IMG/VR virus record: IMGVR_UViG_3300025316_000016
Location: 1-64,000 of that record
DNA length: 64,000 bases
Origin: a virus
Direction: 5' to 3' (one strand)
Positions 1-64,000 of this stretch are shown here, in pieces (the first letter of the stretch is position 1; each line of letters begins with the position of its first letter). The notes beneath the pieces are model-generated. The model saw only the letters and a list, made by a program, of their open reading frames with translations. It made no database searches and had not been told where the DNA came from. The position numbers and the translations under genes were made by a program.

Positions 1-617
1 TGTCTTTTTTGACCAAATTTGGAAAAACAATCTATGGATTTTTGTATGGAATTTTCATTCAATATTCTATTTAGTGAACCCATTCCTATATTAAAAATAT
101 CACAAATTTCTTTTTTTGTTTTATTTTCTATCACATATAGATTATGTAGATTAACAATATCAACAAATGCTTTATTTGGGCCTTGTTTACCAGTATTTGC
201 TATAGATAATTTTAATTTAGCTATATCAGTCATTGGAGTTCCTTTTCTGCCTTTTGTAGTGTTGCTAATTTTTTGTTTAGTAATATCAGAAACTATACAA
301 CCCCTTCTACTGGGTGGTGTCGCTTTACTAAACACATTAACTAATTTTATACCAATTGATTTGGAGTAATCTATAAACAAAGTTTCAAGTTGATATGCTA
401 GAGTTTCTTCCAAATCACTAGTTATTAACTTAACTTCAGGTTCAAGATTTAATGAACGAATTAACCCAATAATTCGGACCTTTTCAATATTAGTTTTTTC
501 ATTTTTTAGATGAGACCATGCTCTATTTCCACAACCTTTACCTATATAAAATGGCAATCTGTTGATTGGGTCTATTAGTGCATAAACATAATATTTATTT
601 TCTTTTACCAATTCCAT
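1..617 (-). CDS. GIY-YIG homing endonuclease, partial (runs off the window)
   Basis: The frame starts at ATG 617 inside the last codons of gp21 and stays open to base 1, giving at least 205 residues; the C terminus lies outside the window. The N terminus shows the GIY-YIG core: YYVYALIDP (residues 9-17), then FYIGKG (23-28) with the conserved NR and H just after. Downstream comes a NUMOD3-like stretch (KISNTTKGRKG around residue 125) and a helix-turn-helix-like segment near residues 175-195 (KKEICDIFNIGMGSLNRIL). This order is typical of free-standing phage homing endonucleases that cut a neighbouring gene and spread by gene conversion. The overlap with gp21 suggests insertion just behind it, before the scaffold and major capsid genes expected next. 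Family call firm; target inferred. Confidence 0.85.
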   Translation of the reverse strand, partial: MELVKENKYYVYALIDPINRLPFYIGKGCGNRAWSHLKNEKTNIEKVRIIGLIRSLNLEPEVKLITSDLEETLAYQLETLFIDYSKSIGIKLVNVFSKATPPSRRGCIVSDITKQKISNTTKGRKGTPMTDIAKLKLSIANTGKQGPNKAFVDIVNLHNLYVIENKTKKEICDIFNIGMGSLNRILNENSIQKSIDCFSKFGQKR

Positions 618-1257
618 TAATATAATTCTCAAAAATTTTAATTGCTACATCCTCTATCTGTTTATTAGAAAATTTTCTAATATTAGTATAAAGTTTTTCT
701 ACATCTTCTTCCATCCAAGTACCTTTTGATTGGTCATACCAAAATTCCTTGCCTTCCATTATTCCTTGTACAAATGCACCAGGAGCAGAAGGATCAGCTA
801 CAATATCTGCCGCTGTAGCAAGATAAAAATCTGATTGTACAACATTAACACCGTTAACATTCTTTAGAGACCCCATGCCTCGTGACGATACTCCTAATTG
901 AGCACCACCTTCGATAAGATTCCTTGCGATATTACCCATAGGTGTATCCAGTATCTTAGCCTTACCGATCCATTGATTACCTTCTTCACGAAGACCTACA
1001 ATTAAATGTGAAACACGATCAAGATTAATGCTTGGTGTATCTGGATGTCCTAACTCACCAAAAGCACGTTTCTTATCTATATATGCTTCTGTATAACGAG
1101 CAACTTCTTTACTCATTGTATGTTGTTCATACAAACGACCATTGCGGTTCTTTACACCAGCAACTAGGAATGGTCCTTCAATGAATAGAGACTTTTTACC
1201 ATCAACATCTTCTGTTAGATAGTTTACTGTTTCGTTTATTTCTTTTATTAGCTTCAT
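595..1257 (-). CDS. 21: Prohead core protease (T4 gp21 homologue)
   Basis: 220 residues, close to T4 gp21 (about 212). It is a serine protease of the S78 prohead protease family that matures the prohead by cleaving scaffold, capsid and internal proteins after (I/L)-x-E. The catalytic His is probably in the GELGHP motif (H71), and the nucleophile Ser in GVSSRG (S124 or S125). It lies in T4 order downstream of portal gene 20. Its likely substrates in this window are the two proteins with capsid-targeting N termini at 1848-2548. The 3' end overlaps the start of a GIY-YIG endonuclease gene by 23 bases. Confidence is high from motifs and synteny. Confidence 0.95.
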   Translation of the reverse strand: MKLIKEINETVNYLTEDVDGKKSLFIEGPFLVAGVKNRNGRLYEQHTMSKEVARYTEAYIDKKRAFGELGHPDTPSINLDRVSHLIVGLREEGNQWIGKAKILDTPMGNIARNLIEGGAQLGVSSRGMGSLKNVNGVNVVQSDFYLATAADIVADPSAPGAFVQGIMEGKEFWYDQSKGTWMEEDVEKLYTNIRKFSNKQIEDVAIKIFENYINGIGKRK

Positions 1258-1290
1258 ACTATTCCTGTGTTATAGTGTCCAGACGGTCTA

Positions 1291-1836
1291 TTATGGCGTG
1301 ATTGCATAAATCCCGTATGAAAATGCTGCGGGATCATTAAATTGTCCGCGTTGATACATAGCATTATCTTTTCTGAAGCTACAGATTATTGTATAACTGC
1401 AATTTGCGGCAGCGCCGGTAGTAGCAATACCAAGATTTCCATTTGGGTTTGTTGCGTTATTTGGTATAGATACCATATTCTCGCCACCATATGTTCCTGC
1501 ATAATTCAGGTGGAATATTGTTGCTGAGTTTGCATATTGCTGTGCAGTATTCGCACCACCACCAGTCCAGAACAATTCTACTGCTCCAGCACCTTGTGGC
1601 ATATTTACAAAATACTCTACGTTTGTTAGCTGCAAATTATAATATGGTAAAGCTGTATTACTCTTACTTAGTCCAGAATACAAAGGTACACTGTTAGCAT
1701 CTAACGCTCCATACATAGTATTTGCTGATATTCTAGAAGTGTTTAACTCTTGTGTCGCAGAATCAAATGATCCAGTTAATTTAATAATGACATCTGTTGT
1801 AGAATCTCTTAATGTCTGTGTCGTGAATTTGTTCAT
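1291..1836 (-). CDS. Probable virion protein of unknown role
   Basis: 181 residues, not recognised as a named T4 protein. It is rich in Asn, Ala, Gly and Thr, with no predicted signal peptide or membrane segment. The composition suggests a beta-rich structural protein, with motifs such as ELFWTGGGAN and FHLNYAGTYGG. It lies between gp21 and two putative capsid-targeted proteins and seems cotranscribed with them from the late promoter at 2906-2913. That context fits a head decoration or head-associated role, but this is inference from position and composition only. Confidence 0.6.
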   Translation of the reverse strand: MNKFTTQTLRDSTTDVIIKLTGSFDSATQELNTSRISANTMYGALDANSVPLYSGLSKSNTALPYYNLQLTNVEYFVNMPQGAGAVELFWTGGGANTAQQYANSATIFHLNYAGTYGGENMVSIPNNATNPNGNLGIATTGAAANCSYTIICSFRKDNAMYQRGQFNDPAAFSYGIYAITP

Positions 1837-1847
1837 TTTCTATCCTA

Positions 1848-2150
1848 TTATTCGTCTATATCCAGAGACTCTTCAACAGGTCCCTTCGACCATTGAGAAC
1901 TTGTGTACGGTACTGTTACGTATTGTTTAATCTTATCAGCGAAATATAGAGCAACTCTTTGGTTATTAGGAAACTGTCTAATAGACTTTCGTTTCATAAC
2001 AATGATCGCTGGTGGATCCATAGAATCATTCTTAGCAGCTTCACATATATCGGGTTTCACTATCTTAGGTTTCTTCTTTGGCACTTCAGACAAATTACTG
2101 AAATGTGCCCCTATTTCATCTAACTGGTTAAATTCCTTGAATGATTTCAT
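1848..2150 (-). CDS. Putative capsid-targeted internal head protein
   Basis: 100 residues from ATG 2150, whose ATGA overlaps the stop of the upstream gene, so translation is probably coupled. The N terminus MKSFKEFNQLDE closely matches the upstream neighbour (MKSFKEFSQLDE). It resembles the capsid-targeting sequences of T4 internal proteins (MKTYQEF-type), which are removed by gp21 after (I/L)-x-E. The remainder is basic then acidic (PKKKPKIVKP, ending EESLDIDE) and matches no family I recognise. An earlier in-frame start exists, but the peptide start is supported by the paralogue. Targeting is inferred from motif and late-operon context. Confidence 0.7.
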   Translation of the reverse strand: MKSFKEFNQLDEIGAHFSNLSEVPKKKPKIVKPDICEAAKNDSMDPPAIIVMKRKSIRQFPNNQRVALYFADKIKQYVTVPYTSSQWSKGPVEESLDIDE

Positions 2151-2548
2151 TTCTTCTTCGAGTACCAAGATGGTTGTTTGTTCTGGTCTACTGGTCTATA
2201 TACTCGCCCAGAACCTCTACAGTTTTCACAAGACGAACCACTACCACGTCCCTCTCCAGTACCATCACACGCACGACAATCTACCTTGCCCTCATCAGAT
2301 TCGCTCAATCCAACTTCAAATTTAGCATTCTGCACAGCATCAGCCTTTGTGTCGTGGTATGATATTGATTTATCACCTACATGTTTACCATCTTTATAAT
2401 GGTGTACTTGGTATTCGTTATATTCTTTACTATGGCGAACTACGGCAGTGTGTCCATGATCACCATCGAATGATGCAATTTTACGAGTTCCTGTAATAGA
2501 ACTAGCTTTTGCTTCATCTAATTGCGAAAACTCTTTAAATGATTTCAT
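2147..2548 (-). CDS. Putative capsid-targeted protein with DnaJ-type zinc motif
   Basis: 133 residues from ATG 2548. It starts MKSFKEFSQLDEAKAS, a capsid-targeting-like peptide in which LDE|A fits the gp21 cleavage rule (I/L)-x-E|A/G/S. The middle (about residues 20-75) is His- and Tyr-rich. The C-terminal part carries two CxxCxGxG-like repeats, CRACDGTGEG and CENCRGSGRV, as in the DnaJ central zinc finger, and no J domain. The start was chosen because it aligns with the downstream paralogue. If packaged and injected, it would deliver a small zinc-binding protein to the host; that role is inference. Confidence 0.7.
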   Translation of the reverse strand: MKSFKEFSQLDEAKASSITGTRKIASFDGDHGHTAVVRHSKEYNEYQVHHYKDGKHVGDKSISYHDTKADAVQNAKFEVGLSESDEGKVDCRACDGTGEGRGSGSSCENCRGSGRVYRPVDQNKQPSWYSKKK

Positions 2549-2549
2549 A

Positions 2550-2885
2550 TTAGAAATTCCATGGTTTTGCGCCATGATCTTTAGCGACTTGTTTTGCATG
2601 AGATTTACTATTCACAGGAACCACTAAACCACCAGTTGGTTGCATAGAATCTGTTACTCTAACAGTATATCCTTTAGCCTTACTGCCTGTATAATGGGCA
2701 AATTTTTCTGTGCTATTCTCATCTAATTCTTCAACAGATTCTTCTTGCTTGCCCATGTAACCAGAAGCAATTTCTTGCTTTTTAGATTCTATGTGAGCAG
2801 CGACTTTATCATGTATAGCACTGTATAATTCTTTTCTAAAATCTGTACCATTATCTTGGTATGCGTAATCGATTAAATTTTTCAT
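2550..2885 (-). CDS. Small head/prohead-core-like protein
   Basis: 111 residues, first gene after the late promoter at 2906-2913. The N terminus (residues 1-50) is predicted helical and charged, with a pattern common in small T4-like phage core proteins (FRKELYSAIHDKVAAHIESK). The C terminus is more polar with a short beta-like segment. Its place between portal gp20 and protease gp21 matches where T4-like phages keep prohead core genes 67/68. It could be a diverged gp67/gp68 analogue, but sequence similarity is not strong enough to name it. Confidence 0.55.
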   Translation of the reverse strand: MKNLIDYAYQDNGTDFRKELYSAIHDKVAAHIESKKQEIASGYMGKQEESVEELDENSTEKFAHYTGSKAKGYTVRVTDSMQPTGGLVVPVNSKSHAKQVAKDHGAKPWNF

Positions 2886-2905
2886 TTATTTCTCCGTTAT
2901 TAATC

Positions 2906-2913
2906 TATTTATA
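2906..2913 (-). promoter_or_regulatory. T4-type late promoter (TATAAATA)
   Basis: Exact TATAAATA on the minus strand, about 20 bases upstream of the start at 2885. It sits in the short gap after gp20, as expected for a gp55/gp33-dependent late promoter serving the 2885 to 595 block. Confidence 0.8.
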
Positions 2914-2918
2914 AAACG

Positions 2919-4544
2919 TTACAATACACGTTTAATGGTATCAAATGCACTATACTCTTCTGGTATAGGCTGATCAACTGGTGGATCTAATTGATTCATC
3001 ATTTGCTGTTGTGTTACAGCATTTGTCACTTCAACAGGAACATCAAAACCTTCTTTCTTTTCCTTTGCGATTTCTGCTGTCATATCTTCGATCTGAACAT
3101 CTGTTAATCTTAATACTTTACGTTGAATCCAAGATTTAGAATAGTATGTTCCAGTATAAGGATCGACTTGACTCAATAACGACAATCTTTCTTTCATCAA
3201 TTCAGCATCTTTCATTTCAGCAAAGTTATTATCTCTGATGAAATCGTAGTATATATGTTCTTTAAAGTCTTCCCACTCTTCGGCTGTGCATATGCCTTTC
3301 AACACACACTGTGCGCGTAATGCTTGGTTAAACATGTCAGAGAATTTGTTTCTAAGTCTATCAATAAACTTAGCGAATTTCAGCTCATCTCTTGTCACTT
3401 CTGATACACGACCCAGTGCAAAACCTTGGTTTGGTTCTAAACGTGAAACAGGAACACTTAATGCTTTGTATAGTTTTCTCTCGAAGTATTTAACATCTTC
3501 AAGTTCACCCAAGTTTTGTCCACCTGGTAGTGTAGTAATCTCGGTACCTTTACCACCTTCTCTACGTGGTAACCAGAAATCTTCCATCATTGACATGAAT
3601 TTACGATCATCTCGTACTTCACCTGTCGCGGCATCATACACAAGCTTATTCTTGTACTTTGCCATGATGTCACGTAGGTACTGTTCAGCTTTTAGCTTAG
3701 GTAGATTACCCACATCGATATAGAAAATTCTACGTTCTGGTGCTCTAGAAATACGATAGATTACCGTAGCATCTTCAATCATTCTCAATTGGTTTAGAGG
3801 TTTAATTGCTTTGTGTAGATACGACAACACAACTGAACGTCTAGAATCCATTAGTCCAGACACAACTGAAATAATAGAGTCTGTTGTAATTCTAACACCG
3901 GCAGGACCGAAGCTTGATGAACCGCCACCAGCAACTTTATCATTGAATATGTAATACTCATTGATAACATTCATTACATCAACTCCAGTACGATCATCCT
4001 TCTTCTTTTTAATTTCTCGTACTTTCCTTAGTTTTCTTGGGTCGATATAACGTAATGCTTTAATACCTTCTGTTGGATTTTCTTTGTCTATAATGATGTG
4101 ATAGTACATTTTCCCATCAACATAGTATCTACGAAAGATATCCTGTGCCATATTTTTGTAGTTCAGTAGTTTTAATACTGTAGCAAATTCTTCCCGAATT
4201 GCTTTCTTAATCTTATCTGGCTGTTTTAAATCGTCCAGTACGATATCTGTAATTCTTCCATCGTCATCTATACTAATTGCTTCATTGACGATATCATCTA
4301 GTGCTGATTCAATTTCAGGTTGCATAGCCATTTCACGATAACGAGAAATAAGCTCTACCTCATTTTTGGCAGTACCATCCATATCAACATACACACCCAT
4401 GTGTGCGTTTGATGTGATCGTAATGGCCCCATCTTCGTTGGTTGGCGGGCTAAAGCTTGGCTGTGTCTTTTGGTCTTCCTCATGCTTTTCACGAGAAAAC
4501 GTGAACCCAAATAAACTAAATTTTGTCGCACCTTGTGTTGACAT
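2919..4544 (-). CDS. 20: Portal vertex protein (T4 gp20 homologue)
   Basis: 541 residues, close to T4 gp20 (524). It forms the dodecameric portal at the unique capsid vertex, through which the terminase pumps DNA and to which the neck attaches. Diagnostic stretches include EIESALDDIVNEAI near residue 75, RYIDPRKLRK near 165 and VPVSRLEPNQGFALGR near 365. It follows the tube gene 19 in T4 order, but a GIY-YIG endonuclease gene is inserted between, and its stop overlaps this start (TAATG). The N-terminal 40 residues are polar, as usual for the family. Confidence 0.96.
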   Translation of the reverse strand: MSTQGATKFSLFGFTFSREKHEEDQKTQPSFSPPTNEDGAITITSNAHMGVYVDMDGTAKNEVELISRYREMAMQPEIESALDDIVNEAISIDDDGRITDIVLDDLKQPDKIKKAIREEFATVLKLLNYKNMAQDIFRRYYVDGKMYYHIIIDKENPTEGIKALRYIDPRKLRKVREIKKKKDDRTGVDVMNVINEYYIFNDKVAGGGSSSFGPAGVRITTDSIISVVSGLMDSRRSVVLSYLHKAIKPLNQLRMIEDATVIYRISRAPERRIFYIDVGNLPKLKAEQYLRDIMAKYKNKLVYDAATGEVRDDRKFMSMMEDFWLPRREGGKGTEITTLPGGQNLGELEDVKYFERKLYKALSVPVSRLEPNQGFALGRVSEVTRDELKFAKFIDRLRNKFSDMFNQALRAQCVLKGICTAEEWEDFKEHIYYDFIRDNNFAEMKDAELMKERLSLLSQVDPYTGTYYSKSWIQRKVLRLTDVQIEDMTAEIAKEKKEGFDVPVEVTNAVTQQQMMNQLDPPVDQPIPEEYSAFDTIKRVL

Positions 4545-5161
4545 TATATATTTCCTTTCATTTTACAGTTATCGAAATGCCATCTTTTAGCATTGCCTCT
4601 ATTGGTACTAATGTTACAGTATGGACATTCTATTAATATCTTCGCAGCATCACTTATATTTAGTAATGATTTTTCTGTGTGATAATTTGTAATGCCATTG
4701 TTCCAAGAAGACGTTCCCTTTCTGTTTTGTCCCATCAATATCTTTGATTCGTCAGAATGTGTTTTCCCAAGATTTTTACCCATAGAAGATGATCTGATCT
4801 TTTCTATACTTTCTCTAGTGTGGGTCGGATAATATCCAAATGTACCCTCTCCACCCAACGTCATATTATATCCATTAGAATTTTTGGACTTGATATATGA
4901 ATTATTCTCAACAATAAAGTAATTTTCCATTACATTTTTACAATAGTTTAGTTCTAGTGATTGATATAAAATAGACCAATAAAAGTTGCTCCACCCATAT
5001 TTTCTTATAGACCTATGAAAATATGTTTTATATCCTGGTTGACCAACACAATTGGCTTCTATCTTATGCCTACCTTTTCTTCTTTCAAAATCCTTAGCAA
5101 AACCAATATAGCATTTACCGGTGACTTTGTTTGTTGCTTTGTATATAGTATATATAATCAT
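4544..5161 (-). CDS. GIY-YIG homing endonuclease between genes 19 and 20
   Basis: 205 residues from ATG 5161, preceded by a good AGGAG site; longer in-frame starts would overlap gp19 and lack one. The N terminus has the GIY-YIG core, YTIYKATNKVTGKCYIG (residues 4-20), followed by an Arg-rich helix (FERRKGRH). A NUMOD3-like region (ESIEKIRSSSMGKN then THSDESKILMGQNRKG) follows. The C terminus ends in a zinc-finger-like ECPYCN...RWHFDNCK motif that recurs in the endonuclease at 61,744. It is free-standing in the 19-20 intergenic site and is predicted to cut a nearby allele in endonuclease-free relatives. Nuclease call firm, target inferred. Confidence 0.9.
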   Translation of the reverse strand: MIIYTIYKATNKVTGKCYIGFAKDFERRKGRHKIEANCVGQPGYKTYFHRSIRKYGWSNFYWSILYQSLELNYCKNVMENYFIVENNSYIKSKNSNGYNMTLGGEGTFGYYPTHTRESIEKIRSSSMGKNLGKTHSDESKILMGQNRKGTSSWNNGITNYHTEKSLLNISDAAKILIECPYCNISTNRGNAKRWHFDNCKMKGNI

Positions 5162-5258
5162 GCTGTATCTCCTATAAGATATAGAGTTAGTGGATGCTGA
5201 TACATCTCGACTAACACTTTCAAATAAAGGAGAGAACCGAAGTCCTCTCCTATGATGT

Positions 5259-5804
5259 TTATGATGTTGTTGCTGCATCCCAGTATTGGTATGCAAAAGT
5301 AACGCCATATTCTTCTATCTTATCGTTGTCGCCCCAATCTAGATCAATAGGTGCGATATCAACAGGAAACATACCAATAAAGTTGTATGTTTTTAGTATA
5401 TCACCTTGTTTGCCATACTGAGTAACCATTGCATCAACAGTATATGCAGATGCGCTGCTACTACCACCGGCAGCTCTAATATTGCTCACATGGGTATTAA
5501 TACCATTTGACCAAGATTCTAGTGCATTTCTTATAGTGAAATCTTCATCATTAACGATCTGTAATGACCAGTCAGCGAAAGTTCTGTTACCAGCAAATTT
5601 CATTTCACGACCAAAATAATACATTGGAATTGAACCCAAAGATGATCCTGGTAGTTGAGCACCTTTTGCCATGAATGTAGTTTTCTGTCCTGCAACAGAA
5701 CCATTAGCGACAAAAGTTGGGAATGTTAGTGTTACCGAAAATAGATTGGGACGAGCACCGTCACCAATCAGATTCGAACGAAATTCATTTACATTAAAAG
5801 ACAT
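5259..5804 (-). CDS. 19: Tail tube protein (T4 gp19 homologue)
   Basis: 181 residues; T4 gp19 is 163. It polymerises as hexameric rings inside the sheath to form the tail tube. The N terminus (VNEFRSNLIGDGARPNLFSV) and C-terminal strands (PVDIAPIDLDW, VTFAYQYW) match the gp19 fold. The same pattern is visible in the gp54-like protein at 47,674, a tube-initiator paralogue. It is directly downstream of sheath gene 18 with 15 bases between, in T4 order, and is transcribed from the late promoter at 7618-7625. Confidence 0.95.
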   Translation of the reverse strand: MSFNVNEFRSNLIGDGARPNLFSVTLTFPTFVANGSVAGQKTTFMAKGAQLPGSSLGSIPMYYFGREMKFAGNRTFADWSLQIVNDEDFTIRNALESWSNGINTHVSNIRAAGGSSSASAYTVDAMVTQYGKQGDILKTYNFIGMFPVDIAPIDLDWGDNDKIEEYGVTFAYQYWDAATTS

Positions 5805-5819
5805 TTGTATTTCTCCTTA

Positions 5820-7565
5820 TTAGACTGAACCGACAACTTCAGAGAAATTGACCGCTGTTCCAACCGCTATAAAGTTCAACTTAATGAAGTTAATAGATCG
5901 AGCTGGTTTAATGTATATATCACCAACAAATTGATTATTGTCTATAACATAACCGGTATTATTTGTAGTATCACAAACAACTTTGAAGTCTGTAATACCG
6001 CGTCTACCCTGAACATCTCTTAAGAAAGGTGCTACTAAAGAAATGAACTGTGCACGAGTAAAGTCATCATTGAATTCAAACAATGAATATTTAGCTGCTA
6101 ATGCGATAGCTTTCTCTAATACGATGAACAAACGTCTAACATTAATTCTATCAAATGCTGATGGTTTAGCTTGAAGAGTTTTGTCGCCGTATAAAATGAT
6201 ACCATTACCTGGGAATGACACGACTGGATTCACACCTTGTGGGTATAAAATGTCACGATTCATTTGATTAGGGTTCCATGCTAACTTAACAGCATTCTTG
6301 ATATTACCGCGATTATAACCAGCTGGTGACCACCAAGGATCTCTAATAGCATCTGTGAAAGCACATAAACCAGCAACATCACCATTTAATGGGATCCAGC
6401 GATACACATTGTTGTACTTGTCGTACATGTATTTCCAGCCAGAATCCACAACAACGTATGAAGATGAGCGTTGTAAACCAGTTCCATTGTCATTTAACCA
6501 TGTCATGATATTAGTAGATTCAAGACCATGTTGATTAACAACAGCAGAGATTGGTGGTGAGAAGAACGCTACTGCATCACCAGAACGACCAGCAACACTT
6601 CCAGCAGGAGTTACGATGTTATCAGCAATATGCTGCAATACAGTAACATCAGCATTACCCGTGATTACTAATGAGATATCGATCAGATCTTTATTTTCGA
6701 ACAAATCATATGCATTTATTAGATCGCCATCAGAAACATCGGCATCAGTACCACCAGCAAGTTGGATTTTTACATGACCACTTGTTGAATACGCTCTAGC
6801 AAAAGTAGTATTTGCTGCTACAGATCCCCATGTTGCTGTAGTATTTGCGTAATCAACTGAATCTATTGCATAAATGTATTGTGATTGTGATTCTAGTACA
6901 TTTCTATAATATGTAGAAACTCCGTTACCATCAATAGCATCCGATGATTTAGATACGTAAGGATATGCTTCTAATAATGCACCTTTAGTGCCAGTGATAA
7001 GGCCAAGAGTATCTGTTACGATAATGTGTATTTCGTCATTAGCACCATTAACATTAGTAGCGTATGAAGATGTTGTTGTTGGTCCACTGAAATTACCAGC
7101 AAATTCCCAAGCTTTGAATAGAGTAGTATTAGCAGAATCCCAAACATCAATAGAGATAGAATTACCTAATGCTCCAGCATAACGTGCAGCGAATGCTCCT
7201 AATGAGTTTGTAGCACCACCATGAAAATATTCATAGTCGTATATTGATTTGTTTGCTATTTGTACATTAGTTGTTGATGTGTTAGCATCAGCATTTAAAC
7301 TATTAGCACTTAAAGCTCTAACAACTCTTAAGTCATTACCATAAGCTAGAAAGCTAGATGCGGTCATGAATGAAATTGCTGTGTTATTGTTAGGTGCGCC
7401 AAATGTTACTGATAATTGGTTTTCATCAGATACTGGTATTGCTTGTAACGCTGGTCCCCAAACAAAATTTCCGGCGAATGCGCCAGTAGATGAAGACACC
7501 GCAGGTACGACTGTTGTTAAGTCATACTCTGTTACACTTACACCTGGAGATAACTGAATTGCCAT
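5820..7565 (-). CDS. 18: Tail sheath protein (T4 gp18 homologue)
   Basis: 581 residues; T4 gp18 is 659. It forms the contractile sheath around the gp19 tube. The N terminus LSPGVSVTEYDLT is the classic sheath start. The conserved C-terminal sheath region (about residues 350-581) holds motifs such as PLNGDVAGLCA, GDKTLQ and NVRRLFIVLEKAI. The shorter length relative to T4 reflects a reduced variable surface domain (about residues 100-330, rich in Asn, Ala and Thr). First gene after a late promoter. Confidence 0.96.
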   Translation of the reverse strand: MAIQLSPGVSVTEYDLTTVVPAVSSSTGAFAGNFVWGPALQAIPVSDENQLSVTFGAPNNNTAISFMTASSFLAYGNDLRVVRALSANSLNADANTSTTNVQIANKSIYDYEYFHGGATNSLGAFAARYAGALGNSISIDVWDSANTTLFKAWEFAGNFSGPTTTSSYATNVNGANDEIHIIVTDTLGLITGTKGALLEAYPYVSKSSDAIDGNGVSTYYRNVLESQSQYIYAIDSVDYANTTATWGSVAANTTFARAYSTSGHVKIQLAGGTDADVSDGDLINAYDLFENKDLIDISLVITGNADVTVLQHIADNIVTPAGSVAGRSGDAVAFFSPPISAVVNQHGLESTNIMTWLNDNGTGLQRSSSYVVVDSGWKYMYDKYNNVYRWIPLNGDVAGLCAFTDAIRDPWWSPAGYNRGNIKNAVKLAWNPNQMNRDILYPQGVNPVVSFPGNGIILYGDKTLQAKPSAFDRINVRRLFIVLEKAIALAAKYSLFEFNDDFTRAQFISLVAPFLRDVQGRRGITDFKVVCDTTNNTGYVIDNNQFVGDIYIKPARSINFIKLNFIAVGTAVNFSEVVGSV

Positions 7566-7617
7566 TTTTTTCCCCTTAATTAAAATTACTATATTGATAC
7601 ATGGAATATCATAATCT

Positions 7618-7625
7618 TATTTATA
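7618..7625 (-). promoter_or_regulatory. T4-type late promoter upstream of gp18
   Basis: Exact minus-strand TATAAATA in the 84-base gap between the terminase C-terminal gene and gp18, about 50 bases upstream of the sheath start. It would drive 18-19-(endonuclease)-20. Confidence 0.8.
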
Positions 7626-7649
7626 TAAAACTTGATCTATAAGTACCAA

Positions 7650-9437
7650 TCAATTTCTCATCAACTCACGAAAAAATCCAGCATATACTTCACCACTATC
7701 AGCTTTCTCCCATACATCACCATCTATCACATCAAACTCATTAGCGAATCCATCTTCAATGATGGGAGCTGGTAGGGATTCATCATCAACCTGGTTGAGA
7801 CTCTCAAGCTGAATTTGTTTTCTTATGTCATGTGCAACTATATCACGAAAGTATTTCTGTGTGGTAACCCATGCAAATATTACAAGAGTCATTGCTAAAT
7901 CATCATGTGCATCAGATTCGGCGGCAAATGAAGTTTTGTTAGCAACGAATGTTGTCAGTTCCGATACTGTTTCGAAGTCACAAATTTGTAGTTTGTTTCC
8001 CTCGATCAGAGTCTTTAAATTTGAACAACCTATTCTCTTCACGGCTGGTGACATTTTAAGTCCCATCTGCACACCCCTACCGAAACCACCACACAACTGC
8101 TGAGGTTTCTTGTTTCCGGTCATTATTTTGAACAGGTTTTCGTACTCAAGATCCTGGTGGATAATATCGGCAACTTGTGGGTTGTTATTTATTTCAACCA
8201 AGATGTATGCATCATTATACAAACGTGCTGCATTGTAAATGATAGTTGGGAACAATATCGGTGATATATTTGAGTTGCAATATGTTGCTACTTGTTTGTA
8301 TGGTGTCGATGATATGTCAAATACAGAAAACGATGATGCGTCCATGTTCCGACCTTCCGATACATCTACAGAGATACAATACAGATGGTCTTTTATTCCA
8401 TCATCATCGCCTTTGATTGGATACTCATAAATCTTTGTGTCATCGTGTTGTGTGATTGGGTCTATGAACACCAATTGTTGTAATTTAGTGCTTGATATCA
8501 GTGTATTAGTACTGCCGAGGAAATTACAATTAAACTCTTGATCAAAGTTATGATCACCGATGTTCTTTCGTGTTTCATCTTCCCACGCCTCATCACGGCC
8601 AGGCACTTGTGACCAATGCACCTCATACGTCACATAGTTGTTTCTTTTATTAATAGCATCTGTCCAAATCTTGTAGAACAGATTCATACCATTTGGTGTA
8701 GATACTATTATGATTTTAGTTTTAGTACCGGCAGTAATAACAGGATATACAGACTGCATAAACTCGTTAGCGATACTAGATGGTACGAATGCGAACTCAT
8801 CAAGAAAAACAGTGTTGTATGAACCAGATCGAGATGCTGATGATGACGTTGATGAAGCTACAATCTTTGATCCATTCTCTAATTCAATAAAACTTTTGTT
8901 CCATGTTATAATGCCTTGTTGTAACCAGATAGGAAGATTTTCATATGCTAACTGTAGCTTTCCTAAAATGTCTCGTGCAGTCTGACCTTTGTTAGCTAGA
9001 ATTGCTGTATTATGCGCGTCATGGAATAGTACTTCCCATAGCAGATATGCTACAGAAGTTGTTGTATTATGTGATAGTATGTCGTTAGTATAATATCTAT
9101 GATGGTCTGAGGCTACTGTTATATCATACATATTATCATCATAACCAAGATTTTGTATGTTCATAATGAGATCAACGCCATACCTAGTGATGATCTTAGA
9201 CTTATTGGGTATTAAATCTTTGCAGAATATTTCTGAATAATCCTCTAAAAATACTATATGGTTATCCGCACACAGAAATTCTAGACCAGATTCTGTGACT
9301 AATTTGAAAACTGTGTATGGAATAGTTTTATGTATTTGAGTTGCGTCACACCACCCGGAATCTGTATCTATTTCCCATTCAGTTATATCATAAGACTCTT
9401 CAAATTTTCTTGTTACTGTGTCAGAAATTATCTTCAT
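7650..9437 (-). CDS. 17: Terminase large subunit, C-terminal part with IntC of a split intein
   Basis: 595 residues. Residues 1-124 are the C-terminal fragment of a split intein: block B near GLEFLCADNH (His 60), block F MYDITVASDHHRYYTND (103-119), and block G ending ILSHN at 124. Residues 125-595 are the terminase C-extein starting TTTSVAYLLWE. It carries Walker B FLDEFAF, TPNGMNLFYKIW, and nuclease acids in SVDVSEGRNMD, LVEINNN and AHDDLAM. Splicing to the 86-residue N-extein at 10,643-11,044 would give a 557-residue gp17, restoring PRQVGK-TTTS. The start overlaps the end of the intervening endonuclease gene by 17 bases; an AAGGAG lies unusually far upstream (about 16 bases). Confidence 0.93.
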   Translation of the reverse strand: MKIISDTVTRKFEESYDITEWEIDTDSGWCDATQIHKTIPYTVFKLVTESGLEFLCADNHIVFLEDYSEIFCKDLIPNKSKIITRYGVDLIMNIQNLGYDDNMYDITVASDHHRYYTNDILSHNTTTSVAYLLWEVLFHDAHNTAILANKGQTARDILGKLQLAYENLPIWLQQGIITWNKSFIELENGSKIVASSTSSSASRSGSYNTVFLDEFAFVPSSIANEFMQSVYPVITAGTKTKIIIVSTPNGMNLFYKIWTDAINKRNNYVTYEVHWSQVPGRDEAWEDETRKNIGDHNFDQEFNCNFLGSTNTLISSTKLQQLVFIDPITQHDDTKIYEYPIKGDDDGIKDHLYCISVDVSEGRNMDASSFSVFDISSTPYKQVATYCNSNISPILFPTIIYNAARLYNDAYILVEINNNPQVADIIHQDLEYENLFKIMTGNKKPQQLCGGFGRGVQMGLKMSPAVKRIGCSNLKTLIEGNKLQICDFETVSELTTFVANKTSFAAESDAHDDLAMTLVIFAWVTTQKYFRDIVAHDIRKQIQLESLNQVDDESLPAPIIEDGFANEFDVIDGDVWEKADSGEVYAGFFRELMRN

Positions 9438-10707
9438 AATTTAACTTAAAACTCTCCTTAAATATTATTGTGGTTTTTACTTTGTCGCCCATCAGTTCAT
9501 TGATCTTATTTATCAACACATCAAGATCCACATTTTTAAGAGTTTCTGTCCAACCAAAATTGCCAACCATCTCCATTTTTGAAATTATATTGTCTTTAAA
9601 AAATACTTGCTTTAATAATTGCTCTGTTTGGAAGCAATGGCTTATATGCGAAACTATCTCTATAATAGTTGTGTAATCACCATTCCTAGAGTTTCGTTCT
9701 TTTACAGATTTTGATGTTATTCCGATCTTGTAAAAACCATTAGGTAACTCCAATAGATAAAAAATACCATTTCCTATAGATTTGTTGGTCCATAAATTTA
9801 CATATGATAACGAATTTGATTTCTTCTTGTTTATAGCATCAATCTCAGCTTGCGGCCTATCGTTAACAGATTCCTGCCACTTTTCCTGACGATTTTTCCA
9901 CACAACAAACCCATTCACATCACCATGTTTTTCTATGCATTTTTTTAATGAGAATGTTGACTGCCTATCTGATAATAGCTCTTTAGCCATTCCAACGTCA
10001 CCGTCAGTTTTCTTTAGCCAGTATCCTATACACGTACTGTCATTACCATTATCTTTTCTAGTTTTTGCTGCTATATAACTGAGGTCGGAATAATCTTTAT
10101 TGTGTGGATTAATAAACTTTATAGAAAATGGTGATAATTTACCTCCATGCTGATACGCGGGATTTTTATCGCCTAATACATTATCTCGAATTTTTTGGCA
10201 CTTTATGGAGCTTATTTTGTATTTGTGTTTATAATCATCTATGTCCATATTATGAACATGCATAATGTGAGGCCCTAGGTCTCCGCATTTAGCGCCACAT
10301 TCACCACAGATCAAATAATCATAACCATCAATTAACGAAACATCATCATATTTAGTTTGTCTTTTATTATATTCATGGACAGCGATTAGCCTCTTTCTTT
10401 CGGTGTCATAGTCAGAACCGCCAGTATTACACCCAAAACATATTGTTGATGATTTCTTTAATTTTTTGAACTTGTTGCCACAACCAACACAATCCGCAAA
10501 GTATCTGGTATAAAATCGATTATCCATAGACAAATCTATTAAATATCCTATGCGCTTAGATATAGAAAAGTCTTCTGGTACTAGCCCATTTGTATGCTCG
10601 ATTATATCTTGTGTATGTGCTTTGTATAAGTGGTGTGTCGCTTTATTGTATTTGTTTGTTTCTTTCGCGATTGTTTGGCAAATCTGTGTTATTTCTAGTA
10701 TATTCAT
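9421..10707 (-). CDS. Zinc-finger/GIY-YIG endonuclease inside the split terminase gene
   Basis: 428 residues from ATG 10707 with a strong AGGAG site. Residues 73-93 hold a CxxC...CxxC zinc pair. Residues 134-152 hold a second finger (CGECGAKC...HIMHVH). Around 265-280 is a WKNRQEKWQ segment common in phage endonucleases. Residues about 314-395 form a GIY-YIG-like domain of the T5orf172 style (GIFYLLELPNGFYKIGITSKS). It lies between the terminase N and C parts and overlaps both (65 and 17 bases). That is where a fractured-gene homing endonuclease sits relative to its split intein, so the likely target is the intein-free terminase allele. Confidence 0.85.
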   Translation of the reverse strand: MNILEITQICQTIAKETNKYNKATHHLYKAHTQDIIEHTNGLVPEDFSISKRIGYLIDLSMDNRFYTRYFADCVGCGNKFKKLKKSSTICFGCNTGGSDYDTERKRLIAVHEYNKRQTKYDDVSLIDGYDYLICGECGAKCGDLGPHIMHVHNMDIDDYKHKYKISSIKCQKIRDNVLGDKNPAYQHGGKLSPFSIKFINPHNKDYSDLSYIAAKTRKDNGNDSTCIGYWLKKTDGDVGMAKELLSDRQSTFSLKKCIEKHGDVNGFVVWKNRQEKWQESVNDRPQAEIDAINKKKSNSLSYVNLWTNKSIGNGIFYLLELPNGFYKIGITSKSVKERNSRNGDYTTIIEIVSHISHCFQTEQLLKQVFFKDNIISKMEMVGNFGWTETLKNVDLDVLINKINELMGDKVKTTIIFKESFKLNYEDNF

Positions 10708-11044
10708 AAAATTCTCCTATAGTGATTTCCATTATATCACCAGTTGCTTTATTACGCAACCGTATAGTAGTATTTATATCGCAGCACTTTCCAACTTGGC
10801 GTGGACACTTGGTAATAACGAATCTGTTATCATGGAATGATTTTATCATTTCCTTTTGGAAATCGTACATTTCGAAAGGTACTAAACCATGATCTAGTGT
10901 GATAATTTTGATGTATCTAGAGAAGTATATTGGGTCTCTAGCACACTTCACAAATTCTTCTACTTGTTGCTGTGTATAGTCTACATCGACACCAATTTTC
11001 TTTAGTAGGGGGTTATCACGATATGCTGTAGATTTAGTAGCCAT
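10643..11044 (-). CDS. 17: Terminase large subunit, N-terminal part with IntN of a split intein
   Basis: 133 residues. Residues 1-86 are the gp17 N-extein, ending in the first half of the ATPase P-loop (CPRQVGK). Residues 87-133 are an intein N-fragment beginning Cys-Cys-Asp (block A: CCDINTTIRL then GDIMEITIGEF). At 47 residues it is far shorter than a normal N-intein of about 100, because block B sits on the other fragment: an atypical early split. The first Cys (87) is the predicted splicing nucleophile. The gene overlaps the end of gp16 by one base and the endonuclease start by 65 bases. Alone it cannot form a functional ATPase. Confidence 0.92.
   Translation of the reverse strand: MATKSTAYRDNPLLKKIGVDVDYTQQQVEEFVKCARDPIYFSRYIKIITLDHGLVPFEMYDFQKEMIKSFHDNRFVITKCPRQVGKCCDINTTIRLRNKATGDIMEITIGEFYEYTRNNTDLPNNRERNKQIQ
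10771..10778 (-). promoter_or_regulatory. T4-type late promoter embedded in the IntN coding sequence
   Basis: Exact minus-strand TATAAATA formed by the codons for D-I-N-T just after the intein Cys, about 64 bases upstream of the endonuclease start. It would let the endonuclease (and perhaps the terminase C part) be transcribed independently. It could be chance, but position and exact match fit T4 late promoters. Confidence 0.55.
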
Positions 11045-11445
11045 TACTCACCTTTTAATAATAATTGTAACTCTTTTGTACTACCAACAAATATTGCTTT
11101 GTCTATCTTAGTATTAGATTCTTTCTTATTATCCATATCACGCATTTGTTTCTGCATGGCAATAAGTTCTTTGTTTGCTTCGACTACGTTCTTCAACAGA
11201 GTACCAAACACCTCAAATGCTCTTGGTTGCTCGGATTCCTTAGCAATTCGTAGTATATCATCCATAGCATCTTTGCCTTGGTCGATAACATCCTGGAGAT
11301 TGTCTCGTGATTGTTGATACGCATCAGCGAGATCTTGTTCTAGATTTAAGTTGCTTGGTTGGTCTCGTATAATCACAGGTTTTTCTGTGGTAATACTAGG
11401 TGTCACATCAAAAATCTTTGACATTGAATCATCAAATTTAGTCAT
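11044..11445 (-). CDS. 16: Terminase small subunit (T4 gp16 homologue)
   Basis: 133 residues; T4 gp16 is 164. It recognises concatemer DNA and stimulates gp17 ATPase. The central region (about residues 35-105) is predicted helical and coiled-coil, as in gp16, with the segment ARAFEVFGTLLKN-like (here PRAFEVFGTLLKNVVEANK). It lies directly upstream of the split gp17 and downstream of gp15, in T4 order. Call rests on synteny, size and helical pattern. Confidence 0.9.
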   Translation of the reverse strand: MTKFDDSMSKIFDVTPSITTEKPVIIRDQPSNLNLEQDLADAYQQSRDNLQDVIDQGKDAMDDILRIAKESEQPRAFEVFGTLLKNVVEANKELIAMQKQMRDMDNKKESNTKIDKAIFVGSTKELQLLLKGE

Positions 11446-11447
11446 AA

Positions 11448-12185
11448 TTAGTTATATTCTTTTATTGTTGTATTTGCAGTCCAATTGGAGTTCACATTTG
11501 CGTTTAGTGGGCTGGGTACCACATTTATCTGTACTAGTTCTTTATTAGTATCTTCGTCAATGATATTAGTGATTGCGTGTTTAATCAATCCAGCAGTAGT
11601 AACATCTCTATATAGAAACGCTTTCGCTTTGAAATTCAGCGACCAAATAACCATTCTAGTATCTGAGCTGCTATCACCTTCATAAGTTATCTCATAATTG
11701 GTGTCGGTCAGGATTATTGGAATTTCCTTTGTGATATCCATCTCAGGAATCAAATTAATCTTAATAGTATAATCTGGTGTGAAGAACGGTAATATATGTT
11801 CTATGATCTGAGTACCATCTTCAATATTCCTAACATAAATGTATAATGAATAATCTATATCGTATGGAACTGGATTGTACTGTGCATTAATCGTGCCAGG
11901 TCCGACCAGATTAAAGTTTCTTGTATTAGTATTTTGTTTTCTAGCATGGTCATACGAAATGCCAGTCATTTCAAACGACATTCTAGGAAGTGTTATTTGG
12001 ATTTTCTTATCTGCGTCAGGATCACTCTGGAGTCTCATTACATACAATTCTTTCGCTGCATGTGCAATAGGAACTATAAAACGTTCTTGTTCAGTATCAT
12101 CAGGATTGTATCGAACTAATGTTATGTTCGAAAATAAATCAGAAAACCCAGTAGTGACATTACGAATAACTCTGTTATAACTCAT
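11448..12185 (-). CDS. 15: Tail sheath stabiliser / tail completion protein (T4 gp15 homologue)
   Basis: 245 residues; T4 gp15 is 272. It forms the hexameric ring that caps the finished tail and binds the neck. Signature segments include FSNITLVRYN, QERFIVPIAHAAKELYV near residues 34-50, and ITLPRMSFEM followed by the GISYDHARKQNT motif around 75-90. Its start overlaps the end of gp14 by four bases (ATGA), indicating coupling. Gene order 13-14-15-16-17 is exactly that of T4. Confidence 0.95.
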   Translation of the reverse strand: MSYNRVIRNVTTGFSDLFSNITLVRYNPDDTEQERFIVPIAHAAKELYVMRLQSDPDADKKIQITLPRMSFEMTGISYDHARKQNTNTRNFNLVGPGTINAQYNPVPYDIDYSLYIYVRNIEDGTQIIEHILPFFTPDYTIKINLIPEMDITKEIPIILTDTNYEITYEGDSSSDTRMVIWSLNFKAKAFLYRDVTTAGLIKHAITNIIDEDTNKELVQINVVPSPLNANVNSNWTANTTIKEYN

Positions 12186-13063
12186 AATGATCCGAATGAA
12201 TTTGTTTCAGATGTGTTTAGTATACTACTAGCAGACACATTGATAAATTGGTTGTCATAGTTCTCTTTAACTGCTGGTGAATGTAGTGGGTCGAATGTGG
12301 TAAGTAGATATTGTGCATTGCTAGAACTTCCTATAATTGCATTACCATCAATAAACTCGCCAAATATATTAGTCACCGATAGAATGTGTGATGATGGTAT
12401 CCATGATTGAACAGTACCATAGGATGTGGCATTAGCGATTGTGCTATCCGGTGATTGGAATACTATTTCTTGGATATTGTATGCTCCTGTACCAGTTCCT
12501 GTATTAAGGTGTATTGTGTATGCGGAATCTGTAACGATAGAATCGATGTCTGGCATACCAGTACTGATAATCTCTTGTGAGTACTTGAACTTTTCCATTT
12601 CTAACTCATAGAAGTACGGCACTTTTCTACCGAGCATACTAAAGTCTTTGTTCTGATTAGTGAATTTGATTTCAAACAATTCACCAACACCATTAGTAAC
12701 CGGTATATAAACCAAATCACCCTCTCGTGGTCGTGTAAACGTGTTCTGTGGTACTCTTTGTGAGAATGCTCTCTTAGATAGAATAACACTAACAGTATTC
12801 TTGATTTCCAGACCAAACTTAGAGAAGAAGTCTTTCTCTCCACCGTAGTCAGAAACATTAGAAAGATACATCTCAACAGGAAAAGCAGAGTTGAACATCT
12901 TCACGGGATCTTCTCCGTAGAGCAAATCTCTTGCTGCATCGTTGTCATTAGGCAGATAGAACGCATCAAATCCCATGATCTTAATGCTTTCGCAAATCAA
13001 ATCCTCAATGATTCGTTGCTCACCTACGTTGTTATAATTCCCGAAGTAATGAGAAATTGCCAT
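12182..13063 (-). CDS. 14: Neck protein (T4 gp14 homologue)
   Basis: 293 residues; T4 gp14 is 256. Together with gp13 it closes the filled head and forms the tail-docking site. The N-terminal half has the typical pattern: GEQRIIEDLICESIKIMG, YLPND, then FPVEMYLSNVSDYGGEKDFFSKFGLEI. The C-terminal part ends with NTSETNSFGSL. It starts one base after gp13 and overlaps gp15. Confidence 0.94.
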   Translation of the reverse strand: MAISHYFGNYNNVGEQRIIEDLICESIKIMGFDAFYLPNDNDAARDLLYGEDPVKMFNSAFPVEMYLSNVSDYGGEKDFFSKFGLEIKNTVSVILSKRAFSQRVPQNTFTRPREGDLVYIPVTNGVGELFEIKFTNQNKDFSMLGRKVPYFYELEMEKFKYSQEIISTGMPDIDSIVTDSAYTIHLNTGTGTGAYNIQEIVFQSPDSTIANATSYGTVQSWIPSSHILSVTNIFGEFIDGNAIIGSSSNAQYLLTTFDPLHSPAVKENYDNQFINVSASSILNTSETNSFGSL

Positions 13064-13064
13064 A

Positions 13065-13838
13065 CTAATTTGTGAAAAATTCTAAAGGAGAGCCAAAATT
13101 AGATTCCATTTCGCGCTCTAATCTTTCTATTTCAACTAGTGCTTCATCATACATTTTAGTACCATTAAGACTAACACCACCAGGTAATTGTAACCCTTCG
13201 AACTTAGACATATTAGCACCCCAAGTTCTCTTTATTAATGCTGTGGCATATTCTTTGAGCCAACGATCACTCCAAACACCGGAGTACACATCTGGATTAA
13301 TAGCGGCATAACATTCAGCAATAACAACAGTACCAACTGGACATTCTTGTGGACCCCATGACCAATCAATGAATAACTTCTGCATATGTCTCTGGAAACG
13401 AATCATAACCTCTCCAGTAAACATTATCTCAAGGTCACGCAAATGTTGCATAGTCATGGTATAGTTGATATATGATGTAGATGTGAAATCGTACAATTCA
13501 TTCAATCTAAGTTGATACCTAAGATCGAACATATTAACTGTTGATTGTGAATCTGATACTGGAAATATCCGTGTAACACCAACGATTTCCATTGGGTTAC
13601 CAAGTGCATCTTTAGATTGACTCAGATCTAGAAATTTGTTGTCGATATCTGATTGTTCTATTTGTTTAATGTAGTATACTTTCTGCATACCATCAAAATG
13701 GGTATCTGTCCAGTACTGGAGTGCATCATCTATACGATCTTCTATTTGATCTTCGTCCACATTTATTTCAATTACTGGAGCTCCTAATCTTCTTAGACAA
13801 TAATTCTTAAAATCTTCTCTACTACTGATAGTTGCCAT
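13065..13838 (-). CDS. 13: Neck protein (T4 gp13 homologue)
   Basis: 257 residues; T4 gp13 is 309. It is a head-completion/neck component beneath the portal. Diagnostic segments: DFKNYCLRRLGAPVIEINVDEDQIEDRIDDALQ-type start (residues 9-40), FDLRYQLRLNELYDF near 103, and WLKEYATALIKRTWG around 195-210. First gene of the 13-17 block, placed 25 bases behind a late promoter. Confidence 0.94.
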   Translation of the reverse strand: MATISSREDFKNYCLRRLGAPVIEINVDEDQIEDRIDDALQYWTDTHFDGMQKVYYIKQIEQSDIDNKFLDLSQSKDALGNPMEIVGVTRIFPVSDSQSTVNMFDLRYQLRLNELYDFTSTSYINYTMTMQHLRDLEIMFTGEVMIRFQRHMQKLFIDWSWGPQECPVGTVVIAECYAAINPDVYSGVWSDRWLKEYATALIKRTWGANMSKFEGLQLPGGVSLNGTKMYDEALVEIERLEREMESNFGSPLEFFTN

Positions 13839-13862
13839 ATTGAACTCTTTAGTTTATTATAC

Positions 13863-13870
13863 TATTTATA
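13863..13870 (-). promoter_or_regulatory. T4-type late promoter upstream of gp13
   Basis: Exact minus-strand TATAAATA in the 95-base gap upstream of gp13. Start of transcription would be near 13,857, leaving a leader of roughly 20 bases. The rest of the gap (13,871-13,933) shows no gene or hairpin I can support. Confidence 0.8.
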
Positions 13871-13933
13871 TAAGTTAAAATTTATACGATAGGTCGACAA
13901 ATGCTGCTCTACCCAACACATCCGTTGATGATC

Positions 13934-14569
13934 CTAATACTCTACTCCAGATTCATTAATATTCACACTATCAATAGTATTTTCAGACTGTGTTGCTGTG
14001 GCAGACCCTGCTTCTGTAATAGCTGCCGTTGCACTCATGTTTTGTGAAACTACATCTACTGCTGATATTATTTCTACAATAGAAATAGGTGCTGTCATGT
14101 TTTCAGATGTGGTATCTGTTGCAGAAACTGATTCAACAATGTTGGCTGCCGCACTCATTGTTTCTGATTGAATAGCAACCGCATTTCCAGCTTCTGTAAT
14201 TGAAGCTGTAGCGCTCATGTTTTCTGAAACTACATCTATTGCTGATACTGTTTCTGTAATTATTACAGGAGCGCTCATGGGTTCATATTGAGTATCCACA
14301 GCAGATCCTACTTCTGTTATAGAAGTAGACGCGCTCATAGCTTCTGAAATAGTATCTACGCCTGAACCAACTTCTGATATAGAAACTGGAGAAGACATGC
14401 TTTCCGATACAACATCTATACCAGAGCCTATTTCAGTTATCGATACAGCATCACTTGTGTTTTCAGATTGAGTTGATTGGGCATTTCCCGTTTCATTAAT
14501 ATTTATTACAAAGACCTGTACGCCAAGTGTAGCAAAGGGCTTTGTTGATATGGGAGATATGCCAAACAT
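13934..14569 (-). CDS. Tandem-repeat fibre-like protein (20-residue repeats)
   Basis: 211 residues. After a 20-residue leader, nine near-perfect 20-residue units run to residue 200, with consensus of the form SxNMSAxxSITEAGSAVDxx, followed by a truncated unit. There are no aromatic residues within the repeats except one Tyr, and no signal peptide or membrane segment. The regular Ser/Thr/Ile/Val alternation suggests a beta-solenoid or fibrous rod. It is the last gene of the accessory/fibre cassette before the neck block. Function unknown; an adhesin-like or fibre-shaft role is inferred only from periodicity and location. Confidence 0.75.
   Translation of the reverse strand: MFGISPISTKPFATLGVQVFVININETGNAQSTQSENTSDAVSITEIGSGIDVVSESMSSPVSISEVGSGVDTISEAMSASTSITEVGSAVDTQYEPMSAPVIITETVSAIDVVSENMSATASITEAGNAVAIQSETMSAAANIVESVSATDTTSENMTAPISIVEIISAVDVVSQNMSATAAITEAGSATATQSENTIDSVNINESGVEY
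13970..14509 (-). repeat. Nine 60-bp in-frame tandem repeats
   Basis: The repeat array codes for the 20-residue units. Copies are diverged at many third positions but keep the period exactly. Copy number could change by slippage without breaking the frame. Confidence 0.8.
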
Positions 14570-14572
14570 TGA

Positions 14573-14734
14573 TTAAATATCTTTTGCTACTTCTTCTTTA
14601 GGCAACGCTTCAACTTGAGGCGTGGCTTGTGTTCTTACTTTATCAATGATGTCTGCTACTTGTACATAGGGTGCTTGGCCTAGCGCTTGTAGGATTAAGT
14701 TAATTTCTTGTACGCTTAATTCTAAATCAATCAT
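14573..14734 (-). CDS. Small hypothetical protein (53 aa)
   Basis: Starts MIDLELSVQEINLILQALGQ and ends KEEVAKDI. The first 20 residues read as an amphipathic helix, and the mid-part as a second helix ending in an acidic/Lys tail. It is tightly packed (3 bases after the upstream gene, 3 before the next start), so it is very likely a real gene. This type of short protein accompanies fibre cassettes in phages of aquatic proteobacteria. Function unknown. Confidence 0.7.
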   Translation of the reverse strand: MIDLELSVQEINLILQALGQAPYVQVADIIDKVRTQATPQVEALPKEEVAKDI

Positions 14735-14736
14735 TT

Positions 14737-15069
14737 TTATACAGTCCAAGGTAATGGTGGAGTGACGATAGTAGGGTTAATTTGTGCTTCTATTTGACTT
14801 GCTACATTTGCTTCATATGATGCTACTTGTTCTTCACCTAATGCAGCTTGTGTCCAAGCGATAACTTCTTCCAAAGTTAAGTCTGCATACTGTGTATAGT
14901 TAGGTTTAGTAGGATCAACTTCAAAAGACGCTGTGCCGTAAACAGAACCTGTGTAAGTTCCGTCTGTACCGCTGAGAGTCCAGTGAGACATACAAACATA
15001 ATCTGTAAAATTTCCAGCTTTTGGAACACAATTAAGAGTCCCGATATTCCAAGTATAAATTATTGACAT
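14737..15069 (-). CDS. Conserved small virion-associated protein (intact paralogue of a fragment upstream)
   Basis: 110 residues. Starts MSIIYTWNIGTLNCVPK; the centre has WTLSGTDGTYTGSVYGT, followed by an amphipathic segment (LTLEEVIAWTQAALGEEQV) and a Pro-rich end (TPPLPWTV). I recognise this as a phage accessory family of unknown function found in fibre regions. Its N terminus is clearly related to the 30-residue fragment at 15,580-15,672, on the other side of the HNH endonuclease. It may bind or decorate fibres; that is inference from location. Confidence 0.75.
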   Translation of the reverse strand: MSIIYTWNIGTLNCVPKAGNFTDYVCMSHWTLSGTDGTYTGSVYGTASFEVDPTKPNYTQYADLTLEEVIAWTQAALGEEQVASYEANVASQIEAQINPTIVTPPLPWTV

Positions 15070-15071
15070 TT

Positions 15072-15578
15072 TTAAACTCCATGATTTGCAAAGTTACCAC
15101 AATATTTTTCTCGTGCTTCAATAGCAACAAGACCTGCTAAACCTAAATCATCAAAAAAACCTATATGCACTTGTTTATTATTAATAGTTAGTTTACATTG
15201 CCATTTAGATTTTTGATTACTCCAAAGAACATTTTTATATCCTGAAGTATTGCTTATCGGAATTTTACTATTTAAGGCATTTTCAGACTTTGTGCAAGAT
15301 CTCAAGTTTTCTATATGATTATTTTCTCTATTACCATCTATATGGTCAATGTGTTCTGGTATAAATCCATAAGCCATTAGATACACTATTTGGTGGGCAT
15401 ACATTCGTACTTTTCCTATACCAACTTTAATATATCCATGCCCACTATGGCATCCTACTGGCTTACCTGACCTTACTGAAATTCTGCCTAAGCTAATAAC
15501 CCTAGTTTTCCAACACAATACTCCATCAATCACTTCATATCTAGCTAAGGCTTTTTCTTGGGTTAAAATTGATTCCAT
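15072..15578 (-). CDS. HNH homing endonuclease with AP2-like DNA-binding domain
   Basis: 168 residues. The HNH core is at about residues 75-110: YAHQIVYLMAYG, then HIDHIDGNRENNHIENLR, with paired His and Asn residues that coordinate metal. The C-terminal 55 residues (SGYKNVLWSNQKSKWQCKL...HIGFFDD) are an AP2-like DNA-binding domain. The start lies one base past the stop of a truncated gene fragment and the stop two bases before an intact paralogue of that fragment. It is therefore an inserted mobile gene in a duplicated or rearranged locus. Confidence 0.92.
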   Translation of the reverse strand: MESILTQEKALARYEVIDGVLCWKTRVISLGRISVRSGKPVGCHSGHGYIKVGIGKVRMYAHQIVYLMAYGFIPEHIDHIDGNRENNHIENLRSCTKSENALNSKIPISNTSGYKNVLWSNQKSKWQCKLTINNKQVHIGFFDDLGLAGLVAIEAREKYCGNFANHGV

Positions 15579-15579
15579 T

Positions 15580-15672
15580 TCAATTAACCTGTGAGGTCAC
15601 GACATAATCAAGCATACCGTTGACATCCGGTTTGCAATTCATCGCTACGATGTTCCAAGTGTTTGTAATCAT
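15580..15672 (-). pseudogene. N-terminal fragment of the 14,737-15,069 gene family
   Basis: A 30-codon frame, MITNTWNIVAMNCKPD... ending TSQVN then stop. It aligns with the first 30 residues of the intact protein at 14,737-15,069 (TWNI..xNC.P......DYV). It lacks the WTLSGTDG core and everything after it, and ends exactly where the HNH gene begins. It reads as the 5' remnant of a duplicated or interrupted gene; a functional micro-peptide cannot be excluded. Confidence 0.7.
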
Positions 15673-15674
15673 TT

Positions 15675-15869
15675 TTATTTTCCCTTTAAAGCTTCTTGTT
15701 CAATTAAGTTAGCAAAAGCAGCAAGTATTTTTACAAGTTTTTCATCGTTTACATGGGTTTCTTGCTCAAACAATTCTTGATTAGTCACATACGATATATC
15801 TTCCTCGCTATCATATCTATGATGTAATCCTGCTTGTTTTGCTAATATTAATATTTGTTCGTTAGTCAT
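15675..15869 (-). CDS. Small hypothetical protein
   Basis: 64 residues, helical and acidic (IKLAKQAGLHH-like start, here ILILAKQAGLHHRYD; C-terminal KILAAFANLIEQEAL). Short proteins with a QAG motif and a terminal amphipathic helix are frequent in phages and prophages, but no function is established. It is packed between the S74 fibre gene and the gene fragment, in the same operon. Confidence 0.65.
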   Translation of the reverse strand: MTNEQILILAKQAGLHHRYDSEEDISYVTNQELFEQETHVNDEKLVKILAAFANLIEQEALKGK

Positions 15870-15870
15870 T

Positions 15871-17502
15871 TTATTTAGCCTCTAGTGCTGTTAGTCTCGA
15901 TGTCAATGCTTCGATGAGGGTTTGTTGTTCTTGGATTGCCTTGACTAATCTTGGCGTTAATTTGCCAAAGTCTACGCTCATCATTTCATCTTCATTAAAT
16001 GGAATATGTACTGCTTCTGGTACAACCTCTAATAGCTCTTGAGCAATATATCCATACTCTTGATGTTCACCAGTCGATTTCCAATCAAAAGACCTAACTT
16101 TAATTGCATTAACTGAAGCAAGTGCTGATGGGGCATCAATAATATTAGTTTTTAGGCGTTGGTCTGAGGTTGTGTTGTATAAAGTTAATGACCCGCTGTA
16201 AGTTATTGACCCTATAACGGCAGAGGTTAGCCCCCCCGCATTAAATTGAATTAGCGTCGGTGAGCCTGATGTAACTTTATTATTTACATATAAAACAGAA
16301 TTTAGTGAATTTCTAGCAAAAATCCCTACCCCATTTGCTGATGAACCCATAAGCGATATCCCTACCGGATCATTATATACGCCTGATTGTGCAGCCGTAG
16401 TCCCCACCAGCAAATTGCCGTAGGTGTCGATGCGCATGGCTTCTGCATTGGAAGTCATAAACCCAAGACTATTCCAAGCTCCTCCACTAGATTGTCCAGC
16501 TGAAATAGCAGGAATAGTTCCGTCAGTAAGCTGAGTAATATTTAATGGAGCTAATATTGAATTAGCACAAAAAGATGCGATAACATAAGAATTACCTCTA
16601 TAAGTACTAAATCCTTGTGCATTTAACTTAGCAGACGGACTACTCGTCCCAATCCCCACATTGCCGGAGGCATCTTTATAGACTTGACCTGAGCCTATGT
16701 TCAGTATGCCTGTAGAGCCTGTGAGTGTGCCTGTGTAGGCTAGATTAGTAAATGCACCAGTATTTGCAGTTGTTGCACCAACTGTTCCATTAATATTAAT
16801 AGAAGCAGTACCAGTTAAATTTGTTACTGTTCCTGAAGATGGAGTACCTAAAGCACCACCATTCGTGACAAATGCTCCGGCAGAACCCACTGCCACACCC
16901 AAAGCGGTAACAACACCAGTACCAGTGGTTATTGTACTTGGTGCCACGCCAGTACCACCACCTATCATCAGCGCATTAGCAGTTAATGCTGCTGATGACG
17001 CCCATGTTGATGCTGATGAAAAGTATGTGATACCACCAGAAGTACCTGCTACTGTTAGAGCTGGTGTTGATGTTGGGGTCCCGACTGATATCAACCCACC
17101 AGTAAATGAAACATTTGTGACAGTACCAGTACCAACACCACCGACCGGTGATACTGATATCCATGTTGTCCCATTGGATGTCAACACATTACCTGATGTG
17201 CCTGGAGCAACCAAACCAATACTAATAGATTTTGATGTTGAGTTGCCGGTTACATATACACCATTATTACCAGAAAATCCCAGGGTATCTGTTTGTGATG
17301 TTGCTAATATTAGAGTGGAACTGGCATTAATAGTAGTAAAAGAGTTTGTGTTTGTTATGTATGCCAACGATCCCGTGGGTGTCGAATAATACAACTTGCC
17401 ATCTGCTGAGTTTATGGCAATTTCACCATTGGCTAATGTTGATGGGACATTACCTGAAATTACCGATTTTTTGATTCGTATTGTTGTATTAGCGATAGCC
17501 AT
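15871..17502 (-). CDS. Tail fibre with C-terminal S74 intramolecular chaperone
   Basis: 543 residues. Residues 1-50 are a virion-attachment-like module (TTIRIKKSV...ANGEIAINSADGKLYYST) related to the starts of the proteins at 18,043 and 19,918. Residues 50-300 are Gly/Thr/Ser/Asn-rich fibre shaft. Residues about 440-543 are the peptidase S74 / endosialidase chaperone domain: SDQRLKTNI, FDWKSTGEHQEYGYIAQEL, then a coiled-coil end. S74 domains assist trimer folding and then cleave themselves off next to the Ser of the SDxRLK motif. The phage carries a second S74 fibre at 22,471, so it may display two receptor-binding fibres. Confidence 0.85.
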   Translation of the reverse strand: MAIANTTIRIKKSVISGNVPSTLANGEIAINSADGKLYYSTPTGSLAYITNTNSFTTINASSTLILATSQTDTLGFSGNNGVYVTGNSTSKSISIGLVAPGTSGNVLTSNGTTWISVSPVGGVGTGTVTNVSFTGGLISVGTPTSTPALTVAGTSGGITYFSSASTWASSAALTANALMIGGGTGVAPSTITTGTGVVTALGVAVGSAGAFVTNGGALGTPSSGTVTNLTGTASININGTVGATTANTGAFTNLAYTGTLTGSTGILNIGSGQVYKDASGNVGIGTSSPSAKLNAQGFSTYRGNSYVIASFCANSILAPLNITQLTDGTIPAISAGQSSGGAWNSLGFMTSNAEAMRIDTYGNLLVGTTAAQSGVYNDPVGISLMGSSANGVGIFARNSLNSVLYVNNKVTSGSPTLIQFNAGGLTSAVIGSITYSGSLTLYNTTSDQRLKTNIIDAPSALASVNAIKVRSFDWKSTGEHQEYGYIAQELLEVVPEAVHIPFNEDEMMSVDFGKLTPRLVKAIQEQQTLIEALTSRLTALEAK

Positions 17503-17504
17503 AT

Positions 17505-18011
17505 TTAGAACATTCCACCATCTTTGATGTTTTCTGGTACAATCTCAGCAACCTTTAAATTATCTATTTTTTTTCTTTGTGCTGGTGTTAATTGTAGATA
17601 TTTTATTTTATCATTTAGTTCGGATATTATATTCTCATAATAATCCTTCATATCTTCTGTTTCTTTTCTCGCCTTAATCAACTCATTTCTAAACGTATCA
17701 ACATGTGCTATTTGGTGCTCTGAATTTTTATATTCAGATGCGAGTTGGTTTAGTGTATTAATCTTACTATTTAGATCATTAATAGTATTTTGATAATTTT
17801 CAGAAACATTTTTATGTTCTGCTATAGAATTGTTGATTGAATTGGATGCTTGTTCTGATTTTGCTGTTAGGTCTTGTATTTGTTGTTGTTGTTCCGCAAT
17901 AACATCTTCACTAATTCTAGAATTCGCTTGTAGTGAGATGTTACGCAGAACGACATCGTTTACAGTTGAAGATAATAATTCAACATAATAATTAAGGTAC
18001 TTTTCAGACAT
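17505..18011 (-). CDS. Coiled-coil protein of the fibre cassette with DGGMF C-terminus
   Basis: 168 residues. Residues about 38-145 are almost continuous heptad-patterned coiled coil (QQQIQDLTAKSEQASN ... NELIKARKETEDMKDYYE). The protein ends VPENIKDGGMF, a C-terminal motif shared by its upstream neighbours (DGGQF, DGGIF, DAGYF). It could be a trimeric rod or a fibre-assembly factor. Function not known; the coiled coil is evident. Confidence 0.7.
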   Translation of the reverse strand: MSEKYLNYYVELLSSTVNDVVLRNISLQANSRISEDVIAEQQQQIQDLTAKSEQASNSINNSIAEHKNVSENYQNTINDLNSKINTLNQLASEYKNSEHQIAHVDTFRNELIKARKETEDMKDYYENIISELNDKIKYLQLTPAQRKKIDNLKVAEIVPENIKDGGMF

Positions 18012-18042
18012 GATCTCTTCCTATAAATCAATTATATATGTC

Positions 18043-19908
18043 TTAGAATTGACCACCATCTAATGAAGTAGACCAAACAGGAACACCAGCATTTGTTACA
18101 GTTAATATTTGGTTTGACCATGTTTGATCAGAAGTACCAGCAGCGGCAGTAACACCAAGAGCACTTGTACCATTACCAAACGTGATTCCGTTGGTAGTTG
18201 CAGTAGCAAATCCAGTACCACCCTGAGCAACAGTTAATCCGGAAATTGATGAATAAGTTGCAGCTGTTGTACGACCATAAGCATCAACAGTTAGTGATGT
18301 GATAGTACTATTAGTAGCACCAGATCCGGTTGCGGTATAAGTGGTATTTGCTAATGATATGAAACCAGTTGCTGATGCAACTAATATTTGACCAGTAGTA
18401 TATGTGGTTGAACCAGTACCACCACGAATGAAGGGTAGTGTGTTTGTTACGGATGTACTAGTTAAATCTAATACAACTTGAGTATTGGCAACACCAGAAA
18501 CACGACCATATACATCTGTAGTAATAACAGGATGATATGATGCAGAACCGTATGTACCAGCAGTACCTGTATTTGCTAATGGTTGTAAAGCACCTGTGCC
18601 GTTGCCTATTAGAAGGTTGCCAGAAGTGAATGTAGCAGAACCAGTACCACCCTGAGCAACAGTTAATCCACCAATAGCAGAATAAGTTGCAGCTGTTGTA
18701 CGACCATAAGCATCAACAGATAGTGATGTGATAGTGCTGTTTGTAGCACCAGAACCTGTGGCAACATAAGTGGTGTTTGCTAATGGCTGTAATGCGCCTG
18801 TGCCGTTGCCTATTAGAAGGTCGCCAGAAGTGAATGTTGCAGCACCAGTACCACCAGAAGTAACTGGTAGTGCATTTGTTAATGTTAGATTACCAGCAGT
18901 CGCAGAGAACGCATTGATATTGGTGTATAACGTTGCTGTATTAGCTTGTGTGAACAGATTAGATGTAATAACATTAGATGAACCGAATGTGCTTGAATAT
19001 GCTACATTACTAAACAGATAATAGTTCTTTGATCCAGCATCACGAACAAGACCAGTAATGATGTTTGATGTTCCGTTGTTCAACACACCATAGAACCCAA
19101 TATCAACAACGTCGCCAGTGGTGTTATTGTTTGCCAATTGGATCATTGAATCGTTAGTTGCAACTGTACTAGAATTTATGATTGTTTGTGAACCAAGAAC
19201 AATCAAATTACCAGAAACCTGTAGATCTGTTCCTATTGTCTGTACGCCAACAAGAGCTACATTAGACCGTACTACAGTATTATCTGTATTGATTGTAACA
19301 ACCGGAGAACCCGCAGAACCGGTTATTGTGGTGTTGATACCTGTCGCTCCACCCTGAACCGTTATTGTACTTCCTGTGGTCAGTGTATCTGTACCAGTAT
19401 TACCAGAAACTGTAATAGTAGATGATATAGCCGCTGATGTTACTGAAAGGATGCGGCCATTAGCACCATATTGAATTACAGGAACCGATGTAGCAGAACC
19501 GACAGTGTTATTAGATAATCCAGGAACAGCATTTAGATTGGCACCCAATACAATTGCATTATTACCAGAGAACAGAACGGCCGGTGCATTTAGATCACCA
19601 GAACTTACCGAGAAGTTTTGTGGATACAATAATGATGATGTACTAGTAGAGTTACCAAGTAAGTTACCAGAGAACTGACCATTGACATCACGTTTTACTA
19701 TTGTTGATGCTGTATTAGCAGTTGTTGCTGCATCTATTGCTGCCGTGTATAATACACCACCAATCTTGAGTACACCAACACCATCAGAGTTACCAATGAA
19801 CGCTGTATTAGATGAATATGAATATGCTAACTCACCAGACTGTAATGAACTATTGGTTGGTGTTGCGGTGGTTGTCGAACGTTTTACTAGAATATGAGTA
19901 TTTGCCAT
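18043..19908 (-). CDS. Repeat-rich tail fibre with attachment-like N terminus and DGGQF end
   Basis: 621 residues. The N terminus (THILVKRSTT ... LQSGELAYSYSSNTAFIGN...VLKIGGVLY) matches the neighbour at 19,918. From about residue 330 the shaft contains repeats of TVAQGGTGSATFTSGNLLIGNGTGALQPL and SGATNSTITSLSVDAYGRTTAATYS-type units (split here as TVAQGGTGSA and VDAYGRTTAATY). Their coding DNA repeats visibly near 18,160-18,860. It ends SLDGGQF and lacks an S74 domain. Likely a trimeric fibre component; receptor role is inferred. Confidence 0.75.
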   Translation of the reverse strand: MANTHILVKRSTTTATPTNSSLQSGELAYSYSSNTAFIGNSDGVGVLKIGGVLYTAAIDAATTANTASTIVKRDVNGQFSGNLLGNSTSTSSLLYPQNFSVSSGDLNAPAVLFSGNNAIVLGANLNAVPGLSNNTVGSATSVPVIQYGANGRILSVTSAAISSTITVSGNTGTDTLTTGSTITVQGGATGINTTITGSAGSPVVTINTDNTVVRSNVALVGVQTIGTDLQVSGNLIVLGSQTIINSSTVATNDSMIQLANNNTTGDVVDIGFYGVLNNGTSNIITGLVRDAGSKNYYLFSNVAYSSTFGSSNVITSNLFTQANTATLYTNINAFSATAGNLTLTNALPVTSGGTGAATFTSGDLLIGNGTGALQPLANTTYVATGSGATNSTITSLSVDAYGRTTAATYSAIGGLTVAQGGTGSATFTSGNLLIGNGTGALQPLANTGTAGTYGSASYHPVITTDVYGRVSGVANTQVVLDLTSTSVTNTLPFIRGGTGSTTYTTGQILVASATGFISLANTTYTATGSGATNSTITSLTVDAYGRTTAATYSSISGLTVAQGGTGFATATTNGITFGNGTSALGVTAAAGTSDQTWSNQILTVTNAGVPVWSTSLDGGQF

Positions 19909-19917
19909 TTTTGTTCC

Positions 19918-20184
19918 TTAGAAGATTCCGCCATCAACGGTTGCAATAGTTACATTAGTTTTTCCATTGGTATCTCGCAATACTATGGTACTTGGAGTAT
20001 TTATAGAAGTAGAAGAGTCTATAACATTGGTGTAATATTGACCACCAACTTTTATGATGTCAGATGACTGATCACCAATAAACATTGTATTGGATAAGAA
20101 TGAATATGCTAACTCACCATCTTTTAGCGTTGTTGGAGTTGTTACTGCATATGATCTTAGTATCTGTATATGTGTATTTGCCAT
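19918..20184 (-). CDS. Short fibre-attachment-module protein with DGGIF end
   Basis: 88 residues, essentially the N-terminal module of the preceding fibre alone: THIQILRSY, then LKDGELAYSFLSNTMFIGD, IIKVGGQYY, STIVLRDTNGK, ending TVDGGIF. It may be a shaftless adaptor ring, a decoy, or a remnant of a fibre gene that lost its distal part. It ends one base into the previous gene's start region (overlap at 20,184), so it is translated in the operon. Confidence 0.65.
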   Translation of the reverse strand: MANTHIQILRSYAVTTPTTLKDGELAYSFLSNTMFIGDQSSDIIKVGGQYYTNVIDSSTSINTPSTIVLRDTNGKTNVTIATVDGGIF

Positions 20185-20384
20185 TAGAAGTATCCTGCAT
20201 CGACATCTCTAATAGATGTCGTGAAATCTTCGACAGTGAATGTGTTTGTGTTTGCGTTATAAACGACAACAGAACCATCAACAGCACTGGTCATATTGAC
20301 ATCATTAAGATGGCTCAATGTGTTTATTCCAGTACCAACCCTAACCCGTATTGTTGACGGGGGATTTACCTTTACGACTGGCAT
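20184..20384 (-). CDS. Small virion-associated protein with DAGYF end
   Basis: 66 residues: PPSTIRVRVGTGINTLSHL, then a turn-rich middle (DGSVVVYNANTNTFTVEDF), ending RDVDAGYF. The C terminus resembles the DGGxF tags of three neighbours. No family recognised. One-base overlaps at both ends show it is part of a tightly coupled cluster. Confidence 0.65.
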   Translation of the reverse strand: MPVVKVNPPSTIRVRVGTGINTLSHLNDVNMTSAVDGSVVVYNANTNTFTVEDFTTSIRDVDAGYF

Positions 20385-20722
20385 TATCTGGTTACCGAAG
20401 GTGATACTTCAATGATACCCTCTAATATTCGTGTGGTAACATTGGATATTGTGTCTGTTATGTTTGCATCATACACATATCTACCACCGGCAATGTTGGC
20501 GGTAGTATTAGCACTAAGTTCTAATGTGACTGTGCCACTACCATTATTTACTGATGTGGTGAATATTGCAGTAGCATTAGCCGAGGTATATGAATTCCTC
20601 ATTTGACTATTCACAACAATATTAGATAGATCATATGAGTTACCATATGCATCATCTAAAACTATAGATGTTTCAAATGTTGACCCCTGATCAATAAAAA
20701 GATTTGAGTATGCTGCTGACAT
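20384..20722 (-). CDS. Small structural protein, BppU-like N-terminal domain candidate
   Basis: 112 residues, beta-rich: FIDQGSTFETSIVLDDAYGN, YDLSNIVVNSQMR, GTVTLELSANTTANIAGGRYVYDANI, RILEGIIEVSPSVTR. This layout resembles small baseplate/fibre proteins in T4-like cyanophages and the BppU-type baseplate domain (linear deformation and integration of an upper bound on strain in a polarity-free beta sandwich). First gene after the late promoter at 20,751. Function inferred only. Confidence 0.55.
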   Translation of the reverse strand: MSAAYSNLFIDQGSTFETSIVLDDAYGNSYDLSNIVVNSQMRNSYTSANATAIFTTSVNNGSGTVTLELSANTTANIAGGRYVYDANITDTISNVTTRILEGIIEVSPSVTR

Positions 20723-20887
20723 TGTGCTTCCTTATGACTCCTGTATTATCTATTTATATCATTTTTATATTGATGATTCCCATTCATCACCATCAACATA
20801 CCAGCCAAACATCCCCACGTTTTAGGACTAGCTAACGTTTTACCATTTTCCAATGCAGGTGATAGATTTAAAAGTAGTTATAGTATT
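20723..20887 (-). other. Intergenic region with late promoter and a possible micro-ORF
   Basis: This 165-base gap holds the TATAAATA at 20,751-20,758. The only coding-like stretch is a minus-strand micro-frame that would start MFGWYVDGDEWESSI and stop, with an in-frame stop a few codons upstream and no strong ribosome site. Its Trp/Asp/Glu-rich composition looks like a protein C terminus, so it may be a gene remnant. I see no hairpin terminator here. Confidence 0.4.
20751..20758 (-). promoter_or_regulatory. T4-type late promoter of the fibre cassette
   Basis: Exact minus-strand TATAAATA about 30 bases upstream of the start at 20,722; it would drive the cluster from 20,722 down to 13,934. Confidence 0.8.
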
Positions 20888-21205
20888 TTACCCATTGTCA
20901 ATTAACCTCGTATCTTTTGGTCGTGCTTGCATTAATAAAATTTGTTGCGTTGTTTGGTTAGCCTGAACAGTCTCATTTCTAAAAGATTCAACCGCTGCGC
21001 TGGTACTACGTTGTTGCATAGAGTTTTCAATCATTAGCATCGGCATCCAAGTCATACTGCATCCGGCTTCGTCCATCACTTCACCTGTATTAGGATTAGT
21101 TCCAGCAAGTTTTGTATACCAAGCACAACGGTGTATAGCGCCGTCTTTTATTTCTTCACATTTTGCCCCTAACGGACATGTCAATACTGTTTTTATTTCA
21201 CTCAT
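20888..21205 (-). CDS. Small Cys-containing hypothetical protein
   Basis: 105 residues. Four Cys in the first half (C10, C16, C28, C49; CPLGAKCEEI, HRCAWYTKL, GCSMTWMP) could bind metal or an Fe-S cluster. The second half is a polar, Gln-rich helix (VQANQTTQQILLMQ). The start overlaps the upstream gene by four bases. No function is established for this type of phage protein; the metal-site idea is inference. Confidence 0.65.
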   Translation of the reverse strand: MSEIKTVLTCPLGAKCEEIKDGAIHRCAWYTKLAGTNPNTGEVMDEAGCSMTWMPMLMIENSMQQRSTSAAVESFRNETVQANQTTQQILLMQARPKDTRLIDNG

Positions 21206-21426
21206 GCTGGCGCATAAGGGTTAGGTGGAAAGGCTTCTTTATCTACCACAGACCACGCAGTACCATCCCATAAAGCATCTTGGTTTTCAGTTAAAGCAGG
21301 TGGTGCTATTAATGTTGTGTTAGGCGGTAAGTGTATTGGGTCTTGGTCTTCATGTTGAGGGAACTTATAAACGCTAGTAAAACGCTTAGTGTCACCGTAT
21401 TGATACCCAGTAATTAAAATTTCCAT
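21202..21426 (-). CDS. Small fibre-cassette protein
   Basis: 74 residues: EILITGYQYGDTKRFTS, then a Pro-rich middle (HLPPNTTLIAPP), DALWDGTAWSVVDK, and a PPNPYAPA end. The W-DG-W pattern is common in small proteins encoded just after phage fibre genes, including fibre-assembly proteins. It directly follows the collar-domain fibre gene, so a role in assembly or decoration of that fibre is plausible but unproven. Confidence 0.6.
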   Translation of the reverse strand: MEILITGYQYGDTKRFTSVYKFPQHEDQDPIHLPPNTTLIAPPALTENQDALWDGTAWSVVDKEAFPPNPYAPA

Positions 21427-21435
21427 TATTGATCC

Positions 21436-22470
21436 TTAAGATTTATAACACATGATGTTTGCTAAATATCTTGGTGCCCAGTTTGTTTGGCTTGAACCCC
21501 CATCTGTACCACCTGAGTGGGTATGGTTTGCTGAGGCCCCGCCTATTGCTGCATATCCTACTTGGGTTGTTTGGGTATATGGGCCTTGTGCCACCCCTAG
21601 TGGACCTCCTGTGGTTTGTCCGTTTAGAGGCGCACTATATTGATGGGTGTGCCCAGAATCATAATGGACGTGGTCTGCAGATACATTACCAGTAGTAAAC
21701 CCATGTGTATGGTAAGGGACAACATTCATTACTGTTGGTGAGTTAGACCCTGCACCATATCCACCTGCCCCTGATACTATATAAAGCATAAAATCATTTA
21801 GGTCTGTGCGCTGAACCCAACCTGTTGGCGCTGCTGCTTGGTAGAAGTTTGTTACTGTCCCTGCGGGCATTTGTGCCCAAGTGCCATTTAAGTTTGATGC
21901 TGTAGTAGCATTACCTACTGTTAAGCTTGCGGCTGTGCCTGTTATGTTCGTACCAACAAGGGTGGTAGGTGTGCCTAAGTTTGGAGTTACTAATGTGGGG
22001 CTTGTACTTAATACATTATTTCCAGACCCAGTAGATGTAGTTACACCAGTACCACCAGAACCAACCGCTAATGTAGCAGATAACCCAGCGGCATTAGTTG
22101 CACTTGTCGCGTTTGTCGCGTTTGTCGCGTTTGTCGCGTTTGTCGCGTTTGTTGCATTAGTAACAGCTGTGGCACCTATTGCTGCAACTATTTGAGCGGC
22201 GGAAGCGGCTGACATTGCACCAGTGCCGTTACCATAAGCAACACCTGTGAGTGTTCCTGCATTACCAGTACCACCAGAACCAACCGCTAATGTAGCAGAT
22301 AAACCGGCGGCAGTACCACTAGTATTTTGATTCCATGTTGGAACAGTTCCAGTTAATCCTGAATATGGTAATGTGCAATTAGTTAATGTTCCACTTGTAG
22401 GAGTTCCTAATACTGGAGTTACTAATGTTAGACTGGCACCTAATACTGACGAACCTACTTTAGTTGTCAT
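21436..22470 (-). CDS. Tail fibre with collar-like, His-rich tip domain
   Basis: 344 residues. The N-terminal two-thirds are low complexity: VLGTPTSGTLTNCTLPYSGLTG units, then an (Ala-Thr-Asn)n run near residues 107-121, and repeated LSATLAVGSGGTG. The C-terminal domain (about 205-344) begins MPAGTVTNFYQAAAPTGW, typical of tail-collar fibres. It contains four HxH motifs (HTHGF, HVHYDSGHTH, HTHSGG), as seen in T4 gp37-type iron-binding fibre tips. It ends ANIMCYKS. Likely a receptor-binding or short fibre. The (ATN)n length may vary by slippage. Confidence 0.75.
   Translation of the reverse strand: MTTKVGSSVLGASLTLVTPVLGTPTSGTLTNCTLPYSGLTGTVPTWNQNTSGTAAGLSATLAVGSGGTGNAGTLTGVAYGNGTGAMSAASAAQIVAAIGATAVTNATNATNATNATNATNATSATNAAGLSATLAVGSGGTGVTTSTGSGNNVLSTSPTLVTPNLGTPTTLVGTNITGTAASLTVGNATTASNLNGTWAQMPAGTVTNFYQAAAPTGWVQRTDLNDFMLYIVSGAGGYGAGSNSPTVMNVVPYHTHGFTTGNVSADHVHYDSGHTHQYSAPLNGQTTGGPLGVAQGPYTQTTQVGYAAIGGASANHTHSGGTDGGSSQTNWAPRYLANIMCYKS
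22102..22155 (-). repeat. Six 9-bp tandem repeats encoding Ala-Thr-Asn
   Basis: Four perfect copies of gtttgtcgc (22,111-22,146) flanked by two near copies, in frame inside the collar fibre gene. The GC-rich repeats differ in base use from the surrounding gene. Confidence 0.85.
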
Positions 22471-25389
22471 TTATATGTTTCCTTTTAAAATATCGATTTC
22501 TTTTGACAAATCTTTAATGGCTTCGATCAGTAATCCAACCATGTTGCCGTAATCTACTGAATATATACCGTCAGCATTTTCAAACACCACTTCTGGTAAT
22601 ACCGCGAGTACTTCTTGTGCAATCACACCAGTATATAGCTTAGTTGAATCTTCCTTATCGTTTCTGGTAAAAGTAACACCTCTAATAGATTTGACCTTCT
22701 CTAATGAGTTAGGTATAACATTAACATTCTCTTTTAATCTAGCATCAGAATATGCTGTGATGTTGCCTGATGCTACGATAGTACCAGCAACGGCATTTGA
22801 TACACCTACACCAAGAGCATTCATCTGAAAGCTATTAGCTGTGTTTGTTGCATTAGCAGTACCTGCTGTCGTGGCAGTACCTGCTGTCGTGGCAGTACCT
22901 GCTGCTGCTGCTGTACCAGAGCTTATAGCCGAAGATACTTGGGCAGCAGTCTGATAACCTGTGGGATTTGTACTATTATAAGGAGTGAATCCTAATCCTG
23001 TAGTTACTTGCGAACTAGTTATAGTACCAGCATATGTACCGGTGATATTTGCTGCTGTACCAGAGCTGATAGCCGAAGATACTTGTGCAGCTGTTTGATA
23101 ACCAGTTGGGTTGGTGCTATTATAAGGAGTGAATCCTAATCCTGTAGTTACTTGCGAACTAGTTATAGTACCAGCATATGTACCACTAATATTTGCTGCT
23201 GTACCAGAGCTGATAGCCGAAGATACTTGGGCAGCAGTCTGATAACCTGTGGGATTTGTACTATTATAAGGAGTGAATCCTAATCCTGTAGTTACTTGTG
23301 AACTAGTTATAGTACCAGCATATGTTCCGGTGATATTAGTTGCAGTACCAGAAATATTGTGTGTATATGTTGCTGCTGTGTTAGCAAGTGCTCCATACAC
23401 AAACCCAGTAGTAGCAATCATTGTATTACTGGTAGTTAGTGCTGGTGTTACTGCTAATGGCACACCCGTCAATTGTGGTGATATTTTTGGTGCAGCAACA
23501 GAATACAAGCCATCAATGGCTAATTGTATAGTATTAGCTGTGCTTGATATTCCAGAGTTAATTGTATAACCAATGTTATTGGCATAATATGGATTGATTA
23601 CATATCCATCAACCTCGATCATTACAGTATCATTAACGGCAGCACCAGTTAATAGTGTTACTGATGTGTTACTTGTTTCTGTATAGTCAGAAGGATATTG
23701 TCGCACACCATCAACATAAACTCTTAATTGACTAGAACCAATAAGGTAAGATGGTGCTGTGAATAGTGTTTGTCCAGCAGTAGCTGTATAGTTCAGTCTT
23801 GATGAGTTGATTGTTGTTCCTGGTACTGCACCACTGCCACCACCCGTGCCACCAGCTGCCCAATAATAACTTCCAACACCACCAGTTGTCAACACATACC
23901 CAGCTGTTGTTCCTGCTGGTAGAATGTTAGTTAATGCACCACCAGCTGATTGTGCACCAGTACCACCATATGCTAATGGTAAAGCGTTTACCAGTGATAA
24001 TGCATTAAACGCTGGAGATGCAGTTGTTCTAATATCTTGTGCAGTATTGATAGTAATTGTATTACCAGAACCAACTGCTGTGACACCATTACCACTAGTT
24101 AGATTAACTATTCCTGCTGTTGGTGTAGCAGAACCGGTGGTGCCAACAAATGAGTTTGCCGAAGTATTTGCTCTTGCATATGCAGAAGTTGCATAAACGT
24201 TCAGTGTGCTTACATTAGAATTTAATGTGCTTATGCTATTATTTAATGCGATGGTTACTGATGAAGATGCTAATGTGTTAGATGTCATCAGTGGAGAATA
24301 TACCCCAGAATTCACATCCAGAACATCCCAATATGTGTTTATTTCATTCCATCTTATTGATGCGTTTGCACCAGAAATACCTCTACTAACATTAATATAC
24401 GCAGGAGTTGCTGTTGTCACACTAGAGTTTAATGTGAACGTATTTGCGTTATATACAGTTGCCCCGTTAATAACAAAATTACCACCAACAGACAATTGTT
24501 GATTTGTTATTATATTACCAAAGTATGCGGTGGCTGAATTTGCATCAACTAGTGACGATACTATTATTTTTGGTGCTGTTACAACAGTATTGGCTTGTAG
24601 TGTATTAGTATAACTAGTACCAGTAACACTTGATGTTGCTGTGTTTGTGCTGGTGTTAGCTTGTAATATGTTTGTAAAGCTAGTACCAGTAACACTTGAT
24701 GTTGCTGTGTTTGTGCTGGTGTTAGCTTGTAATACGTTGGTATAACTAGTACCAGTAACACTTGAGGTTGCAGTATTTGTGCTAGTGTTAGCTTGCAACA
24801 CGTTCGTGAAGCTGGTGCCTGAAACTGCTGATGTTACTGTATAGATGTTATCGTTTGCTCGTAGTGAATTAGTAAATGTTGTATTCACTACAGATAAGTC
24901 ATTATTTATTTGTGCATCGGAAAGTATCGATAGATTATTAGATGTTGTTCTAGCACCAACAACCACATTATTAGAAACATTAAGAGCATCACCAGAAGCC
25001 AATACTGACACAGTTCCATAATGGATAGTATTATTAGCAACGATAAGACCATTACCTGGACCATTAGCCAATAGTAATCCACCAATATTAGCAGTTCCGT
25101 ATGTAACTAGACTTAGTCCGGTATTGGCAAGATATGTTTGGCCACCTGTCCATAGGTTATAGGTAACGTTTGCAGAACCGGCAACTAATTGACCACCAAC
25201 AGTAGCACCATATGCAACAGAAAGTCCGGTACCAACACCGTTTAGGATAAGTATTCCAGAATCTTTGGTGTATGGCAATCCAGATGCACCACCACCCAAA
25301 TTATTAATTTCTTGTGCTAGTGCGTTTGTATTGACTACCCAATCACCAAACGTGTTGTTATATGTTAATTGACTTACTGTATTTGCCAT
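22471..25389 (-). CDS. Large repeat-rich tail fibre with S74 chaperone domain
   Basis: 972 residues. Residues 1-190 are a beta-rich N-terminal part (GDWVVNTNALAQEINNLGGG). About 190-270 hold 22-residue repeats (TSFTNVLQANTSTNTATSSV). About 540-600 resemble a fibre head module (FTAPSYLIGSSQLRVYVDGVRQYP). About 680-830 are three 48-residue units (ISGTYAGTITSSQVTTGLGF, then TPYNSTNPTGYQTAAQVSS). The last about 90 residues are an S74 chaperone (SDARLKENV, YTGVIAQEVLAVLPEVV, VDYGNMVGLLIEAIK). It forms a long trimeric fibre, with the S74 part expected to be cleaved after folding. Confidence 0.85.
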   Translation of the reverse strand: MANTVSQLTYNNTFGDWVVNTNALAQEINNLGGGASGLPYTKDSGILILNGVGTGLSVAYGATVGGQLVAGSANVTYNLWTGGQTYLANTGLSLVTYGTANIGGLLLANGPGNGLIVANNTIHYGTVSVLASGDALNVSNNVVVGARTTSNNLSILSDAQINNDLSVVNTTFTNSLRANDNIYTVTSAVSGTSFTNVLQANTSTNTATSSVTGTSYTNVLQANTSTNTATSSVTGTSFTNILQANTSTNTATSSVTGTSYTNTLQANTVVTAPKIIVSSLVDANSATAYFGNIITNQQLSVGGNFVINGATVYNANTFTLNSSVTTATPAYINVSRGISGANASIRWNEINTYWDVLDVNSGVYSPLMTSNTLASSSVTIALNNSISTLNSNVSTLNVYATSAYARANTSANSFVGTTGSATPTAGIVNLTSGNGVTAVGSGNTITINTAQDIRTTASPAFNALSLVNALPLAYGGTGAQSAGGALTNILPAGTTAGYVLTTGGVGSYYWAAGGTGGGSGAVPGTTINSSRLNYTATAGQTLFTAPSYLIGSSQLRVYVDGVRQYPSDYTETSNTSVTLLTGAAVNDTVMIEVDGYVINPYYANNIGYTINSGISSTANTIQLAIDGLYSVAAPKISPQLTGVPLAVTPALTTSNTMIATTGFVYGALANTAATYTHNISGTATNITGTYAGTITSSQVTTGLGFTPYNSTNPTGYQTAAQVSSAISSGTAANISGTYAGTITSSQVTTGLGFTPYNSTNPTGYQTAAQVSSAISSGTAANITGTYAGTITSSQVTTGLGFTPYNSTNPTGYQTAAQVSSAISSGTAAAAGTATTAGTATTAGTANATNTANSFQMNALGVGVSNAVAGTIVASGNITAYSDARLKENVNVIPNSLEKVKSIRGVTFTRNDKEDSTKLYTGVIAQEVLAVLPEVVFENADGIYSVDYGNMVGLLIEAIKDLSKEIDILKGNI
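22910..23341 (-). repeat. Three 144-bp tandem repeats in the large fibre gene
   Basis: Copies begin at 22,910, 23,054 and 23,198, each exactly 144 bp (48 codons), with only scattered third-position differences. A fourth partial copy starts near 23,342. High identity implies recent duplication or gene conversion. Confidence 0.85.
24614..24811 (-). repeat. Three 66-bp tandem repeats in the large fibre gene
   Basis: Periodic ctagtaccagtaacacttg at 24,614, 24,680 and 24,746, with a diverged fourth copy from 24,812. Each codes for a 22-residue fibre unit. Confidence 0.85.
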
Positions 25390-25392
25390 TTC

Positions 25393-25611
25393 CTAGACCT
25401 TGTTGATTAGTGCGACCATTAACTGCTTTATTTCGGACATATCACTTCGTATAATGTCGATTTCGTCTTTTAATGTATTTATCTCTTGTTTCTGTAGACT
25501 CAATAGCTTGACTTTATTATAGTATTCATTCTTATCATTGACGTCCGTGTTAATGATTGCCATTGAGTTTGTGTCTCGGACAAAGTTGGTTCCCGTAACT
25601 TTTACATACAT
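25393..25611 (-). CDS. Small coiled-coil protein between fibre genes
   Basis: 72 residues; the C-terminal 40 form a clear coiled coil (LLSLQKQEINTLKDEIDIIR). The N terminus VKVTGTNFVRD is beta-like. It lies between the 972-residue fibre and the 725-residue structural protein and overlaps the latter's stop by one base. A linker or assembly role is plausible, not shown. Confidence 0.65.
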   Translation of the reverse strand: MYVKVTGTNFVRDTNSMAIINTDVNDKNEYYNKVKLLSLQKQEINTLKDEIDIIRSDMSEIKQLMVALINKV

Positions 25612-27788
25612 TAGGTGAGTGTACCTGGTGGAAGTGCTAATGCTCTGATGTCAGATATTAGTGGGACTACAGTATTATCTGATGATGCCAACACTATTTT
25701 TATAGCAAATTGTATGAATGAATTATATGATTGTCCGTTGATGTTTGTATATGATATAGAATTATTTGCCATACCATTTAGTCCAGGAGCACATTCAAAT
25801 TCAATAAGATCTGATTTTGAAGAAGAATATGTGTTTGTAGTTCCTGTAATTTGTGTCATTAATTGCCAGCTACCAGAATCAAATGTGTTTGTATCATTTG
25901 AATTTAGTATTTTATAATACACATAAACACCTGTCCCTGATGGTTTATATGCAGTATAATAAACTCGTAGATCGCCAGAATCATTTCCTGGTGTCATTAC
26001 TACCTTTTTGGTTAGATATTTGGAGTATGAATTACCACCAGACTGACCAGTTTCACCTGAAGCAATGACAACTGCTTGTGTGGTGTTTGCTCCATATATT
26101 GAAATTGCGGGACTAGTCAAATAACCAGATCCAGGTGATATCACATTAATGGTAGAAATCGCGCCATTGCTAGTTAAGTTTGCGGTTAATACTGCTCTAT
26201 CAGTTCCAATATCTGGCATAGAAACATATACATTACATGTGCTATTGCTATAACCAATACCAGTATTTGCGATAGCAATTACGTTGTGAAGGATACCCAT
26301 GTTATTGATCATGTACCTTATGTTAAATAACGATATCCCATCATCCGAAATTATTGGACTAACATTAGGATCTTTAGATTCTAGTGTAGCCGAAAGTGAG
26401 AACGAATTATTAGAAGTTGATATCAATAATCTTTCGCCTAATCCATCATCTAAGTCTATGTTTGTTGGTGTTGGGCACCCAAACTTTCCTGGAATAATTG
26501 GGAAAGGCCCAATAGGAACATTTCCTGCTGCTAGTGTTGAATTGTATTGGTATCCAATTGAAGTTTGAGTTGGCGTGAAATCTGTTGTTGTTACATTATA
26601 TGCATCTGATCTCATGTTCTGAGTAAAATTACCCATTGTATTATTAACAACAGATGCGTCTATTTTGTGTTGTATGTCGTTTATGCCAAGCTTTCTAGCA
26701 GGAAGACCTTGAACCACATTGAAATCGATCAATGGTGTTTTAGTAATATCGAAAACGCACTGAGTTATTACAAACATCAAGTCCTTTGATTGTTCTGCTG
26801 TCCATGTTATAGCATTTTGAGATTCGAACAAAGATCCAACATAAGGTGCTGCACCAATTTTAGTTATACTAGCTGGTGGCGTTACTGATGGTAATGGCGA
26901 TACCGTTGAAGGTATGGCGATAGAGTTTTGCTCGGCCATGTATACTGTATACAAAGGAGAGTTTGCTTTCAGTAAGAACGCATACAACACACCAGACTGT
27001 ACATATACAGGAGCACTAAACATGAATTCTGTATATGTTGTTGAATCCAGATAATGTGGATTTGATGTGGGTTGATTTATTTGATTTGCTTGTAATGTAA
27101 CTGTAGAATAATCTAAAGTTGCCCCACTAGGAATTCCATTTAGTGTCGGTACAATAGAAAGAGTTACTGGAATCTGTCCCACTGGTTTTGTGCAGAAGAA
27201 TATTTTTACCGATTTTAAGAATACGCCATTTGGATAATTCTCTGGATCGATGATAAATGATTGTGCTATTGGATCATATGGTGAGTATGTTGTTATGGTA
27301 CTCACCACTGTCTGTGGTGCTGACGCTACAGATGTAAATGTTGTTGAACTTGAATCGGTAGATGGTGAAAAGTTTGCTTGTGTAGACTGTGCAGACAAAC
27401 CAGAAGCAGTAAATGTAGCTTCTGCATAGCATGTTGCTGTCTTTTGGTCTGTAGTCACAGTTCTATTATCTACTCGGAATACTCTTGAACCAGTCTGAAA
27501 TATTGCTGGTGGCACGTTAAATATTCCGTGAAAATTACCAGCCTCATCAGTTGATAGACCTGGCAAACCAGCACCAGATTTAACTGCCTCTGCAAGAGTT
27601 GCAATATTTCCTATGATATTGTATGTTGATCCAACCATACCAAGAGTCGTATTATAACCAAGAGATACATTGACAGGAGCATCTAGATATGCAATTTTAT
27701 TCACACCATCGTAATTACTTATGGTTGCAGTATAATCGGATATACTAGCTATAGTTTGTGTTTGTCCCGATGCATAATTGTATGGCAT
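25611..27788 (-). CDS. Baseplate/fibre structural protein (cyanophage gp10-like)
   Basis: 725 residues. The middle carries a pattern common to large structural proteins of T4-like cyanophages: YDPIAQSFIIDPENYPNG, VKIFFCTKP, IPVTLSIVPTLNGIPSG (around residues 175-220). Regions about 500-590 have beta/Gly-rich ISPGSGYLTSPAISI-type repeats, and the end (SDIRALALPPG) is conserved in appearance. In cyanophages this family is annotated as gp10-like or simply virion structural protein. It probably links baseplate to proximal fibres. Confidence 0.7.
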   Translation of the reverse strand: MPYNYASGQTQTIASISDYTATISNYDGVNKIAYLDAPVNVSLGYNTTLGMVGSTYNIIGNIATLAEAVKSGAGLPGLSTDEAGNFHGIFNVPPAIFQTGSRVFRVDNRTVTTDQKTATCYAEATFTASGLSAQSTQANFSPSTDSSSTTFTSVASAPQTVVSTITTYSPYDPIAQSFIIDPENYPNGVFLKSVKIFFCTKPVGQIPVTLSIVPTLNGIPSGATLDYSTVTLQANQINQPTSNPHYLDSTTYTEFMFSAPVYVQSGVLYAFLLKANSPLYTVYMAEQNSIAIPSTVSPLPSVTPPASITKIGAAPYVGSLFESQNAITWTAEQSKDLMFVITQCVFDITKTPLIDFNVVQGLPARKLGINDIQHKIDASVVNNTMGNFTQNMRSDAYNVTTTDFTPTQTSIGYQYNSTLAAGNVPIGPFPIIPGKFGCPTPTNIDLDDGLGERLLISTSNNSFSLSATLESKDPNVSPIISDDGISLFNIRYMINNMGILHNVIAIANTGIGYSNSTCNVYVSMPDIGTDRAVLTANLTSNGAISTINVISPGSGYLTSPAISIYGANTTQAVVIASGETGQSGGNSYSKYLTKKVVMTPGNDSGDLRVYYTAYKPSGTGVYVYYKILNSNDTNTFDSGSWQLMTQITGTTNTYSSSKSDLIEFECAPGLNGMANNSISYTNINGQSYNSFIQFAIKIVLASSDNTVVPLISDIRALALPPGTLT

Positions 27789-27800
27789 ATATTATCCTGA

Positions 27801-30800
27801 TTATTTGTTTTCTTTTTGGAATAGTGTACTGATAGAATACAGTACCGAGAATAATACCCACATACCATAACCAACCAATATTCCTGGTTTCTTATTATTT
27901 ATCAACAGATTTGCCACCTTACAAACAGGAAACCCAACAGCCATTATAAATTTACCTAGCTTGTTGTCCTTTTCTATAGCACCCATTTTATAAGCCATAT
28001 GTTCAGCCCAAGGGGTAGCTATTCTCTGAGTCCATCTAGTCACCATTTCTTGCTGGGTAGATTTTCTACGCTCATCGTCCTTTATCCAAAACATGATATC
28101 TGGACCACTACCATTCATCCAATCAACAACAATGGATGCCCAACGAATATATCCTTCATATACTTTAGGGTTATTCTCGAACACCATTTTACCAAATGCT
28201 GCATCGGCATCATATATTCTTTTGTCTAGCAAACCTAGTTCGAACAGTTTAGTACAGATAATGGTACCACCGCCACCGCCACCACCGCCCCATGAAGCTA
28301 CGGGTGGAGCTGGAGCAACATATGTTGCTGTATTTAGTGTGTACTGGTATACATATTTAGATGTTACGTTAATTTCAGCACCATTGTAATAACCATTAAT
28401 AGATGAACTATTTTGGTCTAATGCGATTGCTCTAACACCAGTAAACCAAGCACCACCCAAAGGCATGACTAATTCTACGGCACCAGCAATATTGTTGTTA
28501 TTGTACGTAATCCCTGGTGGGTTTGTTGATGAGAATATCATATTACTACTTGGATCTTTTATTGTCAGAGCAAATCCGGCAGGACCACCGGTATTTGTTG
28601 CTGTCCAACTAATAGTATGGTCTCCTGCTGCCACATATATTACAGGGTATATTGGTGATGTGAATGATGAACCACTGTTATTGTTGATTATTTGCGTGCC
28701 ATTTAAATATACTATAGCAGAATTATCAACAGCATTACCAAATGTATAATTACCAGCTACAGGGAAGTTTACTGTGAATGATGCTGAATATGTTGCTGAT
28801 TGATTAAGGTCGCCCCAAACACCATATTGGTTTAAGAATGAACACCAGTCATTGGGGTCTTGTACTTGATAAATGCTACCAGTAGTTCCTGCACCATTTA
28901 ACGTATATGTTCCACCAACAGCGGTAACTTGTCCACCGGTATGTATAGGAGAAACACCAACAGTAAGAGATCCACTAGCAGTAGTGCCGCTGTATGAACC
29001 ACTGGCGTCATATTGGCCATTCTGTATTGACGTTGATGTTGAATATGTTGGAGAACCTAGTACAGTAGAAACATACAACCTAACATTTGTAGTTCCTGGA
29101 TAGTTATACACCCCTTCTACTCTAGCAATAGGTTTAAAATTTGGAGATACATATGTACCAACAATATCACCAGCACTAAATTCTCCAGTACCAACAACAT
29201 TAGCTAACTCAATTGTCTCGCAAGATGATATGTATCTATCAATATTAGTACCATCAAACCAAGTTGATATTGGTGTATTGATAAGGAGACCACTAACATT
29301 TAATCCTATTTGTTGAGGTCTAATGTATGGTAGAATTGAAATATTAGTCAAGTATCCATTGTTCACATTTAGCGATGTTGATGCTGGTATTGAATTGGAT
29401 ATGTTACTCAGCACACTTGAATATGTTGAAGTTGTTGTTGTTGTTGCGGTATACCCAACTTGGCCACCAAATATACCGTTAAACGCGCCGTGATTAGTAA
29501 CACTATTAGATGCTGTTGAAGTTGTTGAGCTTGTTGTGCCAGGAATAATTGCAAAATCTCCAGCATTTATCACGTTAACGCCATTAGTTTGTTGACTAAC
29601 TTGCATTCCTGGATTTGCTGATAGTATTGCTGGGTTTTGTGTAGTGTCTACCCAGTTATCCATAGGAGGATACAGTTCTGCTGTTCCTTGATATATGGTA
29701 ACTGCGAATGGATTTAAACTTACAGTACTTGACGCAAGTTGCTGAACTATAATGTTATTTGCAGTATATGGTAGCGTGTATATATTAGAATGAGTTCCCT
29801 TGATACTATTAATAGCAAATGTGTTGGTTCCTGTTACTGTACCAAGACTTGCTAATACGATAGGGTTTTGCAACTGAAAGTTATCAACAAGAGTTATTGG
29901 TGATAATTTCTGAGTTCTTATGTTGATGTTACTAGTAAAGTCCATATTTCCGGTATCAGCCGTTGAATATGACGAGAAATCATCAACCAGTATACCATTC
30001 TTAAATCTATTGAATCCATTAGCATCGGGTATTTGTAATGAATGTGCATTTTGTTCCAACACACTTAATGCAGTATAATACTCCAGATTATTAACCCTTG
30101 ATTGTAAATCTGTGATATCCGACTTTGCCCATCTGTTATGTGGAATAGTATTGATAGACAAATTTGAACGTGTTCCGGATGGATTTTCTCCAGGAATATA
30201 TGCTGTATATGGTTCGAGTTCCAATTTAGCAAGAACTAATGCTCCTACTGGTTCCGATGGGAATATAGGATTTGTTGAAGGTGTTCCTTCAATTATTTGG
30301 AAACTCTTATCCTTGCTCAATATCAATATATCTTTTCTTGCTAAGTAATATGAATATGTGCTTTGGAATTGTGATAAATCTGTTGGTAACAGAACCCCAC
30401 CATCAGATGCGGTAGATAGCGCATACTCAAATGTTCCATTGCTTTGTGCAGATGCTCTTACCGGTCTAAAATCTAAAGAGTCTGCCAAGCTATACACTTT
30501 ACCACTTTTAGCAGTATATGATGGTATATTATTGTATTGTTCTGGATTTGATGAGATACCACCATTGGTAGATGTATATGATAATACACTAAAATAACCA
30601 TCACCAGCACCACCACCTGTATGGGCATATCTGTCAAACACAACTACTAGAATTCCTCTAGCTGTAGCGGCACCTGGCATCAAAGATATACTAGCGTGGT
30701 CATAAAATGAATCTCTTTGACCGTTGTCCAATAAGTATTGTGCAGTAACATCAAAAGCTTTCGATGTCAGCATGTCTAATGTTGGTAGTGTTGTTGGTGA

Positions 30801-33158
30801 TCCAGTATCAATTATTTTTGATATTGATTTTATATCTGAAACATATAAAGAGATTTTAGCTGCGTGAGCACCAACCGCTGTGATTTGTACTTGTCCGTTT
30901 GTTAAATCTACATTTGAAGTAGCGACAACAGTATTTGAAGTGCTTAATGCAGCACTATTTCCTATGACTAGATTTTTCGCTTTCAATACACCGTTAGTAC
31001 CATCGGCACTAGTAACATTTACAGTAGATATAATGTTTACCGTTTTACCAGCATATCCAGCAGCAGTTATTGTTAGCTGTGTATTATTTTGAGTTACTGA
31101 AACAACAGCTGTACCGACATCAATATTCAATATTTGGTTAGTTGATGTGTCGATAAGTGTATAGTATGGTTTTATGTTGCCAGATGTTAATGTGCCAGAC
31201 CCAATGAACGTTAGTGGTGTTCCTGTAGGTATAGTAATTGGACCAAGTACACCCGCACCAGAAAACGTTTTATTTCTCCAATTCTTAGTTGAAGTATATG
31301 ATGATCCAGAAATCCCTGATACATATGGATTACCTATAGTAAACAACATTTCAGGATTTTGTGTACTTTCTAAAATAGCATTACCTGTTACAATACCCGA
31401 AGTCTTTCCGAATGCTGTATTGATATTTGAATTTGCTGTTAGTACATATGATCCACCACCGACTGTTTGAACAACAGATTCAGCATTGGTGGAGTTCATG
31501 AACAAAGTAAATATTGATGTTGAATCTGGAGTAATTGTAAATGGTGAATTAACAACTACAGTTTTCACACCACCAATAACGGTATATGAGTTTACTGTGC
31601 GGATGTCACCACTAGAACCACCAACACCACTAGTCAATGACAATTGCATGTTGTAGTATGCATTATTGGCAGTTGAGAATAGTGAACTTGAATCGTTTAT
31701 TATGAATGTTGTATTAGATGTTGCTGATGAAACGCTACCAACTAGATTATTTCTAGAAATGCCACCAGTCAAGTATGCTTTATAAACATACTGCAATGGT
31801 GATGCACTACCAGCATCATATACATATTGTAGGTTTCTTATGTTAGTAGTTCCTATCAGTGTTGATGCATATGTATTTGCAGATGAACTAACAATGCTTG
31901 CTGAAGGTACGCAATGAACATCAACTCTAGGTTGTGTTGTTGTGTCGAAGAAACCATTGATAGTATCAACATAGAAATAGTTACCATATGATATTGATAC
32001 ATCATTTGTTTGTATTGTTGAAGTAGATCTAGATCTGTCTGATGTCAATATAAGATTAGATTGATTTTCTATTCTATATCCATGAACATATGCAACCCCT
32101 TTGCCAATATTCAAATCGTATTTATCAGCATCACCCAAAGAATTTGGTGCTGGTGTAAACTTAAATTGGTTTACAATATAGTCGCCATTCGTTTCAAAGT
32201 CTCTCTTTGAAAAGTAATCATCTATCGCAGAATACACGGTTTGGTCTGTTTGCTTAACTACAGAACCTTTTACTATTCGAACTAATTCTATGAATTGGTC
32301 ATCATCACCGGTGGTAAGTTGTCTGTTTTCTAGTGCCAATGATATCTTGTATCTATCAGCACCTGGTGCTTGGAAGTTAGATGCACCAATAGCGGGATCT
32401 AACAAAGATATGTCGGTGGAACTATTAACAATAGATTCAGTTATGTTTAAACCAACTCTCATTGATGGTATTGAATCATACGCATCAAGAACAATCGTTT
32501 GTGGTAAAACATTAACGAAGTTACCTACATTATAACTAGTATTAACACCAGCTTTCTGAATATCAGTATAACCATTAATAACATAATACACACCAGCAGA
32601 GATAGATGCGACCGAAGATGTACCAACAGAAGTAGTGTATTTGGTTAACACACTATTAATAGTTGCTGGCGGAGAACCTATAGTTGTGCCAATGACTTTA
32701 CCACCAACATATACAGACATACCATCATAAAAGTGCTGACCAGATTGGTATGAAATTACTAATGTTGGTAATAGTCCAGTCACCTTTCCAGTAGTTGCAT
32801 CGATGGAAGATGAACCATAGTTTTGATTAGCTACTAGTATCGTGGCAATTATAACACCAAACTCATCAGAAACTAACTGACCAGCTAACCCATCAATATT
32901 GATGTTTGTTCCAGCATATGTACTATTTAAAATAACATAATTACAATTAAGATTAGTAGTTACTTTACCACCAGATATGGGCGTGTTTTGGGAATATATT
33001 GCAGAAGCAAATTGTGTAATTTGGTTTTGAATAATAGTCTGAGACTGTGTTAATTCCCTTGCTTGAACCGAATATCCTGGTTGGAAAAGGATTCGGTGGT
33101 AGTTATCAGATGGATTAAAGTCATCAAAATATGGATAGTTATTAAAGTTCAATGCCAT
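27801..33158 (-). CDS. Giant DUF4815-type virion structural protein
   Basis: 1785 residues, the longest gene in the window. The N terminus (YFDDFNPSDNYHRILFQPGY, then VQARELTQSQTIIQNQI) is the DUF4815 signature of T4-like aquatic phages. Residues about 1490-1600 look like a PA14/carbohydrate-binding-like sandwich (VNFPVAGNYTFGNAVDN, IVYLNGTQI). A Gly-octet linker (SWGGGGGGGGT) precedes a helical C-terminal region: LFELGLLDKRIYDADAAFGK, then WASIVVDWMNG, ending in a hydrophobic tail (ILVGYGMWVLFSVLYSIS). It is a late baseplate-to-fibre component, probably touching the host surface. Ligand unknown. Confidence 0.8.
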   Translation of the reverse strand: MALNFNNYPYFDDFNPSDNYHRILFQPGYSVQARELTQSQTIIQNQITQFASAIYSQNTPISGGKVTTNLNCNYVILNSTYAGTNINIDGLAGQLVSDEFGVIIATILVANQNYGSSSIDATTGKVTGLLPTLVISYQSGQHFYDGMSVYVGGKVIGTTIGSPPATINSVLTKYTTSVGTSSVASISAGVYYVINGYTDIQKAGVNTSYNVGNFVNVLPQTIVLDAYDSIPSMRVGLNITESIVNSSTDISLLDPAIGASNFQAPGADRYKISLALENRQLTTGDDDQFIELVRIVKGSVVKQTDQTVYSAIDDYFSKRDFETNGDYIVNQFKFTPAPNSLGDADKYDLNIGKGVAYVHGYRIENQSNLILTSDRSRSTSTIQTNDVSISYGNYFYVDTINGFFDTTTQPRVDVHCVPSASIVSSSANTYASTLIGTTNIRNLQYVYDAGSASPLQYVYKAYLTGGISRNNLVGSVSSATSNTTFIINDSSSLFSTANNAYYNMQLSLTSGVGGSSGDIRTVNSYTVIGGVKTVVVNSPFTITPDSTSIFTLFMNSTNAESVVQTVGGGSYVLTANSNINTAFGKTSGIVTGNAILESTQNPEMLFTIGNPYVSGISGSSYTSTKNWRNKTFSGAGVLGPITIPTGTPLTFIGSGTLTSGNIKPYYTLIDTSTNQILNIDVGTAVVSVTQNNTQLTITAAGYAGKTVNIISTVNVTSADGTNGVLKAKNLVIGNSAALSTSNTVVATSNVDLTNGQVQITAVGAHAAKISLYVSDIKSISKIIDTGSPTTLPTLDMLTSKAFDVTAQYLLDNGQRDSFYDHASISLMPGAATARGILVVVFDRYAHTGGGAGDGYFSVLSYTSTNGGISSNPEQYNNIPSYTAKSGKVYSLADSLDFRPVRASAQSNGTFEYALSTASDGGVLLPTDLSQFQSTYSYYLARKDILILSKDKSFQIIEGTPSTNPIFPSEPVGALVLAKLELEPYTAYIPGENPSGTRSNLSINTIPHNRWAKSDITDLQSRVNNLEYYTALSVLEQNAHSLQIPDANGFNRFKNGILVDDFSSYSTADTGNMDFTSNINIRTQKLSPITLVDNFQLQNPIVLASLGTVTGTNTFAINSIKGTHSNIYTLPYTANNIIVQQLASSTVSLNPFAVTIYQGTAELYPPMDNWVDTTQNPAILSANPGMQVSQQTNGVNVINAGDFAIIPGTTSSTTSTASNSVTNHGAFNGIFGGQVGYTATTTTTSTYSSVLSNISNSIPASTSLNVNNGYLTNISILPYIRPQQIGLNVSGLLINTPISTWFDGTNIDRYISSCETIELANVVGTGEFSAGDIVGTYVSPNFKPIARVEGVYNYPGTTNVRLYVSTVLGSPTYSTSTSIQNGQYDASGSYSGTTASGSLTVGVSPIHTGGQVTAVGGTYTLNGAGTTGSIYQVQDPNDWCSFLNQYGVWGDLNQSATYSASFTVNFPVAGNYTFGNAVDNSAIVYLNGTQIINNNSGSSFTSPIYPVIYVAAGDHTISWTATNTGGPAGFALTIKDPSSNMIFSSTNPPGITYNNNNIAGAVELVMPLGGAWFTGVRAIALDQNSSSINGYYNGAEINVTSKYVYQYTLNTATYVAPAPPVASWGGGGGGGGTIICTKLFELGLLDKRIYDADAAFGKMVFENNPKVYEGYIRWASIVVDWMNGSGPDIMFWIKDDERRKSTQQEMVTRWTQRIATPWAEHMAYKMGAIEKDNKLGKFIMAVGFPVCKVANLLINNKKPGILVGYGMWVLFSVLYSISTLFQKENK

Positions 33159-33234
33159 TATAGTTATACCTTTTTAAGTCTTTGTTGTCATCTACCCAAT
33201 TAAAATTCCGAGAATAGACCGCTATGTTTTATAT

Positions 33235-33242
33235 TATTTATA
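33235..33242 (-). promoter_or_regulatory. T4-type late promoter upstream of the DUF4815 gene
   Basis: Exact minus-strand TATAAATA in the 94-base gap after gp8, about 77 bases before the start at 33,158. The remainder of the gap holds nothing else I can support. Confidence 0.75.
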
Positions 33243-33252
33243 TCACCGAAAT

Positions 33253-34638
33253 TTAGAACGATAGCACAAATTTGAACTGTTCAATTCCATCGTTGCTTCT
33301 TTGTATTCCTGGTCTATTCTCTATATATGATATATATCCAGACTGTGGTACGAAGTTTGTTGGGTTCGTGTTTAATAGCGTCCTGACACAGCCAGAGGTT
33401 GTACCAAATACAGGAAGATTTTCTATTGGTGTTCCGGTTATATTTATGACACTGATTACGTTAGTTGATAACATAAAGTCTAGCATTGTGGCAGAGAAAG
33501 TTACTGCTCCACTAGTGTCTACTTGATATATTATTTCATCATTAAGATAAGTACCAGCACCTTGAGCTACAATTAGATCGGTCGATATCTTGTATATTGA
33601 TTGAGTACCTGTTGATAAAGATGTAGTTGATGTTGTGTCAACTGGATTTGTCAACAGTCCAACTTGTCTATATGCAACATCTGTTGGTATAGTACCACCC
33701 TCACTCCCATTGAACGTACATGTGTACATTATGTAGCAGCATCCTAATTCCGCAATTGGATCATTGCCATGACCACCAACAGGAGATATTGGTGCTATGA
33801 TAGTTGCACTAGAACCGCCTGTACCAATCGTTGGTGATACAGAAACTGTTGCTGTCGTATAATTAGCCCCAGGATCGTTCATAATGACATCAGTTATAGC
33901 ACCATTAGACAAGTTTACAAATGCTGACGCACCAGTTCCATCTCCTGTGATAGTAACTGTTGGTGGTGTTGTTGCTGAATATCCAGTACCACCAAACGTG
34001 ACATTAATCACATCTATGCTACCATATCCAGGAGTTGTTAATAATGGGTCATTAAGATCAGATGAATTATTGCCAATAGGAACAGGCATCCACGAAGAGT
34101 CCATGAAATTGATCTGTGCTCCAGTATCTATGCTATAGAGATATTTCCATTTATAGCCGTCAGCACTAGTGTAAATGTTGTTTATTCCATACGCACCTGG
34201 TTGGAACATGGGTTCATTTATCGAATACCCACCATTGTTGTTCCACAAGCATTTGAATACCTGATTATAGCTATTGTTGACATAGAAGTTATATACATTA
34301 TATCCATTAGCATCCTTGGCATTGATATTAACGGTATCTGAGTAGTAATCATATATAGTGTTTGCTGTCCAGTTATTCCTTCTTATTACTGGACTCATAT
34401 CAGATGAATCGATTCGTTTAGCCACAAACATATTCTTACACACACTCTTAAGGTATGCTGGAGAGTCTACTGGCACTTCTGGTGCTAAATCATTAGCCCA
34501 CGAATCTGTTCTTGATAGGAAGCAATATGTGGAAGTTATCACGTTAGTAGATCCTAGCACAACAGATACTGGTGCGTAGTATGCTTGATCTACTAGAGAT
34601 ACTTTTGCATAAGCCGTTAATATATTTTGATTAGCCAT
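33253..34638 (-). CDS. 8: Baseplate wedge protein (T4 gp8 homologue)
   Basis: 461 residues; T4 gp8 is 334. The gp8 signature is at the N terminus: QNILTAYAKVSLVDQAYYAP, a YCFLSRTDSWAND segment near 38-50, MFVAKRIDSSDMSPVIRRNNW near 70-90, then IYDYYSD. The added length is a middle/C-terminal beta-rich insertion (GYGSIDVINVTFGGTGYSA, TGTGGSSATIIAPIS), a type seen also in gp6 and gp7 here. Order 8-7-6-25 matches the T4-like baseplate block. Confidence 0.93.
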   Translation of the reverse strand: MANQNILTAYAKVSLVDQAYYAPVSVVLGSTNVITSTYCFLSRTDSWANDLAPEVPVDSPAYLKSVCKNMFVAKRIDSSDMSPVIRRNNWTANTIYDYYSDTVNINAKDANGYNVYNFYVNNSYNQVFKCLWNNNGGYSINEPMFQPGAYGINNIYTSADGYKWKYLYSIDTGAQINFMDSSWMPVPIGNNSSDLNDPLLTTPGYGSIDVINVTFGGTGYSATTPPTVTITGDGTGASAFVNLSNGAITDVIMNDPGANYTTATVSVSPTIGTGGSSATIIAPISPVGGHGNDPIAELGCCYIMYTCTFNGSEGGTIPTDVAYRQVGLLTNPVDTTSTTSLSTGTQSIYKISTDLIVAQGAGTYLNDEIIYQVDTSGAVTFSATMLDFMLSTNVISVINITGTPIENLPVFGTTSGCVRTLLNTNPTNFVPQSGYISYIENRPGIQRSNDGIEQFKFVLSF

Positions 34639-34657
34639 ATTGTATTTCTCTGTTATT

Positions 34658-37600
34658 TTAAGCAGGGTTATAAATTGTTACATTAGAACTTGTTGCAACC
34701 AAAGTTTTGTTTACTGACAACAATGAAACCACATTGCTTGATATGTTTGTAGTTATTACAATAGTATTACTAGTAACACCAGATACCGTTAACGCTGAAT
34801 TATTAGCTATTAATACCTTGTCACCGACATTAACAATATCCGTAATTGGACTATTGGTATTAGTGTATATGCCATTATTTATAATGTTATAAGAATTGGT
34901 TATGGAAGTAATGTGAATGACATTACTGCCAGCATTAGCAGTTATGTTAGCCACATTAGCTATATTCACCCAAGTTCTATTAGATAGAGTGATCGCTGTA
35001 TTAGAATTTGATGTGATCCCAGTAACCATACCTGATATTTTGGTTCCGTTATCACATACAATACTTAATGTGGTTTGATTAGGTATTATGTAAGTATTTG
35101 CATTTGGTATCAATATGTTCACGGTATTGCTACTTATTGATACATTAGACACATTAGCAGACATAGAAGTTATTGTATCATTATTTCCTGTATAATGCTG
35201 TAATGTTTTACCTGTACTTAAGTAGTCTGACGCACCAAAATTTACAGATGCATTGGAACTCATTGCGCATCTACCAACTACTCTCATTCCTGTTGGATGT
35301 AGTAGATTAAGCAATGTTGTTCTGTACTTGGCTATCTCTTTATCTAGTGTTATCTGATAGGTGAACGTGTTATAATCTTTGCTTTGTAGAACATTGAACG
35401 AACTCAGTTGTCCGGAAGTATCTAAATACTGACCATTTCCTATAGTTAAACCATTCAAGAAGATAGAATTTGCCTTTGCTAATCCGTCTCCGTATATGAT
35501 TATACCTGGGTTAACTGGATTATTGAATCTGTTGAAATCCAACCCAACAAATGTATTCTTTACAGCAACATCTAACTCATTGATAACTAAACTACCAACC
35601 AAATTCATCGAAATGCTCTTGTCTGATACCAGTAATGGACCAGAAGCTGGATTTGATGTATAGTTATAGACTCTGACAATATGTGTAGTTGCAGTAAAAT
35701 CGTTAGTGTTTGATATCGCTGGATATATAGAATCTACATATGCGACATAATGTGCGGTTTGTAGGTCGTCCCCTTGATATACAACATCGCCTCTTTGGGG
35801 AAGCTGTGATTGATTTGGTCCTAACAATCCATTGACCAGAATATCTTGTACCCTTAGTGATATAGATGGTGCTGACACATAATCTTCGCCATAGTCACTG
35901 ATGTTTATTTGTGTGATAGTACCAACGCCATTATATATTGGAGTTAGTATAGCACCCGATCCTAATATACCAGGAACAACTAATACAGCATTTGCTGCAT
36001 ATGTATTTGCTGACGATACCCTTAATACTGGCAACCCAGAGCTTAGTTTATATCCACCAGCAGCAATTATGGTATTGATGACATTAGTATTGGCAATATT
36101 TTGTGTTGGGTAAACTGTGCCTATGGTATATCCATTGCCACCCATTGAAATGATACCATTCGCGGTATATCCGACTGAAGTGATGATGCCACTAGTAGTC
36201 ACATTGGTTACATATGCATTAGCACCGTATCCAGTTCCACCAAGAATATTAATCTTATCATTAACCCTATAACCAGTACCACCAGATATTATTTGTATCG
36301 GTGATAGTATTCCCATATTGGCAAGGCTTGCTAATATTGGTGGTGTGATAGATGTATTTGCGTTAGTGCCGTAAACAGATCGCGCTGTTACTGCTGGTAA
36401 TATGTCTCCACTGATACCACCACCACCGTTATCAACAACTACTGACGCAAGGTATCCTGTATTGAATGATGTAAAAGTGAAAGCGTTGGCTAAAGTAGTG
36501 TTCCAGTTTGCTGAAGTATTATTTGCAAACACACTATGATAACTCAATAAATTTGACGAATTGCCGATAGGAATAGTATTGGCTAAAGTGGCAAGTATAG
36601 TAGTCCCTGGAGCACCATACATTGGGATACTATCAGTAGGTATGAACGTGACTGTAGATTTACTACTTGGTGTTTGTGCAATATCACCAGCATGTGCTAT
36701 AGCACCACCAGAATTAGCAGAGATAACGATCATTGTGTTTGCGTTGCCTGATGTAGTTATGATCGAACTATTAGCATATCCATATCCACCATTAACAACA
36801 ATGATCTTCTGAATTGAACCTAAAGTTGTCTGACCAACAGTTGCTGTCGCACCATGACCATGTGGGGTATTCAATCCACCAAAAGCAATTACTGGATCAC
36901 CAGCATATCCGGTCACTGTGTTAGCAGCCCCATATTTGGTTCCTTGATTCTTTGGGTCAAGTTTAATCTGACTAATTTGTCCTAGTATTTTTGCGCGTAA
37001 TGGTTTATTATTGTTTCCTGGTACCAATACGTCTTCGTTATTACCATCAACTATTCTAACATATTCACCAGACACAAACAGTCTTTCTATATTAGACAGG
37101 AACACTTCCATTCTGGTTCCGCTTAGTATAACATTCTCAACTGTCGCTATGGTCTGAGAGGTTTCACCAAACACTCTGAGATTTTTTGTTTGCAGGAAGT
37201 TTTCATTGACGTATCCGTGCGGAAGATATACCGATGCACCAGAAATATCTAATACTCCTGTTGGCACATTGTCTGATATAAATGAAAACGATGTCAAAGA
37301 GGGTATTGCAGAAACTATCCATGAACCATTAGGTGCATTTGTGCCAGTTACTCCAGACACCACCACAGTATCACCAACCGCTAGATAATGTGATATAACT
37401 GTAGTTATTGATATATTATTACTGGTGTTTATATATGCATTGCTTGATGGTGATATGCTTGAAATGTATATCACATCTGTTGACAACTTAATACTTTTCG
37501 TGACATACCATTGTCCCGATGATGCTTTAAGTGTCACATCATTGGTATTAAGGAAATCCACATCGGAATTGTATAGTATCCTGAACAACATTTTATATGA

Positions 37601-37924
37601 TGCAGGAGTTCCCTTAGATTGGTATAGTTGCTTCGCTAATTTAACTACTTCTGTTTTATTCACCAATATATCTGTCGGGAAATATGATAGGAAGTCGTTA
37701 TAGAAATACTGTATAAATTCTGTTGTTGTCTGATCTATGTCTTTGTATTTTAACAGATTCTTTGTCTGTTCTGTTACATTACCATTCAGCTCTAACCATT
37801 CATAGTATGCTTGCAGGAACAATACAAAATTTGAATATGAGGGATCGTCCCTAATGTATTCAGGTAGTTGTGAAGGTATTAGAAGACTTGTTAGACTATG
37901 ATTAGTTATCGTGTTTGCTATCAT
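34658..37924 (-). CDS. 7: Baseplate wedge protein (T4 gp7-like)
   Basis: 1088 residues; T4 gp7 is 1032. The N-terminal 130 residues are conserved across T4-like aquatic phages: LPEYIRDDPSYSNFVLFLQAYYEWL, FIQYFYNDFLSYFPTDILVN, LYQSKGTPASYKMLFRILYN. The long middle is beta-rich with repeated VNGGYGYANSS and ISGGTGYRVNDKI-type units. It lies between gp6 (overlap four bases) and gp8 in the standard order, and nucleates the wedge in T4. Assignment rests on N terminus, size and synteny. Confidence 0.88.
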   Translation of the reverse strand: MIANTITNHSLTSLLIPSQLPEYIRDDPSYSNFVLFLQAYYEWLELNGNVTEQTKNLLKYKDIDQTTTEFIQYFYNDFLSYFPTDILVNKTEVVKLAKQLYQSKGTPASYKMLFRILYNSDVDFLNTNDVTLKASSGQWYVTKSIKLSTDVIYISSISPSSNAYINTSNNISITTVISHYLAVGDTVVVSGVTGTNAPNGSWIVSAIPSLTSFSFISDNVPTGVLDISGASVYLPHGYVNENFLQTKNLRVFGETSQTIATVENVILSGTRMEVFLSNIERLFVSGEYVRIVDGNNEDVLVPGNNNKPLRAKILGQISQIKLDPKNQGTKYGAANTVTGYAGDPVIAFGGLNTPHGHGATATVGQTTLGSIQKIIVVNGGYGYANSSIITTSGNANTMIVISANSGGAIAHAGDIAQTPSSKSTVTFIPTDSIPMYGAPGTTILATLANTIPIGNSSNLLSYHSVFANNTSANWNTTLANAFTFTSFNTGYLASVVVDNGGGGISGDILPAVTARSVYGTNANTSITPPILASLANMGILSPIQIISGGTGYRVNDKINILGGTGYGANAYVTNVTTSGIITSVGYTANGIISMGGNGYTIGTVYPTQNIANTNVINTIIAAGGYKLSSGLPVLRVSSANTYAANAVLVVPGILGSGAILTPIYNGVGTITQINISDYGEDYVSAPSISLRVQDILVNGLLGPNQSQLPQRGDVVYQGDDLQTAHYVAYVDSIYPAISNTNDFTATTHIVRVYNYTSNPASGPLLVSDKSISMNLVGSLVINELDVAVKNTFVGLDFNRFNNPVNPGIIIYGDGLAKANSIFLNGLTIGNGQYLDTSGQLSSFNVLQSKDYNTFTYQITLDKEIAKYRTTLLNLLHPTGMRVVGRCAMSSNASVNFGASDYLSTGKTLQHYTGNNDTITSMSANVSNVSISSNTVNILIPNANTYIIPNQTTLSIVCDNGTKISGMVTGITSNSNTAITLSNRTWVNIANVANITANAGSNVIHITSITNSYNIINNGIYTNTNSPITDIVNVGDKVLIANNSALTVSGVTSNTIVITTNISSNVVSLLSVNKTLVATSSNVTIYNPA

Positions 37925-40002
37925 GTTTTAGCTACTATATTAACGGTGATTGCAGATGGATCAAAAGGATCTATAGTGATAATTCTATTAAATGTGGATG
38001 AAATGATAGTCGAGACTGGATTAACAGTTATTTTAAGATCCCCGAACACGTTATCAACACCAACAGGGGCGAAGTTATTCAACTGTACCACACCATTAAC
38101 ATAATCAATGGTACCAGCATTAGCATTCAGTACTGTTTTCACTAGGTCCGAGTTTATGTAATATGTTCTTAGTGTACCAAGAGCACCTTGCAATGATACC
38201 ACACCAACCGCCAATTTACCAGTGGTATCGTTTGATTGGTTTGTAAAGGACACGATTGCTGATGTGTAACCTATTCCAGCTGAGTCAATTACAATTGAAT
38301 GCACACTACCATTACCTGATAGTATTGCGTGTGCTGTTGCTCCGGTACCATCACCCAATATCTTCACAAGTGGTGCTGCTGTGTATTGCATACCTGGATT
38401 TATCATCAATATAGAATCTACTCCATTAGACATCACAGGAACTTCTTCAATAAACACTCCATTAATTATATTAGAATAACTAGTAGGATCAACAAATTTC
38501 ATTGATGGTGAGCTTGTTACCCCACTAGACAGAATACCTTTAGATAATGATGTATCAAAGTTTAATGTGTAATTTTGACCAACAGTTAAATTTGGATATA
38601 TCTTCTTCTGTATCTTTATACTAATATCATCTGATATGATTGATGGATCTGTATCTATGACACACATAGAAAATCCATATGAACTAAATGTTGAATTGAA
38701 CGTATTTAACGTGTTTGCTGCACACAAACCAATAGCATCCACACAGCCTAGTTGTAATTGTTGTGATGTTAGAGGTGTCTTTCCTGGTGAATATAGAACA
38801 TCGGCAGTCAGCATTATGTATGTGTAGTCTGGATCAACAATAGTAGGTTTTACTGTCATAACACTAATAGGATTAATTACCCTAGAGATGATCATATTCT
38901 TTTGTGTATCGGTAATATTATATGCTCCGGCAGGTTTTAGTGATATAAACACTTTACCATATACAGGAACATCATTTTCCTCACCACCCCAAACACTAAC
39001 TGCATCAAATGTGATACCTAGTTTGTTTTGCTGAATTGCTGTTATGTAATCATCTTTAGTAACAGCTCTGCCCTGTGCAGAGAATGCTTTTGGTGCTTGA
39101 AATTTTATGGACGAAATTGACTCATGTGCTGAACCATTGGTAGCTTCTGCTATTGGAAATACACTAGTATTAGCATATCCACCCAGAGGTTGCATCAGGG
39201 TGAAATTGTTAGCACCTTGTGCAGATTTGCCGTGTGTTGAAATGTAGTCAACATTGATTATGTTACCGGTAGTCAACATCTTACCTAAAATGCCATCCCC
39301 AAAATATATTTGGTAATTACCAGAAGAACCTTCCTGTACAAAGTACACCATAGACGTGCCATCTAGGGTAAGATAATTAGCTGATATTTCAAACACTTGC
39401 TCGTATGTATTTGTGTTTGATTGCTGTACAGTAACCAATAATGAAGATACATCAATATTAGCATCTGGTATATCAAACATAAGATTTGGATTTGCTACTG
39501 TATCTACTACAAACGAATACTTATTGTGTACACCTTGCTTTAACATCACATTACTAAATGTTACTGTTCCAGATACTGTATTGTTTGATGTAGCATCTTC
39601 TGTTAAGAATGTGTAGTTGACACCATTGATGGCGCGAGAAACGAATTGAGTATATTTGTCTAGTGTTAGTGATGTATCTGTTACTCCATAAACCACTAGA
39701 TCGATGATAGCAGTTGGTGCTACCGCTGATTGTGGTGTGTAACCCAGTAATTTTGCTTGAGAAACAACAGAACTTCTTTGCAACGCTGTATCTAGGAACA
39801 TCTCATTAGCAACCATGTTCAAATAGTATGCGTTGTACTGAGTGTTTAGTGCTAGTACGTCTAATAGAACAGATAACCCAGAGCCAGCAAAATTATAATC
39901 CTTGAATACTGCTTGCTGTGATAAGAAGTTAGATAAACTGTGTTTGATATCAACAAAATCCAAACCTGCCATAGATACTGTTGTATTGCTTGTAGAACCC
40001 AT
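37921..40002 (-). CDS. 6: Baseplate wedge protein (T4 gp6 homologue)
   Basis: 693 residues; T4 gp6 is 660. It forms the continuous inner ring of the baseplate. The N terminus is diagnostic: DFVDIKHSLSNFLSQQAVFKDYNF, GLSVLLDVLALNTQYNAYYLNMVANEMFLDTA, RSSVVSQAKLLGYTP (read in pieces). A gp6/gpJ-like core follows (KDDYITAIQQNKLG near 330). Stop and start overlap neighbours gp7 and gp25, so the three are coupled. Confidence 0.95.
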   Translation of the reverse strand: MGSTSNTTVSMAGLDFVDIKHSLSNFLSQQAVFKDYNFAGSGLSVLLDVLALNTQYNAYYLNMVANEMFLDTALQRSSVVSQAKLLGYTPQSAVAPTAIIDLVVYGVTDTSLTLDKYTQFVSRAINGVNYTFLTEDATSNNTVSGTVTFSNVMLKQGVHNKYSFVVDTVANPNLMFDIPDANIDVSSLLVTVQQSNTNTYEQVFEISANYLTLDGTSMVYFVQEGSSGNYQIYFGDGILGKMLTTGNIINVDYISTHGKSAQGANNFTLMQPLGGYANTSVFPIAEATNGSAHESISSIKFQAPKAFSAQGRAVTKDDYITAIQQNKLGITFDAVSVWGGEENDVPVYGKVFISLKPAGAYNITDTQKNMIISRVINPISVMTVKPTIVDPDYTYIMLTADVLYSPGKTPLTSQQLQLGCVDAIGLCAANTLNTFNSTFSSYGFSMCVIDTDPSIISDDISIKIQKKIYPNLTVGQNYTLNFDTSLSKGILSSGVTSSPSMKFVDPTSYSNIINGVFIEEVPVMSNGVDSILMINPGMQYTAAPLVKILGDGTGATAHAILSGNGSVHSIVIDSAGIGYTSAIVSFTNQSNDTTGKLAVGVVSLQGALGTLRTYYINSDLVKTVLNANAGTIDYVNGVVQLNNFAPVGVDNVFGDLKITVNPVSTIISSTFNRIITIDPFDPSAITVNIVAKT

Positions 40003-40394
40003 TATCTGCTCCTCTCTAATAGAATGTTCACCGCAGAGGGTGCTGTGTTGTTACCTATGTAAAATGACAGATTCACATGAAATGCGTTTGCGTCTGGTAT
40101 AGCTACTACCTGAACATTCTCTATAGTTGCTCGTGGTTCGTAGTTGTTTATTACATTAGTTATTTCTGTTTCTATTGAACTTGCAGTGATTGCACTGATA
40201 GGTTCAAATAATAAAGCGTTTAAATTAGAACCAAGTGTTGGTTGAAATGGTCGCTCATAGTAATTGGTCATCAATAGATTTCGTACAGAACGAATGACCG
40301 ACTGTTCATCGTAACTTATAGAAACATCGCCCGTAGCAGGTGATGCGGTAAAAGTTAAGTCTAAATCTGAATATATTTTTTGTAATGTGGCCAT
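40002..40394 (-). CDS. 25: Baseplate wedge protein (T4 gp25 homologue)
   Basis: 130 residues, matching T4 gp25 (132). It belongs to the GPW/gp25 family and joins the wedge to the sheath first ring. Conserved pieces: ATGDVSISYDEQSVIRSVRNLL (residues about 21-41), ERPFQPTLGSNLNALLFEP and NYEPRATIENVQVV. One-base overlap with gp6. Confidence 0.95.
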   Translation of the reverse strand: MATLQKIYSDLDLTFTASPATGDVSISYDEQSVIRSVRNLLMTNYYERPFQPTLGSNLNALLFEPISAITASSIETEITNVINNYEPRATIENVQVVAIPDANAFHVNLSFYIGNNTAPSAVNILLERSR

Positions 40395-40401
40395 GTTCTA
40401 T

Positions 40402-41205
40402 TTATGCTGCGTTAGGTGCACCAGTATTACCGCCTTGGGCATCTGGGTGAGTATGGTTATCGAGACTTATTTTATTTGCTATCATGTCACCACCAGAAGT
40501 AACTGTAGTACCGACAGTGACAGCACTACCAACACTAGTATTTACCGCAACTGATGCATTTCTCCCAACAACTAAATCTATATTAGCTACCACGTTTTGG
40601 TTAGCAACAACATTACTTTGAGTTAATATATTGCCAGTAGTTGATAGGTCGCCTATCTGATTTACCGGACCAATGAAGTTGAATGATGTTGCTTGTGCGG
40701 TGAATATTCCACCCACTTTCATAAGCATGTTTCCACCAACCTCCCACTCTACATCACCATCAACTTGTATCTTTGCATCACCCTGAACATATATCTTAAC
40801 ATCGCCTTGTATAGTTTCTTGACTATCACCAAGTATGTAAATACTGTTATCCTGTACAACTACCTTAAAATTGTTGTTCATCACCTTTTCGGTCATAGAA
40901 CCATCAGGACCAATTTCTTGAAAAGTTCCTGTCCTATGTGCTATATTTATTCGCTCACTTCCTGGGGTATCATCCAGTTCAAACACATGACCAGAAGGAG
41001 TTGTCTGTGCATTGTTGTATGGATACACAGCATCATATGGCGAGTCTGGTTGACTAAATGTGTTGTTCGGGTTAATTACAGCATCTAACTCATTAGACTT
41101 TAGCTTGTAATTCTTCTTGTTCGTCACGATTTCTGTCAAAATAGCACCTTGTGCTAATGATGATTCGAACGCCATTTGTAAATCTTGTATTGTTGGGGTG
41201 CTCAT
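40402..41205 (-). CDS. Baseplate spike / needle protein (gp5 C-terminal-like)
   Basis: 267 residues. Residues about 80-175 form short valine/aspartate beta repeats (VVQDNSIYILGDSQ, DVKIYVQGDAKIQVDGDVEWE, GNMLMKVGG), as in the gp5 triple-stranded beta-helix. The distal part is VVANIDLVVGRNAS-like. The C terminus has DNHTHPDAQGG: an HxH tip motif that, in P2/phi92-type spikes, coordinates iron. In T4 these parts are fused to the OB domain and lysozyme; here the OB hub is a separate gene (41,202) and the lysozyme another (49,301). Starts within the end of the hub gene. Confidence 0.8.
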   Translation of the reverse strand: MSTPTIQDLQMAFESSLAQGAILTEIVTNKKNYKLKSNELDAVINPNNTFSQPDSPYDAVYPYNNAQTTPSGHVFELDDTPGSERINIAHRTGTFQEIGPDGSMTEKVMNNNFKVVVQDNSIYILGDSQETIQGDVKIYVQGDAKIQVDGDVEWEVGGNMLMKVGGIFTAQATSFNFIGPVNQIGDLSTTGNILTQSNVVANQNVVANIDLVVGRNASVAVNTSVGSAVTVGTTVTSGGDMIANKISLDNHTHPDAQGGNTGAPNAA

Positions 41206-42713
41206 ATTACGTATCCTGATGGTAGTGTGCTAAGAGCTGCCTGTACTCTTGCTATATATGGTGCACGAAAAGTTTCCAATTCACTTATTATATTTGGATT
41301 GTTATATGCCTTAGCCATATTTTGTTCATCTAGTGGTGGATTTGTGTTCCAATTTTGTACGTAGAGTCTTAACCCAAGTGCTGACCTACTATCGACTGTA
41401 CCACCCGAACTAAATATGTTCTCTGACCAAGATGAGTTGACACCCTTTACATACCCTTCTACTGCTATTGTGGTAGTAACAATAGCAGCTTTGAATATGG
41501 CAACAGTATTTTCCAGTGATTTTATCTGATTGCTAGGAGCATGTACAATATGTGTTTCTGCTGGTATTACATTAGGCACAGTAACGTTTGGTGGCATTGG
41601 TGCAGAACCAACCACGATATGTGCTTGATTATTAACAACTACTACTGGCTGTTTCACAGTAACCATTGCAGGTGATATGCCAGCTAACCCAGCAAGTATA
41701 GTACAACCAACATGACCACTAGAATCAGTTAGATCAGTTAACAATTTACTGGCAGCATCTTCTGCTATAGCCAATTCTTCCGCCGCAAATTTTTCAGCAC
41801 TTGCTATCTGTTCATTAACTGCCGCAGATGCATCACTCAGCATAGAGTTGAAGCTATTAGAAGCTGATGATACCGCACCAGATACTGCACTTGTTGCTGA
41901 ACCTATAGCACCAGTAACTGCGCTTGTTGCTGTATCTATAGCACCAGTAACTGCGTTCTGCGCAGACTGTTCTAGACCAATAAGATACGATTCAGTTTCA
42001 CTCAATAAATCTGATGCTGATGTGAAGAATCCGGCAACTTCACCTAACATACTATTAGGATCAAGACCACATGGACTACCTGCTGCTGGCACACCATCTT
42101 TACCGGTAGGTGGTGGGGTTGGTGCAGCACCAGCATTACCAGACACCAGTAATTGTGTGCCTAATGATTCTGCTCTAGGTCCATATATATCATTAAATTT
42201 ACTATCAATCTTCTGTGTTACTGATAGTGGTTTATCTGTGGTAAGATTTAGTGCGTCAAGATTAGTAGACGGTTTCCCCGGCAACTGTGGTGTTGTCACA
42301 TAAGGATTACTAGTAAATGTAGAACCAGAACCATCTATATTTTGTGTTGGTGTTGTTGTAGTAGCACCAGATGTTGAAGGGTCGGTAAATCCTTGTGTTG
42401 GGTTCTTATTAACGGTTGGTGATATGACACCAGGCAACACACCGAAGTACGCAGGAAATTGTCCAGACTTACCATCAAAGAAATAACCAGTAACCCAATC
42501 CCCCATTGATGGTACAGAGAATGACTTTGAGTTATTAATAGGTAACACTGCATGAGACCAAGGCAAATCCGCTGTGGGTATCAGATTCTTGTCATCGGTG
42601 TGCCACCCGAATATCCGTACTTGGCACCTACCTATCTTGACTGGGTCGTTGTTATTTTCAACAACACCAATCCACCACACAAACCCATTCATCCCCAAAA
42701 ACGTATTATCCAT
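41202..42713 (-). CDS. Baseplate hub OB-fold protein (gp5 N-terminal-like)
   Basis: 503 residues. Residues 1-95 are the gp5/VgrG OB-type domain: FVWWIGVVENNNDP, IGRCQVRIFGWH, LPWSHAVLPI, PSMGDWVTGYFFDG, FPAYFGVLPG. The middle (about 190-330) is Ala/Ser-rich helical coiled coil (SATSAVSGAVSSASNSF). The C-terminal region has a PAAR-like trace (GHVGCTILAGL, then VNNQAHIVVGSAPMPP) and a final helical segment. It is the hub component that carries the spike, split from it by a gene break. Confidence 0.8.
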   Translation of the reverse strand: MDNTFLGMNGFVWWIGVVENNNDPVKIGRCQVRIFGWHTDDKNLIPTADLPWSHAVLPINNSKSFSVPSMGDWVTGYFFDGKSGQFPAYFGVLPGVISPTVNKNPTQGFTDPSTSGATTTTPTQNIDGSGSTFTSNPYVTTPQLPGKPSTNLDALNLTTDKPLSVTQKIDSKFNDIYGPRAESLGTQLLVSGNAGAAPTPPPTGKDGVPAAGSPCGLDPNSMLGEVAGFFTSASDLLSETESYLIGLEQSAQNAVTGAIDTATSAVTGAIGSATSAVSGAVSSASNSFNSMLSDASAAVNEQIASAEKFAAEELAIAEDAASKLLTDLTDSSGHVGCTILAGLAGISPAMVTVKQPVVVVNNQAHIVVGSAPMPPNVTVPNVIPAETHIVHAPSNQIKSLENTVAIFKAAIVTTTIAVEGYVKGVNSSWSENIFSSGGTVDSRSALGLRLYVQNWNTNPPLDEQNMAKAYNNPNIISELETFRAPYIARVQAALSTLPSGYVI

Positions 42714-44119
42714 TATTTCTTAACTCCTGCCACTGTATTCTTCCATATTTGTGATGTGTTATCGACATCAGCATAAGGTTTGTTGTTGCTATCCTTAATC
42801 AATTCCAACACAGTATTATAACCACGGTTTTGTACTGTGTGTCGGATAGATGATATCAGGTACTTACCCGAATAGAATTTATCATTTTCTTTTTGTGTTT
42901 CTGGTGTATTAGAGTTTATGTTGAACATTACGGTAGTGCCAACGGATAGTGTAGGATTACCGGCAACAACCAACTTCAATCGTGTGTAATTGTTTATTGC
43001 TAATTGAGATTTCCTATGTGTTAGATAATCTTCCATAAATGCGTCTGGCTGTACCGAACCAGGATGTGCTGCTATAAACTCGTTGTCGTATTGATTGGAA
43101 TTCGATATTGATAACCTCAGCAAGCTATCTGGTGCTTCATATAGTGCATTACCAAACCTATTGCTTAGATTGTTCACCACAGCATTTTTGTTTAGTGTTG
43201 CTGAGTTCGCGCTATTATGCATGTAATTGAAATCGGTGATGTTCACCACATGCTGCATGATATCTAGAGAGATTAGTCTATTAGCGAATGTTCCATTATG
43301 TATACCACCAAGAACATCAAAGTTTTTATCATACTCATATGATTGTACATTGAAGAAATAGTCATTGAGATTATCGTAGCTCTCTGTTGGTAAATTCTTA
43401 GCACTAAAACTGAATGTGCAGAACGGTTTTTGTTTGAATAGTGACTGCATAGATGCCAGAACATATCCCTGTTTAGCATTTTCAAAAAACAACATATCGC
43501 TACCCTGACCAACCATTGGTCTAGCATAATTGGTTAGCCATTGGATTGCTTCGAACGGTTTAAAGTTCGGCACTATCAACGAGTATGTTCCTAAAGTTTC
43601 TTCTATATTAACATCACTATACTTGGTGGTCGGTACCTTTAGATAATTGACCAACACATCGGTAATGATGCTCTTTATGGTTGTGTTTGGATATGATTTA
43701 CTTACTCTACTTTGGTTAGATAGTAATAGCTCATCTGAACAGAAGTGTATTGTGTATAATTCCGTTTGATCATTATCCATCTTTGATCTAGTGTCTATCT
43801 TAAATATTCGGAATAGTTTATCAATATATAGATCGGGCGAATCTGTCACCTTACCAAAAGAAATTCTCAGATACTCATTACCATGTAACTGCGCCTTCTC
43901 TATGATACCTTGTGCATCGGACATCAGAATCTTACCTGATGTCGTGTGGCTATATATGTCTTCGAAGTATGATAATTCCACCATCATATACTGCAAGTCT
44001 ATAGTTGCACCAATACCACCAGACAATAAGTTCACCGATCGAATAGTATAGTCTTTGTGGCCTCTGGTGCCGTCCGTAGTTTCTGAGTATTCCACTACCG
44101 GTGATTGTGAATTTGTCAT
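42713..44119 (-). CDS. Baseplate hub protein (T4 gp27-like)
   Basis: 468 residues; T4 gp27 is 391. The N-terminal half carries the hub fold pattern seen in gp27-like proteins of T4-like phages: IRSVNLLSGGIGATIDLQYM, VELSYFEDIYSHTTSGKILM, GNEYLRISFGK, then YTIHFCSDELLLSNQ. It sits directly upstream of the gp5 OB-fold gene, the normal partner, with a one-base overlap. It would form the trimeric barrel between tube and spike. Confidence 0.82.
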   Translation of the reverse strand: MTNSQSPVVEYSETTDGTRGHKDYTIRSVNLLSGGIGATIDLQYMMVELSYFEDIYSHTTSGKILMSDAQGIIEKAQLHGNEYLRISFGKVTDSPDLYIDKLFRIFKIDTRSKMDNDQTELYTIHFCSDELLLSNQSRVSKSYPNTTIKSIITDVLVNYLKVPTTKYSDVNIEETLGTYSLIVPNFKPFEAIQWLTNYARPMVGQGSDMLFFENAKQGYVLASMQSLFKQKPFCTFSFSAKNLPTESYDNLNDYFFNVQSYEYDKNFDVLGGIHNGTFANRLISLDIMQHVVNITDFNYMHNSANSATLNKNAVVNNLSNRFGNALYEAPDSLLRLSISNSNQYDNEFIAAHPGSVQPDAFMEDYLTHRKSQLAINNYTRLKLVVAGNPTLSVGTTVMFNINSNTPETQKENDKFYSGKYLISSIRHTVQNRGYNTVLELIKDSNNKPYADVDNTSQIWKNTVAGVKK

Positions 44120-44120
44120 A

Positions 44121-44741
44121 TTATTTCAACAAAGTGGTTAGTTGATTTTCCATATCTTTGGCGTATATCTCATTCAATATATTAACCGATCGTTTATTTT
44201 CATTAATCAGTACTTCATGATCAAATATTGTTTGTGAATATGTTGTTATTGTCGTGGTTACTGTAGACATATCTTCCAATGTGGTTGTCCACTGCTCGTG
44301 TTGCGGTGTGGCTAGATATGTAGCATAGTCTAGCTGATAATCATTAGTAGACGTTGTTTGTGATACTGGATCATATGATGATATGGTTTTGTAGTATCCA
44401 TTTATTGTGCTCTGGGTGTATTGTAACACAGTCTGGTTCAATAGCAGTGCTGCGGCAGAATATTTAGCATTTATGTATAAATTGAAGTTGGTTTCTGATA
44501 GCGCCAAATCCCATTGTGGGTCCATGATATTGTTACCATACAAGAACAACCAATATCTATATGGATCTCCGTAGTATTTGTTTGCTATAATTTCCGGAGT
44601 ATCCCCGTCCTGCATATCATACTTGTAGAATAACGATCCGTTGTTCATTAGTGATGGTATTATGTCTGTCCTAACCATAAGATTAGTGACATAATTGCCA
44701 TTGTCATCTAGAATTTTTGGAAATGATCTGAAGAATTTCAT
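44121..44741 (-). CDS. 53: Baseplate wedge protein (T4 gp53 homologue)
   Basis: 206 residues; T4 gp53 is 196. Motif: FYKYDMQDGDTPEIIANKYYGDPYRYWLFLYGNNIMDP (residues about 38-75, given in the standard gp53 order: LysM-like start then YGDPxxYWxxLxxN). The C-terminal half is helical and polar. Lies between the gp27-like hub and gp48, as in aquatic T4-like phages. Confidence 0.92.
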   Translation of the reverse strand: MKFFRSFPKILDDNGNYVTNLMVRTDIIPSLMNNGSLFYKYDMQDGDTPEIIANKYYGDPYRYWLFLYGNNIMDPQWDLALSETNFNLYINAKYSAAALLLNQTVLQYTQSTINGYYKTISSYDPVSQTTSTNDYQLDYATYLATPQHEQWTTTLEDMSTVTTTITTYSQTIFDHEVLINENKRSVNILNEIYAKDMENQLTTLLK

Positions 44742-45817
44742 TATCTGATAGCCCCACTGGTCAATCTTCCTCTGTTAACTATATGTATCTCACTAAAATT
44801 CATAGTTAATCGTGTTTGGATCGGTGCTCCGCCTGGATGTGCTGACCAACCGCCTGGTGCATAATCTACAGTAACATTCTCTAATACACAATCACCAACT
44901 TTAAATAATCTGGTATTTTCATCGGCACTAGTACCTCCACCAATTGATCCTAAATTTACTCCTGGTATCAAACTATTGCCCGCTTTCTTCAACATGGCAC
45001 TAAATCCACTAAGATCGGTATTCTTGGCCATCATCATTTTTATGTTGAATATAGACGGTGGTGTGAAATACATACCAGAACCAGTAGACAGTGTTGGTGA
45101 AGATGCATAAACAAATGTGTTGCATATGGCGGAAATTTGATCAGACTCACTCTGTGATTTTGCGGTCATTATAAATTCTAATTGGAATTTTCTGAAACCA
45201 TTACCGCGATATAGCATCTGTATTTGTGGGTTGAATGCAAATCCTTGTGCTTTCAGCATAATATCACCGGTGTCTTTGTCAAAACCAAGCTTGTCAGAAA
45301 TTCCCCTAAAAGCATAATCTACTAAAAATGGGTCTGTGGTTGCCATAGATTTCAATCCATTAAACCTACCTTCTCCAGACCCAACAGCTGCATCGATCGC
45401 ACCACTAACAAGTTCGGTACCCTTTGCCAACATTTTAAACCCCATAGGAGTGGCTATGTCATCATAAAAGTTGTCATATGAAATGTTCAGTGTATCTGGC
45501 ATGTATAGGCAGACCTTGGTAGCACTAAACTTCTTACTTTTTTCCATCTCCTGCTGGAATGATGCTCCCTCTGTTACCATAGCATTAGGACTTTTTAGAT
45601 AATTTAATATAGCACTACCATCAGATAGCGTGACTGGTGTTATATTAGATATTGTGAACTCAATGAAGTGCATCCTTGATGGATCATTTGCTAGATCGTC
45701 CGGATATTGGTAGCTGGTCATTCCAGTCTTTTTCTTGAACAATGATCCTAGTGGACCACTCAATACGTTGGTGATACTACTGGTAGAAATACCACCGATT
45801 TGTGTGAATATAGCCAT
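44741..45817 (-). CDS. 48: Baseplate tail-tube cap protein (T4 gp48 homologue)
   Basis: 358 residues; T4 gp48 is 364. gp48 caps the hub and starts tube polymerisation with gp54. Key regions: MHFIEFTISNITP near 48-60, CLYMPDTLNISYDNFY near 103, FAFNPQIQMLYRGNGFRKFQLEFIM near 190-215, and KVGDCVLENVTVDYAPGG near 310. First gene of the leftward baseplate operon, 32 bases after a late promoter. Confidence 0.9.
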   Translation of the reverse strand: MAIFTQIGGISTSSITNVLSGPLGSLFKKKTGMTSYQYPDDLANDPSRMHFIEFTISNITPVTLSDGSAILNYLKSPNAMVTEGASFQQEMEKSKKFSATKVCLYMPDTLNISYDNFYDDIATPMGFKMLAKGTELVSGAIDAAVGSGEGRFNGLKSMATTDPFLVDYAFRGISDKLGFDKDTGDIMLKAQGFAFNPQIQMLYRGNGFRKFQLEFIMTAKSQSESDQISAICNTFVYASSPTLSTGSGMYFTPPSIFNIKMMMAKNTDLSGFSAMLKKAGNSLIPGVNLGSIGGGTSADENTRLFKVGDCVLENVTVDYAPGGWSAHPGGAPIQTRLTMNFSEIHIVNRGRLTSGAIR

Positions 45818-45828
45818 TGACCATCTCG

Positions 45829-45836
45829 TATAAATA
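45829..45836 (+). promoter_or_regulatory. T4-type late promoter for the rightward gp4 block
   Basis: Exact TATAAATA on the plus strand; transcription would begin near 45,842 and read into the zinc-finger gene at 45,902 and then gp4, gp54 and gp26. Opposes the leftward promoter 12 bases away. Confidence 0.8.
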
Positions 45837-45848
45837 ATTGATTACAAG

Positions 45849-45856
45849 TATTTATA
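45849..45856 (-). promoter_or_regulatory. T4-type late promoter for the leftward gp48 block
   Basis: Exact minus-strand TATAAATA; predicted start near 45,843, essentially the same position as that of the rightward promoter. It drives 48-53-27-5-25-6-7-8. Confidence 0.8.
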
Positions 45857-45901
45857 ATGGAGAAACAATGAGAAATATTAGCAACACAGAGAGGAAATTA
45901 T

Positions 45902-46549
45902 ATGTACCACTGTAAAATTTGTGGTGCAGACATGCATAGCAACGTAAAACTGTCTATACACATCAGGAAAGAACATGATATGTCCACAAAAATGTATTAT
46001 GACACATATGTAAAGAAATGTGGTGATGAATTTTGTGTTGTATGTGGAAAATGTGCAATTTATAAGAGCTTTGTTTTCGGGTATTCTAAAACTTGCTGTC
46101 GATCATGTTCCGCTAAAAATTTCAGGAACGAATTAAAGAACGACCCAATTAGAAATCAAATATTTGTTGATAAAGTTAGTGACAATATGGTAAAGATTTG
46201 GGAAGATCGCGCCATATCAGGTGAAATGGAAGTTATTATCGAAAAGGCAACCAAGACTATTAGAGAAAACAATAAAACTTTAACTGTCCAAGAGAGAAAA
46301 GAGAGGTTTGGTTGGTTAAACAAACTATCTGGAGAAGAGAGGGAAACAAAAATAAAAGAGATGATTAAACCACTTCAAGATTTTTATGAAAATATTTCAG
46401 AAGAAGAATTGGTCGCTTTGGTTAAGAAAAGAACAGCAACTTTTATGGAAAGATATGGAAATACCTATCCGGAATATTTGAGTGAGATATCCGAAGATGG
46501 GAATATGGGATTATGTCGTATATTTGGTATTCAGTATGTTCCATTATGA
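45902..46549 (+). CDS. Zinc-finger protein, probable truncated homing endonuclease
   Basis: 215 residues. The N terminus is a C2H2-like finger (YHCKICGADMH...LSIHIRKEH, residues 2-25), followed by CVVCGKC (about 45-51) and CCRSCSAKN. The C-terminal half is charged, helical and ends with a RTATFMERYGNTYPEY motif, typical of linker regions in phage homing endonucleases. But no GIY-YIG, HNH or Vsr-like nuclease domain follows: the frame stops on an ATGA overlapping gp4. It therefore looks like a nuclease-lacking remnant, or a DNA-binding protein retained for another use. Sits first in the gp4 late operon. Confidence 0.7.
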   Translation: MYHCKICGADMHSNVKLSIHIRKEHDMSTKMYYDTYVKKCGDEFCVVCGKCAIYKSFVFGYSKTCCRSCSAKNFRNELKNDPIRNQIFVDKVSDNMVKIWEDRAISGEMEVIIEKATKTIRENNKTLTVQERKERFGWLNKLSGEERETKIKEMIKPLQDFYENISEEELVALVKKRTATFMERYGNTYPEYLSEISEDGNMGLCRIFGIQYVPL

Positions 46550-46995
46550 GTAGACCAAAACCACATATGTGGTACCCAAGAAATCCTAATAAATACATGG
46601 GAAACCCTAATAATATTTGTGTTAGATCTTCGTGGGAAACCAAGGTATGTGTGTGGTTAGATACATCAATAAACATATTAGAATGGTCATCTGAAGAAAT
46701 AGTGATACCTTATATATCACCTGTAGATGGTAAATATCACAGATACTTTCCAGACTTCTTTGTACGAGTAAAGCAACAAGATGGTACAGTAAAATCAATG
46801 ATACTTGAAGTCAAGCCTCACTCACAAATCATAGAACCAAAAATTAAAAAGAGGATAACCAAGGCATATATAAATGAGGTAGCTACCTATGGAGTTAATC
46901 AAGCAAAGTGGAGAGCCGCAATAGAATACTGTCTAGATAGGGGGTGGGAGTTTAGAACCCTCGATGAATATGATTTAGGAATTAAACAGAGATAA
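46546..46995 (+). CDS. 4: Head completion protein (T4 gp4/gp50 homologue)
   Basis: 149 residues from ATG 46546 (ATGA overlap with the preceding gene); T4 gp4 is 150, which decides the start over longer frames. The start MSRPKPHMWYPRNPNKYMGN is the family signature. An endonuclease-like core (VRSSWETKVCVWLDT, FPDFFVRVK, ILEVKPHSQ) follows, matching the T4 gp4 fold. It acts at the portal after DNA packaging, before tail joining. Confidence 0.93.
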   Translation: MSRPKPHMWYPRNPNKYMGNPNNICVRSSWETKVCVWLDTSINILEWSSEEIVIPYISPVDGKYHRYFPDFFVRVKQQDGTVKSMILEVKPHSQIIEPKIKKRITKAYINEVATYGVNQAKWRAAIEYCLDRGWEFRTLDEYDLGIKQR

Positions 46996-47003
46996 ATACA
47001 CGT

Positions 47004-47681
47004 ATGAAACAATCAAAACTTACAGATCTCGCCAACCAACACTCAGCACTTCAATTAGGCATTCTAACCAGAGCGTCTGTTGATTGGTTGAAATCTAATG
47101 TCCAGAAATTGAGAGGTGCTAGAAGCATATCAAATGGAATTGTTCAGGAACCTGGTAGGGGTGCCGCTAAACTTGAAAAGGGCAAATTGTACTTTTTCAA
47201 TTATGACCCAAAGCACAAAGAGACTTTACCATACTATGACATATTCCCATTGGTATTGATTCTAGAGATATACCCAAATGGTTTCCTTGGGTTGAATTTG
47301 CACTATCTGCCAATTAAGATGAGAGCAGCATTTCTTGATCAACTATTACAAGCTGGCAAAATTGAGTCTCCCGATGGTTCTGTAGAGAAGCATGGTGGTA
47401 GATACAAAATGTCTGGTGATATTAGAAAGATACAAGTTACCTATAATATTCTACAAAATGTTAGTAGACTCAAGGCATTTGAACCTTGTTTGAAAAGATA
47501 CTTAAGTAATGGTGAATATTTAAAGTCACCATTATTACAAATATTACCACACGAATGGCCTACTGCTGTATTTCTACCGGTAGAACAGTTTAAGAAAGCA
47601 ACTAAAAGTAAAGTACAAGCTGCCTCTTTAATGGCAATAAAAGACAATGCTAAACGAGAGGGTTCTACCGACAATGGCTAA
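47004..47681 (+). CDS. Conserved T4-like protein, candidate DNA end protector (gp2-like)
   Basis: 225 residues. Conserved core: GKLYFFNYDPKHKETLPYYD, then FPLVLIL and GFLGLNLHYLP (residues about 61-115). The C-terminal part ends basic (FKKATKSKVQAAS). The family is widespread in T4-like aquatic phages. I recall it as sometimes named DNA end protector, and its place next to gp4 fits the T4 order 2-4-53. The similarity to T4 gp2 itself cannot be checked here, so the name is tentative. Overlaps gp54 by eight bases. Confidence 0.6.
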   Translation: MKQSKLTDLANQHSALQLGILTRASVDWLKSNVQKLRGARSISNGIVQEPGRGAAKLEKGKLYFFNYDPKHKETLPYYDIFPLVLILEIYPNGFLGLNLHYLPIKMRAAFLDQLLQAGKIESPDGSVEKHGGRYKMSGDIRKIQVTYNILQNVSRLKAFEPCLKRYLSNGEYLKSPLLQILPHEWPTAVFLPVEQFKKATKSKVQAASLMAIKDNAKREGSTDNG

Positions 47682-48372
47682 CATAAATGATTTTCTTGCT
47701 AGTTTTAAAACCGATGTAGCAAGACCAAATAGATTTGATGTGATGATACCTATACCAGTACAGTTAATGGCGTATTATGGTACAGCAAAAAATCTAACAT
47801 TTAGGTGTGAGACAGCTGAATTACCAAGTGTTACATACGAGACATTTGAGCAAAAGATCTATGGTCCAACTGAAAAGTATCCACACCAAAAGAACTACAA
47901 TGAATCGACATTCACGTTCATGGTGTCGGATGATATGAGTGAGAAAGTGTTCTTTGATGCTTGGATGGAACTTATAAACCCAAGCTCAACGTATGACTTC
48001 CCATATAAGATGGATTATGTCACTGAAATAACAGTAAATCAGTATGACGTTAATGGTAATGTGTCATACTCCATATCATTAGATGACGCTTTTCCAATTT
48101 CAGTAAACCAATTAGATTTAGATTGGAGTCATGTCGATGGGTATCACAAACTATCTGTAGTCTTTGCTTATAAGACATGGAGCAATAAATCTGTAACACA
48201 ACTGGGTCTTGGGTTGTTAACTCAGGGCATGAGTTCATTAACATCATTGGCACAAGGTGCTATGACATCATCAAAATCGGGTGGATTACCTAATGGTGCT
48301 ATGGGACCAACTAGCAAAACGCCATTTTGGGATATGAAATCTGTTGGTGGCGGTGTAGAAAAGACACAATAA
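47674..48372 (+). CDS. 54: Baseplate tail-tube initiator (T4 gp54-like)
   Basis: 232 residues from ATG 47674; a longer in-frame start is less likely because this ATG overlaps the upstream stop. The first 175 residues follow the gp19 tube fold (INDFLASFKTDVARPNRFDV, CETAELPSVTYETFEQK, FPISVNQLDLDWSHVDG, LSVVFAYKTW). The C-terminal 55 are Ser/Gly-rich. A gp19 paralogue next to gp26 and distinct from gp19 at 5259 fits gp54, which starts tube growth. Smaller than T4 gp54 (320). Confidence 0.82.
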   Translation: MANINDFLASFKTDVARPNRFDVMIPIPVQLMAYYGTAKNLTFRCETAELPSVTYETFEQKIYGPTEKYPHQKNYNESTFTFMVSDDMSEKVFFDAWMELINPSSTYDFPYKMDYVTEITVNQYDVNGNVSYSISLDDAFPISVNQLDLDWSHVDGYHKLSVVFAYKTWSNKSVTQLGLGLLTQGMSSLTSLAQGAMTSSKSGGLPNGAMGPTSKTPFWDMKSVGGGVEKTQ

Positions 48373-48397
48373 TTTGAATTGAAATAGGAGATATAAT

Positions 48398-49123
48398 ATG
48401 GCTTTGCCGAAAATAGATGCACCAGTATATGAGATAGTGCTGCCGTTATCTAAGAAGAAATTGAAGTACCGACCATTCTTAGTCAAAGAGCAGAGGAATC
48501 TGTTGATGGCTATGGAGTCTAAAGATTATGATACGATAGAACAGAACATAAAGCAAGTGCTGCACAACTGCACATTAACTGAAAACGTTGATGTGGACGA
48601 GCTTCCCGTTATTGATATTGAGTATTACTTCATTCAGCTAAGAGCAAAATCTGTCGGTGAGATAAGTGAAAACAAGTATGTTTGTAATAATCTAGTTGAT
48701 GGCGTTGAGTGTGGGTCTATCATGAATGTCGAGGTTAACTTACTAGACATAGAAGTAGTTAAGGACGATGAAGTAAAAGACACGATAAAACTTAATGATA
48801 CATTTACCATAAAATTGAATTATCCAAAGTTCTCGATAGTATCTCAGGCAGCTAATATCGACAACGTGAGTGACTTCGCCTTCGAAATGATTGCTAGTAG
48901 CATTGAGTACATCCACGATGGTGAACAGTTTTATTATGCGAGAGATTCATCTAAAGAAGAGATGATTGATTTCATAGAGCAACTAAATCAAGAGCAATTC
49001 CTAAAAATAGAATCGTTCTTTAGTAATCTACCAAAGTTGAAGAAAGATGTTGACGTAACGTGCAAAAAATGTGGTTATGAGCATCATATAGAGGTGGAGG
49101 GACTAGAATCTTTTTTCGACTAA
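48398..49123 (+). CDS. 26: Baseplate hub / tail-chaperone-like protein (T4 gp26/gp51 family)
   Basis: 241 residues in the zero frame. N-terminal signature ALPKIDAPVYEIVLPLSKKK, then RPFLVKEQRNLLMAMESKD (about 28-46), belongs to the T4_baseplate family that includes gp26. A zinc-like set lies at CNNLVDGVEC (near 103-112) and CKKCGYEHH (about 224-232). The zero frame ends LESFFD at a U UUU UUC run, and a conserved -1 frame continues for 60 codons (see next entry). Position just before the tape-measure region fits a tail assembly chaperone. Confidence 0.85.
   Translation: MALPKIDAPVYEIVLPLSKKKLKYRPFLVKEQRNLLMAMESKDYDTIEQNIKQVLHNCTLTENVDVDELPVIDIEYYFIQLRAKSVGEISENKYVCNNLVDGVECGSIMNVEVNLLDIEVVKDDEVKDTIKLNDTFTIKLNYPKFSIVSQAANIDNVSDFAFEMIASSIEYIHDGEQFYYARDSSKEEMIDFIEQLNQEQFLKIESFFSNLPKLKKDVDVTCKKCGYEHHIEVEGLESFFD
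49111..49117 (+). promoter_or_regulatory. Probable -1 ribosomal frameshift site (U UUU UUC)
   Basis: Heptamer TTTTTTC in the gp26 zero frame as T TTT TTC, two codons before the stop. Both tRNAs can re-pair in the -1 frame, matching the X XXY YYZ rule. I see no strong stimulatory hairpin in the 50 bases downstream. Confidence 0.75.
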
Positions 49124-49299
49124 TATTTTGTCATGATAACTTGAGAAGCTACTATAAAACAAATTTTGCACTAATGCAACACCACAACTACAGCTTGAGG
49201 GAGTTAGATGATATGATTCCTTGGGAAAGAGATGTGTATGTTGCTATGTTAACACAATACATCGAAGAAGAAAACCAAAAACTAAAGGATCGCACATAA
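49117..49299 (+). CDS. -1 frame extension of gp26 (frameshift product)
   Basis: After slipping, the frame continues 60 codons to the stop at 49,297: RLIFCHDNLRSYYKTNF, ALMQHHNYSLRELDD, MIPWERDVYVAMLTQYIEEE. The only in-frame ATG (49,174) lies inside the conserved block and has no ribosome site, and the frame has no other start before its upstream stop at 49,021. The extension directly precedes the tape-measure-region genes, the usual place of gpG/gpGT-type chaperone pairs. The frame is seen directly; that it is translated by frameshifting is inferred. Confidence 0.75.
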   Translation, partial: RLIFCHDNLRSYYKTNFALMQHHNYSLRELDDMIPWERDVYVAMLTQYIEEENQKLKDRT

Positions 49300-49300
49300 C

Positions 49301-50587
49301 ATGAAATGGGATTTGTCACAAAATAAGTCAGAAGACACACCAACAGGTTCTGCTGCCTTGGATGTGAACAAATTCCAACCAATAAAGGATGGTTTTAATT
49401 ATGCACAACCATCTAATGATGTCACCGAACCTAAATTAACTTCTGCCGAATCACCGCTCTATACTAAAATCACCCCAGGAGTAAAGCGACCAATCAGGAT
49501 GGGCGATTCTGTAGCCGATATTGTATCTAAGCTATACAACCTGATTAAGTTCCATGATAAAGACAACAAAACACAGCACGAGATAGAACATAACTTCCAA
49601 AAAGAGTTATTTGATAATGAAGACCATAGAAGAAATGAAATACTGAAGATATTCAAGAAGAAGAAACAGATATCAACTCTACATAAAACAAAATCAACTA
49701 AAAAAAAGAAAGACAAGTCTGGCCCTGGTGGTATTTTGTCTAGTATGTTATCTAGATTAGCGACAGCCACGGAATCATTGTTACCACTAGCCAAGACATT
49801 TGCTAAAGGTGCTGTAGTTGGTGCTGTAACTGGTGCTGGTATTGGTATTTACGAACAATTAAAAGCTAGTGAAGGACTTGGTAAAGCAGGAAAACCTGGA
49901 GTAGCTTATGGTGATGTTGGCGGCAAGCAAACAATTGGAGTTGGTCATTTAATAACTAAAGACGAAAAGAAACAAGGGTTCATACAAATTGGTGATGAGC
50001 AGGTTAAGTTAGGTGCTACATTATCTAATGATCAGATGGATGTGCTATTAAAGCAGGATGTCGAGAAGACCACTAATATAGTGAAAAGTCAGATAGGTAA
50101 ATCTTGGGACAAACTCAACGATAACCAAAAAGATGCGTTGGTATCATATGCATATAATATTGGTGGTGTTAAATCATTAATAAAAAAAGGATTAATAGAA
50201 TCGATAGAGTCTGGTAATACCGAGAAAGGTGCTTCAATAGTCGGACACGGAATAAATACGGTTGATGGTGTTGCTCATGAGGGTTTAACGAAACGAAGAC
50301 ACGATGAAGAAAATTTGTATAAAACTCCACCGAGCATACGCAACATTGCACCAAATCCTAACACACTAGCACCAATACAAACGAGTCCACGATTACAGCC
50401 AGAGCAAAAACCCGACAATCTTGGGGCAAAATCTGTTGCTGTGGCGGATGGTAAAAATGCAGTGACCGAAAACAATAATACAAAATTGGTCGTTGTAAAG
50501 ACTGGTGGAAACGTATTGGTTAATAATACCACATCACCCAGAATACAAAAAGACGCAAATCCATTAGAAAATTGGGGACTAAACTAA
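49301..50587 (+). CDS. Tail lysozyme-domain protein (GH24-type)
   Basis: 428 residues. N-terminal region (about 54-110) has LYTKITPGVKRP, DSVADIVSKLYNLIKFHD and a charged helix, a module shared with the next protein. Residues about 145-185 are hydrophobic (SLLPLAKTFAKGAVVGAVTG). A T4-lysozyme-like GH24 domain spans about 185-345: Glu in ASEGLGKAG, GGKQTIGVGHLIT, and LNDNQKDALVSYAYNIGG. It would digest peptidoglycan during infection, taking the role played in T4 by the lysozyme domain of gp5. It follows the gp26 frameshift extension by two bases. Confidence 0.85.
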   Translation: MKWDLSQNKSEDTPTGSAALDVNKFQPIKDGFNYAQPSNDVTEPKLTSAESPLYTKITPGVKRPIRMGDSVADIVSKLYNLIKFHDKDNKTQHEIEHNFQKELFDNEDHRRNEILKIFKKKKQISTLHKTKSTKKKKDKSGPGGILSSMLSRLATATESLLPLAKTFAKGAVVGAVTGAGIGIYEQLKASEGLGKAGKPGVAYGDVGGKQTIGVGHLITKDEKKQGFIQIGDEQVKLGATLSNDQMDVLLKQDVEKTTNIVKSQIGKSWDKLNDNQKDALVSYAYNIGGVKSLIKKGLIESIESGNTEKGASIVGHGINTVDGVAHEGLTKRRHDEENLYKTPPSIRNIAPNPNTLAPIQTSPRLQPEQKPDNLGAKSVAVADGKNAVTENNNTKLVVVKTGGNVLVNNTTSPRIQKDANPLENWGLN

Positions 50588-50588
50588 G

Positions 50589-52439
50589 ATGGCAAAGATC
50601 AAAAAACCAAATACCGGATATTTGACACTAGTAACCCAAAAGTTTGCGGAAGAAAATGGAATAAATTTTGTTTATGTTTTATCACAAAGGGAGATAGACA
50701 ACTTCTCTCGGATGAAAGGATCATTAGATCCAATCACTATGGCTAAGAAACTTGGTGGTAGCATAGGCACCCAGTTTAATGCAACCCATAGCGGAACTAG
50801 TAATGCGCAACACATTACAGAACACAAGGTTGGTAAGAAAAAAATAACATCTGCAAGTAAGAACCCAGGCATAAACCCACTATATACAAAAATTTCATCT
50901 GTATCGGTAACCCCTGTTAGGAAGAATGACTCTATTGCTGATATTCTGTCTAAGATGTATAACTATATAAAACTCAACCATGATCAGGAAATAAAGCGCA
51001 AGGAGTTGCAGCACAACTTTAAGAAAGGTGTATTGGATGATTCTAATCTGGAATTCTTGAAGTTATTAAAGAGTGCTAAGTCATATTCTTCGGCTGATGA
51101 TAAAAAGGGTCATTCAGGCGATAATATTTTAGGTAATATGCTGGACTCTCTTTTGTCAACAGTGGAGTCTGTAATAGCTGGACTTGCTGCTGCCGCAATA
51201 GCATTAAAAGCAATAAAACCCCCTGCTGAGAAATTGTCAAAACAAAATAAGAGTAAATCAGCGACAGAAAAAGTACCACCGGAAAAGATTCACGCGAAAG
51301 AAAAATCAAAAAAGACAGTTGGTTTGGTACCAAAAACCGGTACTGAAAAGGTTGATAAGCTAAAGACTGATGATGCTGCAAAGTTAAGAGCAAAGGATAT
51401 TGATGAGAGAGCGAAAAAGTTACAGGCTGAACCGGAAACACCAGGAAAACCAGCTGCGCAGGAATATCATGCCAGAACACCAACTCCGGAGAGCACAGCA
51501 ACTAAAGTAACAGAAGTGCCACCAGAACCACCTAAAACGGCTAGTAAAGTTTCCGGTGCTGCTGGTAAAGTTATGCGTGGAGCAAATATCGCAGCAATAG
51601 CTGTCTACATATATCAAACGTGGGAAGAGGTTTCTGCGCTTGATCCTAAAGACTTTCCGAGCAAAGACGCATACCATAAGAAAGTGGCATCGTTGATAGG
51701 TAAGGCATTTGTGGACTATGGTTTTGTCGCTGTTGTGTCAATCATCGGTGGTGCATTAGGTGGTCTTATTGGTGGAAAAAACATAAAAGGAAAGGTGTTG
51801 GGAGTTATTGTCGGTCTTGCTTCTGGTTTTGCTGCTGGAGTCTGGATATCCGAAGAGAGACAGAAGGAATACATAGAAAAGCTAACTGATTTGGTGGTTG
51901 ATTTTTTTTGGGATATGGCTACGAGCACAGAAATTAGCTCACCAAAAGAGAAAGATTTTATTATGAAGGACCTCAAAGGACCTAATAACGAACAGTCTAC
52001 ATTAAACGATGATCTATTGGGGTATAGTGGACAAGACCAACAATTCCATGCATATAGTGATGACGAGATAAAACAGTCTAGGAATAGATACAAAGACACA
52101 ATATCCGCAGAAGCGGCTACTAGGGGCGAACCAAATGCTGCTGGGTCTGGAGATAAATCTATCGCAGGATCTATTTCTGATAAATTTAATGATATAATAA
52201 ACTCTAAGAGTTTGACTCAATTGAAGTTGGAAAAGGGTGGTCAACTAGCTAATTTGATAGATGAGTATTTAAGTGCTAAATCTACTCCAACAGGAAAAAA
52301 TACTTCGTCATCAACAACAATTGACGCAACTAGCAAGTCAGCACCAATTAATAATGAAGCACCGGCTACAACTGGTGGTACTCGCCACGATGTCATGGGT
52401 CCGTATATATCTAGTGGTCTAGATAGAGTAACTGGCTAA
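50589..52439 (+). CDS. Tape-measure-region structural protein
   Basis: 616 residues; size is near T4 gp29 (590), but similarity is not clear enough to name it. An N-terminal domain (about 95-165) repeats the module of the previous gene: LYTKISSVSVTPVRKNDSIAD, ILSKMYNYIKL, then a charged helix. The middle is Lys/Glu/Pro/Ala-rich. Two hydrophobic segments lie near 380-415 (VAVVSIIGGALGGLIGG and LGVIVGLASGFAAGVWIS). Long helical, low-complexity protein with internal hydrophobic stretches after a chaperone-like gene fits a tape measure or channel-forming tail protein. Last gene before the terminator at 52,448. Confidence 0.7.
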   Translation: MAKIKKPNTGYLTLVTQKFAEENGINFVYVLSQREIDNFSRMKGSLDPITMAKKLGGSIGTQFNATHSGTSNAQHITEHKVGKKKITSASKNPGINPLYTKISSVSVTPVRKNDSIADILSKMYNYIKLNHDQEIKRKELQHNFKKGVLDDSNLEFLKLLKSAKSYSSADDKKGHSGDNILGNMLDSLLSTVESVIAGLAAAAIALKAIKPPAEKLSKQNKSKSATEKVPPEKIHAKEKSKKTVGLVPKTGTEKVDKLKTDDAAKLRAKDIDERAKKLQAEPETPGKPAAQEYHARTPTPESTATKVTEVPPEPPKTASKVSGAAGKVMRGANIAAIAVYIYQTWEEVSALDPKDFPSKDAYHKKVASLIGKAFVDYGFVAVVSIIGGALGGLIGGKNIKGKVLGVIVGLASGFAAGVWISEERQKEYIEKLTDLVVDFFWDMATSTEISSPKEKDFIMKDLKGPNNEQSTLNDDLLGYSGQDQQFHAYSDDEIKQSRNRYKDTISAEAATRGEPNAAGSGDKSIAGSISDKFNDIINSKSLTQLKLEKGGQLANLIDEYLSAKSTPTGKNTSSSTTIDATSKSAPINNEAPATTGGTRHDVMGPYISSGLDRVTG

Positions 52440-52447
52440 TAAAGAAA

Positions 52448-52467
52448 AACCCTGCCGGAGCAGGGTT
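52448..52467 (-). terminator. Rho-independent terminator (both directions possible)
   Basis: Perfect 8-bp stem aaccctgc/gcagggtt around a 4-base loop. On the minus strand it is followed by a T-rich run (TTTTTCTTT), ideal for ending the leftward gp32 operon. On the plus strand the tail is weaker, but it lies just after the last rightward gene, so it may serve both converging transcripts. Confidence 0.9.
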
Positions 52468-52478
52468 AGTGTTACATC

Positions 52479-53354
52479 TTAATCAGCATCAACAAGTGAT
52501 TCGAAGTACGACATGTCGAAGTCTGATTCTTCTTCATGTGATTCATCAACCACCTTTGGTTTTGGTGCCATTCTTGATTGTTCCATAGTGGTTCTTACTG
52601 TACCACCAATACCAAGAACTTTGTCCAGTCTAGCTTGAATTTCTTCAAACGTCTTGAATTCTTTATCATCAATAAGTGCGGCAATTGAATGTCCGACTAA
52701 TCCAGTGAGTTTATCCATATCATCAAATATAGGTGATTGTGATTCAAACTCAGATCTATCATAGTTCTGATATCCCTCTACCTTACGAATCTTCAATTTG
52801 AAGTTTGCACCGGTATCAAGATTGAATGGGCTGAATGCAACTTCATCAGGAAATTCTGGTGCAATAGCAAGCTCAATCTTATTGAATATTTTAGCACCAT
52901 ATCTAAACAAGAACACTTTACCGTTGTTCTCTGGGTGTTTAGGGTCATCAATCATGTAGATGTTTGAAACAAAACTCAATCTTCTTTTACGTGAACTAGC
53001 AACTTTTCTATTATCTGGAATCTCTGATTTCCACAACGCACTATTGCTTTCACAAACAGGACATTGTAGTCCTTTAGTAGTAAGACAATTGTCGATCAAC
53101 CAACCACCAGGACCTTGAAATCCATGTGAGTAGATCTTTACCCAAGGATCAATAAGACCATCAGCACCATCAGCATCGATTATTGGTAAGAATCTGAACG
53201 TAGCCATACCATTACCAGATTTATCTACATCGGGTTTCCAATAATTATCTTGAGAACCATTATCACCACCAGTGCTCTTAGCACTCATCTTTTCAAGTGA
53301 TTTGGTCAAAAGTGCTAAATCATTGTTGTTACGTTTTATATTTGAAAAACTCAT
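52479..53354 (-). CDS. 32: Single-stranded DNA-binding protein (T4 gp32 homologue)
   Basis: 291 residues; T4 gp32 is 301. It coats ssDNA in replication and recombination and represses its own translation in T4. The basic N terminus (SNIKRNN) is the cooperativity domain. A zinc site is visible as H77, C90, C98 and C101 (SHGFQ...DNC...GLQCPVC), the T4 H-x12-C-xn-C-x2-C pattern. The core includes KVFLFRYGAKIFNKI; the acidic tail ends ESDFDMSYFESLVDAD and recruits partners such as gp59 (54,163). Leader repeats upstream may act in autoregulation. Last gene before the terminator. Confidence 0.97.
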   Translation of the reverse strand: MSFSNIKRNNNDLALLTKSLEKMSAKSTGGDNGSQDNYWKPDVDKSGNGMATFRFLPIIDADGADGLIDPWVKIYSHGFQGPGGWLIDNCLTTKGLQCPVCESNSALWKSEIPDNRKVASSRKRRLSFVSNIYMIDDPKHPENNGKVFLFRYGAKIFNKIELAIAPEFPDEVAFSPFNLDTGANFKLKIRKVEGYQNYDRSEFESQSPIFDDMDKLTGLVGHSIAALIDDKEFKTFEEIQARLDKVLGIGGTVRTTMEQSRMAPKPKVVDESHEEESDFDMSYFESLVDAD

Positions 53355-53409
53355 TTTATTTCCTTCGGTTGTATTTTCGGATTTATTTCAGATTTACTTC
53401 GGTTGTATT
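53355..53409 (-). promoter_or_regulatory. A-rich repeated gp32 mRNA leader (possible autoregulatory site)
   Basis: On the mRNA this 55-base leader is A-rich and contains AATACAACCGAAG twice (53,398-53,409 and 53,364-53,375 on the plus strand), with two AAATCxGAA units between, then AAGGA and the ATG. It appears unstructured. In T4, gp32 binds such A/U-rich leader RNA to repress itself; the same mechanism is inferred here. Confidence 0.55.
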
Positions 53410-53656
53410 ATTTACTCATTACTTTCTTGAACATATTATCTAATTTTGCATTAGTTTCTTGGGCATATTTTGCTGCCAAAGTTGCTGATGCTTCTGCTGA
53501 TTTAGCTTTAGATAATGCATTCTTTACATCTTCTGCTACTTGTGTAACAGTCATATTTAGTGCAGTAATTTGCAACTGAACATTTTCGACATCACTATTA
53601 GTAGCACAGCCACTTACTAATGCTGCCACTACCATTGCTAACATAATTTTCTTCAT
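53408..53656 (-). CDS. Murein-lipoprotein-like (Lpp/OprI-type) outer-membrane lipoprotein
   Basis: 82 residues. Signal peptide MKKIMLAMVVAALVSGC with a lipobox (LVSGC) predicting lipidation at Cys 17. The mature part has an Ala-zipper coiled coil (VQLQITALNMTVTQVAED, then KAKSAEASATLAAKYAQ) and ends FKKVMSK with a terminal Lys, as in Lpp/OprI-family lipoproteins that link outer membrane and peptidoglycan. Phage copies are unusual. It lies between gp32 and a HAD gene in the sigma70-type operon, so it may be made early. Possible roles: envelope stabilisation, lysis timing or superinfection blocking (all inference). Confidence 0.85.
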   Translation of the reverse strand: MKKIMLAMVVAALVSGCATNSDVENVQLQITALNMTVTQVAEDVKNALSKAKSAEASATLAAKYAQETNAKLDNMFKKVMSK

Positions 53657-53671
53657 TTTGATTTTCCTTGG

Positions 53672-54163
53672 TTAAATATACATTTTTAAAATAGAGAGTG
53701 TTTCTGGTATCGTATGATGCCATATCGCAATTCCTCCAGCATTGCGCCAATCCTCAATGACAGATAATGTGTCATCGATAATGATTGAATCCGGTGTTGC
53801 AAACTTGTACTTGAATCGCTTTCCAGGAACAAAGTTTTGCTTAAATGTTATGTTGTGAGTATCAAGCCATATCCTCTTCTGCTCAGATATTGACTCATAG
53901 CTATCTTGTCTACCTGTAGATGAAAGAATCTCGGTAGGTATTGGTAGAGTTTTAAGAAAATTAACAAGAACCATTGCGTCAGGCATTAAATCTAGTGTAG
54001 CGAATTCTTGATTGGCAATAAATTCTTTGAATTGAACATCAAACTTCTTGTGCTTCTCTGCTTCTCTCGGTTCCATATGATATAACTCTTTGTATCTCTT
54101 AGAGAAATCTGCCACCACACCATCTAAATCAAGATATATCTTACTAATTGTTGGTTTATTCAT
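53672..54163 (-). CDS. HAD-superfamily phosphatase
   Basis: 163 residues. Motif I is YLDLDGVVADF (residues about 10-20), with the nucleophile Asp and acid/base Asp of the HAD fold. Motif II is a Ser/Thr in EILSSTGRQ. A Lys in RFKYKFATP and an IIIDDT acidic motif complete the site. The size and DLDGV-ADF form resemble 5'-nucleotidase or nucleotide-level phosphatases found in T4-like phages. Substrate unknown; nucleotide metabolism is likely given gp32/gp59 neighbours. Overlaps the gp59 stop (TAATG). Confidence 0.85.
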   Translation of the reverse strand: MNKPTISKIYLDLDGVVADFSKRYKELYHMEPREAEKHKKFDVQFKEFIANQEFATLDLMPDAMVLVNFLKTLPIPTEILSSTGRQDSYESISEQKRIWLDTHNITFKQNFVPGKRFKYKFATPDSIIIDDTLSVIEDWRNAGGIAIWHHTIPETLSILKMYI

Positions 54164-54768
54164 TATGTTCTCATGTGTTTAAGTAGGATCTGTCTACATT
54201 TAATTTCATCGAATCTCATTAGCGGTAGATATTTAGTGCACTTCATATAATATTGTGGCCAGATTATGTCATCATCTATCTTATTGTTCCACATTGGGAA
54301 GAAGTTCATAAAATACTGTAATATTACCATAGTTTCTAACGCTATTCTACTGCCCATTGCTTCTACTAAGAGTATTGGAAATCTACCTTCATGAACAACT
54401 AGCATATCGTTAGGATTATCCACAGAATTGATTAGGTCAATTATATCATTTTCGAATACATATGTCAAACTTTGCTTAGTCTTTAGCCATCTTCTATAGT
54501 TGTCTTCACCTATGTAACTAGCCAAATCACCTATCCATAAACTAGTATCCACCAATAGATTGGCGAGTATAAAGTCTCTCACTTCGGTGATACTATACTT
54601 ACTAGCTAACCTATGGAAATATACCTGATCATTTCTGAGTATAAATGTTTCCGGTTTAACCGTGGCCATGCCAATTGTCTTATTGAAGTCAAAATGCATG
54701 GTAGTTAGGTGAAGTTTTATTGCTTGGAATACCCGAAACGTTATATACGCGGTATTCTTTTTAATCAT
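54163..54768 (-). CDS. 59: Replicative helicase loader (T4 gp59-like)
   Basis: 201 residues; T4 gp59 is 217. gp59 loads gp41 helicase onto gp32-covered forks. Matches: VFQAIKLHLTTMHFDFNK (about 13-30), VYFHRLASKYSITEVRDFILANLLVDTSLWIGD (about 49-80, read in pieces: RLASKYSITE, FILANLLVD, LWIGD), and an all-helical C-terminal half. Its adjacency to gp32 and gp33 supports the call; T4 also clusters 33, 59 and 32. Confidence 0.85.
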   Translation of the reverse strand: MIKKNTAYITFRVFQAIKLHLTTMHFDFNKTIGMATVKPETFILRNDQVYFHRLASKYSITEVRDFILANLLVDTSLWIGDLASYIGEDNYRRWLKTKQSLTYVFENDIIDLINSVDNPNDMLVVHEGRFPILLVEAMGSRIALETMVILQYFMNFFPMWNNKIDDDIIWPQYYMKCTKYLPLMRFDEIKCRQILLKHMRT

Positions 54769-54982
54769 ATAGGCTAGATTCTTTCCTAATAAGATTCACA
54801 TCAACACATTGAACTCTAATCTTCTCCTTTAGTGCTGAAGATATTAGATCAGACGCAGTATCATATTCTAATTTGGATTCTTCGCAATAGTGCACGATAG
54901 CATCAAGAATATCAATACGTTCATTGTCCGCAAATTGCTCGATCATTCTTGAGAAGGATAGTATCTCGTCTTCATTTGGCAT
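54761..54982 (-). CDS. 33: Late-transcription co-activator (T4 gp33-like)
   Basis: 73 residues; T4 gp33 is 112, while aquatic T4-like homologues are about 80. gp33 bridges RNA polymerase and the gp45 clamp at gp55-dependent late promoters. The helical sequence ILDAIVHYCEESKLEYDTAS resembles the gp33 helix pattern, and the ending VDVNLIRKES resembles the loop that binds the clamp. Order 33-59-32 is that of T4. It would work with the TATAAATA promoters in this window. Short protein, so a moderate call. Confidence 0.75.
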   Translation of the reverse strand: MPNEDEILSFSRMIEQFADNERIDILDAIVHYCEESKLEYDTASDLISSALKEKIRVQCVDVNLIRKESSLYD

Positions 54983-55148
54983 GTTTATATTCCTGTATAG
55001 TTTTCAAAAACTCATCGATATTTTCTTTCTCGATAAATAGTACATTATGTGAGACAGTAGGTAATCCCATTGGCATATTAGGAAAGTCTAATCGATCTTC
55101 CTGCAATACTTTGATACCCCCATTTATCCATTCTACTATAGAAAACAT
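54972..55148 (-). CDS. Small hypothetical protein (58 aa)
   Basis: Starts MFSIVEWINGGIKVLQEDRL and ends DEFLKTIQEYKHAK. The stop (TGA) overlaps the gp33 start by 11 bases and the start lies just after the SleB gene. The coding frame is continuous and fits the operon. Helical at both ends, no membrane segment. No family recognised; position suggests an early operon member. Confidence 0.6.
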   Translation of the reverse strand: MFSIVEWINGGIKVLQEDRLDFPNMPMGLPTVSHNVLFIEKENIDEFLKTIQEYKHAK

Positions 55149-55150
55149 AA

Positions 55151-55651
55151 TTATGCAACATTAAGTGATTTGTAGAAGAAATGATTGCCTATCTTGACGC
55201 TACCTTTCTTGTGCTTCTTATCCACGAATGAATCAAACGAATCTCTATCACCAATAAAATTCCTATACTGACCAAGCATGATATTCTTTGCTAGTGTATG
55301 AAATTCTTGTAGTTCTTCGGCAGGTATACGTTTCTGTGTATATTGTTGCTTTACTACATTACATGGTGGTTGGTGCAATATCCTTAATGATCTGTTCATA
55401 ATAGTTATACCAACAGCTGCCTTACCTGCTAGTGGTTCGCCCCTACTTTCGGAGTAGATGGTCTCAGCGACACAGGATATCTGTTTTCGGTCTAAAATTA
55501 TATCGGAATGTCTTGATATAATAGTTCTGTGTATTATTATATCGGTATTCTTAGTTGATATAATGCGTACTTTGTTTGTTTCTGCATTCGCCACCATTGA
55601 CAAACACATGACTAATAAGAGCATCGATTTAATTGATTTATTTGCTCGCAT
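55151..55651 (-). CDS. Exported SleB-type cell-wall hydrolase
   Basis: 166 residues. Signal peptide of about 23 residues (KSMLLLVMCLSMVANA, cleavage after ANA). The mature part has the Hydrolase_2/SleB core: CVAETIYSESRGEP (about 60-72, with Glu 63 and Glu 68), AGKAAVGITIMNRSL, and IGNHFFYKSL at the end. This fold cuts peptidoglycan. A signal peptide means export without a holin; the protein could be an endolysin or a slow wall modifier. First gene of the sigma70 operon after a 150-base leader. Confidence 0.85.
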   Translation of the reverse strand: MRANKSIKSMLLLVMCLSMVANAETNKVRIISTKNTDIIIHRTIISRHSDIILDRKQISCVAETIYSESRGEPLAGKAAVGITIMNRSLRILHQPPCNVVKQQYTQKRIPAEELQEFHTLAKNIMLGQYRNFIGDRDSFDSFVDKKHKKGSVKIGNHFFYKSLNVA

Positions 55652-55801
55652 AGTTTTCTCCTATTTCTTCAGTTGCCATGATGTAAAACGACATCATAGT
55701 TTCCCTAGTTCTTCGGTTAGACTTTGTGATTTTGAACTTTTGAACGGGATTGGTACTTCAGTTATCTTATAAGCTTTCCTCTTTGTTAAAAATATAGGTA
55801 C
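55652..55801 (-). other. Leader of the sleB operon with possible micro-ORFs
   Basis: No standard gene. A minus-strand frame ending KSSKSQSLTEELGKL has no ATG. Its stop overlaps ATGATG of a 19-codon frame (MMSFYIMATEEIGENYASK) that itself overlaps the sleB ATG. Such chained overlaps resemble translational coupling or a leader peptide. A short stem GATGT/ACATC lies at about 55,677-55,692. Coding is uncertain. Confidence 0.35.
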
Positions 55802-55820
55802 ATTATATCACAAATGTACC
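55797..55820 (-). repeat. Inverted repeat over the -10 box (operator candidate)
   Basis: Perfect 8-bp arms ggtacatt (55,797-55,804) and aatgtacc (55,813-55,820), with 8 bases between, overlapping the -10 and the early transcript. Could bind a dimeric repressor, or form a hairpin at the mRNA 5' end. Confidence 0.6.
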
Positions 55821-55829
55821 TACTGTCAA
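55802..55829 (-). promoter_or_regulatory. Strong sigma70-type promoter with extended -10
   Basis: TTGACA (plus-strand 55,824-55,829) and TATAAT (55,802-55,807) with 16 bases between and a TGA just before the -10, giving TGATATAAT (extended -10). It reads leftward into sleB-33-59-HAD-lipoprotein-32. Confidence 0.85.
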
Positions 55830-55831
55830 GT

Positions 55832-56548
55832 TTATTGAACTAATCCAAACTTCATGTGCGTAGCTTCTTCAACAGCAGAAACCTGTACTTCGTATTTTGG
55901 AAGATCTTTGACTGGTAATGCTGTATTAGGCATCAACCAAGCGTGTATTTTGTTACTCTTCTTTTCGATAACTATTTTATATAGTCGTGTAGGAATACCC
56001 AAACCATTTCCTGTTATGGGATGTCCCTCATCGTAAATACCACCAGATATGATGTAATAATCAGTGCCAACAGTTGATGCCAATTGGCGTTCATACGTCT
56101 CTAGTTGTTTCCAAATCCCACGATTATTTCCTGACACCTGTGCTACCATATTACTAAGATTAAAACTCTCACTCATGATGCCAGCATTTAGGGTGTTATT
56201 TCCTGCTGGTGCCATATGACCACGATCGTGTGTTTTACCAACAGTGGCATAATCAGCTAATGTGGCAGAACATTCCGGTGCAATCAATGCGTCTTGGTGG
56301 AAATTGTCCTTACGCTTTGCAGGACCAGTCATCTCTGCAATGGTCAAGTGTTCGAACACAGCCACTGGTGCCTTAACAGAACATTTATGAATCACCGCAT
56401 AATTCAGGTGACAAAGTTCTTGATCACCCGATTGTGCTTGATATGTTGGGGTACCATTAGCAGTGAATTGTGGGCAGTTATCATCAATTTGACCGGCATA
56501 TACATGTGATGATAATAACAATGTACATACTAATAATAATTTACTCAT
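55832..56548 (-). CDS. Exported DNA/RNA non-specific endonuclease (Endonuclease_NS family)
   Basis: 238 residues. Signal peptide SKLLLVCTLLLSSHVYA (about 1-18). The catalytic DRGHMAPAGN motif sits at 108-117 with His 111. Metal-ligand and supporting motifs follow (NLSNMVAQ, NNRGIWKQLE), as in Serratia nuclease and NucA. Five or six Cys suit an oxidising periplasm. Its start overlaps the preceding gene (ATGA), placing it at the end of the late operon from 57,893. An exported nuclease could degrade incoming phage DNA, or DNA outside the cell. Confidence 0.9.
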   Translation of the reverse strand: MSKLLLVCTLLLSSHVYAGQIDDNCPQFTANGTPTYQAQSGDQELCHLNYAVIHKCSVKAPVAVFEHLTIAEMTGPAKRKDNFHQDALIAPECSATLADYATVGKTHDRGHMAPAGNNTLNAGIMSESFNLSNMVAQVSGNNRGIWKQLETYERQLASTVGTDYYIISGGIYDEGHPITGNGLGIPTRLYKIVIEKKSNKIHAWLMPNTALPVKDLPKYEVQVSAVEEATHMKFGLVQ

Positions 56549-57147
56549 CTAAATTCCTTTGCTCCTGGTATACGACTCAACTCACGATTAGTGTATCTTT
56601 TACCTGTGACAGTACGAGCATTGGCATCCTTAACTAATCCGGCCGCATGTTTCACTAATGCTTTGTGGTAGTTATGTGCAGCTGCTATGTGCGCGTGTGC
56701 AGCAAGTGCTTGCTTCATTTCTTTTCTTGCTTTATGTGCTGACCAGAAGGTGTGGTCTGGACTATCTAACTCAGCTTGTGCTGCCTTAACTCTTTCCGCT
56801 GCCGGAGCAAGTTTTTCTTTAGAAGATGCTGCCAGAGATTTAGTGCGGTCATGGTAATGTTGCATTTTTGTGGCAATGTTCTTTGCGTGTTGATGCTTAG
56901 AGAATATACCACCAATACTAGCACCGAGACTAACACCATACTTCTCTTGTACAAGAACAAATTCTAATAATGTTTCATTAAAATCTTCTTCTGTAGCCGA
57001 CTCTATTAATGTTGAGTATTGTTCATTAACTGCTGTATACAGGTCATCAATAAACTTCTGATCAAGCATAGATGCATCTTCATAGAATATGTCGATGGTG
57101 TCTATGATCAATTGTTCGTATAAATCGAAATCTAAATCGGTATTCAT
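56545..57147 (-). CDS. Late operon protein with acidic N-half and basic C-half (paralogue A)
   Basis: 200 residues. Residues 1-65 are acidic and helical (DLDFDLYEQLIIDTIDIFYED), 65-95 Gly-rich (LGASIGGIFSKHQHAKN), and the rest basic, His/Lys/Ala-rich helix (HARKEMKQALAAHAHIAAAH) ending TGKRYTNRELSRIPG. Layout and Gly-to-basic junction are shared with the next protein, suggesting duplication. Late expression and basic tails suggest DNA-associated virion proteins; unproven. Confidence 0.65.
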   Translation of the reverse strand: MNTDLDFDLYEQLIIDTIDIFYEDASMLDQKFIDDLYTAVNEQYSTLIESATEEDFNETLLEFVLVQEKYGVSLGASIGGIFSKHQHAKNIATKMQHYHDRTKSLAASSKEKLAPAAERVKAAQAELDSPDHTFWSAHKARKEMKQALAAHAHIAAAHNYHKALVKHAAGLVKDANARTVTGKRYTNRELSRIPGAKEFR

Positions 57148-57863
57148 TAGATTGAACCGGCAACTCTACCAGCAACAGACGCTAGTTTGTGTGCACCAGA
57201 AGTGACTTTAGTTTTGATCTTATCTTTCAGTGCTGAAATGTGTGAATCAATTTTACTAGCAAGATCTTTAGTGTGTTGATGATGTGTATCAAGTGCAGTT
57301 TTAGTATTTCTTTGGTGTGCCTGTAAATGGCCAGTTAATTCTTGTGCTGCTTTATGTTTAGATATTAGAGTATCTAATTTTGATTGTTGGTAAGTGCCTT
57401 TCAATCCACTAGCTTTTACTTTAGTATTCTTAGCAGAGTATTCTTTACCTGTAAATTTTCTAGCCACAGAAGATTTCTTTCTACCAATGCTTTTTTGTTT
57501 ATCACTGGCAGAAGAAGCAGCTTTACCAGCTTTAATGTTCTTGCGTTTTGCGATATAGTTTTTGTAACCATGTGCAGCACCAGCAACAAATGAACCGAGA
57601 GATTCATCTAGCATCATAGTAATCATTTCTTCGTATAATGCTTCGTTGGCATCAACACCGGTCAATGCTTGGTATGCTGATTCTTTTAGTGTTAGGTGCT
57701 TATAGTTCTCTACGAAATGTTCCATGAAGATTGACGTGATATACGCATCTTCATCGGTCATTTCATATTCTTCGTTCATGTCATAGTATTCATCAGCAAC
57801 GGCCTCGACCAATGACATGAATAAATCTTCAGAGTGTAATTTTTGTTCTTCGGTTAAGTACAT
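57147..57863 (-). CDS. Late operon protein with acidic N-half and basic C-half (paralogue B)
   Basis: 238 residues. Acidic helical N-half (MTDEDAYITSIFMEHFVENY), then LGSFVAGAAHGYKNYIAKRK (about 90-110), then a long Lys/Ser/His-rich C-half (SIGRKKSSVARKFTGKEYSA; TALDTHHQHTKDLASKI). It overlaps paralogue A by one base and lies 30 bases after a late promoter. Possible internal head protein or DNA-condensing virion protein; function inferred only. Confidence 0.65.
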   Translation of the reverse strand: MYLTEEQKLHSEDLFMSLVEAVADEYYDMNEEYEMTDEDAYITSIFMEHFVENYKHLTLKESAYQALTGVDANEALYEEMITMMLDESLGSFVAGAAHGYKNYIAKRKNIKAGKAASSASDKQKSIGRKKSSVARKFTGKEYSAKNTKVKASGLKGTYQQSKLDTLISKHKAAQELTGHLQAHQRNTKTALDTHHQHTKDLASKIDSHISALKDKIKTKVTSGAHKLASVAGRVAGSI

Positions 57864-57892
57864 AGCGGTTCCTATTATTGTGTGGTATTAAG

Positions 57893-57900
57893 TATTTATA
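57893..57900 (-). promoter_or_regulatory. T4-type late promoter overlapping the end of phoH
   Basis: Exact minus-strand TATAAATA about 30 bases upstream of 57,863. It makes the two basic-tailed proteins and the exported nuclease late genes, in an otherwise early/middle region. Confidence 0.75.
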
Positions 57901-58666
57901 ACCCCAAATCTTCACACGTAATGATGAATGATTTGACGAATTTTGATCTAACTATATCGGCGGTATCGAATTGTATTAATGTAAACTCGTTCATGGCATT
58001 AGCAACAGATAACATAGAATTAAACCCAGTAGAATCATTTCTAGTTTTTAGCAAATCTGTCTGAGAATAATCACCACAAAGGATTATTTTAGTATTTTTT
58101 CCTAATCGTGTCATAATGGTTTTAATTTCCGCCCAATTAGCATTCTGGATTTCATCAAATATTATTATACTATTATCGAATGTTGTGCCTCTAAGAAAGC
58201 TTGAGCTGACGAATTCTATGTGGTTTTGTTCGACCAATCGGGAATATGCATCCTTACGATTAAATAATTCTGCACACAATTTCATATAAGGGTCACTATA
58301 TACTGCCAGTTTTTCATCGGCATCACCCGGAAGATATCCCAATTCCCTTGTTGGGACACATGTCCTTATGATAACAACTTTTTGAAAACTATTGCCTTTG
58401 TCTAAAACCTGTTCTAGTGCTCGATAAAGTGATATTGCGGTCTTACCTGTTCCGGCAGAACCGTACAACATAATAGCTTCATCTTCATTGGCGTATGCCT
58501 CGAAGAATAATTTCTGGTTCTTTGTTAATGGTTTAAATGTTTTTAAATCCTCTATTCGTAACTTGAGTCTATTTGATGGTGGTGCTGATCGGTCATTACT
58601 TGCTTGGTATTTTGATAAATCTTCAAAATGTGTGTCCACTAGTCGAGATGCCGGTTTACGAGCCAT
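57896..58666 (-). CDS. phoH: PhoH-like ATPase
   Basis: 256 residues from ATG 58666 with an AAGGA site; a longer frame lacks one. Walker A GSAGTGKT at 69-76, Walker B IIIFDEIQN near 150, and RTCVPTRELGYLPGD, the PhoH signature. The N-terminal 45 residues are basic. PhoH proteins are frequent in aquatic phages; the role in phage is not settled (RNA helicase/nuclease activity has been shown for related host PhoH2-type proteins). Its 3' end overlaps a late promoter. Confidence 0.92.
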   Translation of the reverse strand: MARKPASRLVDTHFEDLSKYQASNDRSAPPSNRLKLRIEDLKTFKPLTKNQKLFFEAYANEDEAIMLYGSAGTGKTAISLYRALEQVLDKGNSFQKVVIIRTCVPTRELGYLPGDADEKLAVYSDPYMKLCAELFNRKDAYSRLVEQNHIEFVSSSFLRGTTFDNSIIIFDEIQNANWAEIKTIMTRLGKNTKIILCGDYSQTDLLKTRNDSTGFNSMLSVANAMNEFTLIQFDTADIVRSKFVKSFIITCEDLGL

Positions 58667-58757
58667 AATTTTCCTTGTTAGTTTGGGGGAATGTGCCAGA
58701 ACATTTTCCAGCACTAATTATATATGAGTTTCCTATTTTGGTTAATATTTTCTCCAT
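58656..58757 (-). CDS. Possible micro-protein upstream of phoH
   Basis: 33 codons, beginning MEKILTKIGNSYIISAG and ending QTNKENYGS, with its stop inside the first codons of phoH. Fills most of the 126-base gap. No clear ribosome site and no relatives known to me, so coding is doubtful; it may only couple phoH translation. Confidence 0.35.
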   Translation of the reverse strand: MEKILTKIGNSYIISAGKCSGTFPQTNKENYGS

Positions 58758-58792
58758 AGCTAGTTTTTGTGTGTTATAAATCAATAACTTAG

Positions 58793-59074
58793 CTACCATT
58801 CTCTAGGACATATCGTTTTGTGTCCGGACTTCATAGTATTTTCGCCTACCCTCTCCATCATAGGTCGCACAACGTATTTTTCAAATGACGAATCTGCCTT
58901 TTTAGTTCCTGGCACACTCATTCTCATAGCATCAGAAAGTACTGGCAAATGTGCAGCACCAAAATACATTTCTAGATCAGGGTTAGCTGCTTTGAATTCC
59001 TCTAGTTTAGTATAAGACATAGAGTATTCTTTCACTTCACCAGTAACTTTGTTCATAAAATCGTAGTCGCTCAT
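58793..59074 (-). CDS. Conserved phage protein (paralogue of the next small gene)
   Basis: 93 residues: SDYDFMNKVTGEVKEYSMSY, TKLEEFKAANPDLEMYFGA, then KKADSSFEKYVVRPMMERVG and a basic Cys-containing end. The Y(D/E)(F/Y)MNKxTxE start and LxxFxxxNPxLE motif recur in the 57-residue protein upstream. Such FmdB-like N-terminal patterns are common in T4- and T7-like phages, function unknown. Start overlaps the upstream stop (ATGA). Confidence 0.7.
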   Translation of the reverse strand: MSDYDFMNKVTGEVKEYSMSYTKLEEFKAANPDLEMYFGAAHLPVLSDAMRMSVPGTKKADSSFEKYVVRPMMERVGENTMKSGHKTICPREW

Positions 59075-59244
59075 TGTATATCCTCATAAAACACATCATT
59101 TAAAATATTTTCGATAATTGTCGGCATTCTTGGTGCTCTTTCTAAAGTTGGATTATCTATCAAAAATTGATCGTAATCTTTATTAGGTAGTCTAACCCAT
59201 ATGCTCTCGTTGGTCTCCTTGTTCATGTACTCATATCGAGGCAC
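59071..59244 (-). CDS. Small paralogue with GTG start
   Basis: 57 residues from GTG 59244, preceded by AGGAAT. It begins MPRYEYMNKETNESIWVRL and continues YDQFLIDNPTLERAPRM, aligning with the N-terminal half of the next gene. Too short to have been noticed by most length cut-offs; overlap at both ends supports coding. Confidence 0.7.
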   Translation of the reverse strand: MPRYEYMNKETNESIWVRLPNKDYDQFLIDNPTLERAPRMPTIIENILNDVFYEDIQ

Positions 59245-59253
59245 AATATATTC

Positions 59254-60588
59254 CTATTTAAATTTCCAATCGTTGCAATAATCAAATTTGTGTAACTGCT
59301 TTAATCTATCTTCACATGAGTCACCGATATCTGTACGATATGCAGGATCATTACCTAATTTTACCTGTTTCACTACTTTATAAGCAGCATCTTTTGCCTG
59401 TGTTATCGTGTCGCCAATGCCCATACACACACATATGTAAGTACCAGCAGTGCCCCACTCAGGGTAGTTTTCTACAACTTCATCATCAACCATCTTAATA
59501 GTAGATGATAGCTTGATTTCACACGGTGATACCATAGAAATGTCTTTCACATCATCAGTGATTACCGGATAATCTAGATAGTCTTCGATAGGTTTCTTTG
59601 CAAATGGGAAGTCTGAACACGCCATGACAACACCAAGAGCAGTCTCGCCGCCAATAATTTCAAATGTGTCCTTCCCATTGATTAGATCGACCATCCATTG
59701 AGCAGGATCACCAACGATTAATGATTGTTGAATATTGTGTATAGGGTAGCCTGGACGTTGTGTAAATTCCATTGGCCAAGGAGTACCATCGTTTTCATCT
59801 ACTATAACACTAATATCAACGAAACCAACATATTTCAATTCGTGCAATAGCTTTTCTAGGGGTTTCAGCATTATATCAGCTAGTTTAGAATCTTTAGTGT
59901 ATCTTAGCGCCGTCCCCATTTCTCCAGTGCTAACACCAAGATCCCCGTTCATCAGTTTCTTGTGCTCGAAGTTCTCACAGAACACGCTATTGAATCCATT
60001 AGGACCAAACATACCCATAACAGCAAGTTCAGTACCTTTCTTGAATTCTTGAAGAATGAACTTCGTGATACCTGCTTTCTTACCAACTTTCTTCATACGA
60101 GTAAGAAACCCGATCATGTCTGCTGGATCTTTAGCTAGATACGTTAAAGATTTATCTTCTACAGATCCACAAGGTTTGCAGCAGTATCTATTTGGATTTG
60201 CTTTGACGAAAGCTATTGCTTGGTCATAATTGGAAAATTCGGTTGATGGTATTACTTTGTTGCCACAATCTTTTATAGCGTTTTGACCATACATTCTATC
60301 TACTTCTAATCGTGCAGATCTTTTATCTGGTCCAAAAACTGGCAACCCTTTTTTGCGAAGTTCTAGAACTTCATCCATGAAATCTACATTATCTGCCACG
60401 AATATCAAATCGCAGTGTTGTGCATATGATTTAGCTTGTTGCCAGTTGTCGAACTTGTCAACAAGTCCTTGGCCAATGGGTTCGGCGATAGGTCCTACTG
60501 TGATTAATTTAACTGTGTGTCCAGCGGCGATGCAGTCTAGGCACCAGTGCACACTTAGTGCATATGGATCGATACTCAAGATATTCAA
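59254..60588 (-). CDS. PurD-like ATP-grasp ligase (phosphoribosylamine-glycine ligase family)
   Basis: 444 residues, about the size of bacterial PurD (430). N-terminal Rossmann-like part (MNILSIDPYALSVHW; CDLIFVADNVDFMDEVLEL), ATP-grasp middle (YCCKPCGSVEDKS, FILQEFKKGTELAVMG, GFVDISVIVDENDGTPWPMEFTQRPGYP) and a C-terminal GARS-C-like region (VACSDFPFAKKP, TAGTYICVCMGIGDTI). PurD adds glycine to phosphoribosylamine in purine synthesis. The N-terminal P-loop-like GSGGREHA of PurD is not evident, so the substrate may differ. Auxiliary metabolic gene. Confidence 0.8.
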   Translation of the reverse strand: MNILSIDPYALSVHWCLDCIAAGHTVKLITVGPIAEPIGQGLVDKFDNWQQAKSYAQHCDLIFVADNVDFMDEVLELRKKGLPVFGPDKRSARLEVDRMYGQNAIKDCGNKVIPSTEFSNYDQAIAFVKANPNRYCCKPCGSVEDKSLTYLAKDPADMIGFLTRMKKVGKKAGITKFILQEFKKGTELAVMGMFGPNGFNSVFCENFEHKKLMNGDLGVSTGEMGTALRYTKDSKLADIMLKPLEKLLHELKYVGFVDISVIVDENDGTPWPMEFTQRPGYPIHNIQQSLIVGDPAQWMVDLINGKDTFEIIGGETALGVVMACSDFPFAKKPIEDYLDYPVITDDVKDISMVSPCEIKLSSTIKMVDDEVVENYPEWGTAGTYICVCMGIGDTITQAKDAAYKVVKQVKLGNDPAYRTDIGDSCEDRLKQLHKFDYCNDWKFK

Positions 60589-60604
60589 TTTACTCTCCGA
60601 TAAA

Positions 60605-60638
60605 TGTCTAATATATCAGTATTTAGACATATTAGACA
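60605..60638 (-). promoter_or_regulatory. Inverted repeat with three TGTCTAA half-sites (operator candidate)
   Basis: Perfect 10-bp arms tgtctaatat (60,605-60,614) and atattagaca (60,629-60,638), 14 bases apart. A third half-site, ttagaca at 60,623-60,629, also pairs with the first. It lies 17 bases upstream of the PurD-like gene; no T-tail, so an operator seems likelier than a terminator. Confidence 0.6.
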
Positions 60639-60653
60639 CTCGTGTTGAACTGC

Positions 60654-60968
60654 TTAAATTTTAGGTGGTCTACCGCGACCTCGTGGTGATTCTGCCACAG
60701 CATCATCCAATACCGGATATTCTTCCAGAGTTGGACCTTTTAATGACTGCACTCTCTTTGCAATATCATCTGACGATATTGTTTGTACGATGAACTGCTT
60801 AAACTCGTGGTACCCATTAGTGACATTCATTGGCGCGACACTAGTATCTTTGGTGAAGAACAACGCACACCCACCAACACTCAGTGGTGCAACTTCAATG
60901 ACAGCATCCAAATCAATAATACACAAACACCCTTTATCTTTACTAAAAACTTCTACCTTCACGCCCAT
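60654..60968 (-). CDS. Small protein with AT-hook-like C terminus
   Basis: 104 residues. Beta-like N-terminal half (VKVEVFSKDKGCLCIIDLDAV; ALFFTKDTSVAP), helical middle and a C-terminal SPRGRGRPPKI that matches the AT-hook core (GRP flanked by basic residues). Could bind the minor groove of the AT-rich phage or host DNA. No family recognised; overlap of one base with the upstream gene. Confidence 0.65.
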   Translation of the reverse strand: MGVKVEVFSKDKGCLCIIDLDAVIEVAPLSVGGCALFFTKDTSVAPMNVTNGYHEFKQFIVQTISSDDIAKRVQSLKGPTLEEYPVLDDAVAESPRGRGRPPKI

Positions 60969-61264
60969 TAATTACTCCTCATAGTTGAAAAAAACTCATA
61001 CACCTTCATTGATATATCAGATACAAACATATGTATAACATCGAAATACATGTACGACAAGGCACCAAAAATCGTCACCACGCCCGATAAACACAAAAGT
61101 AATGCTATAGACTCACTTCTATACCATTCAATCTCAAGTTCTATCATATCTCTCTGTGCTAGAAAGACATAATTCTCACCATCATCTTTTAGTATATCCA
61201 CATTTAGTGCTGACAGTCTTTTATTGGCATACCACCAATAGTATGGAGCAAATAATTTATTCAC
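60968..61264 (-). CDS. Small membrane protein (GTG start)
   Basis: 98 residues from GTG 61264 overlapping the upstream stop. Aromatic N terminus (FAPYYWWYANKR), acidic middle (LEIEWYRSESI), one strong hydrophobic segment at about 53-75 (ALLLCLSGVVTIFGALSYMY) and a second weaker helix. Predicted inner-membrane protein; could be a holin-like or envelope factor, but nothing specific supports that. Confidence 0.6.
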   Translation of the reverse strand: MNKLFAPYYWWYANKRLSALNVDILKDDGENYVFLAQRDMIELEIEWYRSESIALLLCLSGVVTIFGALSYMYFDVIHMFVSDISMKVYEFFSTMRSN

Positions 61265-61422
61265 CAGTAATTCTCACTAAGTTCAAAAGGTTTCTTTGAT
61301 TTTTGTTTATTGGGTTTGCGGACAGATCTAGGTTCATATCCAGCAAGTTTTTCTTTATTTCTACGAATACCACAGTCATCTTCTCGACTTCTTTTTGGTA
61401 ATACATAATCATCTATATTCAT
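61261..61422 (-). CDS. Small basic hypothetical protein
   Basis: 53 residues from ATG 61422; an upstream TTG is possible but weaker. Very basic centre (LPKRSREDDCGIRRNKEKL; RKPNKQKSKKPF). No family recognised. Tightly packed between two other small genes. Confidence 0.55.
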   Translation of the reverse strand: MNIDDYVLPKRSREDDCGIRRNKEKLAGYEPRSVRKPNKQKSKKPFELSENYW

Positions 61423-61429
61423 TTCGTTC

Positions 61430-61645
61430 TCAAAAATCCCATACAATTTCTAACTTCTTTATGTGTTGATAGTCTTCCAGCGCATCATTGATATTGCTTT
61501 TGTTCGGTGGAATGAACACATAATCAATATCACCTTCTTTTGCTGCAAGCTTTTCGTTTAGGTATTCTATTGCCTCTAATGCTGTACTAAAGGTTTTCAT
61601 GTCCTTGTTATTAGCTAGGACGGGTCTGCACACGTATTTTATCAT
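61430..61645 (-). CDS. Small hypothetical protein
   Basis: 71 residues from ATG 61645, preceded by AAAGAGA (a longer in-frame TTG start at 61,663 lacks such a site). IKYVCRPVLANNKDMKTFST, then ALEAIEYLNEKLAAKEGD and YVFIPPNKSN: an alpha/beta pattern typical of small phage regulators, no function known. First leftward gene of its cluster. Confidence 0.6.
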   Translation of the reverse strand: MIKYVCRPVLANNKDMKTFSTALEAIEYLNEKLAAKEGDIDYVFIPPNKSNINDALEDYQHIKKLEIVWDF

Positions 61646-61675
61646 GTATATTCTCTTTATCAAATACTAATTTGT

Positions 61676-61683
61676 TATAAATA
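61676..61683 (+). promoter_or_regulatory. T4-type late promoter for the GIY-YIG gene
   Basis: Exact plus-strand TATAAATA about 60 bases upstream of the start at 61,744, in the divergent gap. Gives the endonuclease its own late promoter, independent of the leftward neighbours. Confidence 0.8.
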
Positions 61684-61743
61684 GTTATAGGTCGCGATAC
61701 TAGACATATCCACCTATTCTAATAACTTACTAGGAGTATCAGC

Positions 61744-62352
61744 ATGAGTATATATGTACCAACATATCTTTATGTCAAACATCATTCAGTTACAGGTCTA
61801 AAATACTTCGGTATGACCACCAGAACAGATCCAATTAAATATCTAGGGTCTGGTAAATACTGGAGATCTCACACCAAGAAACATGGAGTAACGTTCGTTG
61901 AAACCTTGTGGTTAAAATTATTCGATACCCAAGAATTACTAACAGATTTCGCATTATTATTTTCAGAACATTGGGACATAGCAAATTCCAATGACTGGGC
62001 TAATCTTATACCAGAAAACGGTGTGGGTGGTGTGCGAGGGCTTGTACATTCGGACGAATCTAAATTAAAGATGTCACTATCTAAGCTCGGCATACCAACA
62101 AAACCACATTCAGCAGAAACCAAATTAAAAATGTCTATCTCACACAAAGGTAAAATTCATTCACCGGAACATGTGGAAAAGATTGCAGCAACCAAAAGAG
62201 GCATACCTCAACCAATTGAACGAAATTTACTACAATCTATCGCCACGAAAGGAATACCAAAACCAATATTGATGTGTCCGCATTGTAATAAAGTTGGTGG
62301 TATTCCGGGTATATATAGATGGCACTTTAATAACTGTAAGTTAAGGGTATGA
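61744..62352 (+). CDS. GIY-YIG-like homing endonuclease (Seg-type) with C-terminal zinc motif
   Basis: 202 residues. N-terminal core TYLYVKHHSVTGLKYFGMTT (residues 6-25) followed by YLGSGKYWRSHTKKHG (34-49), a Seg-like variant of GIY-YIG. NUMOD3-like repeats: HSDESKLKMSLSKLG, HSAETKLKMSISHKG, HSPEHVEKIAATKRG. The C terminus CPHCNKVGG...RWHFNNCK is the same zinc-finger-like motif as in the endonuclease at 4544. Only gene on the plus strand in this region. 12 bases at its end overlap the converging small gene. Confidence 0.85.
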   Translation: MSIYVPTYLYVKHHSVTGLKYFGMTTRTDPIKYLGSGKYWRSHTKKHGVTFVETLWLKLFDTQELLTDFALLFSEHWDIANSNDWANLIPENGVGGVRGLVHSDESKLKMSLSKLGIPTKPHSAETKLKMSISHKGKIHSPEHVEKIAATKRGIPQPIERNLLQSIATKGIPKPILMCPHCNKVGGIPGIYRWHFNNCKLRV

Positions 62353-62529
62353 TTCGCGCCCCCACTCTACATATTCTCTCGTTTTTGGATTAAAATAATT
62401 TCCGTTTGTAGGATCATAATAATGGACAGTGCCGAATATTCTAATCGGCCCAATAAACCCTTCTCTCTTAGTATAACCATCTAAATCCCCACATGTATCT
62501 TTTGCTATCGGTTTGAACTGAAGTTTCAT
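62341..62529 (-). CDS. Small hypothetical protein
   Basis: 62 residues: LQFKPIAKDTCGDLDGYTKR, FIGPIRIFGTVHYYDP, NPKTREYVEWGRESYP. Beta-rich and aromatic; its 3' end converges on the GIY-YIG gene with a 12-base overlap. Family unknown. Confidence 0.6.
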   Translation of the reverse strand: MKLQFKPIAKDTCGDLDGYTKREGFIGPIRIFGTVHYYDPTNGNYFNPKTREYVEWGRESYP

Positions 62530-62536
62530 GTGTTCC

Positions 62537-63613
62537 TTATTTGATAGTTGTCAACAAAACTACATCACAATTAATCCTCCCATTCAAAGGAGACGCGACA
62601 GATGTGATGTTAGCCATAATCTTTTTAAGAATCGTTTTCTTACCCTTCACAACATCAGGTATAACTTCCAGTGGCTTCCTTACTATTTTATTTATGGATA
62701 ATGTTTCGTCATAATTCTCAATGGTAGTACCTTTGACACTCAAACCAGCCCCATCCTTAGCAACATATACACCTAGCTTTCTGGTTTTAGTATTGAACAC
62801 CCATAGTGACTGACACCCAATAATACTCTCTGGTTTGACCGACACAATCTTATATTCAGGATCATCTTTCTTGAATACAAGTTTCAGTATCTTCTTGGAT
62901 AACGGAACCACTTTCTTCTTGCGTGGTATTTTAGCGACCTTTGCATTAGAAGTAAACTTATTACAATCTGCCAACACTAATTGCAGAAACTGATTAAGCT
63001 TCTTTATTTCGGTCTTGTTGTAGTTCGAGTACCCCTCAACGAGCTGTTCATCTTTACCAGCAACAACTTCTTTAACCTCAATACTTAATGGTTTAAAATG
63101 GTCGATGATTTGTTTTGTATGAACAGCCTTACACACTTGCGCTGATAGAAACTCATACACTTTTAATGTGTAATCACGTATATCAATAGCATCCTCGATG
63201 GTGTTGATGATCTCTGTACAATGGTTGTATATCTTATCCTGGAGAGATACCTTTGGTTTAGTGGGTATCGTGTCGGGTTTATCCACTACTGGAGCAATAT
63301 AATTGAACAGCTCATTGATCCTAACATCGATCCAAGAGATTTGTTCAAGTGTTGGTTGGTATCCACGAGAGATCATTCTAACAACATACCCAACATTTTT
63401 GACTTCCCATTCTGAAACTGATGATATTTTACTAATCATCTTTGGGTCGTATTTGTTGAGTTTCATGTGTGTCACAAGATACACACGAGAATCTTTGTAG
63501 TCCTTCGTGCGAGAATACCAACTTAGACACTCAGTGAAATTGTATGTGTTATCGAATGACGGCTCTTTACCATATACAAGATCATCAATGTTTACACGTT
63601 TCTTTTCAGCCAT
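62537..63613 (-). CDS. Conserved phage protein of unknown function
   Basis: 358 residues from ATG 63613 (start MAEKKRVNIDDL), directly after the upstream stop; a slightly longer frame is less likely. The N-terminal half is helical (SWYSRTKDYKDSRVYLVTHM), the centre has a Lys-rich linker (AKIPRKKKVVPLSKK), and the C-terminal half is beta-rich (CQSLWVFNTKTRKLGVYVA). Similar proteins are common in T4-like aquatic phages, with no known role. Its neighbours are replication-side genes. Confidence 0.65.
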   Translation of the reverse strand: MAEKKRVNIDDLVYGKEPSFDNTYNFTECLSWYSRTKDYKDSRVYLVTHMKLNKYDPKMISKISSVSEWEVKNVGYVVRMISRGYQPTLEQISWIDVRINELFNYIAPVVDKPDTIPTKPKVSLQDKIYNHCTEIINTIEDAIDIRDYTLKVYEFLSAQVCKAVHTKQIIDHFKPLSIEVKEVVAGKDEQLVEGYSNYNKTEIKKLNQFLQLVLADCNKFTSNAKVAKIPRKKKVVPLSKKILKLVFKKDDPEYKIVSVKPESIIGCQSLWVFNTKTRKLGVYVAKDGAGLSVKGTTIENYDETLSINKIVRKPLEVIPDVVKGKKTILKKIMANITSVASPLNGRINCDVVLLTTIK

Positions 63614-63614
63614 G

Positions 63615-63995
63615 TCAATATACAATTTCCATAGAAGTTACTGAATCAACTCTAAATGATCTGTAACCATCGTTCTCTACATCGAATACCACGACCACAT
63701 TATCATTAATCGCTTTTCTTTCTTGTGTTTCAGAAATTAGCTCGATATCGACACCAGATGGATCAACTTCTTTTTGTGGTAGGTATTGGTCTAATAATGT
63801 ACCTTTCAATACGCGAACATCGCCGTTAACTTTCGTGAATGTAATATTAGCAACGTTATTATGTAGTATATCAATAATCTCATCTCTGTTCATAGTTTTC
63901 TCTTTCTTACCCCAAATTAAGTCCCAATTGGCGTTGAATTTGTCTGTATCCACCGCCCTAGCATTACTACCTTTACCACCAGCCCACGCTGCCAT
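63615..63995 (-). CDS. Fusion of an AGGKGS peptide and a DUF2693-type domain
   Basis: 126 residues. Residues 1-33 (AAWAGGKGSNARAVDTDKF; NWDLIWGKKEK) match small phage peptides that normally end after a DxIxGKK motif. Residues 35-126 begin MNRDEIIDILHNNVANITFTK and match a small SH3-like phage family (TKVNGDVRVLKGTL; VVVVFDVENDGYRSFRVDSV). No stop separates them; an internal ATG at 63893 preceded by GAG could allow separate translation. Fused or coupled; function unknown. Confidence 0.6.
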   Translation of the reverse strand: MAAWAGGKGSNARAVDTDKFNANWDLIWGKKEKTMNRDEIIDILHNNVANITFTKVNGDVRVLKGTLLDQYLPQKEVDPSGVDIELISETQERKAINDNVVVVFDVENDGYRSFRVDSVTSMEIVY

Positions 63996-64000
63996 AATTT

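Follow-up and report, generated by a model that had tools for sequence, protein, structure and literature searches.

A phage terminase gene apparently fractured within its Walker A loop by an atypically split intein and a putative homing endonuclease gene

The window analysed here is 64,000 nucleotides of viral DNA (positions 1 to 64,000 of IMG/VR record IMGVR_UViG_3300025316_000016), and the terminase gene that it carries (terL, gp17) is very probably a fractured gene, its two precursor proteins being trans-spliced into a TerL of 557 residues and a modular homing endonuclease being wedged between the half-genes. Three interlocking genes lie on the minus strand at 10643-11044 (133 aa), 9421-10707 (428 aa) and 7650-9437 (595 aa). 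The first, the N-gene, encodes an 86 aa extein followed by a 47 aa N-intein and reads CPRQVGK/CCDINTT; the last, the C-gene, encodes a 124 aa C-intein followed by a 471 aa extein, with the junction ILSHN/TTTSVAYLL. The features are as follows.

10787-11044, minus strand: terL N-extein, 86 aa by translation, ending in CPRQVGK, the first half of Walker A; PHROG TerL match at E=3.4e-19; aligns with the TerL of S-RIM2
10646-10786, minus strand: N-intein, 47 aa, with Cys1, strands, helix alpha1 (IGEFYEYTRN) and a non-conserved tail, its stop codon at 10643-10645; aligns with residues 1-29 of L129
10714-10718, minus strand: ribosome-binding site of the nuclease gene, AGGAG, overprinted on N-intein codons (I-G-E); motif ATAGGAGA[AT]TTTTATGA in many relatives
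9421-10707, minus strand: putative homing endonuclease gene, 428 aa, in the +1 frame relative to the N-gene, which it overlaps by 65 nt, and overlapping the C-gene by 17 nt; relatives sit between intein halves
10210-10323, minus strand: MucR/Ros-like zinc-finger region of the nuclease, residues 129-166; Pfam PF05443 at E=2.1e-5, slightly below the cut-off; the match recurs in 6 of the 23 family members aligned
9814-10023, minus strand: the conserved middle domain by which the nuclease family is recognised (RQSTFSLKKCIEKHG...RQEKWQ), common to GIY-YIG and EDxHD members
9508-9777, minus strand: GIY-YIG-type catalytic domain of the nuclease (FYLLELPNGFYKIGITSKSVKER...TEQLL), by motif, alignment and AF2 secondary structure
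9066-9437, minus strand: C-intein, 124 aa, with block B (CADNH), penultimate His and terminal Asn (ILSHN), by the intein_Cterm model, the VidaL match and tblastn to contiguous phage TerL inteins
7653-9065, minus strand: terL C-extein, 471 aa, beginning with the +1 Thr (TTTS) and holding the rest of the ATPase and the nuclease domain; Pfam Terminase_6N/6C; PDB 3ezk (gp17) at E=3e-65

The joined exteins align without a gap across PRQVGK/TTTS with the intein-free TerLs of Synechococcus phage S-RIM2 (53% identity) and Caulobacter phage Cr30 (45%). PDB 3ezk is the gp17 of T4, and the TerL of the window is of T4 type. An earlier note on this DNA had claimed that gp17 is encoded as two proteins with the intein lengths and junctions given above, and both the translations and the TerL homology bear it out; its claim that joining restores a complete P-loop in a protein of 557 residues holds at the level of sequence. 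The neighbouring endonuclease that it mentioned and hardly described corresponds to the putative 428 aa nuclease ORF, which lies within the region it covered. No second, intact terL, which the earlier note had named as evidence against its reading, was found within the 64,976-base IMG/VR record, itself a genome fragment.

Class 1 intein chemistry uses Cys1, the block B His, the penultimate His, the terminal Asn and the +1 residue, and the end residues of this class are present in the window as K86/Cys1 and HN124/T, with Thr at +1. The C-intein scores above the cut-off of the NCBIfam model TIGR01443 (intein_Cterm), and the two halves, joined for sequence searches, match VidaL in the PDB (E=3.4e-5). 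In tblastn, the joined halves are also homologous over all 171 residues (1-171, 33-36% identity) to contiguous TerL inteins at the same GK/T site in Vibrio phages VAP7, VP-1 and Kuja and in Kuttervirus CBA120 and its relatives (Vibrio, Salmonella and E. coli Ackermannviridae), which differ in being single ORFs without a nuclease. Because block B (TES...CADNH) is located on the C-fragment, the split is atypical, as the earlier note had stated; the fragments measure 47 and 124 aa, and the short N-fragment is in part an unconserved tail. The contiguous homologue L129 (IMG/VR) has a predicted Hint fold (AF2, pLDDT 86), with strands at residues 7-12 and 18-22, a helix at 23-44 and disorder confined to residues 44-61; its best PDB fold match is VidaL, at about 22% identity. 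By alignment to this model, the split point of the window maps to the disordered stretch, in the loop just after helix alpha1, and the element is, as judged from its sequence, a split intein that is S2-like in the wording of PMC13014065.

The gene between the half-genes overlaps both of them, and at its start CTATAGGAGAATTTTATGAA spells I-G-E-F-Y-E in the intein frame and supplies the ribosome-binding site and ATG in the +1 frame. The GIY-YIG motif FYLL...YKIGIT...R...E is present by alignment; the match to MUG113 is weak (E=0.13), relatives match T5orf172/MUG113 down to 4.6e-6, and Foldseek found no significant fold match for the nuclease model (pTM 0.38). The nuclease is putatively of GIY-YIG type, by its motif and its relatives. 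Across the family the middle domain follows the pattern RQSTFSLEKCIEKYG...RQ.KWQ, and this one domain is paired with a GIY-YIG end in some members and an EDxHD-type end in others (catalytic types were tallied by regular expression), so the catalytic module swaps. The nuclease frame is intact, while the two alternative frames across it hold 40 and 49 stops. Such a pattern is hard to reconcile with a terL in decay or with a fault of sequencing or assembly, an explanation to which next to no probability is given: the window does come from a single metagenomic contig, but the three-gene layout recurs in dozens of independent contigs, and the exteins are 87% identical to those of a relative, L094.

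L094 is the nearest relative, with 83-88% identity to the window in the gp13-gp16-like neighbours and 86% in the TerL C-gene. Its intein is split as in the window, with only 68 nt between the half-genes, and the DNA around this gap contains a nuclease N-terminal stub (MIALNIVQICRTIINETIKYYT and then a stop, compared with MNILEITQICQTIAKETNKYNK in the window) and a C-terminal tail like that of EDxHD relatives. The nuclease was thus deleted while the split was retained, and TerL persists in two halves after nuclease loss, which is what a functional split intein would predict. This relative also bears on the possibility that terL is a gene in pieces without splicing, its TerL fragments cooperating non-covalently. 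Such cases exist: non-covalent cooperation is reported for the fragments of a phage ribonucleotide reductase that a homing endonuclease had interrupted (in work cited in PMC3322345), and the two ORFs of the window are compact and have their own starts. The break, however, separates K from T within the Walker A loop, and both intein halves remain complete, conserved catalytic residues included, even after the nuclease loss in L094; unspliced cooperation is very improbable.

An RNA intron with a nuclease, like that in the terL of ICP1 (PMC10448857), would make the apparent intein ends intron-flanking coding sequence. T5orf172-type nucleases adjoining RNA-spliced terL exist in phages (PMC10448857), and both an intein and an intron have been described as interrupting the terL of Campylobacter phage IBB_35 (PMC3322345). 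Nevertheless, an Rfam search over 7400-11600 returned no intron even at E<=1 and only a sub-threshold snoRNA, both ends are conserved as an intein at the protein level, and relatives with a contiguous ORF exist, which leaves RNA splicing with only a slight chance of being correct. A fractured terL, rebuilt by protein trans-splicing, is the best reading of the sequence.

The anatomy of the window is a member, in variant form, of the fractured-gene/split-intein kind. Fractured genes, in which split inteins come with an intervening homing endonuclease, were reportedly described by Dassa et al. in 2009. In AceL NrdHF the split has the usual position, giving 98 and 48 aa, and a putative GIY-YIG-type homing endonuclease lies between the parts (PMC7891396). 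These examples share with the window a gene in two, split-intein ends and a putative homing endonuclease between. The 98/48 split of AceL NrdHF differs from the split near the N-end in the window (47/124). In the window, moreover, the nuclease gene begins within N-intein codons, and its family combines one middle domain with swappable GIY-YIG/EDxHD ends, features that would set it apart from the Dassa et al. genes. Fractured terL genes are already known in isolated Campylobacter phages. The terL of IBB_35 was reported in 2012 to be interrupted by an intein and a homing endonuclease (PMC3322345), and Campylobacter phage F379 has a two-gene terL with an atypical split and, between the genes, a T5orf172/GIY-YIG nuclease of the window's family, but its insertion lies three residues earlier (PRQ/SSKS) and the nuclease is annotated as an intron-associated endonuclease. 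The assertion in the earlier note that such an arrangement is seen here in full phage context does not stand, as the 65-kb IMG/VR fragment is not complete and F379 and IBB_35 make it not the first.

The likeness to AceL-TerL and VidaL that the earlier note had proposed holds for VidaL, the nearest of the described split inteins. VidaL (PDB 6vgv) is the best PDB sequence match of the window intein and the best fold match of L129, though with the low identity already given, and its S1 split, with an N-fragment of 16 aa (PMC13014065), falls earlier. The comparison with AceL-TerL fails on position: the AceL, GOS and Cat TerL inteins share the TerL host protein, a short N-fragment and a split after helix alpha1, the S2 position (PMC13014065), but they have Cys+1 and fragments of 25/104 and 37/115 (PMC11766414). 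Cat-like inteins lie at /CEFLG, and that of the window lies at GK/TTT with Thr+1, and this site, together with the sequence, rules it out as an AceL-TerL allele. The second-site split intein of L108, which is followed by CEFLGSTNTL, matches the Cat consensus (PDB 6dsl) at E=3.7e-19, first C-extein residues included. The N-fragment is short, as the earlier note had said, yet at 47 aa it exceeds the 15-37 aa of the atypical split inteins described so far (PMC13014065).

Relatives were collected by scanning IMG/VR with the nuclease middle domain alone (best 80 of 171 kept, with two from GTDB genomes) and with the C-intein (best 80 of 205 kept). Pooling the nucleases and reducing them at 90% identity gave 91 full-length sequences, among which kin remain, and the counts are of top-ranked matches. 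Among the matches listed, a C-intein lies downstream in 82 of the 91 nucleases and in 9 there is none; for the nuclease-scan recruits alone (57 unique full-length), 47 precede a separate C-intein ORF, one is nested, and 9 are without a C-intein. Walker A sequences occupy at least 75 of these 82 junctions. In nearly all split cases the C-intein measures 93-175 aa, which makes them atypical splits, in a tally that includes L120, which is really nested, and in which L041 is a spurious short match. The C-exteins belong to Terminase_6, DnaB, AAA, AAA_23 (SbcC/gp46-like), clamp-loader, ResIII/DEAD (UvsW-like) and PhoH families, and Clp is a further invaded protein, seen in L003. Some TerLs have split inteins at two or three sites, namely /CEFLG, the Walker A loop and a position close to Walker B (/C..DEFAF), and are thus divided into as many as four pieces (L029/L031; also L054, L058, L059, L080, L090 and L134). 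Of the nine nuclease-family members that lack an intein partner, five adjoin intact P-loop genes: those of Cr30, L026 and L091 lie before an uninterrupted terL, that of L081 before a RecA-like gene and that of L047 after PhoH. This patchy distribution suggests mobility of the nuclease and intein. The family-wide link of one nuclease family, atypical splits and the Walker A loops of diverse NTPases is new here and is surprising.

The overprinted intermediates of the family are surprising too. The frame offset between N-gene and nuclease is +1 in 38 of the 39 members with an overlap, and in four lineages (L089/L110; L104/L105; L117/L118 with L126 and L142/L144; L120) TerL and intein form one ORF of 932-1130 aa, within which the nuclease (278-313 aa) lies entirely, in the +1 frame. 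Between these lineages the nucleases are only 42-60% identical and the TerL-frame fillers 24-33%, yet each filler has zero stops. Codon shuffles that keep the nuclease protein gave a mean of 14-23 filler stops, and 0 of 2000 were stop-free for each lineage; the open frame is thus under selection. In L129 the nuclease of an L117-type element has been deleted in frame, leaving a linker that fuses both ends of an L117-type filler. No precedent for an out-of-frame nuclease inside an intein was found in open-access text. An out-of-frame nuclease nested in a methylase without an intein is known from ShiLan (PMC11855218); as in L089, L104, L117 and L120, the nuclease lies in the other frame of an ORF kept open, but in these four the nested frame belongs to an intein, whose excision could take the filler with it. 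For the window itself, a nested, one-ORF reading is ruled out, because the N and C frames differ and stops interrupt the TerL frame across the nuclease.

In the proposed mechanism, two TerL precursor proteins would be made separately, neither of which alone could be an ATPase. The 47 aa N-intein would dock on the 124 aa C-intein to form one complete Hint domain, which would excise itself and join K86 to T87, restoring the Walker A loop PRQVGKTTTS in a 557 aa terminase. The modular nuclease (zinc finger, middle domain, GIY-YIG) would cut intein-free P-loop genes and so spread both intein and nuclease, and the split position would be the entry point of the nuclease gene into the intein, in the loop after helix alpha1. 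Four states are observed in the family, and they may have arisen in the order of a free-standing nuclease of P-loop genes, a nuclease in an overlapping frame of a contiguous intein, a split intein with the nuclease and a split intein without it. The window is in the third state, with N and C frames that differ and 49 stops in the TerL frame over the length of the nuclease gene. More broadly, the chances seem even that atypical splits arise from a +1-frame P-loop homing nuclease in the post-alpha1 loop of the intein, as an open overprint (840-940 nt read in two frames) in some lineages and, in others including the window, through filler stops or frameshifts that lead to a split, with the nuclease later swapped or lost; one clade would thus have invaded the Walker A of at least seven phage NTPase families and left TerL in up to four pieces.

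If this reading is true, the phage would obtain its essential packaging motor only through protein trans-splicing across the ATP-binding loop, and a nuclease family would target the motif that phage motors conserve most strongly. The occurrence of one intein in contiguous, overprinted, split-with-nuclease and split-without-nuclease forms makes the origin of atypical splits testable, and the family provides protein engineering with many new short-N split inteins of the Cys1/Thr+1 type.

Among the related loci from other phages and metagenomic contigs, an intact EDxHD nuclease gene lies in the +1 frame within a single, continuous TerL-intein ORF at the following positions:

L089, 4250-7276
L104, 3169-5967
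L117, 415-3348
L120, 3052-6036
L126, 3148-6111
L142, 3148-6540

In each of these loci the TerL-frame filler across the nuclease is free of stops, yet its sequence is not conserved.

In locus L029 (4196-9107), three split inteins, at Walker A, near Walker B and at the |CEFQG site, divide terL into four genes; L102/L103 and L134 likewise have a TerL with three split inteins. Campylobacter phage F379 (L010, 2070-5416) has a two-gene terL with an intein site at PRQ|SSKS and a GIY-YIG nuclease of the window's nuclease family, annotated as intron-associated. Vibrio phage vB_VmeM-32 (L009) has two inteins split in different ways: UvsX is split and followed by a SegG-like GIY-YIG gene, and the gp41 helicase, which is accompanied by an EDxHD nuclease, has an atypical split at GVN|TGKS.

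Other genes of the window include:

15075-15596 (-), HNH_3 endonuclease ORF (E=6e-16)
57896-58714 (-), PhoH-like gene, intein-free
59254-60588 (-), protein with PurD-like (GARS, ATP-grasp) domains

The first is a second putative homing nuclease, within the structural gene cluster. PhoH is a target of the window's nuclease/intein element family in a huge phage (L008/L012); the window's PhoH-like gene has no intein. PurD-like domains are unusual for a T4-type phage.

The window's nuclease/split-intein layout is also found in Treponema (L092) and Erysipelotrichaceae (L093) MAGs, and these contigs from bacterial bins are probably phage contigs. In Caulobacter phage Cr30 (L004/L056), a same-family nuclease (3890-4912 in L004) lies immediately upstream of an intact, intein-free terL (4959-6608), and looks like a free-standing form of the window's nuclease family.
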